DNA of 64,000 bases from Syncephalis plumigaleata (lineage: Eukaryota > Zoopagomycota > Zoopagomycetes > Zoopagales > Piptocephalidaceae). This document shows, piece by piece, positions 1 through 64,000 of this stretch (position 1 is its first letter; each line of letters starts with the position of its first letter). The notes under the pieces are model-generated. The model did no database searches and was not told the DNA's origin. It saw only the letters and a list, made by a program, of their open reading frames with translations. The stretch is from positions 1,240,001 to 1,304,000 of the forward strand of contig JAIXMF010000003.1 in assembly GCA_025201365.1 (NCBI GenBank), written 5' to 3'. Both the position numbers and the translations under genes were made by a program.

Positions 1-892
1 GAGATGGCCACCGATATGGATTTAGACAAGCTTCCTCGCGATATTCGTATTCGTTTAGATTTGTTGGCACATCTTGCTTGTAGTTTAGGTTTGAGTGAAT
101 TAACACCAGGAAGGTGAGTAAGCTTTGTTCATTCAGTATGATATCATATATACAGTGCTGTTCACTAATTGCTGACGTATAGTGTTACAGCAGCCATGTA
201 TGACCTAGTTAATGATGAATTTACCAGACGCTTACAACACGATAAATTAAAGGAACGATTAGACGCGATTCGAGATCAACGACGAGAATTATCGGTAAGA
301 TTAGCAAACATGCACTAGTAAGTAGATTGTCAAATGATAAATAAATAAATATATATATGCTTATGTTCATTTGCTTATTTATTAGCCAGCATGAAATGGC
401 GGATGTGTCGCGTGTAGATATGAAGCAACGAATATTGGAGTGGCAACAAAATACAGATGTACTACTACAGAAAGCGAACGAGTATGATACACGAACAGTA
501 CAACACAAGGCACGCTATGAAGCCACTGGTGTGTTAGCAGATCAATTTGATATCAAAAGTATTACTGAACTGGAGAAGAGAGTGGAAGAGACGGAACAAG
601 ATTACAAGAGGATTACTCGACAACTCGATGCATTCCATGCCTTACCACCGGTAAATAGTCATTATCATTGCGTATAACTTGATTACTTACTTGTATCTAT
701 TATTTAGGATTTGAATTTAGCGCAATTAAAGTTAATGGAAGCACGCGAACAACTTGTAAGTAAATTGCTCAACTATTTACCTGATCTATCTTGTAATATT
801 AACATGCTATTATATGATATGTTATTATATAGCGTATACTTCGTGAACAGCGTGATGAATTATTATCCAGCATGGTGGATAGTTTGCAGTAA
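1..892 (+). CDS. HAUS1: HAUS augmin-like complex subunit 1, 3' part (5' end outside window)
   Basis: Five exons can be joined in frame: 1-113, 183-294, 390-650, 708-755 and 833-892 (stop TAA 890-892), all with GT-AG introns. The protein is almost entirely coiled coil. Its C-terminal part (about LDAFHALPPDLNLAQLK followed by EAREQL) resembles the end of animal HAUS1, which has a proline-asparagine break then SLAQVK-type residues and an EAKREL-like helix. HAUS1 is a subunit of augmin, which recruits gamma-tubulin to existing microtubules for branching nucleation in the spindle. The start codon lies upstream of the window, so the N-terminal half is missing. Family assignment rests on recalled similarity; another coiled-coil spindle protein remains possible. 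Confidence 0.65.
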
Positions 893-1130
893 TTGTAATG
901 TGTAATAAATCAATAGTTCTTCTTGTTAATAATCTACTCATATTCCGCCCCATTTCATTTACAATGACTCAATAATTATCCATGTATAAATGACGTATGC
1001 TTGTGTGTATGTGTGTCGTGTCACGCCTTTGACTTTTCTGTCGTCTTTCTTTACTACCGCTACCGTCTTTCAACTTGTTCATCATATTCACCATCGCTGT
1101 TCTTGAGTCTACTTGTCAATACTATCAAAG

Positions 1131-4100
1131 ATGTCGGGAATTGGCGAATTGTTAAGTAAAGTGCGTTGTAATCAAATAATATATTGTATCATATCAAAGA
1201 ATAATAGCGTGTCTAATACTCTAGTGTTATACTGCATAGATGGATTCGCATGATGCCGATATTCGGTTCATGGCGCTTAATGATCTACAAACACAGTTGC
1301 AAAAGTCGAAAGATAAACTAGACGACGCGTTGGAACGTAGACTGGTCGATGCAGTCCTGAAAATGGTACGCGACTCTAACGGAGAAGTTCAAAACTTGGC
1401 CGTACAATGGTAAGCAGTTTGATGGATATGGCCAGTCTATATAAAAGTACGAATACACTAATGCAACTGCACTTCCATCGATGATGATAATAATAATAAT
1501 AACAGTCTAGGTGCTTTGGCGCGTAAAGTGCAAAACGTCCGACTACAAGACATGGTCGAGCAACTCTGCTATCTAGTAGCTCAAAAGGAACAAGCATCGC
1601 TACGAGAAGTGGCCAGCCTGGGATTAAAAGTGGTAGTGGTGGAGATCCCTCCAGGCACCGTTGAGGGTGCTTATTTGAGTAGTAAACTAGTACCAAAGCT
1701 ATTAGTTCAATTAAATGATGTAAGCGGTATAACAGCATACAACTATGATTGCATTCCCATTCATACTCGTGTATTGCTATTTAGACGATGCTATCGGATG
1801 AAGCACATATGGATCAATTGGACTTACTAGCGGAGAGTCTCATTCGATTCGGTCATGTACTACAGCCGAATCAGCTAAGCGATGTTAAGCATGTAGTCCT
1901 TCCTATGCTTGACCATCAACGTGCTGCTATTCGTAAGCGCGCAACCACCGTCATTGGTAGGTAGAACGTGAATTTGGTCAACTAGCATGATAACCAATAC
2001 AATATGTGATGATCATTAGGTAATTTGGCCAGACAAGCGAATAATCAATTGTTCGATGAGATAACCGATCTGTTGAAACAAGAGTTGGCCGGTGGTCAAT
2101 CTCGCACTGAATCAACACGTACAGCAGTGACATGTGTCAATGCAATTTGGTAATTACTTATTGATCTACTATTAACTAGTTAATTAATTATTGTATATAT
2201 TATTGGATTAGCCGTAATAATCCACAGAAATTTAGTAAATACATGGACACATTCCTGCCACTCATTATTAAACACGCGCAAAAGGAGGAGGATGATGATT
2301 TGCGTGAACAATGTCTTCAAGTAAGCTATCTGAAATACAATAGAGAAGATAGCTAATTATCTGCATGTATGTTTGCATGTAAACAGACATTGGAAACATT
2401 TATACTACGCTGCCCATCCTTTATTAAAGGTCACCTGGAGACTATTGTCAACCTATGCCTTGAACATATTACATATGATCCAAACTATGCAGCAGATGAT
2501 AGTGAAGAGGAAGATAATAGCATGAATGGTGATGATGATGCCGATGACGACGACGATGATGACTTTGATGATGATGATTACGATGAGTAAGTAATGACTG
2601 CTGTAGATAATAGTATATACATACATGCATTTATTTACCATACTACTACCATTCTTATTACAGTGATTATTCGGATGATGATGATAGTTCATGGAAAGTA
2701 CGTCGTGCATCTGCCAAAACATTGGCCGGTTTGATTGGCACTCGATCCGAGTGTCTACTCTATTTCTATGAAACTATTGCGCCCAAGCTTGTTACACGAT
2801 TCAACGAACGAGAGGAGACAGTTAGAATAGAGGTGTTCCAAGCGTTTATCGGTCTATTGCGTCAAACGGCAGTGCATACAAGTCATCAGCCATCTACCGT
2901 GAACACATCGGATATGTTAACTGAGGACAGTGGTATAACGACGGATATCGCGTATGTACTAATGACAAATGGTGTGCCATATAATTATACTAATCATCTA
3001 TAATGCTATAGTAAAAGCCGCCAGCTACTTAACCAGTTGACGCCACGTCTATGTCAACGACTCGTCAAACAAATGAATGGCAAGTCAAAGGCCACCACTA
3101 TGGTGACACGTCAAACAGGATTCTCTCTAATGACGCATCTCGTTCAAGCGTTAAATGAATCCAGCTTAACCGCCGAGCAACTCGGTCTGTTCGTCCCTAT
3201 ACTGACGGAAACACTCTCCTCCGGTGCTAGTGGCAATGAGCAATTATCGCAGCCACATCATGCCACCTCCAGCCAGCAATTAGGCAGTTCTGCGTCGAAT
3301 TTAAAGATTGAAGCGATCACCTTCCTACGCCAAATAGTACGTCATCTTCCGTTGTCTGTATTTAGCGTGTATCTGGATAAGCTTGTGCCTGCATTGTGCG
3401 CGGCCACCAATGATCGTTTCTACAAGATATCCGCCGAAGCACTTCGAGCATGCAATGACCTGGTAGTAGCCATTACTAAGGATACCGCAACATCTGCCTC
3501 GATTGAGGCCATCTTCCCGGTCATCCTACAGCATGCACGTACACTCGATGCCGATCAAGAAGTACGCGAGAATGCCGTGAACACTCTTGGTATCATTTGC
3601 GCACGTGCCGGCCAATCCATTCCACTGGCCGATGCACTCGACGTGCTATTCGAGCGATGCAATAACGAAGGAACACAAGTGGCAGCCTTACGCGCCCTAC
3701 GTACTATCGTACAAGCTGACGCGAATGCTCCTACCGCCAACACCGGTACACATGTCGTTATTCAACAAGCCGTAGAGAAGGGAGTGCACGACATTGTTCG
3801 CCTAGTGCGTACTGGACGTCGTCCCACCAAGATTGTTGCACTTTCCGCCATGATTTCATTTATTGAAGTGTAAGTGAACAAGCATAATAGGTCTTAATAT
3901 CACCACTCATTTGCTACACTTAGATATGGCGATGTTATTCCAAAGGATCAATACGTAGAACTCATTATGGCGTGTCGTACCCTGATTACCGATGACGATT
4001 TGCAACTACTCCCATTAGCATTGAATTGTGTATCGATCATTATTAAACGGGATCGTAATTTCTACACACTTGTCAATAGTGATATTGCATCGAATATCTA

Positions 4101-6320
4101 CAAATTGATATTGTCACCACTCGTGCAGGGTAGTGCGTTGGAGGCACTCGTGGACTATTACGTTGTTATGGCCAATGCCAATCCACAACAATCCACCGAG
4201 CTATTCGATCATCTATTCGCCCTTTGCACGTCTCAAGCACGTTCTACCGCAGCATCTGTATCGAAGCAGGTACGTAGCTATGATGCAGTAGTATATGCAC
4301 TCGCAAACATTAACAAACTATCTTCAGGTCTATACAAATATTGCTCGATGTGCCGCTGTATGCTGCTTGCAAACAACAGAGCAAAAGAATAATGCCGTTG
4401 AGAAATTGATAAAGCAAGCTCAAGTACGTAATGCAATTTATTATTGACACATACATGCATTTGTATTAACCATACAATGTAGACCACATCTAGTCTAGAG
4501 TCTTTACGCTGTGCTTCTCTACAGACATTGGGTGAGATTGGACGTACGAGGTAGGTAGAAATAATCGAATCATACATGATGTGTGCAACGACATTATACT
4601 TACGATGATGTAGTGATCTGAGCAGTGATGAACAATTGCACGCCAAGTTGCTCGAGCTACTACTCGATCCTTCAGAGGATATTAAATCGTCAGCATCGTT
4701 TGCTTTAGGTAAGAACTAGCTCTCCGTTTATTTACTATTATTCCGTGGATAAACACGCACTCATTGACATGTTGCCAATATTAGGTAATCTGGCCGCGGG
4801 TAATGTCACACTTTACGTGCCATTACTCATTCAGGAAATAAAACTAAATGATAAGCGTCGCTATCTACTGCTAAATGCATTGAAAGAGGTGAGCTAGGCT
4901 TATTAATCCAAGTAGAAATGATTCATCGCGCTAAACTACTCGTTAACAACAATAGACCATTTCACGCTATTCCTCCGATGATCACGCTCAATTGATGGAT
5001 ACGTATGCTGACGACATATGGTAAGTATGCATATTGGTGTTTAAACTATACTAATAACAATATGGCTATTTACTTGTCATAGGGCTTTACTATACGCCGA
5101 GAGCAATGTTGACGAGGAAACAGCAAAGAACGTGGTTGCCGAGTGTATCGGTCGGTTGACCCTGGCTAATCCAAGAAAATTCCTTCCTGAACTACAAACG
5201 CGAATTCATTCGGACTCTGCTCGTTCTCGTGCCGCATCCATTTCGGCGGTCAAGTTTACCTTCACCGGTGTGCAGTCGCGTGCCTATGACGATCTATTGC
5301 AGCCATTGCTAGTCGAGTTCTTGTCGTTAATGAAGGATGAAGAACTGGTATGTGTGTTTGTTTGTTTGCAAGCAACTAGTCAAGCATGACTGGTATGCCA
5401 ATTACATTATAGTTACGCTAACGAATTACTTTGCTAGACGGTACGACATTTGTCGCTTACCACGCTCAATTCGGCGGTGCATAATAAGCCACAACTAGTA
5501 CGCGATGTACTAGACCAATTACTGCCACTCCTCTATAAAGAAACGGCCATCCGAGTAAGTGAACGCCCTGTTTCCGGTATTTCTTCTTTGTATTAACCGT
5601 ATTCCATATAATAGTCGGAACTCATTCATACCGTCGACATGGGTCCGTTCAAGTATCAAGTGGATGATGGATTAGATACGCGCAAGGTAAGTTGAACCCA
5701 GTAGTTCTACTATTCTTTTTCTTCTTCTCCCCTCTCCCATTCAGTTGGCTGACGAGAGTATAACAGGCCGCATACGAATGCATGTCTACCTTGCTAGAGT
5801 CGTGTACAGACCGAGTAGACATACCCGTCTTCCTGGATCACATTATTCCCGCCTTGAGTGATCAGAATGATATTCGTGTTTTGGCCTATCTTATTCTGGC
5901 CAAATTGATCCGTATTGCTCCCACTGCAGTAACACAAAGTATGTAGAGCATAGCCATTATCACCCTAAGTAGGTAAAGGATTTGCTAACAAATGATGGTA
6001 AACATGATATGACAGGACTGGATGATATAGCCGATCCATTGAAAGCCACCTTAACCCGAAAGTTAAAGGAAAACGCGGTGAAGCAGGAAGTGGAGAAGAA
6101 CCGCGAACTTGTCCGATCTGCCTTGCGTGCATTGGCGGCATTAGCTACACTGCCCGATCATGCAACGGCGACAAAGTTCGACGCTTTACTACGTGAAACG
6201 CGATCAGGCCCGTTGGAGGCCGAGTTCCGTATTGCCACGCAGGAAACCGAGAATCGAGAACTATACCGTCTAGGCAGCGGTAATGCTCGTACAACTAATG
6301 ATGATATGGACATTAGCTAA
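1131..6320 (+). CDS. CAND1: Cullin-associated NEDD8-dissociated protein 1 (CAND1/TIP120)
   Basis: This HEAT-repeat protein is built from many short exons. The first two are 1131-1160 and one starting at 1240; the last ends with TAA at 6318-6320. The N-terminus has the typical HEAT repeat ([10 protein letters not shown], then [10 protein letters not shown]). An Asp/Glu-rich loop encoded at about 2480-2590 is followed by [10 protein letters not shown], as in animal CAND1. The C-terminus has [20 protein letters not shown] and ends in MDIS, close to the family's NSVKQEFEK and MDTS. CAND1 binds un-neddylated cullin-RING ligases and exchanges their F-box/substrate-receptor modules. Introns are about 50-90 bp. 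I did not resolve every splice site, so the coordinates give start and stop only. Length is about that of the family (around 1,200 aa). Confidence 0.93.
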
Positions 6321-6772
6321 ATGCACAATGGCAATAAACAATACGTGTAGTGTCAATCATGCATGCATGAGTAGTCAACATTAGTAGCAACTGCTTTATT
6401 CTAGAATTAATGACAACAAATGATAGGACATTGATTGGTGCTAGTTGTAATGGCAACAAAGAATGCACGTCAACAACACTGGCAACAATAAATAAACGAT
6501 GCCTTGACTGATAGTCTCAGAACAAGAATGGTAAGCATAAGCAGAAAATCATCAAGTCTCCCCCCTTACAATGCACACACATCACCTTGTACTTGTGTTT
6601 TCATTCCATCATGACGGATGATCCAATATAATCCCCTGACCCTATTATAAATAGGGTTTAGTTTGCAAACCATGGGTTAATAGAGTATATCATCGTATTC
6701 CCCGTTAGTCGACTATTGTAATTAACTAATTAACTAATTAATATCTATTGCCTTAATATTGTCATCGTCCTA
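6321..6772. other. Intergenic region
   Basis: AT-rich spacer between the CAND1 stop and the next gene. It holds a short palindrome-like tract around 6640-6660 (CCCTATTATAAATAGGG) and a TTAACTAATTAAC-type simple repeat near 6720-6740. No RNA gene or convincing ORF is visible. Confidence 0.6.
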
Positions 6773-7482
6773 ATGGCTTGTAATACCACACAGACTAGAA
6801 CAAGCAGTGAGACGTCAGTAGTGTTCAACATGGACTACTGGACGAGTAAAGTGTCATTGTGGATCCCAATGCCTGTTGCCACGTTTCTACTTTGGTCTAT
6901 GACTAGCATAATATCATTACTAGTACGAATCTATCCTTCGTTGAAAGTGTTATGTCAAGTTCAGTCGAGACTTGATCAATATCAACAGGACCTGCTATCC
7001 GGTAGATCGCTTGTGGGAGTACGCTGGCAGCAACTTTGGCTAGTCTACAGTAAAGTGCTACTGCCCAGATGGCTTCTCTCGACAGTATCTCCATCCAAAC
7101 TAAAGTTAAACCCACCAATGTGACTGCTAATCAATCAACGTATACTACAACGGAAGCACCGGTGGAACCAGCTAGAAACCAAATGTATCGACGTGCAATT
7201 GGTAAAGATATACAGCATCGCATTGATAGTCTAGATAATGGTCAGCATCGTGCATCGAGTGCAACGCATAGCGATAGTGATGAATCGGCGGCTTCAGTCC
7301 ACTCCGAGTCGAGTGCATCCAGTTCTAGCATGGAAAGTGTTCCCACCTCGCCCAATGCTCTAGGATTGATAGCACTTAAGTCATCATCGAAGAAGCAGAC
7401 ATCGTCAAGGAATGGACACAGCGATAACGGCAAGAGAAGGAACAAAAAGAACAAAAAGAATATCAATCATCCCTGGCAATAA
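6773..7482 (+). CDS. Small membrane-anchored Ser-rich protein, unknown function
   Basis: Two overlapping open frames are best joined by one short intron. Exon 1 is 6773-7012, intron 7013-7068 (GTGGGAGT to CCCAG, 56 bp) and exon 2 7069-7482, both on codon boundaries. The product is about 217 aa. A hydrophobic segment lies near residues 32-53 (MPVATFLLW onward) and is followed by a short Gln-rich helix. The second half is low in complexity, rich in Ser/Asp/Glu, and ends in a Lys/Arg/Asn tail. I recognise no domain. The intron is inferred from frame and splice consensus; if it is wrong the two frames would be separate small ORFs. A single-pass membrane protein with a disordered basic tail is the most that can be said. 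Confidence 0.45.
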
Positions 7483-7530
7483 CTCATTCGTCTAGCTTCA
7501 ATGTGTAATATGATGCTAGATGTAATTGTT

Positions 7531-7547
7531 TACAGGCTTTTTCCATC
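7531..7547. repeat. Solo terminal fragment of the Fanzor element
   Basis: TACAGGCTTTTTCCATC is identical to the TA target plus the first 15 bases of the Fanzor-element terminal repeat at 21329-21345. No partner repeat was seen nearby. It lies just downstream of the preceding gene and could be a decayed insertion or chance, given its 17-bp length. Confidence 0.4.
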
Positions 7548-7983
7548 TTATTATAGTCTTTCTCCTCTTTGAAGGAAGGGATCGCTTATTAAGCGGTTGT
7601 CAATTACATGATCCGTTTTCTTATCTTAACCAAGGAAGCATGTCACCTAATATTCTTTTGTTACTTTATTGCTCATTAGCAATACTAATATCTTGATCCA
7701 TACTGCTATTAATAGAATAAAACCATTAATTCCATAATTATTTTACTTGGCAACGATCCACTATTAATTAATTAACTCGATTAGATTAGATTATTTGGCT
7801 ATCTTATCGTCGTCTATTCATTCGTTTGGACCCAAAAAACCCTGACAACATTAGCGTATATTAAGCGGGTACGAATTCCCGTCCACTTGGGTACATGGCT
7901 ACTTCTTTGCGTCCCGGTAGGAACTCTTCATACTACAACATCTTCGCTCTTGTATCTTTAACCTGGTCATCATTAGTTGCAAC

Positions 7984-8647
7984 ATGTATACAACACGTAG
8001 CTGCCTCGTACTATTCTATCTTTATTTGACATGTACACCATTGACACTAGCTAGATATTACATTAGAGAAAGCGTGGACAGATTCAACAACAGACTATTG
8101 CACTGTCTAATCAATGAGGAACGAGCAAGCCACGATCTACCACCGCTTTTAAGCAACAGGTAGGTTCAATCAGTAGAGTAGCGCTATATAGCATTGCGCA
8201 CATCCCACTAAACACAAACACGCTTATGTGTCATGAACATCAATACGCGCTAGTATATTGGATGTAGCCGCGGAACATCATAGTAAAGACCAGGCGAAAC
8301 ACCAGTTTCTCTCCCATGTGGGTTCGAATGGTTCATTGCCACCGGAACGTGCAGCCGCTGCAGCCGTCGATGCGGGCGATGATACCCCCAACTCTGTGTC
8401 AGAGAATGTGCTCTACGGCGCAGTAGACGAACAGCACGCCGTGCGTCTATGGATGGAGTCACCCGGTCATCGTAAGAATATACTAGACCCCGATGTAAAA
8501 GTCAGCGGTATTGGATTCGCTCGACATGACGGCATCAACTATGTGACGCAAATGTTCGCTCGCACCGGTAATGGTGTACCACTCTCGTGCATGAGCAATC
8601 ATGACAATGACAATAATAGCAATAATAGCAATGACGATGAGGAATAA
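7984..8647 (+). CDS. Secreted CAP-superfamily (SCP/PR-1-like) protein
   Basis: Two exons: 7984-8159 and 8254-8647, joined in phase 2 to give about 190 aa. Residues 1-23 form a signal peptide (hydrophobic LVLFYLYLTC core, then an ALA-like cleavage region). The mature part is a CAP domain. It has LLHCLINEERASHDLPPL, AAEHHSKDQA with the first conserved His, SENVLYG, and WMESPGHRKNIL with the second conserved His, then GIGFA. This arrangement resembles the YkwD/SCP-like branch. Fungal CAP proteins are secreted and several bind sterols or lipids; the role here is unknown. The C-terminus is a short Asn/Asp-rich tail. A truncated Fanzor element starts only 35 bp after the stop codon. Confidence 0.85.
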
Positions 8648-8681
8648 AATATGTACATAGATGTTGATCCGTTTCCACATA

Positions 8682-9287
8682 CAGGCTTTTTCCATCCAAT
8701 TTGCGCAGTTAGCCTTCTGTTTTATGAATAAATAATATTTAACACTTACAAGTATTGCTACTCCGTATTTTGGGGTGCCACAGCTGTTTGGGCGACAGTG
8801 CGGCGGGTTGACGATACAACCTGGTTAATTTGTTTTTTGATGTTTGGATCCCTCTTGATCTTGTCCATCTTGATCTTGATCTTCATTTAGTGAATGCTTT
8901 GCGGATGTACTAGGCTCAGGAGGAGAAACGGCACCTCGATGGAATTGTGTTGGAATACGATTTTTCTTACGAAGCATGTGAATAATCTGAATGAAATTCA
9001 GACATGCAGCCATATCCCGATTCCATACACGGTAATCAATAGCTACTTGTAATTACATGACATGGTAATATCCAATTATACTAGTACACTTGTATCATCT
9101 ATCTTATATAATTGATGACGATAGTTATCGCTATCAACATAGGATCCATTACTAAACATGAATTGTTATTATTATCATGCTGTATCAATTGGCATTTCTA
9201 TGGTAATCATGGATGTTAATTATACAAGTTTATTAATAAAGAGCAAAAGTTAAAGGATAAATGCGCTAATTGGATGGAAAAAGCCTG
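8682..9287 (-). mobile_element. Internally deleted Fanzor element (606 bp, non-autonomous)
   Basis: The ends are inverted repeats (left CAGGCTTTTTCC, right GGAAAAAGCCTG) flanked by TA on both sides (8680-8681 and 9288-9289). The left about 370 bp is collinear with 21331 to about 21665 of the full element, allowing for indels in the repeat-coding region. The right about 230 bp matches the full element's right end from about 25317. The internal join lies near 9048-9062 around ACTTGTA. It keeps the last Fanzor coding segment (minus strand, down to 8825) and the 3' flank, but most of the gene is gone. It is therefore a deletion derivative that would need factors from an autonomous copy. Confidence 0.9.
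8825..9048 (-). pseudogene. Fanzor C-terminal remnant
   Basis: The minus-strand frame reads VWNRDMAACLNFIQII and then a Pro/Ser and Asp/Gln-rich tail ending in HQKTN. It matches the RuvC-III motif and tail of the intact Fanzor (WNRDMAACLNFIQII). The acidic repeats, zinc ribbon and all upstream sequence are absent. The fragment has no upstream coding sequence of its own and is best regarded as a relic carried in the deletion derivative. Confidence 0.85.
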
Positions 9288-9424
9288 TATGTCCTTAACC
9301 ATGTGATACCAATGTGTATTAAATATCCGTGCTTATCAGCTAGTAAAAATTTTCATCAAGTTATACCTATCTAATTCCTTACATTCCACGAAAATATTAT
9401 TGATTCATAGAATTCGCTACTACT

Positions 9425-9472
9425 TACTAGTAATAATAGTAGCAGTAGTAATAGTAGCAGCAGCAGCAATAG
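9425..9472. repeat. Interrupted TAG/CAG trinucleotide repeat
   Basis: A run of AGTAATAATAGTAGCAGTAG-type triplets ends in CAGCAGCAGCAA. It lies in the otherwise featureless 300-bp spacer between the truncated Fanzor element and the DUF202 gene. Confidence 0.7.
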
Positions 9473-9586
9473 CGAGCATATTGAATGTGTGACTAGCAGA
9501 ATAGACGTGTGCATATTAATGTGCCCATTGCGCGTGTTTTCATGTGGATAGTCATATAACCTAGCGACAAGCGTATACTTTGCAAA

Positions 9587-10388
9587 ATGGCGACACCGGT
9601 CGCTCAACAAGATCAAATAATGGAACTAGGGATGGTGTCGCGACGAGCTACGCCGGTTGGCAATACATCCGCGGATAGTATAAGAAATAGTGATATTATA
9701 GACAGTCAGGATTCCTATACGACTACCACGGCAACATCACTGAGGGTGGTACCAGTGGAGGAGCATGCGGAAGCAAGTGTAGTTCCACAGCGAGTATTAG
9801 CGTGGGATGAACGACGAGATCGTTGGATTCCTAACAAGGGCAGCTGTGCGCGCGATGTACTTGGTAAGTTGCGTACATATCATATGTATACGTATATGTA
9901 CGTGTATATCAATAGTAAATATGATGAGATTCATTAACGGCCATTATCATATGGTGCGTGTAGCAAATGAACGAACCTTTCTGGCTTGGTTCCGTCTGTC
10001 CACCAGCATTTTCTTTGTGGGCATATCCATGTGCGTAGATTTTAAGGTGAATTACATGCAGTACAACTACGAATATACTCGACAACTAATGCTTACTTTA
10101 TTCGTTCGACAATAATAGACTACCATTCATACCGGCAATATTGAACGATCACAAGCGGTTATTGATCGAACATTTGGCGGTATTGTCATGGGCTTCTCGA
10201 TAATAACCGCGCTGTTGGCTATGAGACGCTATATCAGTGTCTCATTGTTGCTAGCGGATACCCAAGCACAGCTGCCATCCCGTGGCGTGCTTAACTGGGC
10301 GTATTTAGCCATGGCAATCAGTATTATAGCTGCTGTTCTAATAGGCTTATTTTGGAGAAATAATACGTGCGTCAACTGTACTGCTTAG
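9587..10388 (+). CDS. DUF202-domain membrane protein
   Basis: Three exons fit exactly: 9587-9863, 9964-10046 and 10119-10388 (stop 10386-10388), giving about 209 aa. A soluble N-terminal region of about 80 residues is rich in Ser/Thr. It is followed by the DUF202 signature GSCARDVLANERTFLAWFRL, which is split across the first intron. Three hydrophobic segments follow: FRLSTSIFFVGISM, GIVMGFSIITALLAM and YLAMAISIIAAVLIGLF. DUF202 (YidH-like) proteins are short polytopic membrane proteins of uncertain function, distantly like the Vtc1 subunit of the vacuolar polyphosphate polymerase. The splice junctions are supported by the motif running straight through the first junction. Function beyond the family is not inferred. 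Confidence 0.85.
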
Positions 10389-10687
10389 AATTGGAGAGGG
10401 AAGAAGTTATACTACCACCGATACTAGTCGAGTATTTCTTATTTATATCATTATCATTATTATTATTATTAGCATTATTATTACTCTATAATTGAACCAT
10501 TACAATTAATATATATATATCAGGGTTTTTGCAACCTGTTAACATTGGCATTGTATGATGATAACAATATAAAACACTATTATAAAAACTCATGTGCAAT
10601 CAACTAATGATTCTATTTGTTATGATGGAGAATCTCAGAAATCAAGTGTGATACTTGAGAGGAAGATAAAACTACGAAAATAATAGC

Positions 10688-12247
10688 TTAGTACATGCTA
10701 GGGTAAGGGGCATAGGCATCGCCACCGTAGGCGCCACCAGCTGGTTGCTCTTGTGAAGGTGGAGCAGTTGGCTTGTCGCTGCCATTGTTCTTCGAGTCAG
10801 ATGGGGTATTTGGTGTAGGTTGGTCACCACCGGCAGGAATGGCTGGAGGAGTAGTGGCATCACCACCGCTTGGTGGCTGGCTCTTGCACTGAGCAATGCA
10901 AGCTTCAGCGCCACTATTGCACTGCTTGACGCAATCCTTGATCTTGCCATCATCCTTGCCCTTACCTGGAGCATCAGGTGTAGCTGGGGTGCCTGGAGTA
11001 GCTGGTGCATCTGGTGTAGCTGGTGTAGCTGGTGTGCCTGGAGTAGCTGGTGTGCCTGGAGTAGCTGGTGCATCTGGAGTTGGTGGCTTCTCAGCGCCGC
11101 CGTTCTCAGTACCAGACGATGGCTTGTTCTTGGCCTTGCACTCCTCAGCACACTTCTTGTCATCACCACATTTCGCGATGCAAGCTTTGGTCTTCTCGCA
11201 TACCTTGCCTTTACCTGGAGTGCCTGGTGCGTCTGTAGATGGCTTCTCACCACCACCATTCTCAACACCAGTTGGTGGAGTGGTTGGTGGAGTTGAGCCA
11301 GATGGACCAGTTGGTGGCGTTGAACCGGCTGGTGGAGCTGGCGCATATGGGCCTCCTTCTGATGTGCCTGGAGCTCCTGGGTTGTCTGATGCTGGCTTCT
11401 CGCCGCCACCATTCTCAACACCAGTAGGTGGAGTGGCTGGTGGAGTTGAGCCGGTTGGACCAGTCGGTGGAGTTGAACCAGTCGGTGGAACCGAGTCGGT
11501 TGGACCGGTTGGTGGAGTTGAACCAGCTGGTGGTGCTGGCGCATATGGGCCCTCTTCTGGAGTAGCTGGTGAACCTGGTGCACCTGGAGTTGGCTTGTCG
11601 CTGCCACCATTCTCAGTGCCAGTGGGTGGCTTCTTCTTGTTCTTCTTGTTCTTGCACTTCTTGACACACTTCTTGTCATCACCACATTTCGCGATGCAAG
11701 CTTTGGTCTTCTCGCATACCTTGCCTTTACCTGGGGTGCCTGGTGCGTCAGTAGATGGTTTCTCGCCGCCACCATTCTCAACACCAGTAGGTGGAGTGGC
11801 TGGTGGAGCTGGTCCATATGGTCCTTCTTCTGGAGTGCCTGGAGTGCCTGGTGTACCTGGTGTAGCTGGAGTGCCTGGAGTACCAGGTGCACCTGTAGTT
11901 GGTGGCTTCTCGCCGCCACCATTCTCAACACCAGTAGGTGGAGTTGAGCCGGTTGGTGGGGTTGAGCCAGATGGTGGAGTTGAGCCAGCTGGTGGAGTTG
12001 AACCGGCTGGTCCTTCTGGAGTGCTTGTAGGTGGCTTCTCGCCGCCACCATTTTCTATGCCACCAGGTAGAGGACCATAGGCGGGAGCGTCTGTACCATA
12101 GGCTGGGGCACCTGTACCATAGGCTGGAGCGTCCGCGCCATAGCTACGGCGACTAAGGAATGTTGGCCGAGCGTTAACATCAACAACGGAGCTGCTGAGG
12201 AACAAGGCAGCGATGACGGCGATGGTGCAGGTCTTAGCGTAATGCAT
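10688..12247 (-). CDS. Secreted repetitive Pro/Thr/Gly-rich protein with CxxxC modules
   Basis: A single exon of 519 aa starts at the ATG complementary to 12245-12247. Residues 1-26 form a signal peptide ([17 protein letters not shown]). A short tyrosine repeat ([14 protein letters not shown]) follows, then long low-complexity blocks of GSTPPTG and [12 protein letters not shown] recurring [10 protein letters not shown] unit punctuates these blocks. Three cysteine modules are embedded in them: two near-identical copies ([19 protein letters not shown]) and one divergent copy ([18 protein letters not shown]). Spacing is Cx5Cx3Cx5Cx3C in the first two and Cx3Cx6Cx3C in the third. The protein ends with a tyrosine-rich tail. 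It looks like an extended cell-wall or extracellular protein with helical-hairpin Cys modules. No known family was recognised. Long plus-strand open frames over it are composition shadows. Confidence 0.8.
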
Positions 12248-12471
12248 GGTTATTATTTAACGAAGTTAAGCAGCAGATGCGGTTATGCGGTAGATTGAAT
12301 TGAGGTTTAACTGATATTTGTCTGAACTAGCAGAACGAAATTGTAGAAATATGAAAAGCAACCTGTGCTATGTCAAGACAACAAATAGATTGTAATGGAT
12401 AGTAAGTGGTGGTGATTGATTGCAGAATGATTTGATGTTGAATTAAGCTGTTTGACGATAATCCGCGGCCT

Positions 12472-12479
12472 ACTTATAG
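12472..12479 (-). promoter_or_regulatory. Candidate TATA box of the repetitive secreted-protein gene
   Basis: On the minus strand the sequence reads TATAAGTA, about 230 bp upstream of the start codon at 12247. The leader between them could hold a 5' UTR intron, which I did not resolve. Confidence 0.35.
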
Positions 12480-13655
12480 TTGGAGCAGCCAACCGCGAAC
12501 CCACCTAGAAGTCGAGTTCAATGAGGGCTGATAAGCCGGAATAACCCCTTGTTTGCGTCTTGAAACATCCTTAGTAGAGAGACATAGGAAACCGGTCTAC
12601 GCTCCCATATGCCATAGAACGAATCAGCAAACGGAGGCATACCCGTAGCAAACGAACGCACAGTCGAATCAACAGGTTTAATGACGTGTGTAACAGTGGA
12701 TGATACAGTGTCTGGACGGGGGATAACATGTAGTTTCACCAGTATGGTAAGTTATTGGTTCTTGCTCGTTCACGCGGTGCATAGAAAACAGGCCGACCTT
12801 AGCGGATGCAGAGTGAAGAATGAGCATCAGCATGACTAGAATCAAACGGTTGAACAGGAATGACGGGGACTAGCGTCATTCATATCCATTTAGTATTGAA
12901 GTGCTCTACTTGTCAAATCACTGATTGGCACCAGCTGAAACCGCCATTGTAAGTACTAGTAGGATGCACTGCTGCTATTCATAGCTCGTATTCTACAATA
13001 AACATCATTGAAGCGGGCATGATGGCAGTCAATATGAATCTTGAAACTTCCCGTTGAGCAACATCTACTTTTGGAAAGTGGACACCGTCTATCAGAAATG
13101 ATAATCGCTACAGGAAGCAATCTATCACTTCCTTACATACATGTGCAGAATAGCAAGAATAGACACAGTCTGGGCGACATTATTCATTGATGTCGTCTAT
13201 AATAGCATTACACGTTTTTTGCTCAAACAACCAACGGACATATTTCGCAATGGAATGGTCAAATTGAAATACAACACACATTGCTATTCGCGCAGTGTTA
13301 AAGCAAGGTTTATTTTGTAACCGTGTCATTTTTGTAGACAATGTTATAGAATACATTGCTCCACTGCAATATAATATACAACAAATAGCCATCTTATAGT
13401 ATGCTGTTGAAATGGAATAAAACAAAACTAGTATAGGGATGGCTTGACCGGCATCTATCTGTGAGGCATAGATCACTCAAGGTACTGTTCATACATTGCA
13501 CGACTTTGATCCATATCCGGCACTGATTAGCAGCATTGTGCACAAGTTCCCCTCATCAGGCTTATCACCCTTCTGATTAACCTTCTATAGTAAACATCTA
13601 CTCCGCAGTCACGTACAATCTGCTTATCCTCAACCAATTGATACAAAGCAAAAGC
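12480..13655. other. Intergenic region without a recognisable gene
   Basis: About 1.2 kb with short, unsupported open frames (for example minus strand 13180-13476) that show no domain, signal peptide or splice pattern. I see no RNA gene. Confidence 0.5.
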
Positions 13656-13780
13656 ACTCGATAACCTCTTAATTCAATAATCCAAAAGATCACATCATTT
13701 CATATGATCATTCATTTGAATGTTGTCAAATAAATATATTATAATAAAATACGCTACAGCAACATTAAAAGAAAAAATAG
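13656..13780 (+). repeat. Short poly(A)-tailed retroposon, longest single-unit copy
   Basis: A 125-bp sequence begins ACTCGATAACCTC and ends AACATTAAAAGAAAAAATAG. It is flanked by a 13-bp direct repeat, ACAAAGCAAAAGC, at 13643-13655 and 13781-13793. Two related copies are at 17471-17544 and about 34293-34479. A-rich tail, variable 5' end and target duplications longer than 12 bp indicate target-primed insertion. I see no internal pol III boxes, so it may be a SINE tail or a LINE 3' end. Confidence 0.75.
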
Positions 13781-13930
13781 ACAAAGCAAAAGCGGAGCAA
13801 TGTTATAGCAGTGCATACTTTGTTGGCTCACTATCACATAGTCACTGCACTATCATTGCAATGTACTATCCGTTGCAGTCAATTAGCTAGACAGTAGCAT
13901 TTTTAATTAGTAAATATAAACTATTTTTAT

Positions 13931-14593
13931 TTAATAATAAGGCCCTTTAGCTGGCTCACAAACAGACTTTGCGCATTCCTTGCAAGTGGCCGGATACTTT
14001 ACGCATTCTTGACCATATTCGCAAGACGGACATGGTGGGTCACCAATAAAGCACATCACGCAGCCCGGATTAGGAGTGCTAGGCGGTGATGGAGTGGGTG
14101 GCTTGGGTGGATTCTTGACTGCTTGACATGTAGCTGTGGCGCATGCATTGCACGTCTGGGAGGTTCTAACGCACTCTGTGCCGTAAGCACAAGTAGGACA
14201 TTCAGGGAATACGGCCGGACATATTTTACACTTTTCCTCAATTGGTTGACATGTTGCTGTAGCGCATGCATTGCACGTCTGGGAGGTCCTAACGCACTCT
14301 GTGCCGTAAGCACAAGTAGGACATTCAGGGAATATGGCCGGACACATTTTACACTTTGGAACGCATTTGGCTGATGGGCACTCCTTGGCTGAACCGGGAT
14401 TTAGTTTGCACTCTTCGCCCTCGGGACAGCCGCCACAATCCGCTCGAATACGAGGACATGGTCTGGGTTTACTATGACCCTCGTCATAAGTCTCGCTATG
14501 GGTGTACGCGTCGTCCTTGCCATAACCGCTGTATTTAGCACTTGCAATGCTGGCGAAAAGCACGGCAACGACTAATGGAGTTATATAGCGCAT
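13931..14593 (-). CDS. Secreted Opy2-like cysteine-rich repeat protein
   Basis: A single exon of 220 aa. I chose the ATG at 14593 because it is followed at once by a signal peptide (MRYITPLVVAVLFASIASA); a longer open frame upstream is a Ser run from simple repeats. Four cysteine repeats of about 40 residues follow. Their pattern is C-x2-C-x4-C-x2-C-x4-G-x2-C-x6-C-x2-C-x4-C, and two copies are almost identical (ECPTCAYGTECVRTSQTC). The pattern resembles the N-terminal Opy2 domain of fungal membrane anchors, where the Cys-rich part is extracellular. No transmembrane segment follows, so this one is probably secreted. A related three- to four-repeat gene lies at 19091-19804. Role unknown; cell-surface or host/prey contact is possible. 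Confidence 0.8.
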   Translation of the reverse strand: MRYITPLVVAVLFASIASAKYSGYGKDDAYTHSETYDEGHSKPRPCPRIRADCGGCPEGEECKLNPGSAKECPSAKCVPKCKMCPAIFPECPTCAYGTECVRTSQTCNACATATCQPIEEKCKICPAVFPECPTCAYGTECVRTSQTCNACATATCQAVKNPPKPPTPSPPSTPNPGCVMCFIGDPPCPSCEYGQECVKYPATCKECAKSVCEPAKGPYY

Positions 14594-15333
14594 GTTGATT
14601 ATTGCTGTTGTGGGTTGATTCAATAGTAGTAGTACTTGCAAGTGATGCTGATGAATACAATGATAATTACTTGAAATGAACAGTGCTAAGATGTTGCTGT
14701 TGCTGTTGCTGGTTGACGATACTGAGAATAATGGTGGCAATGATGATGATGATGATGATGATGAACTACTAGTCAAACCACTTCAAATCAACCTTCCTAT
14801 TTATTGCTAAACGTCGTGAGAATGTTCAGTAATTAATCTTACCATCTTACTCGTATGGTTACACGTAATTGGCATGGTGTAGCTATTGTGCGAAGCTATA
14901 GAGAGCTTCGCTGTACTACCATTACCTCAACGAGTTTCATGCGTCGTAGGAAACGCCGACCTGATCCTGCTGTCGATTATTCTGCGTGCTTTTCCCTTCG
15001 TCTTATTTTATCCCATCGCATTGCAGCGTTCTTTTTAGGTCAAAACGATATGCATGCCATACTTACTATGTTACCCGCTATATATATATATATATGATTT
15101 AATCAGCATTGTTTTATTAGTAAATGTAATTATTGCACTTAGGTAAACCGATAACAACACGTTTGTTCTACGCTTGATGTACTACTGTCCGTGACAGATT
15201 TCCGTTATTTCTTTTCAATGACCGGTGTAATTGCGAATTGGTCTATAGTTCACAATGTCGTCCTTTGTCAACTGCATGCACGACAGCTAAAGCGTTACTA
15301 CGGGCAAAGGCACTTCACACAAAGGTTGGATGA
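14594..15333. other. Intergenic region upstream of the Opy2-like gene
   Basis: Contains a (ATG)n-type microsatellite at about 14737-14763 and an AT run at 15081-15096. The open frame at 14855-15097 shows no homology or gene structure that I can support. Confidence 0.5.
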
Positions 15334-15442
15334 TCAAACGGCCATTTACCATTATGGTTGACGCATGCTGCAAGTCTGACACGTATTTTTACCGACTCCG
15401 TTGCATGCGACTTCCGTATAACTTGTCGTAAATGGCCTTTGA
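15334..15442. repeat. Short inverted-repeat (MITE-like) element
   Basis: Arms TCAAACGGCCATTTAC (15334-15349) and GTAAATGGCCTTTGA (15428-15442) are reverse complements with one base difference. They enclose about 78 bp. No clear target duplication is visible and only one copy was found, so identity as a transposon is tentative. Confidence 0.4.
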
Positions 15443-15762
15443 CAACTCAATGACCGCGCGAACTCCAACAACTGGTAATTAACTGGTACATAGGTCTAGA
15501 CACTTGAAACATGCAGCTCTCGCCATTCTAGAATGTGCGATGATTCCAGACGAACGCCGAGAATATTTCCATGATGCTAATGATGCTAAAAATAAACAAA
15601 ATGCATAGCTTCATTTTAAAGGTGCTGGTGATTTCATTACCATTATTTTACTATCAACAATTATACATAATGGACACTTTCAACTACGAGCGCAATAGAC
15701 AGCTTCATATGATTGCAAGTACTTTATATTGTGTTCGATATCAATGATAGAATAAGCATAAT

Positions 15763-15823
15763 TATTTATTAATAAACTGCAAAAGTGAATGACTAACTGC
15801 GCTAATGGATTGGGAAAGTCTGG
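15763..15823. repeat. Decayed right end of a Fanzor element
   Basis: TTATTTATTAATAAACTGCA is shared with the right end of the full element at about 25499-25517. It is followed by GCGCTAATGGATTGGGAAAG, a degraded form of its GCGCAAATTGGATGGAAAA. The matching left end was not found. Confidence 0.6.
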
Positions 15824-15941
15824 TACTAACAGTCACCACGTTTTTTACGTATTCTGGGTGCTTACCTTGTGCACTAATAAGTGTTTGTTCTACACCTCAC
15901 TTGTGATTTCCATTTGAGCGTGCGTGTACCGTATGTCTAGC

Positions 15942-16474
15942 TGTGACGCCTCTCACCCATTTCATCGAAGATCATGATGATACTACTAGCTAGTATCATC
16001 ATCGGCATCACCAGTCACATTATTATTATCTCTATCATTAACTTCAGTATTCTCATTATCAACACTATCATTAACACTACTAACGTTGCCATATTTATCT
16101 TACTCAACATCACCTCCCTCCTACCGATTAAGCGCTTCTTACTCGAGGAGAAGTCTCTTTTAATACAGAGAACGTAGCAGAGCTACGTTCATGGAGCGGT
16201 GTATGTTGCGTATATAAACTAACGACGTTACACATATCAATAAACATTAATTGACCTTTTCCTTGACACTTCTGACTATTCGTAACTTGCTTTATTGTTT
16301 GAGTTCGTGTAGTTTGTGTCATAAGGTTCTCTCGCACGATCTCGTTCTACGTAAGACCTCACTCGTCGCTTTGTCCCTTATTTCTATTCTACTTGCGTGA
16401 GCGTCTTATACTAATAAGACCTCACTTATCGCTTTATACCTCCCTTTCCACCCTCCTAGTGTGAACGTCTTACA
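15942..16474. mobile_element. Solo LTR of an LTR retrotransposon
   Basis: A 533-bp segment begins TGTGACGCC and ends GTCTTACA (TGT...ACA termini). It is flanked on both sides by the 5-bp target duplication CTAGC (15937-15941 and 16475-16479). A TATA-like GTATATAAAC lies near 16209 and AATAAA near 16240, as expected for promoter and polyadenylation signals in an LTR. No internal coding region remains, so it is a fossil left by LTR-LTR recombination. Superfamily cannot be decided from the LTR alone. The identical target duplication argues against great age, but no dating is possible from one copy. It ends about 110 bp from a tRNA-Glu gene. Confidence 0.8.
16346..16474. repeat. Imperfect direct repeat inside the solo LTR
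   Basis: Two related units of about 65-75 bp begin with TAAGACCTCACT followed by CGCTTT and end with GCGTCTTATACT or AACGTCTTACACT. Confidence 0.6.
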
Positions 16475-16583
16475 CTAGCAAAACAAAAAGTTACAAGATG
16501 CAAAAAGCGCCTTCTTTATACGATATTAAATATTCCAAAAAGGCCATCATAGCCATGATGATGGAACTAGAGAGTAGAAGCAG

Positions 16584-16655
16584 CACCGGTACAGGGAATC
16601 GAACCCTGATCTCCTCGGTGAAAGCGAGATATCCTAGCCGTTGGACTATACCGGT
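16584..16655 (-). tRNA. tRNA-Glu (anticodon TTC)
   Basis: The minus strand folds as a 72-nt tRNA. It has acceptor stem ACCGGTA/TACCGGT, an anticodon arm CTCG-CTTTCAC-CGAG with anticodon TTC, and a T arm with GGTTCGATTCC. There is no intron. It closely follows the yeast tRNA-Glu layout. A solo LTR lies about 110 bp beyond its 3' end and a SINE begins about 70 bp from its 5' end. Confidence 0.95.
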
Positions 16656-16743
16656 TCACATTAATAAACCGTGCTTCTCTAGTAAAGTCCAGCCTCGCTG
16701 CTATTATCGGTCTAGGAAGGCGGCTCGCCGTTTACTCGCTCTT

Positions 16744-17069
16744 GAGGATGGGGTTGTAGCCAAGTGGTTACGCTCTATTTCTCGGACGAATAGGTCCTGG
16801 GTTCGATTCCTGCCAATCCCGTCATAGGGAAAAAGGTATCATTTCTAACTAGTCAACAGAAATGTTGACATTTATTAACCTACCGACTATATGCTAGTTG
16901 GTTTTTCTGCTACACAACCGTGTTCTGCACTCGCAAGACACATTTCCATTCCGTGGGCATTGGGCTGTTTGTCAAATTGTTTGTTATTATAACCCTGGTT
17001 TATTCATTTATAATAAAAGACGGCATATAGCCAAATATGTTCTAACAAGAAAAAAAAAAAAAAAAAAAA
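16744..17069 (+). repeat. tRNA-derived SINE with 16-bp target-site duplication
   Basis: A 326-bp insertion lies between direct repeats CCGTTTACTCGCTCTT at 16728-16743 and 17070-17085. It ends in about 20 consecutive A residues. The head (16749-16821) resembles a tRNA, with an A box TAGCCAAGTGG (16757-16767) and a perfect B box GGTTCGATTCC (16800-16810). The anticodon loop CTCGGAC would read CGG (Pro). The T and D stems are poorly paired, so it is not a functional tRNA. Pol III boxes, a tRNA-unrelated body, a poly(A) tail and a long target duplication together define a SINE. The duplication is perfect, which suggests fairly recent insertion. Confidence 0.9.
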
Positions 17070-17180
17070 CCGTTTACTCGCTCTTCCTCCTCTTTTTATT
17101 CTATTCTATACTCGTTGTTCAGTCTTGTTTGCCTGTTTGTTTGTTTATTCCTCTTGCTCTTCCATTAGGACAATATCAAC

Positions 17181-17483
17181 ATGGAATTACCTGCTAACAA
17201 TAACAATAATAGCCGGAATATAGGCGATAATGCAACGTCCGTACCAGCAGACTCCCATGAATCTGAAGCTGCCGGGCAACCTTGGATTCAAAATTATATT
17301 GTTAGGATTGAAAAGAGAACTGCCATGCGAATAAAGAGGCCTGAAAAATGGAGAAGACTTGAAAAGAAAATGTTGGAAAGAGAAGGAAGACTTGAAAAGA
17401 AGTTGGAAGAAGAAGGGGAGAAGTGGAGTGAAAGGGTTGGGAGGGCAAAGAAACTGGAAAGATTGGAGGCATCATTCATTTGA
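17181..17483 (+). pseudogene. Small coiled-coil ORF interrupted by a retroposon
   Basis: A short ORF begins MELPANNNNNSRN and has a Lys/Glu-rich helical second half (EKWRRLEKKMLEREGRL). A 74-bp poly(A)-tailed retroposon, with duplicated target TGGAAAGATTGGAGGC, replaces its end. Beyond the insertion the same frame would have continued about 10 residues to a TGA. I recognise no family, and it is not clear that this was ever an expressed gene. Confidence 0.35.
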
Positions 17484-17544
17484 ATGTTGTCAACTTGGTT
17501 TATTATAATAAAATAAGCTACGGCAATATTAAAAGAAAAAAAAA
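17471..17544 (+). repeat. 5'-truncated poly(A)-tailed retroposon with 16-bp target duplication
   Basis: It begins ATCATTCATTTGAATGTTGTC and ends GGCAATATTAAAAG followed by nine A. The flanks carry TGGAAAGATTGGAGGC at 17455-17470 and 17545-17560. It matches the 3' parts of the copies at 13656-13780 and 34293-34479. Confidence 0.85.
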
Positions 17545-17560
17545 TGGAAAGATTGGAGGC

Positions 17561-18880
17561 TGCGAGTCAACATGGCTGCGTGATAGCTTGATGCTTGATC
17601 AAACAAAGCGATGACATCATCAAGTAAATATATAGGTATAGCAAGTATATCAACAAGTTCGTCATTCAGTCTATTACATAAAAATCAATTATTTATCAAA
17701 TAAATCTATGTGATATTCTGACCATTACAAAAGGTTAATTGCCATTCAATAAAATGTTTGTTTCGTTAATATAACCCTGTAAAGCAATGCATCAGAGGCG
17801 AGTATGCACGATACGGACAAAGGATAATAACGCACATTATTCCACGGTCAAGTTGTCAACTCTCAAACTAATTCCAAATAGTTTGCAAGTATTTACTTGA
17901 ACTGAGTCGTCATCATTCATAACATCGTATTTGTGCCACATCAAATTACGTATCAGTAGCGAAAAGTGCTCTATCGATGGACAATATACAAATACTATTA
18001 TTAGCTTATTGTAGTAATGCAACAATGTACCGCTAATTATCGCCAATGATATCATGTAACAATAAAATTAATATTGGTATTTGTGTAGAGCATTTATTCA
18101 GAATATTCTAAACAATGACTTCATTGTTCGATAGCATGCTTCCATTCTTACCGGTACGCGCGATGGCAAGGAAAAGAAAATGAAGAAAGTAAATTTACCA
18201 CGCATTACATTGCGAGAATGTCATAGAAGCAAAATGAAGAAAGTCTGATTGTTCATTTGTACTACCGGGCTTGTTCCGTTTCCTGCCGCAGTGCGCTGGC
18301 TTGTTATCGCGCCCGAATCAAGGCAAAGAAATCCTTCCGAACTACTGCTTCATAGGTGCAAAAATAGATAACGATTATTAATTGTTTGATGCGGTAGCAG
18401 TAGAACAGGCCAGAAAGGACTGGGGCACTTCTCCTGGAATTCGGACGCTTACGGATGAATTCAACTAGAAAAGTGAAAAAGAATTAACATGTGAGTTACG
18501 AAAATGAGCATAGTTGTAAAGTGGCCCAATGGCAAATAGGTCACAATACGATGCCATGCCACTAGATGGACGTGCGCTGAAGCCGTTAATTTCCGTTAGA
18601 AACAGGGGAAATAGTACATGTACTAAGTGGCGAGACACTGTCACAACCTCGGAACGTGGAATTAATATAGGCCTTGCATTTTATTTCTTTTTTTCTATTA
18701 ACAGACAATACTGCCAAATTAGCATCGTGAGAAGTTTACGAGGCATTGACTAATGGAAGGGAGCACGTAGACAAACGAAAGATTCTGTAATGCAAACTCA
18801 TTGCCGAGCAATTGTTACTATTCCTGTAAATAAGGCACGCTTGCATTAGTATGTCATACTTTATAGTGTTACGTTTTTGC
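17561..18880. other. Intergenic region, no supported gene
   Basis: About 1.3 kb. The open frames at 17837-18055 (minus) and 18529-18753 (plus) lack recognisable domains or credible gene structure. No RNA gene was seen. Confidence 0.5.
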
Positions 18881-18890
18881 TATATAAGCT
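18881..18890 (+). promoter_or_regulatory. TATA box of the Opy2-like gene at 19091
   Basis: TATATAAGCT lies 210 bp upstream of the ATG. A 5' UTR intron from GGTAAGATC (GT at 18943) to TTATTGCAG (ending 19034) would bring the TATA box within a normal distance of a short leader. Confidence 0.55.
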
Positions 18891-19090
18891 GCTTGCTTTT
18901 AGCCGCTTTAGTTTTGATTCCTCACCTTGCATACACGTCCTGGTAAGATCTTCTAGTATTCTCTATTCTTTTATAAGCACAACATTACGGTCCCGTCTGT
19001 GCCTTGAATATTTCCTAGTTATCTTTTATTGCAGCTGCATTTGCCGACTACACTAGATCCTTCAACGACTACAACTACAACGATAGCAAC

Positions 19091-19804
19091 ATGAAGCATA
19101 TTATTCGCATTACTCTTGTGGCCGCTATTGCCGGTTTGGCCGTCATGTCCCAGGTGGCCAGTGCGGAGCGTGCCGTTTCACAGCCAAAATCAAGCGAATG
19201 CGTATTTTGCATCCAAGCCGGGCCAAAATGCCCGGATAACTGTCCCATGGGTCAGGAATGCGTAATCACCGAGTCCACTTGCACCGAGTGCGGCACCGCC
19301 ACCTGCAAGGACGTCAAGGTGTCCATCCCGGAAAAGAAGCCCGAGCCTGAGAAGTGCCTGGCCTGCGCGCAAGTCGTGCCAGAATGCCCAGTCTGTGCCA
19401 AGGGCCAAGAATGCGTAATCACCGAGGACACTTGCAACAAGTGTGCCACCGCCACCTGCAAGGCCGTCGAGGTATACATTCCAGAGAAGCCCGAGGACGA
19501 GGAATGCGTGGTCTGCGCGCAAGTTGCGGAAGAATGCCCAATCTGCGAAGCCGATCAATACTGCCGTATAGAACGCCAAACTTGCCGTAGCTGCGGAAAA
19601 TCGCAATGCATTAGCAAACGTACTCTTCCTGCCAGTGCTTCTCCATCAAAGCTCCCCATTCCTATGGCACGATCGGGCGAGGTCTGTGTCCAATGCCTCC
19701 GTCAAGCCACATGCCCAAAGAATTGTGCCAAGGGTGAGCAATGTCATTTGACCGTACAAGACTGCAACCTCTGCTCAACATCTACTTGTGTTGCTGTGGC
19801 TTAA
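19091..19804 (+). CDS. Secreted Opy2-like cysteine-rich protein
   Basis: A single coding exon of 237 aa. Residues 1-25 are a signal peptide (LVAAIAGLAVMSQVASA). Four Cys-rich repeats follow, each about 40-45 residues, of the form CxxC, CPxC, GQECVI, ETDTCxxC, ATC. The repeats are joined by short Lys/Pro/Glu linkers such as VSIPEKKPEPE. This matches the extracellular Opy2-type domain and the paralogue at 13931-14593. There is no membrane anchor or GPI-like tail at the C-terminus (ends CVAVA). Codon use is GC-richer than in the surrounding spacer, as in other expressed genes here. A TATA box and probable leader intron are upstream. Probable secreted or wall-associated protein; function unknown. 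Confidence 0.8.
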   Translation: MKHIIRITLVAAIAGLAVMSQVASAERAVSQPKSSECVFCIQAGPKCPDNCPMGQECVITESTCTECGTATCKDVKVSIPEKKPEPEKCLACAQVVPECPVCAKGQECVITEDTCNKCATATCKAVEVYIPEKPEDEECVVCAQVAEECPICEADQYCRIERQTCRSCGKSQCISKRTLPASASPSKLPIPMARSGEVCVQCLRQATCPKNCAKGEQCHLTVQDCNLCSTSTCVAVA

Positions 19805-20027
19805 TCAGCATTATGCATCTAAAAAAATACACGCTAGAATATCGCACTATCATTTCTATACTGCGTGATGTTATCGCATAGTATAGCTATGATTAAAATA
19901 ATAAAATAATATCTTTTAATCAAAAAGTTGGAAAGCACGTAGCAAACATTGATTGTATTGCACACAACATATATATATATACAACTGATAATATAGCTAA
20001 GAACACGGTTGTTTATTCGCGCGCTTT

Positions 20028-20959
20028 CTATATATTACTTGGACGGAAGAACAACTGATTACCGCGATCTTTTTCTTGCCACTCCTTGACCAATTGCGAT
20101 ATTTGCTTGAATTTAGGATGCTTAGCATCGCCAACCAGTTGGAAGAGCATCGATTCAGAAGTGGTGATGGCGGCACCTGCCTGTCGCATTCGCTATTTAA
20201 TGCAATAACGAATAGCACAAGAGAGCAACAATAGTAAGTATCAAAGTGATGATCATGTAAGTTACTCGATCCAACTTACCGCTAGTGCTATATCAATTTC
20301 TGGTTGATTCATGGATGACACGCCATCGGCCAATACATGAACATTATACTTTTTGTCGAGTAGATCGAGAGCCGTTTGCAATACACACACGTGCGACTAC
20401 GTCATGTCATGCCATGATTAATGATCACTATTTAATGATTAATGTGTGTATTGACCTACCTCGATACCAAACAATACAACCGATTCCATCTTTTTCTCTT
20501 CTAGGAATTGTTGCACTTCCGGTACAAGCATGGAGAATTTCGTTTTTTCGACATGCAATGCCGCTTTGCTTACGTCGATATCGGCTACGATCGGACCAAA
20601 AGCTATTGTTCTCTCCTTGTTAATTCTTTCCTATTCTCATCTATCTATCTATCTATCTATTTGTCTGCCTCCCGTATTATACGAGGGCTATAAGCACCTA
20701 CCCTTAGGATACTTGTGAATTATTAAGGTAAATAATAGTGATAGCCACACTGAAGCATAATAACGGCAGGACCACTTACCTGTTCCGTCACGATCACTGG
20801 TGCTTCCACAATATCGGCGGCACGTATCATTTTCTGGGCTACCGAGATAACACCGGGAAATGCGTGAATAATACTGCTAAAGCGTTCCTGGATATCGCAC
20901 AGGAAGAATGCCGTCGTCGACGGGTTAATACGACGAGTGAACGACTGAGCGAGAGCCAT
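20028..20959 (-). CDS. Isochorismatase-family cysteine hydrolase (ISOC1/2-like)
   Basis: Five exons fit exactly: 20780-20959, 20702-20711, 20460-20602, 20280-20396 and 20028-20192, giving about 204 aa. Exon 2 is a 10-nt microexon that restores the conserved TEQYPKAFG. The catalytic triad is visible: Asp in [10 protein letters not shown], Lys in VEKTKFSML and Cys in [15 protein letters not shown]. The order and the motif [20 protein letters not shown] match the ISOC1/ISOC2 branch of isochorismatase-like hydrolases; their substrate is not established. The gene diverges from TSR2, and the Fanzor element now lies in the shared upstream interval, its nearest end 371 bp from this start codon. The missing C-terminal targeting signal leaves location open. 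Confidence 0.9.
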
Positions 20960-21330
20960 AGTTTCAGAGCGATACAAGGATAGTTGGTGTGTAAGTGTGA
21001 GTAAACGAGAAGAGAACGAGGTGTGTAAAGGAAAGGGAAGAGGAGGAGGTGTTTGGGAAGCGAAATATAAATGATGATGATGACGATGACACTTGCGCAA
21101 TAACAAAGCTATATTTAGTACGGCTTTACTAATTATCCCATAACAGGTTGCTCAATTAGTCATTCCAAATGATACAATTATCGTAGATCTGCAATGCAAT
21201 ATACGCTTGTTCTCGTTGATGTAGCATGAATAATAGCAAGCAGCTTTTCTTTTGCTAATCATGCTTACTCAGTCGATAGACTGCTTAAACGATGTTTGAC
21301 GCAATACGTTAAAGGAAGCTCAGTCATGTA

Positions 21331-21473
21331 CAGGCTTTTTCCATCCAATTTGCGCAGTTAGCCTTCTGTCTTTACGAATAAATAATAGTTAACACTTACA
21401 AGTACCCCCGTATTCTGTTTCCCAGCCCCTCTCCCTTTGGGGAAAGACTAGGACGGTTGACGATACAACCGGG
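21331..21473 (-). ncRNA. Candidate Fanzor guide-RNA (omega-RNA) region
   Basis: This 143-bp stretch lies between the Fanzor stop codon and the transposon end, on the gene's sense strand. In known Fanzor and TnpB systems the scaffold RNA comes from here. It is kept in the deletion derivative at 8682-8824. Both copies contain a hairpin CGGTTG-ACGATA-CAACCG (21454-21471; shorter form GGTTG/CAACC at 8806-8821) and identical terminal 38 bp. The 5' limit may extend into the coding sequence. There is no expression evidence, and the call is by analogy. Confidence 0.45.
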
Positions 21474-23862
21474 TTAATTTGTTATTTGTTGTTTGGATCC
21501 CTCTTGACCTTGATCTTCATTTAGTGAATGCTTTGCGGATGTACCAGAATCAGGAGGAGGAACGGCACGTCGTTGGAATTGTGTTGGAACACCCTTTCCA
21601 TTGCGAGCACTGCGGATAATCTGAATGAAATTCAGACATGCTGCCATATCCCGATTCCACAGACGATGATCGTATCTGTTAAATTCCGGATCCTCTTTAT
21701 ACTTCTTGCGCTTCTTGTCATCCACGTCCATCCTATCCTCTTGCTCCTCCTCGTCATCCACGTCCATTAGATCCTCTTGCTCCTCCTCGTCATCCACGTC
21801 CATTAGATCCTCTTGCTCCTCCTCGTCATCCACGTCCATCAGATCCTCTTGCTCCTTCTTGGCCTTTATATCTTCCATGGCTTTATTACAAGTTTGATGT
21901 GTGCATCTAATAAAATAATTAATTACTATATCATGATAAATAGCAAAGTGTAATAAATTGTACTTACCTTAAAAGACCATGACAGATAATTTTATGGCTG
22001 TCTCCATGTTGCTTCGACCGAGGATTCGCGACCTTCTTGAATTTCTCGAGGGTGGGATTGTTGCAGGCTGGGCAGCACTTGCTGGTCTTATGCTCGTCGA
22101 TTAGAAAGACTTTAAACCCGTGTCGTTTCAAAAGCCTTCTAAAGCCAATACCACGTATGGGCTCGTGGTATTTGGTGTGAGGAGCGGACCAGTTCCCCAT
22201 CACAAATGCTGCATCCCCATCGAACTTCTCCCTTAAGTCATCAATCAGCTTTTGATCACTTTGTTGCTTGCTGATGTAGGCTGACAATTTCAACTTCCTG
22301 AAGAGAGGATGTTGGGCAGAATGGTCGGAGGGGAGGGTGAGAGTATCTCTGTAGAAGCTAGTAAGGACCTCCGAGTGCTGTGATCGGCGTTCCAGATATT
22401 CCTTATATTCCTGTAGAGATAAAGTGTTGCCCTTGGTTTCCGAAAGAGCTGCCTCGGCCTGCTGCACCGCCTTGTTCCCCTCCTTGCAGTCATCGCGAAT
22501 CTTGCGGTATTTCTTCGTCCTCCGCATCTTGTCCTGATGTAGTTTCGTGTACCGATATTTGCGCTTATTTTCCACCGTCGAGTTTTCGTGTACACAAAAC
22601 AGTAAGTTCCTTCTTCCCGGGTCCACCGCCACGCATTTGCCGTCGATTGCCTTGTGATCATCAGCTTTTAATTTACTGATATACGGGAAGGGATCCTTTG
22701 CTGATTTCGCTCCCCCTTCCTCGGTGACCTTCTCGATGCCCTTTTTGAGGACCGTGACACCAACGCCATCGGTCTCAATCGAGCCAGAAAACTCGAGCTC
22801 ACCACCCTTTTGATCTCTGAATACCCTTCGATTGAGCTCCACGATTTCTCCCCAATGTTTCTTCTTTTTCTTCTTAAGGGCTTCCTTCCTCTCTTCATCG
22901 GTCCACTTCTTCTCCGCTTCCTTCTGCTGCTCAGTCTTCTTATCCTCATAACTGCGTCCTAATATGTTGTGGCAAAGAATAACTGTGTCGATATGAACGT
23001 AGCACGGCGAGAAGGATCGGCGCAAGGGAAAGCAGTTGAAAGGCTTCAAGTCGAGCTTCTTAAACAGACGCGCAAGTTCAAGGAACGCCTTAAAGTGCTT
23101 CACCGGGTGTTGTTTACAGTCGTAGTAAATGCCGTTTGTACCAAATTTGTAATCTTTACCGTAAGCATTTAAAACACCTTTGAATTTGTTGAATGCTCCA
23201 GCAAACGTGCGATCCTTTTTAGCCAACGCTTGAGGCCCGTCTCGCTGTACCATTGCTAGCTTGAATGTTCTTGCTGGCTCAGTGATTTTATTGGTTTTCT
23301 TGCGAATCACATCAGCGGTTACATCCTTGGGCAATCCATCCCTCATATCCTTTAACTTCTTCTTAACCTTGAAATGCTCGTTAATAGCGCGTCGAAGATG
23401 ATCACCAAAACGCAATCGGACGTTGTTGGTGTAAGCGACGTACATCTTCCTTGCCTCATAGGTTGCTGATTGCTGAGCATAGGCCAACTCTGGCTTTTTA
23501 TAGCCAGTATGGACAAGGTAAGCTCTAACATGGTCGTCGAGGAACGCGCGATATCGACCTGTTTTCTCTTGAGGCCCGTGTGCTTTTTTGGGCTTGATTA
23601 AGGAGAGCCATACTTCTTTGAAAAAGTCTACACGGATATACCTCTCCATGTCAAAGTGCCGATTATGCTGCTGTTCAAGAAAAATGTACTTTAGGAGCGA
23701 ATAGGCATGGAAGGTCGTAGTATGTACGATGTTTACAAAGTCGCGTAAAACACCGCGACGCTCCTTCTTCCAACCAATGCCAGAAAGCGAAGACTTCACA
23801 GCCAGAACTCGTTCACTGTCGGCAGAAGTAGACGAGCCATGAGTGCCTGGCTGTGACGCCAT
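21474..23862 (-). CDS. Fanzor RNA-guided nuclease homologue (eukaryotic TnpB-like), apparently intact
   Basis: Two exons, 21968-23862 and 21474-21906, separated by a 61-bp GT-AG intron, give 775 aa. The C-terminal half carries a RuvC-like nuclease. RuvC-I is CVAVDPGRRNLLF (Asp 414), RuvC-II is the Glu in FLIDEHKTSKCCPAC (Glu 590), and RuvC-III is LWNRDMAACLNF (Asp 718). The zinc ribbon uses C597/C600 and, after the intron, RCTHQTC (C633/C638). The splice is supported because it rejoins the zinc ribbon in frame. An acidic tandem repeat (EEQEDLMDVDDE, about four units) then a Lys-rich stretch is inserted between zinc ribbon and RuvC-III. The N-terminal half has many Lys/Arg helices, as expected for RNA and DNA binding. 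Characterised Fanzors are RNA-guided DNA endonucleases; activity here is inferred. Position inside a TIR element indicates transposon association. Confidence 0.93.
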
Positions 23863-24163
23863 GGATGAAAGGGATGAATATCAATATAGAAGCAGTATGT
23901 TAAAACGAGCACAGTTATAATATGAAGGGTTAATTGATCTTTTATTTTATTGTAGTATAGACGCTTCTTTATATACGTGGCATGCTGGTAGTACTAACTG
24001 CGCGGATCTGATGACGTAGGGGTGAAACGCTCGTGCAGACACATACAGGAAGGGTGAATCTATTATGGTAAGTAGTATCATTTACAGCGCAACACAGTAA
24101 GACTCGTATCATCTAGTGTCATTGTAGCAATGGTATAACGCCGCTTAGAACATAGCAATCGGT

Positions 24164-24279
24164 AAGCATTAATAAGTACTAATGAACTTGTTAACACTTT
24201 ATTAAATATATTCGTTATTAATAAATGAACAGAATTTTGTAATGGATGTTAATAGATGAATTAGCACTTATTAATGCTT
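24164..24279. repeat. Inverted repeat in the Fanzor element's 5' non-coding region
   Basis: Arms AAGCATTAATAAGTACTAAT (24164-24183) and AATTAGCACTTATTAATGC (from 24259) are near-perfect reverse complements around a 75-bp AT-rich spacer. They could be a nested MITE or a cruciform-forming regulatory sequence upstream of the Fanzor promoter. Confidence 0.5.
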
Positions 24280-25665
24280 CCATTAACAACTTCTCCTTAT
24301 CTATTTGTTAACACTTGATTAATGGTCTATCAATCCACTCCAAGTATTCATTTCATTGCTGCTTCTCTTTCCCCTTTCCCCTTTACTTCATTACCTACAT
24401 TATTTCTTCCTCCTTTACCTCGTTAACAATGACAATATATTTCCATTCCTCATTATCGACTGATGTATAAATTGTTAATTTTCTTTATTAGTCAATAAAA
24501 ACATCTTTCTTTCTCTCTCTTTACTAATGCTGTCTTCTTCGTACTAACCTCACTTCCCTTGTCATTCAGTAACACACTTCTTTGTGTCAACTACATTCTA
24601 GTTGTTTCTTTTCTTTTCTTTTCCTTTTCTCTCTCTTTAACAACACACACGTCTACTTCCTCTTAACTATATGCTAGCTAGTTCTTTTACTTTCTCAGTA
24701 ATACGCGTCTTCTTCGTGTCATTCGCATTCCACTTACTTCCTCTTTCACTTTAGCATACACATTCCCAATAGCAGCTATTCTGCCATACTATATCTATGA
24801 CTTTTATTTGTCTCTTTGTTCTCTTCCTCTTCTTCTATCCTATCTACATGCTCACTTGTCGTTATTATTGTTACTATACCAATAAGCCTTGTTTATTGTT
24901 CGTTCTAGTCCTTTGTTTTCTATCACTGTCCTGCTTATTTATCAATGTTTAAGCGTTTACTGCTCTCGTTGTAATATGTACCTTTCACTTTTACCACTCT
25001 TTTTCGTCATCTGTTTGTATGCCACCCTTACGTCATGCTTTTATTTGTATTTTTATTTGTTTACTGCCATTTACATACTCTATCTACCGCATACAAGCAT
25101 ACACTGCTCCTTCAAATAAACTGGCATACGTGTTCATGCACCCTTCCTTGCTCATTCCTTGTTCATTCGTGACAAGTCAGTCATTCTACTAGCTACTGCT
25201 TGTTTATTACATTGTTTATCATATATTCACTTTGTTCACTCGTTGCTACTCATATGCAATCATTTGTAAGCATTATTATCATAACTTATCTACCATTCTA
25301 GTTTATTACTACTTGTAGGTACATGACATGGCAATATCCAACTATACTAGTATACTTGTATCGTCTACCTTATAGAATTGATGATGATAGTTATTGCTAT
25401 CGATAAATGATCCATTGCTAATACTGAATTGTTATTATTATCATGCTGTGTTAATTGGCATTTCTATGGTGATAATGATGTTAACAATTGTGTTAATCTA
25501 TTTATTAATAAACTGCAAATGTTAAAGGATAAATGCGCAAATTGGATGGAAAAACACTGTATGATGATCAATTATGCTGTTTCATTAACTTTTATTTTAT
25601 TTTTTATTTTACGTTTCTTTTTTCGTTATTGTCTCATCGCTGGTTGTCATTTACTTTTCAGCAAT

Positions 25666-26249
25666 ATGTCCGTATCCACTACACCTTCCTCTGTGGCTGC
25701 ACCGCCAAACGTTCATCCAAACAAGGCTGCCTTTATAGAGGGTGTGGCACTGGCACTAGAGTCATGGACCGCGTTAAGCCTGGCCATTGATAACGATTGG
25801 AGTAACGATGGATTGGGCGAGGAGAAACGGCCATGGATGTGCGATATTCTTGTAGATTATTTCGGCCAACGAGCTCAGCGGGTAGAACCCGAGGATGTAG
25901 AGGATATTCTATTGCAAATCATGCAAGATGAATTCAATACAATGCTTGAAGACGGCAGTGCCTACGAAGTAAGATAGCGTCTGTTTGACTGACCGATTGA
26001 TTGATTGTTAATACTAATTGCTGCGATCAATGATAACAGTTAAGCAAACAATTAGTTACCATGTATCGCGAGGTTATTCGTGGTAATCATCGTTTGGTAG
26101 AGCAGCTACGCGTTAAAGCAGAACAACGTCGACAACAGCCCAGTTGGATGGCAACACAATCGAGACAAGAATCGACCAATGAACAGGATAATGATAGTGA
26201 TGAAGATGAGGATGATGATGAAGGTGAAGACAATGATAATATGCAATAA
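25666..26249 (+). CDS. TSR2: Pre-rRNA-processing protein TSR2
   Basis: Two exons, 25666-25968 and 26040-26249, joined in phase 0, give about 170 aa. The start is the ATG of MSVSTTPSS; open sequence farther upstream belongs to the transposon end and leader. The Tsr2 core is clear: a helix AAFIEGVALALESWTALSLA, then the WGG-type region DWSNDGLGEEKRPWM, then EDVEDILLQIMQDEFNTMLE. The tail is a typical acidic stretch of Asp/Glu/Asn. Tsr2 is a chaperone that escorts ribosomal protein eS26 into pre-40S particles. The Fanzor element ends 107 bp upstream of the start codon, so part of the native promoter may have been displaced. Confidence 0.92.
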
Positions 26250-26462
26250 GTATACTGTAATGGCTTTAGCTATATTTCTATTATATTTAATAAACGTAGA
26301 CATGATCATTAATATTTAGTGATTGACTAGATGTAACATTAAAATAAGGAATAAACGTTTGTTAACAATTTACTATATCATTATTATTGTTGTTGTTGTC
26401 TCATTCGCATCCTTTGTAGTTGCAACAACTATCTATTACCTACTTTTACCTTTTGCTATACG

Positions 26463-27483
26463 ATGAACTTTCTATTCGGCTCGCGTAAATCACCTGCTGA
26501 GCAATTGCGTGTGCATCAGCGTGCTTTGAACAAGGCACAGCGGGAACTGGATCGTGAACGCGGACGTTTGGAAGCCCAGGAACGCAGGCTTATGGCAGAT
26601 ATTCGGAATTCAGCCAAGGCTGGTCAGATGGTAAGCTTGCTTAGCGCAACAACAGCAACTATCCATCGATAACGAGTATGGTTTAGAGTGCTTGCAAAGT
26701 AATGGCCAAGGATTTAGTGCGTACTCGTAAATATATTCAAAAGTTTTATCAAATGCGTACGCAATTGCAAGGTGTCGGTCTACGTATTCAGGTGAGTTTG
26801 GTCGTATTCGTGCGGTGTCACTAGTAGCAATAAGACACTGCTCTTATTACCGCTATAGCACATCTATTAATTTGATTGACATTTAGGCGATGCGTTCCAA
26901 CCAGCAAATGGCTGAAGCAATGAAAGGTGCCAGTCGAGTGAGTAATATACGACGAATGGTCTTGCTTTTTAGTATTACATCATTCTTATTCACGATAAAC
27001 GATGCAAAATAGGTAATGAAATCGATGAATCATGGCATGAATCTACCAGCGCTACAGCGTATTATGCAAGAATTCGAAATGGAATCTGAAGCAATGGATA
27101 TGAAAGAGGAAATGATGTCGGATGCTGTGGATGATGTTATGATGGACGAGGAAGACGAAGATGAAGAGGAGCTTATCGTGCATCAAGTACTCGATGAAAT
27201 GGGTATTCAACTGGATCAACAGGTAATTATCGTCAATCTACATCTACATCTACACAGATATAGGTATATATGTGTACTAATGTATTGTATTCGCTATTCA
27301 TCATGATGATACTAGTTGGTTAATGCACCAACAGGACTTAAAACGACAACTACCGGTATAGCACAAGCATCAAAGCCAGAACGAGTGGCTGTCGCAGCAG
27401 GTGGCAATACTCAGGATGACAGCCCGCTAAGTGCTGATGATGCCGCTCTTCAAGCTCGTCTGGACAATCTACGCCGTGACTAA
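26463..27483 (+). CDS. VPS2: ESCRT-III subunit Vps2/CHMP2A
   Basis: Five exons with short introns encode about 225 aa. The N-terminus MNFLFGSRKSPAEQLRVHQR and the basic helices (ALNKAQRELDRERGRLEAQE) are typical of CHMP2-type ESCRT-III. The core SACKVMAKDLVRTRKYIQKF and an acidic C-terminal part (MMDEEDEDEEELIVHQVLDE) follow. The last residues ALQARLDNLRRD fit an MIM1 motif bound by the Vps4 MIT domain. Vps2 caps ESCRT-III filaments and recruits Vps4 at endosomes. Start and stop (TAA 27481-27483) fit family length. Confidence 0.93.
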
Positions 27484-27722
27484 TAGATAAAGGATGATTA
27501 CCTGTTCGTCGTGAATCCTACTATTACTACCACTACTACTATTATTATTACAGCTGCTGTATACTGACCGAGATTGATCTAAACAATGATTCATGCAAAC
27601 AAGTATTTGCTATGAAATAAATCATATTATTTTTTAGGATAGATATATTATAATTATAAAAGTAATAAGCACATCAGTAACAGAACACATATCAGCATAG
27701 GAGTAAGGGTAGGACACATTAA

Positions 27723-28685
27723 CTACACGTCTAGTTCTTCATCTGAATCGGCCAAAGCACCATGGCTATTTCTCCCGCTTAGCGATAAACGAATTCGCTT
27801 AGGTGTACGATGACTTGTACCGGCGGTGACTCCTCTCGTATAATCATCGGGCTCATCTCCTGCTGTCACCATGCTGGCGGGTCCACTCGTCGGATTATGG
27901 CCGGTACGAGCATGTGTCGATGATGACGTGCGTCGTGTACCACTAGCACCATCCACGCCTGATGTCGGGTTCAATCCGGCTCGTTCATCACTACTACTAG
28001 GACTTGATGGATGAGCGGATACTGCAGCCGCACTAGTATAGTCATCTTCATCCGCAAGACCTACCGCCTGTGATACGATAATAAGGCAATCGCGGTAGTA
28101 TTAGCATATTCCATGCATAGATATAATGGCCACTTGACTCGTTAGCTTACCTTACGATACGTGGTAGATGAATGGGAAAAGATACGCTCTGACTCGGTGA
28201 TCCGTCCTCCGTTACCGCCTGCACCAGCTCCATTGGCTCCATGTCTACTACGCGTGCCACCTGATGCCGCAGCACCTGTTGGTCGTGACTGCAGGTACTG
28301 GTCGAACCCGCGTACAATGTTGCCGTGAGCCGACTCTTGCAGGTAGGATCCCTCAAACTGATAGAGCATCACTTCCACATTGGCCTATAACAAATAGCAT
28401 AGTCCGTTGGTAGTATGAGTAAATAACGGTTGATCATCGTCAAACACTATAGATGAACGAGAAAGCACTTACTAGACTTCTGTCTACCTGTTTCTTACGA
28501 GCAAGTAGTTCAACGAGTTCCTTTTCAAGTTCTTTCAGTTGAGGATAATCAGCAGCATTCTTTGACTACATATTTGTAGAATTAGCGTCGATAGCTAGAT
28601 GAACACTACAAGTATATCGACTTACTCGACGTGGTGCTTCGTGCGTACCACTTGCATTAGAATCGTGAGTTGATGATTCAGGCAT
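27723..28685 (-). CDS. EAF6: Chromatin modification subunit EAF6 (MEAF6-like)
   Basis: At least four exons start at the ATG complementary to 28683-28685. The conserved core is a coiled coil ELEKELVELLARKKQVD followed by YQFEGSYLQESAHGNIVRGF and DQYLQSRP, then ITESERIFSHSSTTY. This matches the MEAF6/Eaf6 signature (YAFEGSYLE, GNIIRGWDRYL, ERLFSKSS). Eaf6 is a small scaffold subunit of NuA4 and NuA3/MOZ-type histone acetyltransferases in the nucleus. The C-terminal about 130 residues are Ser/Thr/Gly-rich and acidic at the end (DSDEELDV), longer than in yeast. Convergent with VPS2. Confidence 0.88.
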
Positions 28686-28867
28686 AGCAGTTGTATGTAA
28701 CAATAGAATAGTAGTAGTGATAGTAGTAACGAGTGATAGTAAAAGGGGCGATGATTCAATAAAATAATAATACACACAAATTCAATAAAAGTATATAGGT
28801 ATATAGCGAGTTTATTGCTATAATCATCAAAATGGCTTATTGTTGTGGTGATGATAATCAATTGAAA

Positions 28868-31859
<2,992 letters not shown>

Positions 31860-32454
31860 TTTTTAATACACGACAACGAGGAATATAAGAGATGAACAAC
31901 AATGTAGAGCAAAAACGATGGAAAGTGTAGCTGTTGATGGATGAGTAATAATAAGAGATGGGTTGAGTGAGTGAGTGAGCGAGTGAACAAGCAACGGTTC
32001 TATTTTAACTTTGATGACGCAGTGTGAGATGTGGGCACGTGGATGTTAAGCGACGTGTACAATTCACACTCACTCACTCACCAGGTGTAGTCAAAATAGC
32101 AACGACACAACAGCGGCTAATAACAATAATAATAACAGCAACAACAGCAGTAGCAGCAGTAGTAGTAGTAGTGGTAGCAATAATAACAATGAAGGGGCAT
32201 CCTGCACTACACTACACTAGGAGTAATCTATCATAACAATAGACAGATAGATACTGGATTAGTCATGATGGACCGTGTAAAACTCTCCACAAGGTAGAAC
32301 TCGATGGAAGAACACGGAAGCTACTTGACTGATGCTATCGTAATCTAGGGAATATGGCATTTGTCATATCGTCATCAACCAGTGGATTAGCATCATCCCA
32401 TTGGCGGTCGTGTCTTAAACCATTGAAGCCACACATATATTCCTCTTATACTCT
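31860..32454. other. Intergenic region between divergent CDC48 and DM9 gene
   Basis: About 600 bp of shared upstream DNA. It contains a CACTCACTCA run near 32068-32079 and CAGCAACAACAGCAGTAGCAG-type triplet tracts at about 32130-32180. No gene was recognised. Confidence 0.6.
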
Positions 32455-32873
32455 ATGACATTATCAACTTTAGTTTTTCACTGGATACCCGCCGAGGATG
32501 GGTATGTAGTATAGTAGTAGTAGTAGTAGTAAAAGAACAAGTAGTATAGTTACTAATACTACGATAAACATAAGCGCTATTCCGTTTGACGCAGGTAATA
32601 CGACGACGATAGCTATTTACCGGTGATTCCTATTGAACTATTCGGCATCACTAGTACAAGCAGGTCAAGAGGCCAACGAGACACCGTTGTATATAGCACG
32701 GTAAGCAGATGAACAATCGAGCATCTAGCCCGTGAATAATAAGACTAATAAGGGTATACTAGTGTTTTTGAATTATCGCAAACGTATATCGGTAGTGTTG
32801 GGCGACATTTAAGTGGAGCAGTAGTATCTGTCAATGGTAGCTAGTATACGATTAGTTAGCGTATAGGTTCTAG

Positions 32874-32904
<31 letters not shown>

Positions 32905-33310
32905 TCGTGTTTACCCTTACAGGTGAGCAACGACATTACGCGCAGTACGATGTATTGTGCGCAAGTGAACCAGCGAGTCTGTGCTGGGTAGACTGCTCGT
33001 TTGACGCCAGCGACAACAGGCAATGGCACGAAAGTGGCGTGGACGGTAATGGCATGTGTCTTGGTCTGCCGCGTAAATGGACAGCAGTCGAGGTGAGACA
33101 GCAGGGCGTATCCCATCCGGTAGGTTGTCCCGTCTACGACTAGTAGTTGCTATATATACGCAAATGAATGATTAGGTATATATCGGGCGTACGTGGTTTC
33201 GAGGTGCATTACGAATCGGCACCGTTTCCACAGTGGAACAAGGCATCACTTTCGCCATGGATGGTGTGCATTATCATAGTCGAGAATTCGCTGTTCTTGT
33301 TCTGAAATAG
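32455..33310 (+). CDS. DM9/DUF3421 repeat protein
   Basis: A start at 32455 gives MTLSTLVFHWIPAEDG, the opening of a DM9 repeat. Further exons are about 32650-32699 (GQEANETPLYIAR), 32763-32836 (TYIGSVGRHLSGAVVSVNG), 32923-33092 (HYAQYDVLCASEPASLCWVD) and 33176-33310 (VYIGRTWFRG to VLVLK, TAG 33308-33310). The pattern of two Trp-containing repeats with LYIAR and YIGR is that of DUF3421 proteins, which include lectin-like and mannose-binding DM9 proteins in animals. The splice between exon 1 and exon 2 does not keep frame with any consensus acceptor I can find, so an unusual splice, a sequencing error or a frameshift must be considered. Its neighbour at 35032 is a second DM9 gene. Confidence 0.7.
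32879..32905. repeat. (AT)n microsatellite inside an intron
   Basis: An AT dinucleotide run of about 26 bp in the intron of the DM9 gene between 32836 and 32923. Confidence 0.9.
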
Positions 33311-33441
33311 CATCAACACGTAATAAATCCACTTGTAAATGAAACTGTATAATTTATTCAAAAAGAAACGTCAATAAAGCGACAAACGAGATGTAATAAA
33401 ATAATCACATGAGCGTCAAAATAATGAAGTGGCAAAAAATG

Positions 33442-33513
33442 GGGTCTGACCGGGGATTGAACCCGGGACCTCTCCCACCCTAAGGGAAAATCATACCACT
33501 AGACCATCAGACC
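33442..33513 (-). tRNA. tRNA-Pro (anticodon AGG)
   Basis: The minus strand gives a 72-nt tRNA. It has acceptor GGTCTGA/TCAGACC, D arm TGGTCTAGTGGTATGA, anticodon loop TTAGGGT (AGG) and T arm GGTTCAATCC. No intron. Confidence 0.96.
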
Positions 33514-34130
33514 ACCTTGACCTGTTTTTTTGCAGTTTATTTATTACTTATAGAGAAATAGTGGCTGTTTTGGTCTTTTCCGCGCTGCCAACTCCGCAGG
33601 TTCCTTAAACAAATTTTTTTATGTAACGCGGCAATTTGTTCTGCCTGAAATAATGTTACGATAGATTCGAGAGCTCGTGTTAAGATAAGACACTATGATA
33701 AGTTGAGAGAATTGTAGAGTAGAGGGTATTGTTCGATGAGTAAGTGTGTGATAAGATAATGTCTTTATTTCGTATAAATGTAAGTACGCTTATATAGCTA
33801 GAACAGCTATGAATGTAAAGAGGTACCAGCAGTAGATGTGAGTTTGCTACAGCGCATCTTTGCCGAGTTAGTCGAAGATGTACTAGTTCGCGTAGTACTT
33901 GTTGATGAGCGGGAAGCGTAGCATGGCGAATGCTACTTTATGTTGAATCGTCGGGTGGTTGTTGATTGTTTGTGTAAGGGAATAAGAGGCGAGTGGGTGA
34001 TCGTTATAGATCCTGACGTAGTAATGAGCAAGTGTATCATCACGTGATCAAATCTAGGTGGAGATTCGTTAAAGTGAGGAAATCCTACTGTGAAGTTCAT
34101 ATATCACAGGAGCGGATTACATTTATTAAC

Positions 34131-34203
34131 GGGCGCATGGCCAAATGGATAAGGCGCCTGACTACGGATCAGGAGATTCCAGGTTCGAGTCCTGGTGTGC
34201 TCG
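34131..34203 (+). tRNA. tRNA-Arg (anticodon ACG)
   Basis: A 73-nt tRNA with acceptor GGGCGCA/TGTGCTC, A box TGGCCAAATGG, anticodon arm CCTGA-CTACGGA-TCAGG and T arm GGTTCGAGTCC. It is followed within a few bases by a run of T, a pol III terminator. Confidence 0.97.
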
Positions 34204-34208
34204 CTCGT

Positions 34209-34217
34209 TTTTTTTTT
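34209..34217 (+). terminator. Pol III terminator of tRNA-Arg
   Basis: A run of at least eight T directly downstream of the tRNA-Arg gene. Confidence 0.8.
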
Positions 34218-34292
34218 GCGTCTTGCTACTTGTAGTTAGGTTTTATTTTTTTGCTCTACGCATTTCATTCCGTAATATAATATTGATCATTC

Positions 34293-34479
34293 ACTCTCGA
34301 TAACCACTCACTTCAATAACCCAAACGATCATATCTCTGTACTTTATTTTATCTCATATGATCATTCATTTGAATGTTGTCAACTTGGTTTATTATAATA
34401 AAATAAGCTACGGCAATATTAAAAGAAAAAAAAAAGGTTTATTATAATAAAATAAGCTGCGGCAATATTAAAAGAAAAT
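34293..34479 (+). repeat. Poly(A)-tailed retroposon with duplicated 3' unit
   Basis: It begins ACTCTCGATAACCACTC, like the copy at 13656. It shares TCATTTGAATGTTGTCAACT and ends with two successive 3' units. Both units contain GGTTTATTATAATAAAATAA and end GGCAATATTAAAAG, with an A-run between them. Clear target duplications were not found. Confidence 0.75.
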
Positions 34480-35031
34480 GCATATTTATTTGTATAATAA
34501 AGTATGTTAAGGCGATAACATCGCGTGTGTTATCCATTACCGCTTTAGTAGTTGTTATCGTCATAGAATATCATATCGATGAATTACGCGTTGCTAGGTA
34601 AGCCTCTGTTTCTTTATAATAATGTTATACTTGCCTTGCCTTTATTTTCTTTGTCTGATAATGACGATAACGGCGTCGTATTCTAGTATAGTTCGCTTCT
34701 AACTACCGCCTTGAAACGTATTGCATTCAATATCAACGATAACGATGCCTTTACTCTTTGACATAATCTACGCTCCTTGTTGCTGCGAAAGTGTATGCAC
34801 GTTTTCCATAAATGCTAATTATAGGAAGACAAGGCGATGAACGATAATGCCTATCATTTAAACAGAGACACACATCCTCCCCCTTCCACCTTTAAGGAGG
34901 CGGGCATACATCTTTTTCCACTCTCATTAGTTTCTTCTCGTTACTTCGTTTCTTTATCATCTTGTTTGCGCGTACACTCTACCGTGCGTGTGTCTGTGTA
35001 TCGACAGTTCCGTATCTTTTCTCTTATAAAC

Positions 35032-35671
35032 ATGACGCAATTTAACTGGGTTCCTTGCGAGAACGGCGCCATTCCCCACCAGGCCGTTCAAGGTGGAATG
35101 GAGGCCGACGGCTCTCCACTCTACATTGGTCGCGGCGAATATAAAGGTAGCACGCAGGTCGGCAAGGTGTCGCCCAACTTTGGCGGTCTTCTCATCGGCT
35201 ATGGAAGTAAGTGTCATTGCCTGTGGAGAGCAATAGCGGCAAATACTAACATATACAAATGCATATTGATATGTGTATATACGTTGTATAATACAATTAG
35301 GCAAAGAAATAAAGCTCAAGCAATACGAAGTACTTACCGGTGATGCTGCTCATTTCCGTTGGGTGGCCTGCAGTGGTCCGGCATTGCCTGAAGACTGGAT
35401 TCCCGTAGAGGGAGGCTGGGAAGCCGATGGCAAGAAGGTGAGTGGCAACGACGACAGCAATTGTATGAGGTGTCGCACCTTATTATTATCGTTATTATTA
35501 ACTCGAATATCATCGTTCATTTAGTTGTTCATTGCAAAGGCCAAGCATGTAGGCGGATTGCAGGTTGGAAAGGCTGGTAGCCACTTGGACGGCATGACCT
35601 TCAGCTATGGTTCTAAAGAACTGGCCGCCAAAGAGTATTGGGTACTTGTCCACTTTGGCAATGCGGCTTAG
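35032..35671 (+). CDS. DM9/DUF3421 repeat protein
   Basis: Three exons fit exactly: 35032-35206, 35301-35437 and 35525-35671, giving about 152 aa. Two DM9 repeats are visible. The first has FNWVPCENGAIPHQAVQGG and LYIGRGEYKGSTQVGKV. The second has FRWVACSGPALPEDWIPVEG, then LFIAKAKHVGGLQVGKAG. There is no signal peptide. DM9 domains in animals bind carbohydrates and act in uptake and immunity; fungal members are uncharacterised. The pair with 32455-33310 suggests local duplication followed by divergence. A C-rich leader with TATA-like TCTTATAAAC lies just upstream of the ATG. Confidence 0.88.
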
Positions 35672-36124
35672 ACGATTGTTTTACAATGATACAACGTTAT
35701 TTGATCTACCATATCCCATGGATGATGTCATTACAATCGTCATTCTATCAGTATCGTTACTACATAGGCAGATCGTATATTCAGTTACAATAAATTCTTC
35801 GTATTACAAGTAACGATGTTATCATGATTATTGAAACGAGTACAATTGTATAGGAGAACAGTGGTGGCTTAATAGGATTATTTATTAAATTACACTGTAA
35901 TGTTAAAGCGCAGTGTAATAGATCAATATTAGTAGATGTAGGGTAGTAGTAAAATAGGACAATAGGATGATAGCATGGTATGCAAGGCTATAATCATTCA
36001 TCCAGCAACAGCGATATAGGACAGCATTGTCTGGCTAATAAACAAGTAGATATGTAACGTGCTGATATGCATTCATTACACTATTACAACCAACCGATAT
36101 TATACTCGTATGATTTGTCGCTCA

Positions 36125-37014
36125 TTAGTGAATGGCCGTTGTCAACACGAGACCTACTAGGGCGGATCCTAGCATCGCCATTGTTATCGTACTCAATGGA
36201 GATTGTAGGGTGACGCTTGAACCTGAGATATCGCTTGGGATTTGAGTTGACGAGTTAGATGCAACGATAACACCGCAAGCAATACGCTTGTCACCTTCGT
36301 AGAGCATAAGCATACGATTAACAATGCCGTGGTCCTTTCCATTATCGAATGGCAAGTACTCGACACTTTTGTTGCCACTAATACTTCCATTTACAGCACC
36401 ACTAAAACCACCAATTTGACCTAGTAGTAATCGTTCAGAGATAGAGAGATATATTATTAGCAATTGATTCATATTTATAATATTTATGCATTCTATACTT
36501 GTCAATGGTTATCTCGCTAGAGTTACTTACCGTATAGATCACCAATGGCACATTCGGCTGCGGCATTAGCATTACCCCTACACGTATTTTTGCCAAATCG
36601 TTGATCAGGATCCAATACCGCACCAATACTCGTGTTGTTACAATCTCCACTATTAGCACGTCCACTATGGACAGCAAGTCGATAGGCATCCATCGTTGTG
36701 TTGGTGAAACCACCATTGCCAACAAGGATTAGTTGCTTTACATCCGAGTGAGGCGATAGTTGCTGTAGCTTTGTAGTAATGGTGACAGTGGCTTTAAGGT
36801 TGTTGCCAGTCAAGTTAGCGGATACCGAATTAATCGACAGTTTATTCTGATTAGCAGGCACCGGAATAGGTGTACCAGGTGCAGGTCCAGCAGGTGCAGC
36901 GGGTCCATCGGGTCCAGGTCCAGCAGGGTTTTCCTCTGGTCCTTGTTGCTGCGATTGAGCATAAGCAACAGCACCGAAGCAGATGGTAGCAATGAGTGCT
37001 CGTTTGATAAACAT
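36125..37014 (-). CDS. Secreted GPI-type Cu/Zn-SOD-like protein
   Basis: Two exons, 36531-37014 and 36125-36420, give about 260 aa. Residues 1-19 are a signal peptide (MFIKRALIATICFGAVAYA), followed by a Pro/Gly/Ala linker. The SOD-like fold is suggested by ECAIGDLYG, KDHGIVNRMLMLYEGDKR and IACGVIV, which match the end of Cu/Zn superoxide dismutases. The expected metal-binding histidines are poorly conserved. The region AYRLAVHSGRANSGDC has no HxH, and GAVLDPD has Val where GAHxNP-type His would be. A hydrophobic C-terminus (LGSALVGLVLTTAIH) preceded by Ser residues is consistent with a GPI signal. It may therefore be a non-catalytic member of the fungal surface SOD-like family. Confidence 0.75.
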
Positions 37015-37216
37015 ATTGTTATTATAGAAAGGAAGACGCGGGACTATATGTATCTCTACGGAGTAACAACCAAAATACTATTGTCCAATTGACTGCTAAT
37101 ATAAATGTAGTTTCAATAAACAGATGATGCTCACGAATGGCGCACTTGTAGACAAGGTGTCACCTCGTTATGGCGAATGAATAAAGATTGAGTAAAACGA
37201 CACGATACAACTATAC

Positions 37217-37256
<40 letters not shown>

Positions 37257-38235
37257 CTGACAATGTAGAGAGATAGATAGAGAGATAGAGAGATAGAGAC
37301 AAGCGCAATATAATTAGTGTGTAAAATTACCAGCACACGGTACAAGTTGCAGTAGAGTGTAAGAAAGAAAGAAAGAAAGTAATATTAGTATTATAGAGTG
37401 TGTAAATGTGACAAGATACGCATGTACGCACGAAATGCGACGATATAATAAGATTAATAGTAGTGGTAGTATTGGTAGTAGCAGCAGCAGTAGTGGTCAA
37501 CTAGAAGCAAAGTGTGTACAACAGGGAAATGGCATTTAAACTGGCTTTTCTTTATTTGAAACACGCGGACAAGTAAAAACAACGACAAAGACAACGACAT
37601 TGATGACTTTTCTTTCTCGCCTGAACACAGAATTACAAGTCAATACTCCGACTTTAGATTACTATTTACAGTAGTTTCAGAAATGATGAGCCTGTCAATG
37701 TCTACGTTGCCACTTCATTGGTATGCGGTATTCTAAAGCAGTATCAAGATGGAAATACAACGTAAATGTCGGCTGATATTCTGCATTGATGTATTCACAC
37801 AAGTACACATAATGTATGCATGTATTTGGAGTGTATCTTTGTTCCTGTATGTACGAGAAGAGGACGGAGTATGGATCATGATGGGATAAATTATATGCGT
37901 GTACATTTACGTATTGATTAGTTATCGGTAATAGGGAGTGAACGATGTCTATATGTGGTGACTCTTGTTCTAGAATAATTGGTAGAAGCTATTTGGGTAA
38001 ATGTGTAGATGATGCTATAAAACTGTCGATTTTCTCATGCTGGTCAATGAAAAAAAATAACAAAATTTTACGTTCTATAGGTGAACATTGTGTATAGCAT
38101 CGTAAAGCATTATTGTTTTCATGAATATACATACATATATATGTTGCTCTTCATAGCAGTAAACCAATATTGATTTGATCCTTAGAAATAGCAAGAAACT
38201 AAAGTGACTACATATATTCGACTCTAGTTAATAGT
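37015..38235. other. Intergenic region with microsatellites
   Basis: About 1.2 kb with a long AT run at 37220-37255, a GATAGA tract next to it, an AAGA run near 37365-37378 and TAGTAG triplets near 37455-37495. No gene was recognised. Confidence 0.6.
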
Positions 38236-39526
38236 ATGAGTGATAATCAATCATTGCTGGATTCAATACAAACAACACTGGATGATCTAGTAGTTACAGG
38301 TCAAGGTAATCAAATAGATCAGTATTTGTAGTAGCAATGTAGGTTAATCCACTCTTTACACTAGAATTAGCAGGTGTTGATGCCATCCAAGTACTTGATC
38401 ATCCACCTACTCCGCTTGAATTCTATCGATATGTCGCAGCAAATCGACCAGTTCTCATTCGAAGTAATTTTAGAAATGCTTATTTAGGCGATATATACAT
38501 GTACATACATGTACAACTAATCACACTATACACTGCTTATTGTCATTGGTATAATCTAGATGTTATGCGTGACTGGCCTGCATTAGATTGTTGGCAAAGT
38601 GACAAGTATATCGCGGCAACACTTGGTGAATCGACGCAAATAACCGTGGCAGCCACACCTAATGGTTATGCTGATGCCGTCGTTGATGATCGATGGTTTG
38701 CCGAACCTGCCGAACGTCAAATGTCCGTTACCGATTTCATTAGAGTCATGCGAGCAGAACTAGCCGGTCAAGATCTAGTGGATGCGCCGGATCTACAACG
38801 GGATCATTTGGGCGGCGACAACGAGACTGAATGGAGTGAAATACGTCAAAAGTATCCCGGTATCCATTATGTACAGTCGCAGAATGGTAATCTAGCGGAT
38901 GAATTTGCACCGCTAGCCAGGGATGTTCCTACAGACATTGAATTTGCTACTACGGCATTAGGTAAACGAGCATGACCATGGATAAGAATGACTGATATCG
39001 TTGTCTAATATTCTATATTATTATAGGTCGACAGCCTGATGCGGTTAACTTTTGGATGGGTACCGGTAGATCGGTGACATCTCTCCACAAGGATCCCTAC
39101 GAGAATCTATACGCGGTCGTATCGGGAGCCAAACATTTCACGCTATTTCCGCCAACATCGCAGCCATGCCTTTATGAGAAGTTGTACGAGCGTGCCCATT
39201 ATGATGCTGACAATTTGGAGCTTGTGCCGGTGGTGCCTCGTAAGCAAGTACCATGGATTCCCATCGATCCTTGTAAAGCTGACAGGAATGGCGAGCGTAT
39301 TTACGAGCAGTATCCACGCTATCGATTGGCACAAGCACTACGTGTAACGGTGCATCCGGGTGAGGTACTATATCTACCATCCATGTGGTATCATCACGTA
39401 CGCCAACAGGGAAGGACGGTGGCCGTTAACTGGTGGTATGATATGGATTATGGAGCCAACTATGCGTATTTAATGCTAGTACGCGGTGTTAACATGGCAG
39501 TTCGTCGAGCTATGGATGATACATGA
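38236..39526 (+). CDS. JMJD7: JmjC-domain protein JMJD7 (lysyl hydroxylase family)
   Basis: Four exons encode about 350 aa. An N-terminal helix MSDNQSLLDSIQTTL is followed by HPPTPLEFYRYVAANRPVLI, a typical JMJD7 opening. The JmjC core has the iron ligands HKD in SVTSLHKDPYENLYAVVSGA and the distal His in YLPSMWYHHVRQQGRTVAVN. KHFTLFPPT supplies the usual 2-oxoglutarate region. JMJD7 in animals is a 2-oxoglutarate oxygenase that hydroxylates a lysine of the DRG GTPases; peptidase activity has also been claimed. The order and spacing of motifs fit the family well. The splice between LIRS and DVMRDWPAL was inferred from frame. Confidence 0.9.
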
Positions 39527-40087
39527 AATATCAGTAAAAATGATAGCAACCAAAATGCTTGTATTCATTATGAATAAATATCCCCTATAACAATGATCAT
39601 CTAATGTTTATTACTGGCTTAATTAGGAGAGATGAAAGAATATGAATGTTATTAATTCATTTTCAATTTATTTGCTGAAAACGACAAACTAAATGCCAGC
39701 CTCGTCTGGATTTGCCTTATATACAACAGCAATAGTAATAGGGAAACATTAGCGGATTTTGTTTAAAGGCAAATGTAACAGATGGAAGAGACGACATTCA
39801 CATCAATATTACTAGGGAAAGAACGCAGAATAATAAGTGATGATGAATGATAGATAAGAAGAGTGAAGGAGAAGACGATAGTGATGATGATGATGATGAT
39901 GACGGTGTTGCTGCATGTGAAGAAATGAACGAGCAAGCTTTGATGTGATGACTACTAACAACGTGTGGTACCAAATTATATAAATGTATTCTTAATCATT
40001 GTGGTTGTGGTTGTTGTTGTTGTTGTACTTAATACTATAAAATAGATATGAATACGTCATGCTGAGGAGATCAACACCGCATCAGTC
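39527..40087. other. Convergent intergenic region
   Basis: About 560 bp between JMJD7 and the coiled-coil gene, with a (GAT)n tract at 39875-39903 and a GTTGTT tract near 40008-40026. Probably 3' UTRs. Confidence 0.6.
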
Positions 40088-43000
40088 TTACAGAACCATA
40101 TTCTGATGAAGTTGAGCCTGTAGCTGATGAATCAACTTGAGCATCTGCTCATTCTCTGCACGCAATGCTGATGCCTCATCGGATAGACTGACGATTTGCT
40201 CTTTTTGCACAGCAATCTGCATGTCTTTAGCCTCCAACTCTTCGCGTAGTGGACCATAGTCCTCGCGTGCCGTGTTAACGTGGTCTTGCACCAACTTCTG
40301 CTGTTCGGCCTCCAACTCGGCAATTAGACGACGATGACGTTCCTGCGTGTTGGTCAACTCCTCCTCGTGCTGATGCGCCATCTTCTCGAGTTGACTCTGG
40401 GCCGCTTCAATGTCGCGTTCGCGTTCCTCGAGTTGTTTCGCGTGCTCGTTCTGTAGCTGCTGAATGTTGGTCTTGTGCAGCTCTTCCTGATGAGCAAGCA
40501 TAGCATCAGCGTCCACTTGGTCGACATTACGAACGGCAGCATTGGCAATCTTCTCTGCTTCCTCGAGGGCGGCATCTAGAGCAGCGCGCGTTTGACTGAG
40601 TTCGGCCGAGTGTGCCGCGTTAATCTCGTTCAGCTCGGCTTCGTGTTGCTGACGTAGATACTCCAATTCGGCGTGGAACTTGTCAACATCCGCCTTAGCA
40701 TTATCGGATTCAGCAACCTTGCTGCGTAGCTGGTCCAATTCATTTGCCTGTTGCAAAAGCTTCTCCTCAAGTTCAGCAGTAATCTGGGCCAACTTGGATT
40801 CGGCCGCGGATTGCGCTTGTTTGGCCGATTCAACCTCAACGTAAAGCTCAGCCGTGTCCGACACATGGGTCGACTTGATAGTCTCAATGGCCTGATCGTG
40901 GCTAGCCTTGAGCTCCTCGAGTTGAGCGGAATGCGTCTCGTGTAGTGTTACCAGTTCCGCTTGTAGTGCGGCAATACCGTCGTTGTTATCGCCGCTGGAC
41001 CGAGCAGCCTCGATTGCTTCTACGTGTGCTTGCTCGAGTGCAGCTATTGCCGTTGCATGTTCAGCGCGTAGTTGATCCAACACTGCTTCGTGTTCAGCCT
41101 GGAGAGCAGCCTTTTGCTCCTCATAGTTGCCAGTGGCAGCGGCAGACTGGGCTTCAGCGACAACAGTAGCAATATTCTCCTGCGCTTGTTCTATTTCAGT
41201 TTGCAGCTGGGCAATCTTGGCGTTTAGCTGCTCGCGTTCAGCATCGGCCGTTTGTTGAACTGCTTCCAGAGCAGCCAAATGCGCGGCCTGTACTTCTTCT
41301 AGATTCGCCTGATTGTTCGCCTCGATCTCGGCTAGCTTCGTGGCGTGTTCGTTGTGTAGTTGTTCCAACTGCTCTTGAAGTGCCAACAATTGCTCGGCCG
41401 CCTCCGATGTTGCGGACGATCCCTTGCTGATTTCGGCTGCTTCACTGCGAACCGACTCGAGTTCCTCGGCATGCATGCGTGACAATTGCTCCAAAGCCTG
41501 AGCGTGCGATGCGGTAAGTGAAGCCAATTCCTCGGCATGATGCGCCTTTGTCGACTCTAATTGTTCGCGTAGCTCGTTTAGCGCTTCATCGCCATCGTGT
41601 TGGACGATAGCCACCGCGGCAGCAGCATTGACCTCGGCTAACTCTGCTTGATGGGCTGCTTGTAGCTCGGCGATCTGCTGACTATGTGCTTCCGCCAATT
41701 GACGTAAAGCATCTTCACGTTCATTACGAGCAGTCTAAAATGTATAATAAAATAGCAATTGATTAATATGATGACATAATATTTCGTATACGCTATTTCT
41801 TTATACCTACCTCTAATTGTGCTCGTGTATCCTTGGCTTCAGCGGCAACTCGATCGATTTCCGATTGGTTGACGCCAATACGTTCGCGTAATTCCTGCTC
41901 CACTTGCGCAATCTTCTCCGCGTAGTGTTGTTCAACTGATTGGATTTCCTCTGTACGCGCTTGCTCAAGCTCCTCGAGCACACGAGTGTGTTGCGCTTCA
42001 ATTGCTGCAATGGCATCGGCTACTGTGCCTTCTTGAGCGGCACGCAATTCATTAGCATGTCGTTCGTTAAGCTGAGCAAGTTCGGCGACATGTGCTTCGG
42101 TGGCATTGGCTATGGCGGCAGCAACTGCAGCAGCGATGGCTTCTTCGCTGGCACCACTAGCATTTGCCTCGGCAGCATTGCGAACACTCTCCAATTCGGC
42201 CTGGTGCGAACGTTTTAGTTCGGCAATTTCCTCGAAATGTTCGGCTGCCAATCGTTCGGATTCGTCGGATTGTGCACGTTCAGACGAGGCCAACACTTGC
42301 ATATGAGCGGTCTCAAGTGCCTGTGTACGCTCCTCCAATTCGCGCTTGGCCAAATTCAACTGCTCGGTGAGCATATTTATTTGTTCCTGTAGAGAGGCCA
42401 TCTCCTCCTCCTTTTCAACTAGTTGAGAGCGTAATGCTTCGGCGTCGATTGATATCTCACGAGCAATTGCATCGGATGCTTCACGCTGAACAGTATTAGT
42501 TGCTTCAGCAGTTTCGGCAGCGGTAGCAGCAGCGGCCAATGCCGTGGCCAGTTGACCCTTCAATTCGGCTACTTCACGTTCACGTTCGCCCAGTTCAGCA
42601 ACCTTCTCCTCAAGCGCCTTTTCATGCTCGGAATCGCGTGTCTTGAGCAAGGCAAGTTCCTCGCGTAGTTCAAGGATGACAGTCTTGGATGAGCTGCCGC
42701 CAGCCGATCCAGCCGAGGTATTCGATGCCATGGAGGCGGCCGATGGTGCTCGACGTGTCGATGCTGTCGTGCTGTTGGATGCTACCGCGGTACGCGTGCG
42801 AGTAGTGGCCGTTGAAGATGCGGCACCAGTACGAGTTGCGCTAGTGGCCGATGTGGTACGGCGGACGGCGGTTGCTGATGAGCCAGCGCTTGAGGTAGCG
42901 CTGCTGGTACGTTTAGCGGTAACCGGTGTTCTTCCAGTACTACTGGCAGCCGAGGCAGTTCGTGACATGGCGGCCGAAGAAGTCGTGCGACCAGTAGTAG

Positions 43001-43706
43001 TAGTAGTTGACGTGCCAGTCCTTCGTGCGGTGGTAGAGGTTGCTGTCGCGGTACTAGTACGCTTAGCAGCAGCAGCCGTAGTACTGGTGGCACGAGAGGA
43101 TGCAGTGGTGGTTGAAGTACGCTTGGCTGCGGTAGAAGTCGTGCTAGTACTGGTAGTGCTAGTACGTTTGGCGGCAGCAGATGTAGTGGTGGTGGTCTTG
43201 CGAGCCGCAGCAGTAGTCGTGGCCGTCTTTGTTGCAGCCGACTTGGTGGCGACAGTTCTGGTTCCCGCAGTCTTGCTGGCAGTAGTGGTGGCCGATTTGG
43301 TACCTGGCGCCACCTTCTTCTTTACTGCAGTAGTTGACTTGGCATCAGTAGCTTTCTTCTCCACTGGTGCTTCTACTGGTGCCTCTGCAGGTGTTTCTAC
43401 TGGCGTCTCTACCGGTGCTTCTACCGGTGTCTCTGCAACCTCTTCCGCTGGAGCTACATTCTCGCTAGTCTCAATGGTCTCCTCTACAGTCGCCTCGATG
43501 GTTTCTTCCAATTCCTCAGTTACAGTGGCCATGGCATGATCAACCTCCTCGGGTGTATCGGCCGTCTCGGATGAATTAGGCTCGATATTGGGCGTGTCGG
43601 CCATATCTTCAAGCATCTCCAAAGCGGAGGGGGACTTTTCGTTTTCGGGCGAGCGAGGTGGAGAAAGCATGGACAAAGCATTGGCTGGAATATCGGCCGA
43701 CGACAT
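40088..43706 (-). CDS. Large coiled-coil protein with Ala/Thr/Ser-Arg-rich N-terminal region
   Basis: Two exons, 41811-43706 and 40088-41734, join in phase 0 to give 1,180 aa. I chose MSSADIPANALSMLSPP at 43706 rather than the ATG six codons upstream, because of the surrounding context. Residues about 1-110 are acidic, with VEAPVETPVETPAEAP repeats. Residues about 120-340 are a long basic, Ser/Thr/Ala-rich block (AKRTSTTSTSTT-type units). The rest is nearly continuous coiled coil rich in Ala/Glu/Gln (EELASLTASHAQALEQL) with repeated HAxEL/xxH units. The basic low-complexity block plus long rod resembles microtubule- or nucleoid-associated architectures, but I recognise no family. Open frames on the opposite strand are shadows. 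Confidence 0.75.
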
Positions 43707-44969
43707 CGTGGTAATGATAAGCAATCAAACAAAAATCACTATCGAACAAATCACATTAATAATGGTTAGTATATGCTATGCTTTTTGTATACGTATGAAA
43801 TTAGTATCCCAACATTTCCATGTCATTAGTATGCACTATCAATATTGTTTGTTGTACAATACAACCATGCCAGTAATGATGTTATGCATACACAGTACAA
43901 CCATAACAATAAAAATATTACTGCATGCATGATTTCATGCACCAATATTCGGCATATTTTTTTCTATACATTCTTGCTACTTGTCTCTACCACCACAACC
44001 CCACATACATATACATAGACACATACGCCGTGCACAGCATGTCTATATAAAGAAAGTAATGGTAGCAACAGCAGCAACAGCAACAGCAGCAGCAATAGAA
44101 AAGTAGTGGCATTGTCAGCATAATAGTATGCTATCAACTTTTGTCTACCACTAGAATAGCATCATACTATTCTAGTAATTGAATAGTTTTTATCTTTATT
44201 GTAGCTATATCGTTTATATTCCATATAGTTCACCGCATTATAGTTGTGTATTTCCTTATCCAAATAAACAAGTACTTACCAAATGAACGACAAACGTTGT
44301 TATCACTAAAATAAAACAAAAGATGGACAAAAGATCAGATCTAGATACGCCCACTCTTACTCAATATAACCCGCATACAATGCGCCCTCTTATAGTGTGA
44401 GCGTGGTACGGACGCAGAGATGGCACCAACAAAAATAGCAATAGAAATGTAGATGTGTAAGTGATATAGTAGGGATAGGTAGTAATAGTAGTAGTAGGTG
44501 GAATTGAATAAGATCAGGCCCACAGTGTCAATACACACAAATAGAAGGAACGAATAAAGAAAGGAATATACTAAGCGTCAGTTGGTTGACACAGAGATAA
44601 AAGGATAAGCAATAGAACGATAGTTAGATAGATAGAAATAAGACGAAGAAGAAGAGAAGGAGAAAATAACAGAAGGCCCGTCGTTTGTTGCCAATAATAA
44701 ATTGTGGATCTGAGTGGAAAAAAGGGGCGGAGAAAGAGCGAGAGGGTATCGTTTTCTTTTCGTAGAGTGAACCCCAATTTATTTTGGAATAAACACACAC
44801 ACACACACATCCACATCACATAACTAGTATACGTGTGTGCGTGTCTATGTCTATGTCAGGAGGAAAAGGAGACTATTTGATTGGCGAAAACCGGACAATC
44901 CAATGTTGAATGTCTACGGTGATGAAAGAGCTAGCCGCAAAGTGCCAATATAATTCGTTTTCATGTTTA
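43707..44969. other. Intergenic region with simple repeats
   Basis: About 1.26 kb with CAGCAACAGCAACAGCAGCAG at about 44067-44092, TAG repeats near 44483-44500 and a CA run at 44791-44808. No gene was recognised. Confidence 0.6.
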
Positions 44970-46458
44970 TTATGGCTTTCTACATGACGTAGAGCGTAGA
45001 TAAACAGTTGTACCGTTATCATTGAGTGCAATGGCTTGTGTACGAATAAAATCATCTAGGGTTGAGGCATCCAAGTCAAAACCAAGCCATTGCTTGAATT
45101 GTTCAATAGGCAATTGTAAGAAACTAGCACGTAACACTTGCATCACTTGATGTCGCCAGGATGGTTTAATCAACTAACAGGAGTCATTTGTATTAGTATG
45201 TGATGCATAATGATATCTCTAAAAACGAGCACTACCACTCACCTCCCATAGATAATCGATAAGAATGGTGTCACCGGCTAGACTGGGCAATGTACTATCA
45301 TACGTGGCAAGTGTAGCGAGTATGTTTTGTTTTTCACGATTCAACATCGACCAGTCAGTTTGTCGATAGGCTTGACTAATACGTGCGGCAAACCCATACC
45401 ACAATCGATCAATCGTGTCGGTTAACGAAGAAGAAGAAGAAGAAGACGTGGATGAACATGTTCGCATGTAGGTCGTGCTACATCGAGTGTATAACTGCAT
45501 CCAATGTGATGTATCTGAAATGGGTCCACCTATCAACAAGATAAGCCGTAATGCTATAAACAATGAACGACGTGGTGTATCCCCCTATACAGTAAGGGTT
45601 ACCGCGTTATTATTATTGTTATTATCATTGTTATTGTTAGTGTCATTCTCAGTAAAGTGACAAGATTAGATAGTGTACTCACGTGAGCAACAATCGGATA
45701 AAGCTCGTCGATAAGACGACCCAGTGCCACCATTAATTCGGAAGTGTCTCGAGCCAGCAGGGCTATCTCCACTGAACGCTCATACACTACCCAGGGTTAA
45801 TGATGAAGCAATAAGCCTAATAAGAAGGGGCTAGTCGTGTACTTACCTGCACAGCGAATGTATCAATACGCCTCGTTGCTGTAATGGTCTCTCGAAGTTG
45901 TCCTACGCATCATACTTGAATTCTCTTTGCTATTAGGGTTGTAACCAGTGGTGAACTTACGGAATGTCATTAGCATCCGACTAGCTTGTACACGTAGTAA
46001 ATCGGGTTCAGCTGCTCGATTGATATAGTAAGCAGGTAAGGATACATCGCTTATACGATGACTAGTATTGCTATCAACTAGATAAATCCCGTTCTCTACA
46101 AGCTAATTGTTTACCATATTAATAGGATGACACCATGATTGTTCATTCATTATTGGTCTAGTTAACCTACTTTATCCATCGTATTACAAAATACTTTCTT
46201 CTGTTCCTCTATCGACAATAACCTATATATACATACATTTATGTTCTACGTTTATTACTACTGATGAGGTCAAGACACGACAGTTACTTGCTTGTTCTTC
46301 TGGTCATTGTGAGCCATACGACTGGGTAATGGAACATAGCCGTCGTTTATTTCCTTAGATGCACCGGTCGCCTCTTTGTCATTGCGCCTTGTAGTCCGAG
46401 TAGACCAATTCTGTCGTTGTTTACCACGACCACGACGTGGTTGAGAGAATGCGCTCAT
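44970..46458 (-). CDS. PCI-domain protein of the SAC3/GANP-LENG8-like type (tentative)
   Basis: About seven exons start at the ATG complementary to 46456-46458 (MSAFSQPRRGRGKQRQNWST, a basic RG-rich N-terminus). Later exons read EPDLLRVQASRMLMTF, QLRETITATRRID, then VYERSVEIALLARDTSELMV and DTPRRSLFIALRLILLIGG. The last exon reads QVMQVLRASFLQLPIEQF and LGFDLDASTLDDFI. A VYE-ALE-like helix followed by a winged-helix-like LGFD end is typical of SAC3/GANP, LENG8 and THP3 PCI proteins, which link transcription, splicing and mRNA export. COP9/Rpn12-type PCI proteins are the alternative. An Asp/Ser/Ser repeat lies inside one exon. Similarity is weak, so the family call is low confidence while the gene structure is better supported. 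Confidence 0.5.
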
Positions 46459-46915
46459 ACTAGTAAGTAATGTTTAGATTAGTATGTAACAAAGTGTAAA
46501 TGATAGTGCCTATTTATTATTACGAAAGGTTGTTCTCCTAAATGGCGACCAATGTCAATGTGGTAAATAAAACAATATCATCGCGATTTCTTACACAGTT
46601 GATAATTTATATAGATATGTACTCGAATACACAAGTAATGGCATAACTGTTATGCTTAATCGACATTCTTATTACTGATATAGCCTAGTAGATATCTAGA
46701 TATCTATATAATGAACTGTTGTACGCTTAATAGAAAATGCTACGATGATTGAGTCATTATGTGCCAGCTATACACGACATGCAAATGGAACGCGATTTTT
46801 AACCGTGTATTTGTCATTGCCATCTTTCTTCACTTTTCCTTTTACTTGTCTTTCCTCCTAGTGTACACTTTTTTCTTTACGATACTTTTGCGTATTCCCT
46901 TCTTCTCTAGTCACT

Positions 46916-47318
46916 ATGGATAAGCCTACACCTCGTGTTGATTCCTCAATGTTACGCGATCATACGAATGAGACCGTACGACTAGTAGGAAAAGTACTTC
47001 AGGTAAGTTGCGCATCGCTATTATCAGTAGTACTGGTTCACGTTAACATGAGATAACGGCTATCTGACCTTACGCTTCCTTCACTAGTTGCAACCACCCA
47101 ATCGTGCCTTGATAGAAGCGGCTGATCGTGGTCAGGTCACGGTGCAACTGACGAATGACAGCACTATTGGCACACGATTTGTCGAAGTGATTGGACGCGT
47201 GCAACCCGATGGCACGGTTCAAGAGTTTATCACCATCGATCTAGGGGAAGATTTCGACATGTCACTCTATGAGCAAGCATTGTCGGTGGCAAAGCAGTAT
47301 CCACAAATATTTGGTTAA
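46916..47318 (+). CDS. RPA3: Replication protein A 14-kDa subunit (RPA3)
   Basis: Two exons, 46916-47002 and 47088-47318, give 105 aa. The single OB-fold begins TPRVDSSMLRDHTNETVRLV and continues GKVLQLQPPNRALIEAADRG, FVEVIGRVQPDGTV, then FDMSLYEQALSVAKQYPQIF. This follows the family pattern of INAGML, VGRL, EVVGRV and the final helix DxxLYNEAVKI. RPA3 is the smallest subunit of the single-stranded-DNA-binding RPA heterotrimer in replication and repair. Length is usual for the family. Confidence 0.9.
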
Positions 47319-47528
47319 TAATCTGATATTGACTATTGTTGTTCTATGTTAGCTATACAACTACTTGATAATAAATAAGTAATCATCGACGAAATGATAG
47401 CATAAGTGAATAGATAAAGCATTCATTATTTTATTAATTATGCGTGATATTTGCTCAAATGAAGGAGAAGATCATATACGGCAGATAAGCTAACCGCGAT
47501 CATTCATTCATTCAAACGAGATACTAGA

Positions 47529-49439
47529 TTATTGAGCCAATTCCACTGATTTACTAGCGGCAATGTCTAGGTCGTCGTTGGCGTAGATCGTTAGACCAGA
47601 ATTCTTGATCATCTCCTTGGCTTCATTGACCTTGGTACCTATTCATGTGCGTGTATATTCGTGTATTAATATCGTATTATTTACTCGTTTTCTACAACAT
47701 CTCATTACCTTGTAGACGTACTACCAATGGAATCTTTAGACCCAATTGATGTACAGCCGTGATAATACCCTCAGCAATGACGTCGCATCGCATAATACCA
47801 CCAAAGATGTTGACTAGAATAGCCTTGACGTGTGGATCGGCACTGATAATCTTGAAGGCTTCCGTCACTTGTTCTACGGTGGCACTGCCACCAACATCCA
47901 AAAAGTTGGCAGGTGATCCGCCGTGTAGCTTGATGATATCCATGGTAGCCATGGCTAGACCGGCACCATTTACTAAATACATGGTCTATTAGCAAGTAGC
48001 CCATTGATAGTGGTGCAACTCGTCATGATATATCCTCCTACCTAGACAGCCAATGGAACCATCGAGACCAATGTAGTTTAGGTTGTACTTGCTAGCCGCT
48101 ACCTCACGTTGATCCTCCTGAGTGGTGTCACGTAGACTGTAAATGTCCTTTTGACGGAAATCGGCATTGTCGTCAAAGTTCAGTTTAGCATCCATACAGA
48201 CGACTAAATAGCCAATATGGAGTAGGTAGGTTAACAAAATGCGATGGCATGACTTTTACCGTAATAGCACACTTGCCTTCATTAGTCTTTAGTGATTCTG
48301 CCATTGGATTGATTTCTACCAAGGTTGCATCTTTCTCGATGAATAGCTTGTATAGCTTCATAAATGTATCTGCAGCCTAATAGTTATACATTAATACAAT
48401 CAATATCATGTATTACTATCAGCATCTTACCGCTGCTTGATTCTCGGATGCAAATCCAATCTTTTGCGCTAATGATTTGGCTTGATCGAACTTCAATCCT
48501 GATGAAGTAATGAGAAATAAAAAAGTGAATTAATTCAATAACCCTTTGTATTCATTTACATACACCATACCTTCCTTGATATCAATGGGTAGCGTGATGA
48601 TGGCCTCTGGAGTGTCGCGGGCTACACCTTCAATGTCCATACCACCCTGAGAGCTTGCCACAATGGCTGGTCCTTGTGATTTACGATCCATAAGAATGGC
48701 AAAGTAGTATTCCTTATCGACGAACTTGCGTTCAACGATGAACACCTAATCATGTAAATCGAATATCGAATGAGTTGGTTGCATATTCTATCTATTATTT
48801 ATCTTTCACGAATAGTCAAGTCTAGTTCACAATATTACCTTGTTGCACAATTTACCAGCAGCACCGGTTTGTTTAGTCACTAGTTTATGACCAAGCATCT
48901 TTTCCGCATATTGTTCGGCTTCTTGAGGACTAGTTATTGTAGATGGTATCAATCAATGTTACATATATATATCTATATATCTATATATCATCTACACTTA
49001 CGATGTAATAAGCTTAACACCACCTTGGAGGCCACTGTCAAAAGTGCCCTTGCCACGTCCACCCGCTAATACTTGGGCTTTAATGACTAGATCTTTCATG
49101 CCTAATATATATATATATATTCGTATATGATTAATTATAATAGATAGTAATAGCAATAATAGAATATAGATTACCTAGCTCTTCGGCCACCTTAAATGCT
49201 TCCTTGGGCGTTGAAGCTTCCTTTCCTTTAGGTACATTAACGCCATACTTTTCAAGTTGTCCTACCGACAAATACTCGTGGATTGATAGGAAACGACGCT
49301 AATACATACATGTGATTATTGTTATTGTTATAGACGGATCATGTTGTGGTAATCATAGCTCATTCCTTACCTGATTAGCACCCGATAACGATGATTGAGC
49401 AGCACGACGAACAGAACGAAGAGCAGTTGACGAGAACAT
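47529..49439 (-). CDS. Succinyl-CoA ligase beta subunit, mitochondrial
   Basis: About nine exons begin at [18 protein letters not shown], an Arg/Ser-rich mitochondrial presequence. The mature N-terminus [20 protein letters not shown] and [20 protein letters not shown] are the ATP-grasp start. Later parts include [58 protein letters not shown] and [25 protein letters not shown] is the C-terminal CoA-ligase domain and the protein ends SVELAQ. It catalyses the substrate-level phosphorylation step of the TCA cycle with the alpha subunit. The nucleotide specificity (ADP or GDP) cannot be decided. Intron phase and motifs agree across all joins I checked. Confidence 0.95.
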
Positions 49440-49840
49440 GTTACGTGTATTTATTAAAGCAGCAGTGCCTAATAGCAACAATGAAGAGTAGCAACTACGA
49501 AAAGAAAGAGAATAAGATGGTGAACACAAAAAGTGAAGTGAGTGGTGAAGAGAGATGGAAATAACACGCATGTTCGTCATTTAATGTGTACATCATCATC
49601 ATCATCATCACAATCGGACATTGTTAAGGTTGTGGCGTAGATTGAAAACTGGCAATTTAATAATTGAATGAATAAACATCGCATTCACCTGTTAACACAT
49701 TGCTTATTATTGAATTGATTGCTTGAATCTTTATTGTTAATAGTGTGTTTTGTATCATGTAACAATAAGCAGATGATAAAATGCAAGTATCGTAATCGTA
49801 TACGTAATGGTAAGTTAGCGTTTGACGTTCATGATTCATA

Positions 49841-52800
49841 TTATTTTGTAATATTGGTAAAGCGCCAACCACACTCTGCACTATCATCTCGTTCCAAAAG
49901 TGTTGTAGGCCTAAATAGTAGAATAGATAGCATGCATGAACATGAATTAGATGATAATGAGTAAATGTGCAGTATTGCTACTTACCAGTAGTGTAGATTC
50001 TGCTTAATGCTTAACACCATAGGAATCATATCGAATGTGATGATTTTAACGCGTACATACGTGTTATCGGGACAATTACGTACGACAGCAAGGAATGCAT
50101 CAACATCAGGTGTCGCTTGACCATTAACATGTGTAATCCACATGGTAGGTACCTAATAATAATAAACGAACAAGTTAACAAATAATTTGAGTATATTGAT
50201 CGTTCTATTCATGCTTACCATGCCATACATGTAAGCAGGTGATCCACGACTACGTGCTGATATGTATACACGCGATGGTAGTTTCTTTGATTGTTGTAAT
50301 ACCGCCTTGTGTGGCTCTAATAGCAATAATAACAATCATAGTTAGTATGTTATAACACACACATATATATATCTTGTAATTACCTTGGATAATTGCTCCG
50401 GCCCATGACAATACACGACGTACATCCTCACCATCGACAGGTACGGTTGGTACTTGGACCGTGAGCTCTTTCTTTTCACGTAATATCGTCTAGTGTGTGA
50501 TGATGAATGCATGAGACATTAGATGTAATTACTAACATGGATCCATGATGATCTACTACTACAACAACAGCAACTTACAAGTGAGAGTGATTCTAGGGTA
50601 AGGTAGGACTCTAGCTCGATCATACGCGTTAGTACTTTGCCATTCACCGCTAGAATCAAGTCTAGATCGTGCAGCCATTGACTAGCTACACTGGCCGTTT
50701 CAACACGACGAATCATGAATAGTTGATGGCGTTGTGGGTTGGCCGCTTCCACCTGGCGTACCCAATCATCCGAGACACCCATATGACGAGCCTGCACCAT
50801 CTGTACAGGTACCAATTCGACACTTAGTAAACGTAGCTGTGGACGCTGTCCTATGCGTAGTGGATCAAGGATAGATCGTATCGTGTGTATGTGCAAGCCC
50901 AAATGGTATTCATTATCATGTCCATTGACTGTACGCTCTCCTAGATAGGATAGCCATAGACCTTGTACACGTCCATCATGATCGGCTAGAACACCACTCG
51001 AGCATTGTTGTGCCAATGGTGTATCCAATGTGATGGCATCCAGATTAATACCACTATATAAATATAAGAGTAATTGTGGCATTATTAAAACTATTCATCA
51101 TGTATCTATCTATCTATCTATCTATCTCTCTCTCATTGAATAATTACCGGAATCGAGGTGTAGCATTCTGAGGAATGGTCACACAAGTAATGTCAGTTAC
51201 AACTGTAGTAAGACATACAGGTCGGTAGTTGTGATTAAACGCCAGTAGAGTAACCTTATGTCCTATTCATTGTTATTAATACCAATATGCAACTTTATGT
51301 CAATTATATAGGATCATACCTTGTACAAGTGGCGTGTCGCTAAGTTGAGCCGATTGTACTGGTGTATCGCCCAGTAAACGAGGATCATACGAGATCATTG
51401 CCACATTGTGTGTGGGATGTAGGAATTCTACCTTTCCTGGAATAACAATCGAATCGGCAAATGTAATAGAGAGATCACCCAGTGCGAATGGTACAATATT
51501 ACGACCAACTACGATTAATCCTCGTTCTGCATCTACCACTAGGCCAGCACCTTGTTTCTATTTCATTTTCTATTAGCGTATGAATTGTAGTTACTATCTG
51601 GATGAACTTACACGACTACGTGGAAATCCGTCCAACTTAATTGGCATGTAATACGTGACCTTGACCAATGATGAGATGAGCTGCTTCGCCGATCCCAGAC
51701 TTTCATCGAGTTCCACGAATTTGGCAGTGGCCGGTGTCAATGCCCTTTGGGCCGGGGCTGGTTCATTTAAATCGGTAAAATTCCATACGCCCGATTTATC
51801 TTATTATTATCGAAGTATCGTTAGCTAGCTAGCTAACTAAAGTAAATGTGTTTCGATACTTACCATTACGAACAGCTAGTCGGAATCTCGACCAGTGTCG
51901 ATCTACCTGTACCACTGCCATACTTGTCATGTGTACATCGGCGATACTGTAGTAGACAATCGGTACTCGTTCACGATCGGGAATGCTTTGCATTACTCGA
52001 ATGAAATCGGTAAGCGTTGGCGTTGCCTGACTATCAACTGAAGCGATAATCCAGCCATTGTCAGGTCCATCGAGTCGGAACATACCGGCAGGTTCAGCCA
52101 CGTAGACACCACGAGTCGGTACACAATAAGAACGAGCCAGTTGGTAGGATACTTCGTTAAGAATAGCACCACCAATTTCTACATAGCGATCAGGAGTACT
52201 ACGTAGACGGTAATTAGATAGTGCACACACGACAATTGATATACGCTTACATGCTATGTAGATCCTGTACCGTCACCGTTACAGTTCGTGCCTCACCACC
52301 TCGTTCAATGTCCAGCACGATATCACGGTTGACATGCGCATCAAGGGCATCCTCTAGCGACACGAACTTGGTAACAGTCGTACCATTAATGCGTATTAGT
52401 ATGTCGCCTTCCTCCAAATGAGCCGATCCCGGTCCTTCTGGCACTACAGTCTCCACCACTAGCATACCAATCTCATCGGGATACTCTTTCCTCACGGTTG
52501 CCTCTGTGTTGGGATTGAGTCCCAAACGACGGGTCTCATCAAATGGTCGATGTCTAGCCAGTTATATACGAATTATTACGGTATTACTACGGTATTACTA
52601 CGGTATTATTAAGAGCACTTACAAGAATTGAACTTGAATTGTACCTCGTACCACTGGTTCATTGCGCTGTATACAGTTAAGAGCACGTACGACACGGTCC
52701 AAGGGAAGGAAGAAATCGGTAGCTGCCTTGGTATGTCCACCGGCTTGTAACGCCACGGCATTACCGTTTATATCAATTACAGGACTACCCGAGCTGCCTG

Positions 52801-53879
52801 TGTAATAGAATAGGGTATAACATTAAGAGTTAAGCTATGCTATACCGGTTGTCTACCATTCTAGTTACCTCCACTGGTACTTGATGCAGCTTGTCTACAA
52901 TAGCAGTTAATACCGGTATTATCTAATTGCTGTATATCCCTTACAAATAAAATGTATTAAAATCGTTATAGGTCATGTCACCGTATTCGGGCGCATTACG
53001 ATCCAGTCGTGAGATTGAACCAGCAAGAATCGATAGTTTTTCACCGGCATCGTTGCCCACCACACGAATATCCAAACCGACACGAGCGAGGTCTGGCCTC
53101 AAGGGAATTGCGCTTACTGGCATGTAACGAATTTTGCTTGGATCAAATTTCAGAAATCCAAAATCATGAATTGGATCACTAATAATGCTATGGTTATTAT
53201 CTATCCGCTAATACCTGGTGTCGCCATTACTTACCGATAAATGGCGTGAACATCTACCTCTTCATGATCGTGTGCAATTGCTTCTCCTACAAATGGTCCT
53301 GAACATGCTACATGTCTAAATATTATATGAACAATTATAACGTATGGCTTATTAGACGACAAAAGAAAAGACAACGTTATTTGTTGTAATATCACGTCTA
53401 CTAACCGATTAGTAAGAATGATACCGCGTTCCGCGTCTACAATAAAACCAGATGCCTCGGATGTTTCCGCGCCTATCATTGTGAATAAATGTACCATGCA
53501 TCAATCTATCTACGTGTAGGGAAATACGCGACACTCTGCGTTGCTACTTACTTTCCGTGTCGAAGGCGGCAACCTGACTGAATCGAATGGAAACAATCGC
53601 CTTAACGGCACTTTCAATAGTAGCCTGCCAGCCACTAGGTTGCATGACACTCTGCGATCCATCGCCGACTAGGTCGACATTCAATGGTTCAGAGAGGGAG
53701 CTGGTGCGTCGTCGCTTGTGTGGCATACCATTGCCTACATTATCGTTTGTATCGGTGTCCATGTCAGCTAAAGGAGCGTGTTGGTCGCCGGCTAATAGAT
53801 TGTCATCTGTTGTATCTTCGCGAGCCAAAGGGACGTCATTGTTGGATTTGGTCGTTGAGGCGACCTTGTCTAGTTCCAT
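49841..53879 (-). CDS. NMA111: NMA111-type HtrA-like serine protease with PDZ domains
   Basis: About 14 exons encode a protein of roughly 1,000 aa, starting at [20 protein letters not shown] nuclear-localisation-like segment is near residue 55. The protease triad is visible: His in [13 protein letters not shown] (split by an intron), Asp in [13 protein letters not shown] and Ser in [15 protein letters not shown] first PDZ domain has [21 protein letters not shown] second, degenerate protease/PDZ half follows ([20 protein letters not shown] onward), as in yeast Nma111. The end reads [17 protein letters not shown] and stops at 49841-49843. Yeast Nma111 is a nuclear HtrA protease with pro-apoptotic and lipid-homeostasis roles. 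I did not resolve every intron. Confidence 0.92.
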
Positions 53880-54002
53880 GAATGCAGCGTTTAGTGTATA
53901 AATAACGACAAGTAGAAGCAAGCAACGCGTGGTACGTTATAAAGGAAAATGAGCGCAATAATAAATTGATGCCAGCGCGGAATAAGCAAAAAAAGTTTTT
54001 TA

Positions 54003-54223
54003 CAGTGCTTTTCCATCCAATTTGCGCAGTTAGCCATTTGTCTTTACGAATAAATAATAGTTAACACTATCAATCTAGGATCCATTACTAATGCTAAATT
54101 GTTATTATTATCATGCTGTATCAGTTGTCATTTCTATGGTAATAATGGATGTTAATTATACAAGTTTATTAATAGAGAGCAAATGTTAAAGGATAAATGC
54201 GCAAATTGGATGGAAAAACACTT
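54003..54223. mobile_element. MITE-like Fanzor-element derivative (221 bp)
   Basis: The left end CAGTGCTTTTCCATCCAATT and the right end (inverted AAGTGTTTTTCCATCCAATT) match the Fanzor element, with TA on both sides (54001-54002 and 54224-54225). The left about 66 bp equals the full element's left end and the right about 155 bp equals its right end; nothing between is kept. It lies about 120 bp upstream of the NMA111 start codon. Confidence 0.88.
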
Positions 54224-54561
54224 TATTTTACTCCACTGGTGTCAATGATATTACCAATTGGTTTGTTTGGCAGTTATTTTATATATATATACATGAAGAG
54301 TTGTCAACGTTGCCTATTTATTAGTCACATTAATGGCTAGAAAGTAAACGAAATGAGAAAAAGGCAATGCTTACTCGTATATTGTAATCGAAACAGATAT
54401 ACTGGATAGATAGTATAGTAAAAAATGAAAGCAATAAAAACACACGCTTTATTAACAAAATATTTATGTTATGTAGTTATAGTGGCAATGGAGTAATTAC
54501 TTATTGAAACCTTATAATGCAATGCCCACGTCAATATTAATAGCATTTCATATCGGATTAT

Positions 54562-55573
54562 TCAGTCTATGAAATTTCTAGTACTGCAGCTGTCAGTATT
54601 GATCCTCTGTGGGTTGCGTTCACTTCCTGTTGCAGTTCGACTCGAGTTTCGTGTACCATGCCTGCCTTTATGTTGGATGACCATTACCAGGTTAACTAGT
54701 ATACTAAGTTTACATTTTGTTAGCTAACAGTAATAATAATCTAGTATCAATCATCTATACTTACGCATCTATAGCCATGAAAATATCAGAATTACTTCCT
54801 ATTACTTGTGTCGCGGCAAAAAGACAACAGAATATATTGCACAATGCTACCAGTAGCATCACTTGTATTCCGTCTCTTGTCAGTTTCTTCCATGCATCCG
54901 ATCCATAGCGAGAGTACTGCTTCCATCCGATGTAAGAGAATATTACGGAAAATACTAGGTTAAGTGGGAGTGCATTGACAAGCCAGTACCATGGTGTGAA
55001 AGGTGGATAGTATATGGCACAGCCAGATCCTGGTAATATTGTTACAAAGCTGATAGGGATCATAACGAACGCAAACGAAAGCTGCGATAACAGAGGCATT
55101 ACACTAGCATAGATGATCCATTTTGCTTTGCCTAACACTAGGTATGCCTTCTGGAGTAAAATCAAACTATTACAAAAGTTGGAGACCGATATGACGGATA
55201 CAAGCGCCCAAAACAGATGTCTACAGTTTACATGGTTGGTTCCTAATTCCAAATTGATAAACACAGTGATATCTGTCATACTCATAATGCTTGGAATAAG
55301 GCAGCATCATGAAACCAAATGGCGTGGTTTTCTAATAGCCATCTTAATGGATGAAATAAAGCAGAACGTGGCAATACATGCTGTTAGTCCACCAAGAACA
55401 ATTTGGAATTTATCATCCATAAATCGCTTGTATTGTTGTTCTAAGCTGCCATCCGCCACATAATAGTCGATCATGTTCATTTCACCAATGGGATGAAGGG
55501 GAATACCCCAGAAGCGTGGGGCACTGTTGATCCATTCCGTATCATTAGGATTAGTATAATTAATCTTCGGCAT
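54562..55573 (-). pseudogene. Polytopic membrane protein gene with one in-frame TGA
   Basis: Two exons, 54765-55573 and 54562-54703, form one continuous reading frame of about 315 codons except for a single TGA at 55307-55309. At least five to six hydrophobic segments are seen: QIVLGGLTACIATFCFISSI, LFWALVSVISVSNFCNSLIL, WIIYASVMPLLSQLSFAFVM, WYWLVNALPLNLVFSVIF and IQVMLLVALCNIFCCLF. The motif SGCAIYYPPFTPW precedes the fifth segment. The stop falls where KPRHLVS-stop-CCLIPS would read Trp if TGG. No intron of plausible length removes it. Thus it is either a young pseudogene, a sequencing error or a readthrough site. I recall a large family of such proteins in early-diverging fungi but cannot name a function. 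Confidence 0.6.
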
Positions 55574-55994
55574 TGTTGCTTTAGTGTAATGTCGATAAAG
55601 ATATGTATAAAATAAAAGTGGATATAAAACAAGAGGAATATGTTAGTTAGGAAATAAAAGACGACAATATCTGAACAAGTTATAGGGCAAGCAATGAGCT
55701 AAGGCAATTTGTCGCAAGTGTGTATACAATGCGATTAAGCCGCCAATACAATGATCTATCCAGAGTAAGGTGTAAGACGGGATGGACTTTTTGTGTACGC
55801 TGATTACGGAAAGGGAAACAGGATTGTGTGGTTGGCATTATCAGCTGAACGGCACAATTCTGCTTAGTGGCTTCTCCAAATAGCATGCCAAATATACATC
55901 ACGTTACAATAAACTGGTTCATGATTACAAGATAAATGCTCGGCTTTTTTACTCGTTAGATGGCACTGGGTTAATATTAGGGTATGTGGTAATA

Positions 55995-58541
55995 TCATGC
56001 GTAACGAAGTCCAATCACGAAATCGGCACCCCAAGGTGGCACGGTCCAACCTGGAATGCCAACCCGTTTCCACAGTGTACGTGGTAAGCCGAGGTCCGCT
56101 AAAAATACCTCGCCCGACATTGAGAGGCCAGTGAGGCCAGTCTTTGGCGCGCCCATACAAAGTGTCCATCGCGGGGTAATGTACACGTCTTGTTCACCGG
56201 GCAAACCTTGATGTATTGCCGTATATAATAATAATAATAATAATAATAATTAGATAAGATGAACAGATTACTAGCAAGCATGGTAGCGTATCCATTTACC
56301 TGTAGTGCCATCAATACCACTGGGTATATCAAGTGATAATACTGGTGTCTTGTTGTCATTAGCCCAGCTAATAAGATCACAGACTGATGATCGTGCATAG
56401 TCATTGGGTAGTTCACGTAGCGTGTACTGATAGCCCAAAAGAGCATCTACTATCAAATCTACCGGTTGCGTGAATCGTGATGGCAGCTCTATGCGATGTT
56501 GTAAGCATGGAGCGTATTCCAATTAAAGCTTGTTTCCATTGCATACCTTTAACACTACGAGCAATCCTTCCACCTGATGCTCTTAAATACGCTTGCTGTT
56601 GACGAGTATGCTGATATATATATATAATAGATGATAATTAATATCTGAGACAACTGCCAATAAATGTACAATGGGACATACCTTGCCTAATTGTCGTTCT
56701 TTCCCAACTGTACATGCTACCACTTCGCATCCATGATTAAGTAAATGGCGACCTGCCGCCAGGCCATAAGCGCCTGATTTGTTGTTACCCGCTAATATCA
56801 CTACAAGCGGTGGCTCATTATGATTAGAGGCTAGTACTCGTCGTGAACCGCCTAATTATTGCATTATAGTCAGTATAGCACATACCGGTCGTTGTATACA
56901 CCACTTACCCATGACTTGTAAGCAAAGACTGGCTGCGCTGCGACCGCCATTCTCAATCATTTGCTCTTCATTAGGTCCCGTCTCCGTTACTTTATTATTA
57001 TTAGTATTATTATTAGTATTATTACTTGTATTTATATTCTGCATCTAGTTCTTACTTACCTGCCATACGCTCAACTTCCAGCATCTGTACGCCGGTCACT
57101 GCCCAGCAAGGTGATCCATCGGTGGTTTTAAACGTGTAATTGCTATGATCGTTGTTATCACGCCATGTATCAGTATCAGACCCGTTATCGGTCTCTTCTT
57201 CGAGTTCGGCACGAGAAAGCACGTTCTCGCTAGGCAGCAAGTTACGCACGCGTGTATCTCGTTTATTATGACTGACAAGTCGATCTTCAGGCGCTGTACT
57301 ATCCGTTTCCTATATATACACATGAGATTAGTCATCAACGAATCAAGCAATCGCTCTAATGGACCTACGCGTATTTCCTCAAACACTTTCTTTTTATCAA
57401 AGAGAATCAAATTCTGTTGGAAATCAAAGTCTTCCTCTATAAATTCGTTAACATCACCCCGTGCCCATTCATTGACATCTGAATTTAGACGACTATGCGC
57501 TATACGTGATTTCCCTATTATCGGTATTTCTAGTTATTATGCATGATCGACATCCAGCTATTGTTATGATTACCCTAAAACACAATTGGTTAGCTTTACA
57601 GCATATTCGTATATTATGCATGCATGCTTACTGTTTTATTAGTACGCTTTTTACGTGGTGGTTTGGGACGAGTATCCATAGGGGCATCCGAGTCGGTCGC
57701 CTCAGTCATGGGTGTTTCCGCTCTGTCAAGGGAAGGATTCAACGTAGTATTGCTTGTGATGTCGGACGATCCAGATTGTATTGTCGATTGACGCGTTTGA
57801 AGCAATAAACTCGAGGTCTAATCATTCTATTAATCCAGTTACATTGATGTAGTATTGCTATATTACCGTATGCTCCAATAATGTAGATGTACTAGTGTCA
57901 GATAATCCGGGTTGATCTCTACATAAAAGTATTCTATTAGCCAGTATACACACATTCCTATTTGAACTATACTTACCGTTCTAAGGAGGGCAGTACAGGT
58001 CTAGTTGACGGTTGACTAGATGGCACAGGTGTATGATGAGGTATTGAGGGCCGATGTGTCTATGGAATGGCGACAGCAGTGGTACATGTCAATCCTAGAT
58101 AAACACTAATGAATTATTATAATTACTGATATAATGGCCGGATCAGGAGGTAGATTTAGAGGTACCGGCAGACTAGATGGCATAGACAAGGTTTGCGGTG
58201 CTTGTTGACCATAGTTAGAAATGGATGTCAAAGATAGTGGTGCTGTTTGGGTATTAGGCGTGGATTTCTCTATAATACGTAAATCAACAATACGCTCTCC
58301 CGCTACGTGATGCGTGGGCCAGTGTTGTTGCATGCCATGTGGACTAATGGTAGTTACTATATACAAGCAATAGAGCTGTGAATATATCGACAATATGGAT
58401 AGCGAGACAATAGCAAGTAAGCTTACCATGTTCTAGTTGTAGTTGCTGAGTAGCTGGATTCACCATAGACACAATACCGCGAACTATGAATCCATCGTGT
58501 AACTTTAACTCAACCGTAAGACCAATAAACGCCTCGGTCAT
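55995..58541 (-). CDS. EDC3: Enhancer of mRNA-decapping protein 3 (EDC3)
   Basis: About ten exons start at MTEAFIGLTVELKLHDGFIV, an LSm-like divergent domain (residues 1 to about 80, with GIVSMVNPATQQLQLEH). A Pro/Ser/Thr-rich linker follows. The FDF motif is VNEFIEEDFDFQQNLILFDK then KVFEEI. The C-terminal YjeF_N domain reads CWAVTGVQMLEVERMAGK, VILAGNNKSGAYGLAAGRHL, VDLIVDALLGYQ and LSLDIPSGIDGTTG, and ends DFVIGLRYA. EDC3 is a P-body scaffold that activates the Dcp1-Dcp2 decapping complex and binds the helicase Dhh1. The order LSm-FDF-YjeF_N is diagnostic. Some middle exon boundaries were not resolved. Confidence 0.93.
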
Positions 58542-58785
58542 TGTGTCTACTGTAGTGGTAAATAGATGAGAGTGCAGATGGGTGCGATACGACGAATAAT
58601 GATGAGAACGATCAAAGTGCAGGCGATGGAATCAACTGTTGCCGAGGCGCGAAAAGTGTGAATAAGCAGGATGGACAGACGTGCTCCCAATCACTGGATG
58701 ACAAAGGGAGATGAGCAATCTACTGATTTGAAAAGATGAAATGGTTCAAGTCAATAATGATGAAAGAAAGTGAATTCATCAAGTA

Positions 58786-58814
58786 CAGGCTTTTTCCATC
58801 CAATTTGCGCAGTT
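58786..58814. repeat. Solo 29-bp terminal repeat of the Fanzor element
   Basis: CAGGCTTTTTCCATCCAATT followed by TGCGCAGTT, preceded by TA. Identical to the left 29 bp of the full element. No inverted partner nearby. Confidence 0.8.
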
Positions 58815-58857
58815 CATCATGGTCACCTAAAGATCACTTCATTGACATGGTACACTA

Positions 58858-58870
58858 CAGGCTTTTTCCA
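58858..58870. repeat. Second solo terminal fragment of the Fanzor element
   Basis: CAGGCTTTTTCCA preceded by TA, in direct orientation 44 bp after the first fragment. Confidence 0.55.
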
Positions 58871-61800
58871 GCCTAATACAATCCACAAGTTAATGATAAT
58901 AAAGAATACCATTGCTCCATAGGATAGACAAATCATTCTAATAATGTAACTATTTGCAATATATAAGAAAAAGAGATACTAAACATGACATTGCTTTTAT
59001 TGATATCTCCTCTGTTTCATTCTTCAACTTTTTATTGATTAACGCATAGATAGTATGATTGCCAAATGAAATGGCCCAGTGTTCTATTTACTTGAATATC
59101 GTGATCCATCATCAGTGATCTCATGACTTGCATTTTATAGTTCAGTACAATTTCTTCTCTATATCTATCACACGGTTTGTACAGATTGCCGAACTTTTTT
59201 CCGTATTATTATTTCTTTTGCTGCGGCAGCGTCTGTCATCACACAGCATGCCATGAATGTTATCACGCCTAGAGACAGATACACACACGTGGTACAAAGC
59301 CGTAGAAGAGGAGACAAAAACAGAAGAAAAAACATGTCTGCCTCATTTGGTCGGCCTCCACTAATCCCGACCCAATAACATCGTTACAACAATGATATTT
59401 AGAGAGAAAGAGAGGAAAGAGAGAGAAAGCGAATCAGTTTTAATGCACTACAGGAGGTGTTTGTATCACTGTGTTACTCTATCACCGTTAACTATAACGA
59501 ATGGACCCGTTTAACAATCATATGATTACCATTGGACCATGCAATATAATATGCCTATACGTTTATGCGTGCTTGTGTATGTATGTATGTATGTCTATGT
59601 GTGTGTGTGTGCTTGTGTAATGCAGTGCGGTGTGTTTCACTTTCATTCGTTTATCATTTCGATGTTCTTGGTTGGTTCCACGTATAACATGAACGTGCAT
59701 ATGTCTTTCGGTGTCGTTTTGTCTCCATTTTGCAAGTATAGAATAATAAATGTCTTCCATGCTGCTACAACTACTACTACAACAACAACAACAACTGCAG
59801 CATAGTCGTTGTTGGACAAAAAGTTCTACATTCACTAAACTCAACTATTGTTGTATGCATTCAACTGGCATGGGATGAAACGTAGCATTTTACGCACGTT
59901 AATGCAGCTACAGGTTCGGACAATGATATGTGGTCTAGAACGGAATCCGTTAAACGAAAGTGTCCATCATGATCATTATTATTTTGTTACTGCCCATTAC
60001 CCCTTATGACTTTTTCCTATCTATCCGTTTGATGTTTTTTCCATTCATAATCTGTATACTCATTAATTGTGTATGTATGTATGTATGTATGTATGCATAT
60101 ATGTATGTGTGTGTGTGTTTTCTCCTTTTCTTAAACAATGACAGTACGATTCTTTGTGTTCCGCATGCTGTAATTGTCCATGCCGGCATTTCAATAGTGA
60201 CACAAGCAATGTCGTTCTACCAGACGTGGTGCTATTGTTCAACGCATCCTTTGCGGCTCTATTAAGTGCGGATCTTGCTGTAGTATTCGTTGTACCCCAG
60301 CGGGCTTGTATTACCGTCATTCACCATTCAGATGTCAGTTATCTGCAACCACGACGATCTGACTACCAATTTATGACGATAATGCATGTGTGTGTGTGTG
60401 TGTCTGTCTGTCTGACTACATGTCTCTTACTCTCTCAGTCTGTGCTTGTTTAACCGTAATGCCAATCCAATCCAGTATCATCGTTACAATCATGAGATGC
60501 ACATGGATGAATAGTTGAACGAGCATGATAGCATCAGAGCAACAAGCAATAGTTGTAGTTGGTCAGATGTTCAGCCGGTGTACACACCATAGCCGACATC
60601 TGTACGGTGCCGTGTTCATACACGTTGTTGCTATTGCAGTTAGAGGCCTTGCCATCAAGTCAAAGCAGTAAACTGTGGCTGCATTGTTATTATTGGTCAA
60701 AGTCTCGACCTACATGGAATGATGATCTGGCGTAGCCTACCGGTTTCAATGGTCATGACGCCATTTCTCAGCATAGCCCCCCATCATTATTGTCGTTCTA
60801 TTGTAGAACAAACGGTTTTAGCAGAGTGGATTCACATGGTATGATGAAGTGCCACTTTTATGTACTATTTACTTACTCGGTAGTTATCTCTGTAAACGAT
60901 ATGCTGATATTTACAGGGCCCATTCAGCAGTGAACGTGTATACTCAATAGACGACTTGTCTAAATGGTATATCCGCTATCGCTGAGAATAGTAATTGCCT
61001 TATCCTAAAATAACCATCTGAACATGGTTACAGAAACAATGATGATGATGATGATGATGATGACGACGACGACGATGTAGTAGTAGTACTTGCCATGTAT
61101 ATCATTCTTGTTTCTATCCGTTCATGCAAGGTAGTTCCTACTATTCTGATATCCATTGGAACAAGTGCACCACAATGGTATTCACTCCATCAACGCACGC
61201 ACGCACGCACGCACGCACGCACGTCCACACGAATGTACACATGGAAAAGTAAAAGGTAAAAGGCCCTTTATGATGATGATAATAATGATGATGATGCACC
61301 TACACCAAACCACGTACATATTGCCATCACACACAGACACACAGACAAATTTGTTCATCGAATGCACGAATGGACGAGGTGCAAGAAGATCATGATATTC
61401 GTTTGTTGTAACCAAACACCAATTGCATCAATAATGTTACTGTGCTATGATTGTTATTGCATTGTTGTACTGTAACTGATGGTGATGATGATGATGATCA
61501 TGTACGCAGTATTTGACAAACGAGAGCTGATTTCACGTTCATCCGACCAGTTTTAGAATGTGAACATAATAGACCGACATCATGCCTTGACAAAAAAAAG
61601 CATCAGATGGTATTTGAAAATAGAGCGCAACGCACACGCACGTATCAAATTGTGATGCATGCCACGAGTTTTCTTTTATTTTTTTCATTATTCAACGCCA
61701 TACCATTTCTCTCAATTTATTGTTGCATGTATGGTAATCATAGTAAATGACGAAGAAGAGGAATGGCATGAAGCGGATAATACTCGTACCAAGACCATTT

Positions 61801-64000
61801 ATTCATGTTTCTTGGTATGTTTAGCTAGTCAGAAAGTAACAACAATAAACTAGTTCATTTATTTACGAAAGAAAGAAAGAGCATCATTATTATGATAACA
61901 TGATAAAATACATACTTTATGTTATTATTGAATAAGTCACTGTCTGAACGTGTGCGTGTGTGGTTTAAAATGTCAAATTCGTGCTTTGTAGGTGGAACAA
62001 CAAAGCCAGTCCATGTAGGTTTGCCTTATTGATCCATCCACCGATTACTATTTCTATTATTGTTATCGCTAAGAAGCAACATTATTCAATGGGACACGTT
62101 AGGAATAGACATGCGTGTAGGTAGATGAGCAAGTAGAGTCATTGCTTGCTTTAACGGTCGTGTGGTCGTTTCCTCATTTTGATTGGATCCCATGCTTACT
62201 CTGATGATAATGGCAAGCAAGGACCCGAAAATATACATGTACATGTACACAGACATTGCTCGTACATTTGTCCATCATTCCATCGGTATAGTAACTATTC
62301 GGAAAAGAAACATGGAATACTGATGTGAATGCATGAATACCAATGGAACACATCCCAATGAATGATGCATTCTTTCTCTCTTTCTCTCTTTCTCCCCTTA
62401 TGGCCTCATGTTCACGACGTATGAACAAGGAACGGGAATGGGAAATAACAAAAAGGAAGCATGTAGATACTGCGCAACAAGCTAAGTACTCAATGACTTC
62501 TTGTTTAGTGTCATGTGTGTAGATAGCAATGCTACATTGACATGACAAAGAAGGATAGGAAAGGTTATGATGACATTGATCTCAATGACATTCCCTTACC
62601 ACTTGATTGTTCACTATTATGGTCATCATTGAACCTATGAGATAAATTACTCAATCGCGTAAACCTTCCTTCCTTACCATTACATTGAGCAGTATTTGCT
62701 AGAATTGTAGTTGTATTAGCAATGGAATAGAGGCATGTGAATAAATAAAACAACTTGTATAGTAAATCTATTCATGATTAAACGGAGTTCGATGTCTATA
62801 TTGATATGTGTGCGCAAGATGGATGGCATACGGCGATATTCTCTCGCTTTTCTATTTCCTATACTTTCTCTCCTTTGCGGTAAACAACACTGCTGCTACT
62901 ACTGATAATAATAGCAATAATGGTCATGCTTACTTATTTCTATGTTGCATCACATTGCACAACAACAACGACATGTCTCTCATGATCGTCATAACCTGAC
63001 ATTGTTATTGTTACTCTGTCTTTATCTATCCTACGCACATTGTTTCTATTTCTAACCTAATAATAATAAATATATTTGAACAACATCGTGCTACTGCTAT
63101 TGCTGTCGTTGACAATGATGATGATGATGATGAGGCAAAAAAAATGATACGCGTCACAATAGGAACGGTCACACTGCACAACCGATGTGGTATTCACTCT
63201 CTTTCTGTGACTTTTCTGTTTCTGTTTCTGCTTCCTGTTGTTTCTCTTCTTAACCTCGTGGAGTCTCGGTGAGGGGGGAAGTCTAGTCGTGTTACCTTGG
63301 CCTTCCTTCGTCGGTTATTCCGTTTGGTTTATGTGTGTGTATGTGTGTACGCGTACGTGTATGTGTACGTGTGTGGGCGTGCAAGTACAGAGGTATGAAT
63401 GAAAGAGGACTCGCCTTTGTGATAGGTGAGCGGTACTTGAAGAATAAGTCAATTACCGGTCAACACGACTATTGAATGATGATGATGATGATGTCGTTAC
63501 GGTTCTTGCTAATGCTATGGCGCTGAATTGATGTTGATTTTCCACACTGTGCAGTACCATTTACGACTATTGTCGCTGTGCATCCATGTGACAATCTACT
63601 AATGGTTGATTATCCATGACACTATGGAGACAATTGGTCTTGTCTGTCTGTCTGTCACTCCATACGTACACGCCCTTCGCTCTATTCTATTCTTACCATA
63701 AAGTAATGGTGCAGTGGTGATCTATCAATGAACCGGTCAACATGTACAGAACTATGGGATGATGATGATAATGATGATGATAATGCTTCCGTTAAGAATA
63801 GGTCAAATATTGATGTGTTTATCGTTCAAGGGAGACACACCAATGGATCTAGTCTAGGCAAGAAATGGCCATGGAAGGAAGGCAAGACAAGTATAGCAGT
63901 CTGCGCGTTTCTACAATGCTTTACTCTCTTCCGATCAAATTACCATGTAAAAAACAAGACAACGGCATGGCAAACTAATGAAAGGATGAATGTCCGGATG
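58871..64000. other. 5.1-kb region without recognisable genes, microsatellite-rich
   Basis: No ORF with a domain, splice-linked exon set or RNA gene was found on either strand. It is full of simple repeats: TATG/TG tracts at about 59577-59612 and 60068-60117, (ATG)n then (ACG)n at about 61039-61077, (CACG)n at about 61192-61223, and GAT tracts near 61481-61500, 63115-63133 and 63477-63494. It may be a long regulatory region or leader of a gene beyond the window, or a transition to repeat-rich DNA. Confidence 0.5.

Follow-up and report, generated by a model that had tools for sequence, protein, structure and literature searches.

The window, a 64,000-nucleotide stretch of the genome of the mycoparasitic fungus Syncephalis plumigaleata (Zoopagomycota), carries on its minus strand a Fanzor1-bearing transposon at 21329–25561 including both TA copies, or 21331–25559 (4,229 bp; ~4.2 kb) without them. 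A first, sequence-only reading had placed the DNA in a probable early-diverging fungus, and the host proves to be one. The element is bounded by terminal repeats and a TA at both ends (21329–21330 on the right, 3′, side and 25560–25561 on the left, 5′, side), and other copies have the same ends. The right-end repeat (21329–21356, plus strand; TACAGGCTTTTTCCATCCAATTTGCGCA) is of the TACAGGC type followed inward by GTTAG, and the left-end repeat (25534–25561, minus strand; TACAGTGTTTTTCCATCCAATTTGCGCA) is of the TACAGTG type followed inward by TTTAT. The two repeats agree at 26 of 28 positions; the ends differ at positions 6–7 and further inward. Seven matches to the end core, TTTTTCCATCCAATTTGCGC, occur in the window at up to 3 mismatches, against 0.01 expected. 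The element-free counterpart of a sister Fanzor insertion, L016, has a single TA, which supports TA duplication for the Fanzor-element family. Hence, the paired terminal repeats and target-site duplication of the earlier reading both stand.

Terminal inverted repeats with TA duplication are features of Tc1/mariner elements. A DDE transposase is also expected of these, but no transposase gene was found inside this one: frames lying wholly within the element and outside the Fanzor gene reach at most 79 aa, in agreement with the earlier view that the element holds no other protein-coding gene. A 188-aa stop-to-stop frame at 25411–25977 crosses the left end into the adjoining region. Since the element encodes no DDE transposase, we describe it as transposase-less and of Tc1/mariner type.

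The Fanzor gene has an intact frame across two exons on the minus strand, with a predicted spliced product of 775 aa. Exon 1 (21968–23862, ATG at 23862) encodes D414, E590, C597 and C600; exon 2 (21474–21906, including the stop) encodes C633, C638, a set of acidic 12-aa repeats and the RuvC-III residue D718. The inferred 61-nt intron between them (21907–21967) has its GT donor at 21967, and the public model P0003 joins the exons likewise. In 26 of 30 Fanzor locus rows, exon 1 ends (HGLLR) in a donor-like site and an exon-2 motif lies downstream; two of the 30 rows (L032 and L037) overlap. Of the exceptions, L012 retains the donor with exon 2 not within reach, and L021, L030 and L038 are broken. 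These recurring sites fit the splicing first proposed from the letters.

Alignment to the Fanzor clades, which had been suggested as a check, assigns the protein to Fanzor1. By phmmer it matches PpFz1 of Parasitella parasitica (E=4.2e-112), SpuFz1 of Spizellomyces punctatus (E=1.1e-39) and GtFz1. D414, E590 and D718 align with SpuFz1 D383, E541 and D606, and the spacings of the aligned SpuFz1 residues (158 and 65) are those of the published 383/541/606 triad. The RuvC D/E/D triad is accompanied by a C4 zinc ribbon (C597, C600, C633 and C638) followed by RD. A sub-threshold TNB match (17 bits against a cut-off of 26.3) is all that Pfam returns for exon 1. Judged by sequence, the protein is a Fanzor1 with all catalytic and zinc-ribbon residues in place, as originally read. 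In a tree, seven Syncephalis Fanzors, P0008 among them on a long branch, form one group (100/100) adjoining Mucorales proteins; this tree is rooted at its midpoint only, so we claim neither a direction nor a host–parasite transfer of Fanzor.

The right end of the element is expected, by analogy, to specify an omega-RNA. Its predicted 60-nt scaffold (21329–21388, minus strand, with the TA at its end) corresponds to a block conserved in 45 unique right ends (21 from Fanzor elements and 24 from short elements), conservation dropping beyond about −60. Fanzor1 guides in the literature extend ~15 nt beyond the target-site duplication, and by analogy with the guides of SpuFz1 and SfAV Fanzor1 the predicted guide of the window copy is the host flank of the right end, 21314–21328 on the minus strand. 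The bases of an AGGCU/AGCCU stem in the right end pair in a standard way at each position in 37 to 45 of the 45 ends; no compensatory change was found among these ends, and we reject it as a covarying stem. The structures predicted by folding the right-end RNA were weak and variable.

The search for further elements with the same ends that the sequence-only reading had called for returned 1056 genome-wide matches to the end core compared with 3 in the control, which would amount to ~500 elements if every match were paired. Two short derivatives lie in the window on the minus strand: a 610-bp element at 8680–9289, in which the two ends and 3′ coding sequence of Fanzor are retained, and a 225-bp element at 54001–54225, which keeps both ends. 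The inward right-end block is also retained in 26 short elements (225–1153 bp) picked for paired ends; the short-element scan covered 28 loci and found no pair at four (L003, L008, L084 and L089). With both repeats kept, the gene lost and the predicted omega-RNA region preserved, these derivatives are ghosts in the sense used for SpuFz1 elements. The Fanzor protein itself matches 83 stretches of its own genome, 16 of which extend from query residue 1 or 2 as far as residue 631; internal stops are absent from 15 of the 16. The window's own site is represented a second time, on another contig, by L011. Among 22 Fanzor copies retained from 29 loci (L009–L037), dN/dS is 0.15–0.59 (median 0.40) over 231 pairs that are not independent of each other. 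Purifying selection acts among the Fanzor copies.

The initial suggestion was that mobility is supplied in trans, or by a mariner-like transposase elsewhere in the genome that recognizes the ends. A DD34E Tc1/mariner element is indeed present, in two repeat variants that have 36 and 38 of 47 terminal bases in common with the Fanzor left end and 33 and 35 of 47 with the right end. Five of its copies are identical over 2.2 kb; this element is recently active. A transposase with exactly the ends of the Fanzor element was not seen at 30 loci fetched from 31 stretches matching DDE_3, with 1.5 kb on each side, a span that the ends of longer elements may escape. The DD34E protein as query found 27 stretches; a DDE_1 search was blank, as were its 14 controls, and is uninformative. 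As no partner with exactly matching ends was recovered at these loci, mobilization in trans is putative, the DD34E transposase being a plausible agent.

Insertion sites carry a one-sided footprint. An A precedes the TA, at position −1, in 103 of 163 distinct left-end sites (drawn from 196 left ends listed out of a total of 284) against a 32% background, and the preference is repeated in two non-overlapping samples (63% and 64%). At the mirror position of the right end an A stands at 38 of 152 distinct sites (drawn from 182 right ends listed out of a total of 264; Fisher p=7e-12 against the left), confining the preference to the left flank. Short elements without Fanzor have A(−1) at 8/11, 14/23 and 24/35 sites by size class, and paired elements above 1.9 kb at only 1/5; it is absent from 3 of 12 scorable Fanzor-bearing left ends (the left end of L015 was unscorable and L018 and L024 have no left end found). 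The register coincides with the published target-adjacent motif (TAM) of PpFz1, ATN, and we predict the TAM of the window copy to be 5′-ATA-3′, the host-flank A plus the TA, at 25560–25562 on the minus strand. The DD34E element's own ends have A(−1) at 5 of 16 sites (p=0.016 against the Fanzor-family left ends). An A is common there at −2 (10/16) and −3 (8/16), and part of the left-flank bias is therefore probably transposase preference.

Six element-free alleles were found, counted as such since their joined flanks match the flanks of filled sites. None combines A(−1) with an intact guide match: the three at A(−1) sites are all altered at guide positions 1–4, and the three at non-A sites match the guide perfectly over 30 bases. 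No perfect empty allele occurs among 47 A(−1) sites, compared with three among the 27 other sites (p=0.045, nominal because the split by TAM was noticed only after the search). These 74 sites derive from listed ends that were picked by eye as likely to have a partner (98 of the 196 on the left, 91 of the 182 on the right), which gave 83 pairs and 74 distinct sites (L007 also belongs to a separate 16-site set); 30-base queries under-detect altered alleles. The first two alleles read with 93–95% identity over ~110–122 bases and the other four over only 42–64 bases, so some of the six may be paralogous segments. A counterpart of the 610-bp element on contig C325 was rejected as an empty site and excluded from the six, being a deletion scar that retains the last right-end bases. 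Two Fanzor insertions have element-free counterparts, and some insertions therefore look polymorphic. Sites filled on two contigs include some that lack A(−1) (11 of 33); hence, a TAM is not required for fixation.

These observations fit RNA-guided homing or retention, with small numbers (six places) and a post hoc split, and the pattern of insertion sites is a hint that Fanzor assists elements in keeping or filling them. We consider it probable that a transposase-less Tc1/mariner-type element here carries a Fanzor1 nuclease acting in this way, the following steps being taken together. The related DD34E transposase would move elements in trans to new TA sites. The right end would be transcribed as omega-RNA with neighbouring host DNA as its guide, and Fanzor would cut the matching element-free site where a 5′-ATA TAM is present. 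Repair of the break would copy the element back, a retention role, or into an empty allele, a homing role. The same transposase would serve hundreds of short ghosts, as perhaps would the same nuclease by way of the common right end.

Three other explanations bear on the same data. The left-flank A might be an end-specific target preference of the mobilizing transposase, with Fanzor a passenger that has no part in the empty alleles. A transposase could treat the two ends differently given their divergence at positions 6–7 and inward, A at −2 and −3 is common to its own insertions, and non-A sites are likewise filled on two contigs; but A(−1) is infrequent at the transposase's own ends, the favoured base and register are those of the measured PpFz1 TAM, and Fanzor reading frames are under purifying selection, which together make this account rather unlikely. 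We think it slightly less probable still that the sole part played by Fanzor is in the repair of excisions of its own element or the control of that element's transposition, without allele conversion. Here the relevant evidence is two long–short pairs, the expected outcome of abortive gap repair: the flanks of the 4,085-bp Fanzor element L013 on C362 enclose ~589 bp on C179, with a Fanzor-type right end, and those of the 4,144-bp element L022 on C340 enclose ~544 bp on C282 (a length only). By itself this role fails to predict a TAM-like flank bias across short elements that lack Fanzor. That the copies are decaying relics of a past spread, their nuclease now inactive, seems improbable: several are broken or contain stops, but many frames are intact, dN/dS does not exceed 0.59 in the 231 non-independent pairs and the two Fanzor insertions with element-free counterparts look polymorphic.

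The favoured retention or homing role has a stronger form, which we offer tentatively as a possibility we doubt more than we credit: that Fanzor and its ghosts act as a eukaryote's natural homing elements under RNA guidance, hundreds of right-end RNAs guiding one set of Fanzor proteins and empty alleles being converted, so that those still empty either lacked the TAM from the start or no longer match the guide seed. Were this so, the host's haplotypes would hold a readable record of allele conversion. The element type is already known; the footprint and the empty alleles make Fanzor's natural role testable, a role called unknown in the discussion of the paper that established Fanzor activity (PMC10432273). 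In this genome a single Fanzor-linked family has inserted hundreds of times, and the assembly includes part of the second haplotypes. Together with the TAM-like footprint on one side, the element-free alleles and the candidate transposase partner, this would allow retention, homing and passenger models to be distinguished.

PpFz1 (PDB 9cf0–9cf3) is the nearest solved sequence and has the same RuvC residues and zinc ribbon; its ATN TAM fits the left-flank preference here, and its 75-nt omega-RNA fits the 60-nt scaffold plus guide. The Syncephalis Fanzor1 lacks the FRI insertion, with 14 residues between aligned blocks as opposed to 112 in PpFz1, and its acidic repeats before RuvC-III are missing from the aligned Mucor relatives. 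Spu-1 of Spizellomyces punctatus resembles the present family in its Fanzor and inverted repeats, many gene-less ghosts, lack of a transposase between the repeats, omega-RNA at the 3′ repeat and conservation of the TAM bases that flank the 5′ repeat externally. It belongs to another phylum and has the TAM CATA rather than A-TA; its ghosts number 134 loci against 1056 end-core matches in Syncephalis, where, unlike the Spu-1 case, a related and recently active transposase was found. The Fanzor1-only Mariner elements of Bao and Jurka 2013 (for example PUl-4) likewise have Fanzor1 as sole protein, Mariner-like repeats and TA duplications, whereas the Rhizopus, Phycomyces and Mucor elements classed there as MuDr type have 9-bp duplications. 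A close parallel to the proposed role is the gene drive exerted in plasmids by IS200/IS605 TnpB, in which an RNA-guided nuclease cuts element-free copies and the element thereby spreads. That drive is bacterial, acts on plasmid copies and involves another type of transposase, whereas the Syncephalis element is eukaryotic and mariner-type, and would home by analogous means.

The protein encoded by the element is a Fanzor1. Among solved structures (phmmer) its best match is Parasitella parasitica Fanzor1 (PpFz1, E=4.2e-112); Spizellomyces punctatus Fanzor1 (SpuFz1) matches at E=1.1e-39 and Guillardia theta Fanzor1 at E=5.4e-4. The sequence-only reading had picked out D414, E590 and D718 and four zinc-ribbon cysteines. 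The triad aligns with SpuFz1 residues spaced 158 and 65 apart, the same as the published 383/541/606, and the ribbon comprises C597, C600, C633 and C638. In contrast to PpFz1, the FRI insertion is absent (14 residues between aligned blocks, against 112), and acidic 12-residue repeats, variable among copies, lie between the zinc ribbon and RuvC-III, whereas the aligned Mucor relatives have none. Exon 1 gives only a sub-threshold TNB match in Pfam; for most relatives PF26935 is already assigned as a precomputed label. Seven Syncephalis Fanzors form one group in a tree of 19 proteins (support 100/100), and two protein searches yielded, apart from these, named relatives from Mucor and Rhizopus. 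The host, guessed to be an early-diverging fungus, is Syncephalis plumigaleata, placed in Zoopagomycota; PMC6784888 describes obligate mycoparasites including a sister species.

Both terminal repeats and the TA duplication reported earlier are present at window 21331–25559, with TA at 21329–21330 (right, 3′ side) and 25560–25561 (left, 5′ side). The repeats are imperfect, 26 of 28 bases agreeing, and the ends can be told apart (right, TACAGGC...GCGCAGTTAG; left, TACAGTG...GCGCATTTAT). The two-exon, 775-residue Fanzor is likewise upheld as a predicted minus-strand frame, from an ATG at 23862 to a stop ending at 21474, read across a 61-nt intron (21967–21907). A second contig has the same insertion as window 21329–25561 (C325:44695–49051), with flanks ~99% identical and internal patches down to 0.915–0.96, as if converted from other copies. 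Lone end-like sequences lacking a partner, which may be scars left by lost elements, lie at window 7531–7548, 58784–58810 and 58856–58873, and window 19019–19804 holds a reading frame whose cysteine-rich product may be secreted.

A genome search found further same-ended elements: a 20-base end core had 532+524 matches at ≤3 mismatches, against 3+0 for a reversed control. Fanzor exon 1 matched 83 stretches, 16 of them full-span (query residues 1 or 2 to 631), and 15 of these 16 have no internal stop. Pairwise dN/dS among 22 intact copies is 0.15–0.59 (median 0.40; 231 non-independent pairs). By length, the 74 distinct sites with paired ends divide into classes of ~230–240 bp (n=11), 540–600 bp (n=23), 970–1240 bp (n=35) and longer (n=5). 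At least the 610-bp element at window 8680 is a deletion derivative, since Fanzor 3′ coding sequence remains inside it. One site (L013) has a 4085-bp Fanzor element and, between the same flanks on contig C179, a ~589-bp insert with a Fanzor-type right end; another (L022) pairs a 4144-bp Fanzor element with a ~544-bp insert on C282, known by length alone. Full and short forms may therefore swap in place. At C1:572852–573292 (L059), a broken Fanzor copy contains a nested Tc1-type transposase gene with ends of another type.

A mariner-like transposase elsewhere in the genome had been surmised. DDE_3 profiles matched 31 stretches, and one five-copy family moved recently, since its members are identical over ~2220 bp up to the right end while their flanks differ. 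The full element of this family on C90 (380462–384998) encodes a DD34E transposase and has perfect repeats over the 70 bases compared, starting TACAGGGTTTTTCCAACCAGTTGGC. Over the outer 47 bases, its two repeat variants agree with the left end of Fanzor at 36 and 38 positions, and with the right end at 33 and 35. From base 8 inward this similarity exceeds the best of 20,000 shuffles, so the Fanzor and DD34E ends share ancestry. The surmise is thus borne out as to a family with related ends, but these ends differ from those of Fanzor inside the repeat. The transposase element also has a 180-residue opposite-strand frame (C90:380827–381366; joined coordinates 4328–4867), a stretch of which looks helix-turn-helix-like by eye.

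In a set of 45 unique right ends, 21 from Fanzor copies and 24 from short elements, mean conservation per ten bases is ≥0.91 over the last 40 bases, 0.76–0.81 over the next 20 and then 0.40–0.62, a one-base length difference being partly responsible, in the rows inspected, for the dip before −60. The omega-RNA of PpFz1 is given as 75 nt (PMC11423790); that of SpuFz1 has a 75-nt scaffold and a 14–15-nt guide and is located at the 3′ repeat (PMC10432273). Fanzor1 guide RNAs are described as extending ~15 nt beyond the target-site duplication, itself part of the scaffold (PMC10711439). A predicted 60-nt scaffold ending in TA, plus ~15 nt of flank, would fit this layout. Right-end conservation alone is no proof of an RNA, because the left end is conserved too, as transposase binding would demand.

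The left flanks bear a footprint resembling a target-adjacent motif (TAM). Left-end flanks (100 of 188 in one sample plus all 96 in a second) were merged where near-identical into 163 sites, and right-end flanks (100 of 182 plus all 82) into 152. A immediately precedes the left-end TA, A(−1), at 103 of the 163 listed sites (63% and 64% in two samples), against 32% of TA sites in the window; the right end has the mirror base, T, in 38 of its 152 sites (Fisher p=7e-12). The A of the PpFz1 TAM, measured as ATN (PMC11423790), lands exactly on this position when the guide, the host flank past the right-end TA, is taken to start after TA. The main rival to the account favoured below is an end-specific target preference of the transposase, with the nuclease idle. 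Left-flank A is also raised at −2 (98/163) and −3 (78/163) among the sites listed, and the ends of the transposase element are likewise A-rich there (10/16 and 8/16); at −1 they have A in 5 of 16. Scorable left ends of Fanzor-bearing copies have A(−1) in 8 of 9 cases in one set and 1 of 3 in another.

We favour an account in which Fanzor acts on empty alleles of a mariner-type element and transposase is supplied in trans. Where an ATA site is present, Fanzor would cut the matching element-free allele and so restore or spread the element; the related transposase would produce new insertions. Joined flanks of 16 sites (8 Fanzor, 8 short) gave three candidate empty alleles. The L016 counterpart, on C136, carries just one TA and has guide mismatches at positions 1, 2 and 11; in the L017 counterpart, on C13, four bases are missing at the TA (guide positions 1–4). 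At the 8680 site, C325:33590–33722 (L102) was rejected as a deletion scar retaining the last right-end bases, with a short shared sequence at the junction. A second query (74 sites, 30 bases each) recovered both positive controls and four further alleles, three perfect, with G, G and T before TA, and one with A before TA and guide position 3 changed. Three of the six element-free alleles thus have the TAM base but are altered at guide positions 1–4, three lack it and are intact, and none combines both, a split noticed post hoc on viewing the matches. Perfect empties number 0/47 at A(−1) sites and 3/27 at others (p=0.045), counted over all 74 sites whatever their second-haplotype coverage and with short queries that miss altered alleles more readily. 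Against sites filled on two contigs (n=33; A 22, non-A 11), p=0.051. Some element-free matches may be paralogous segments. The pattern is suggestive but falls short of proof.

Our literature search, which covered few subscription papers, found no report of a Fanzor in Syncephalis and five papers on Fanzor together with mariner; for gene drive or homing, the 12 matches listed of 580 included Fanzor only in a bacterial TnpB preprint. We found no description of the left-flank footprint and empty-allele pattern in a eukaryote in the literature covered, and do not claim that it is unpublished. The element itself is of a known type, since mariner-like elements with Fanzor1 alone and TA duplications (reported by Bao and Jurka 2013) and Fanzor ghosts, gene-less derivatives (PMC10432273), are already published. 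For A(−1), S. punctatus offers a direct parallel, with CA conserved outside the 5′ repeat and a CATA TAM (PMC10432273). A bacterial TnpB is reported to act in the proposed way in plasmids, cutting element-free copies and so restoring or spreading its element (PMC11870625); here a similar action is inferred in a eukaryote.
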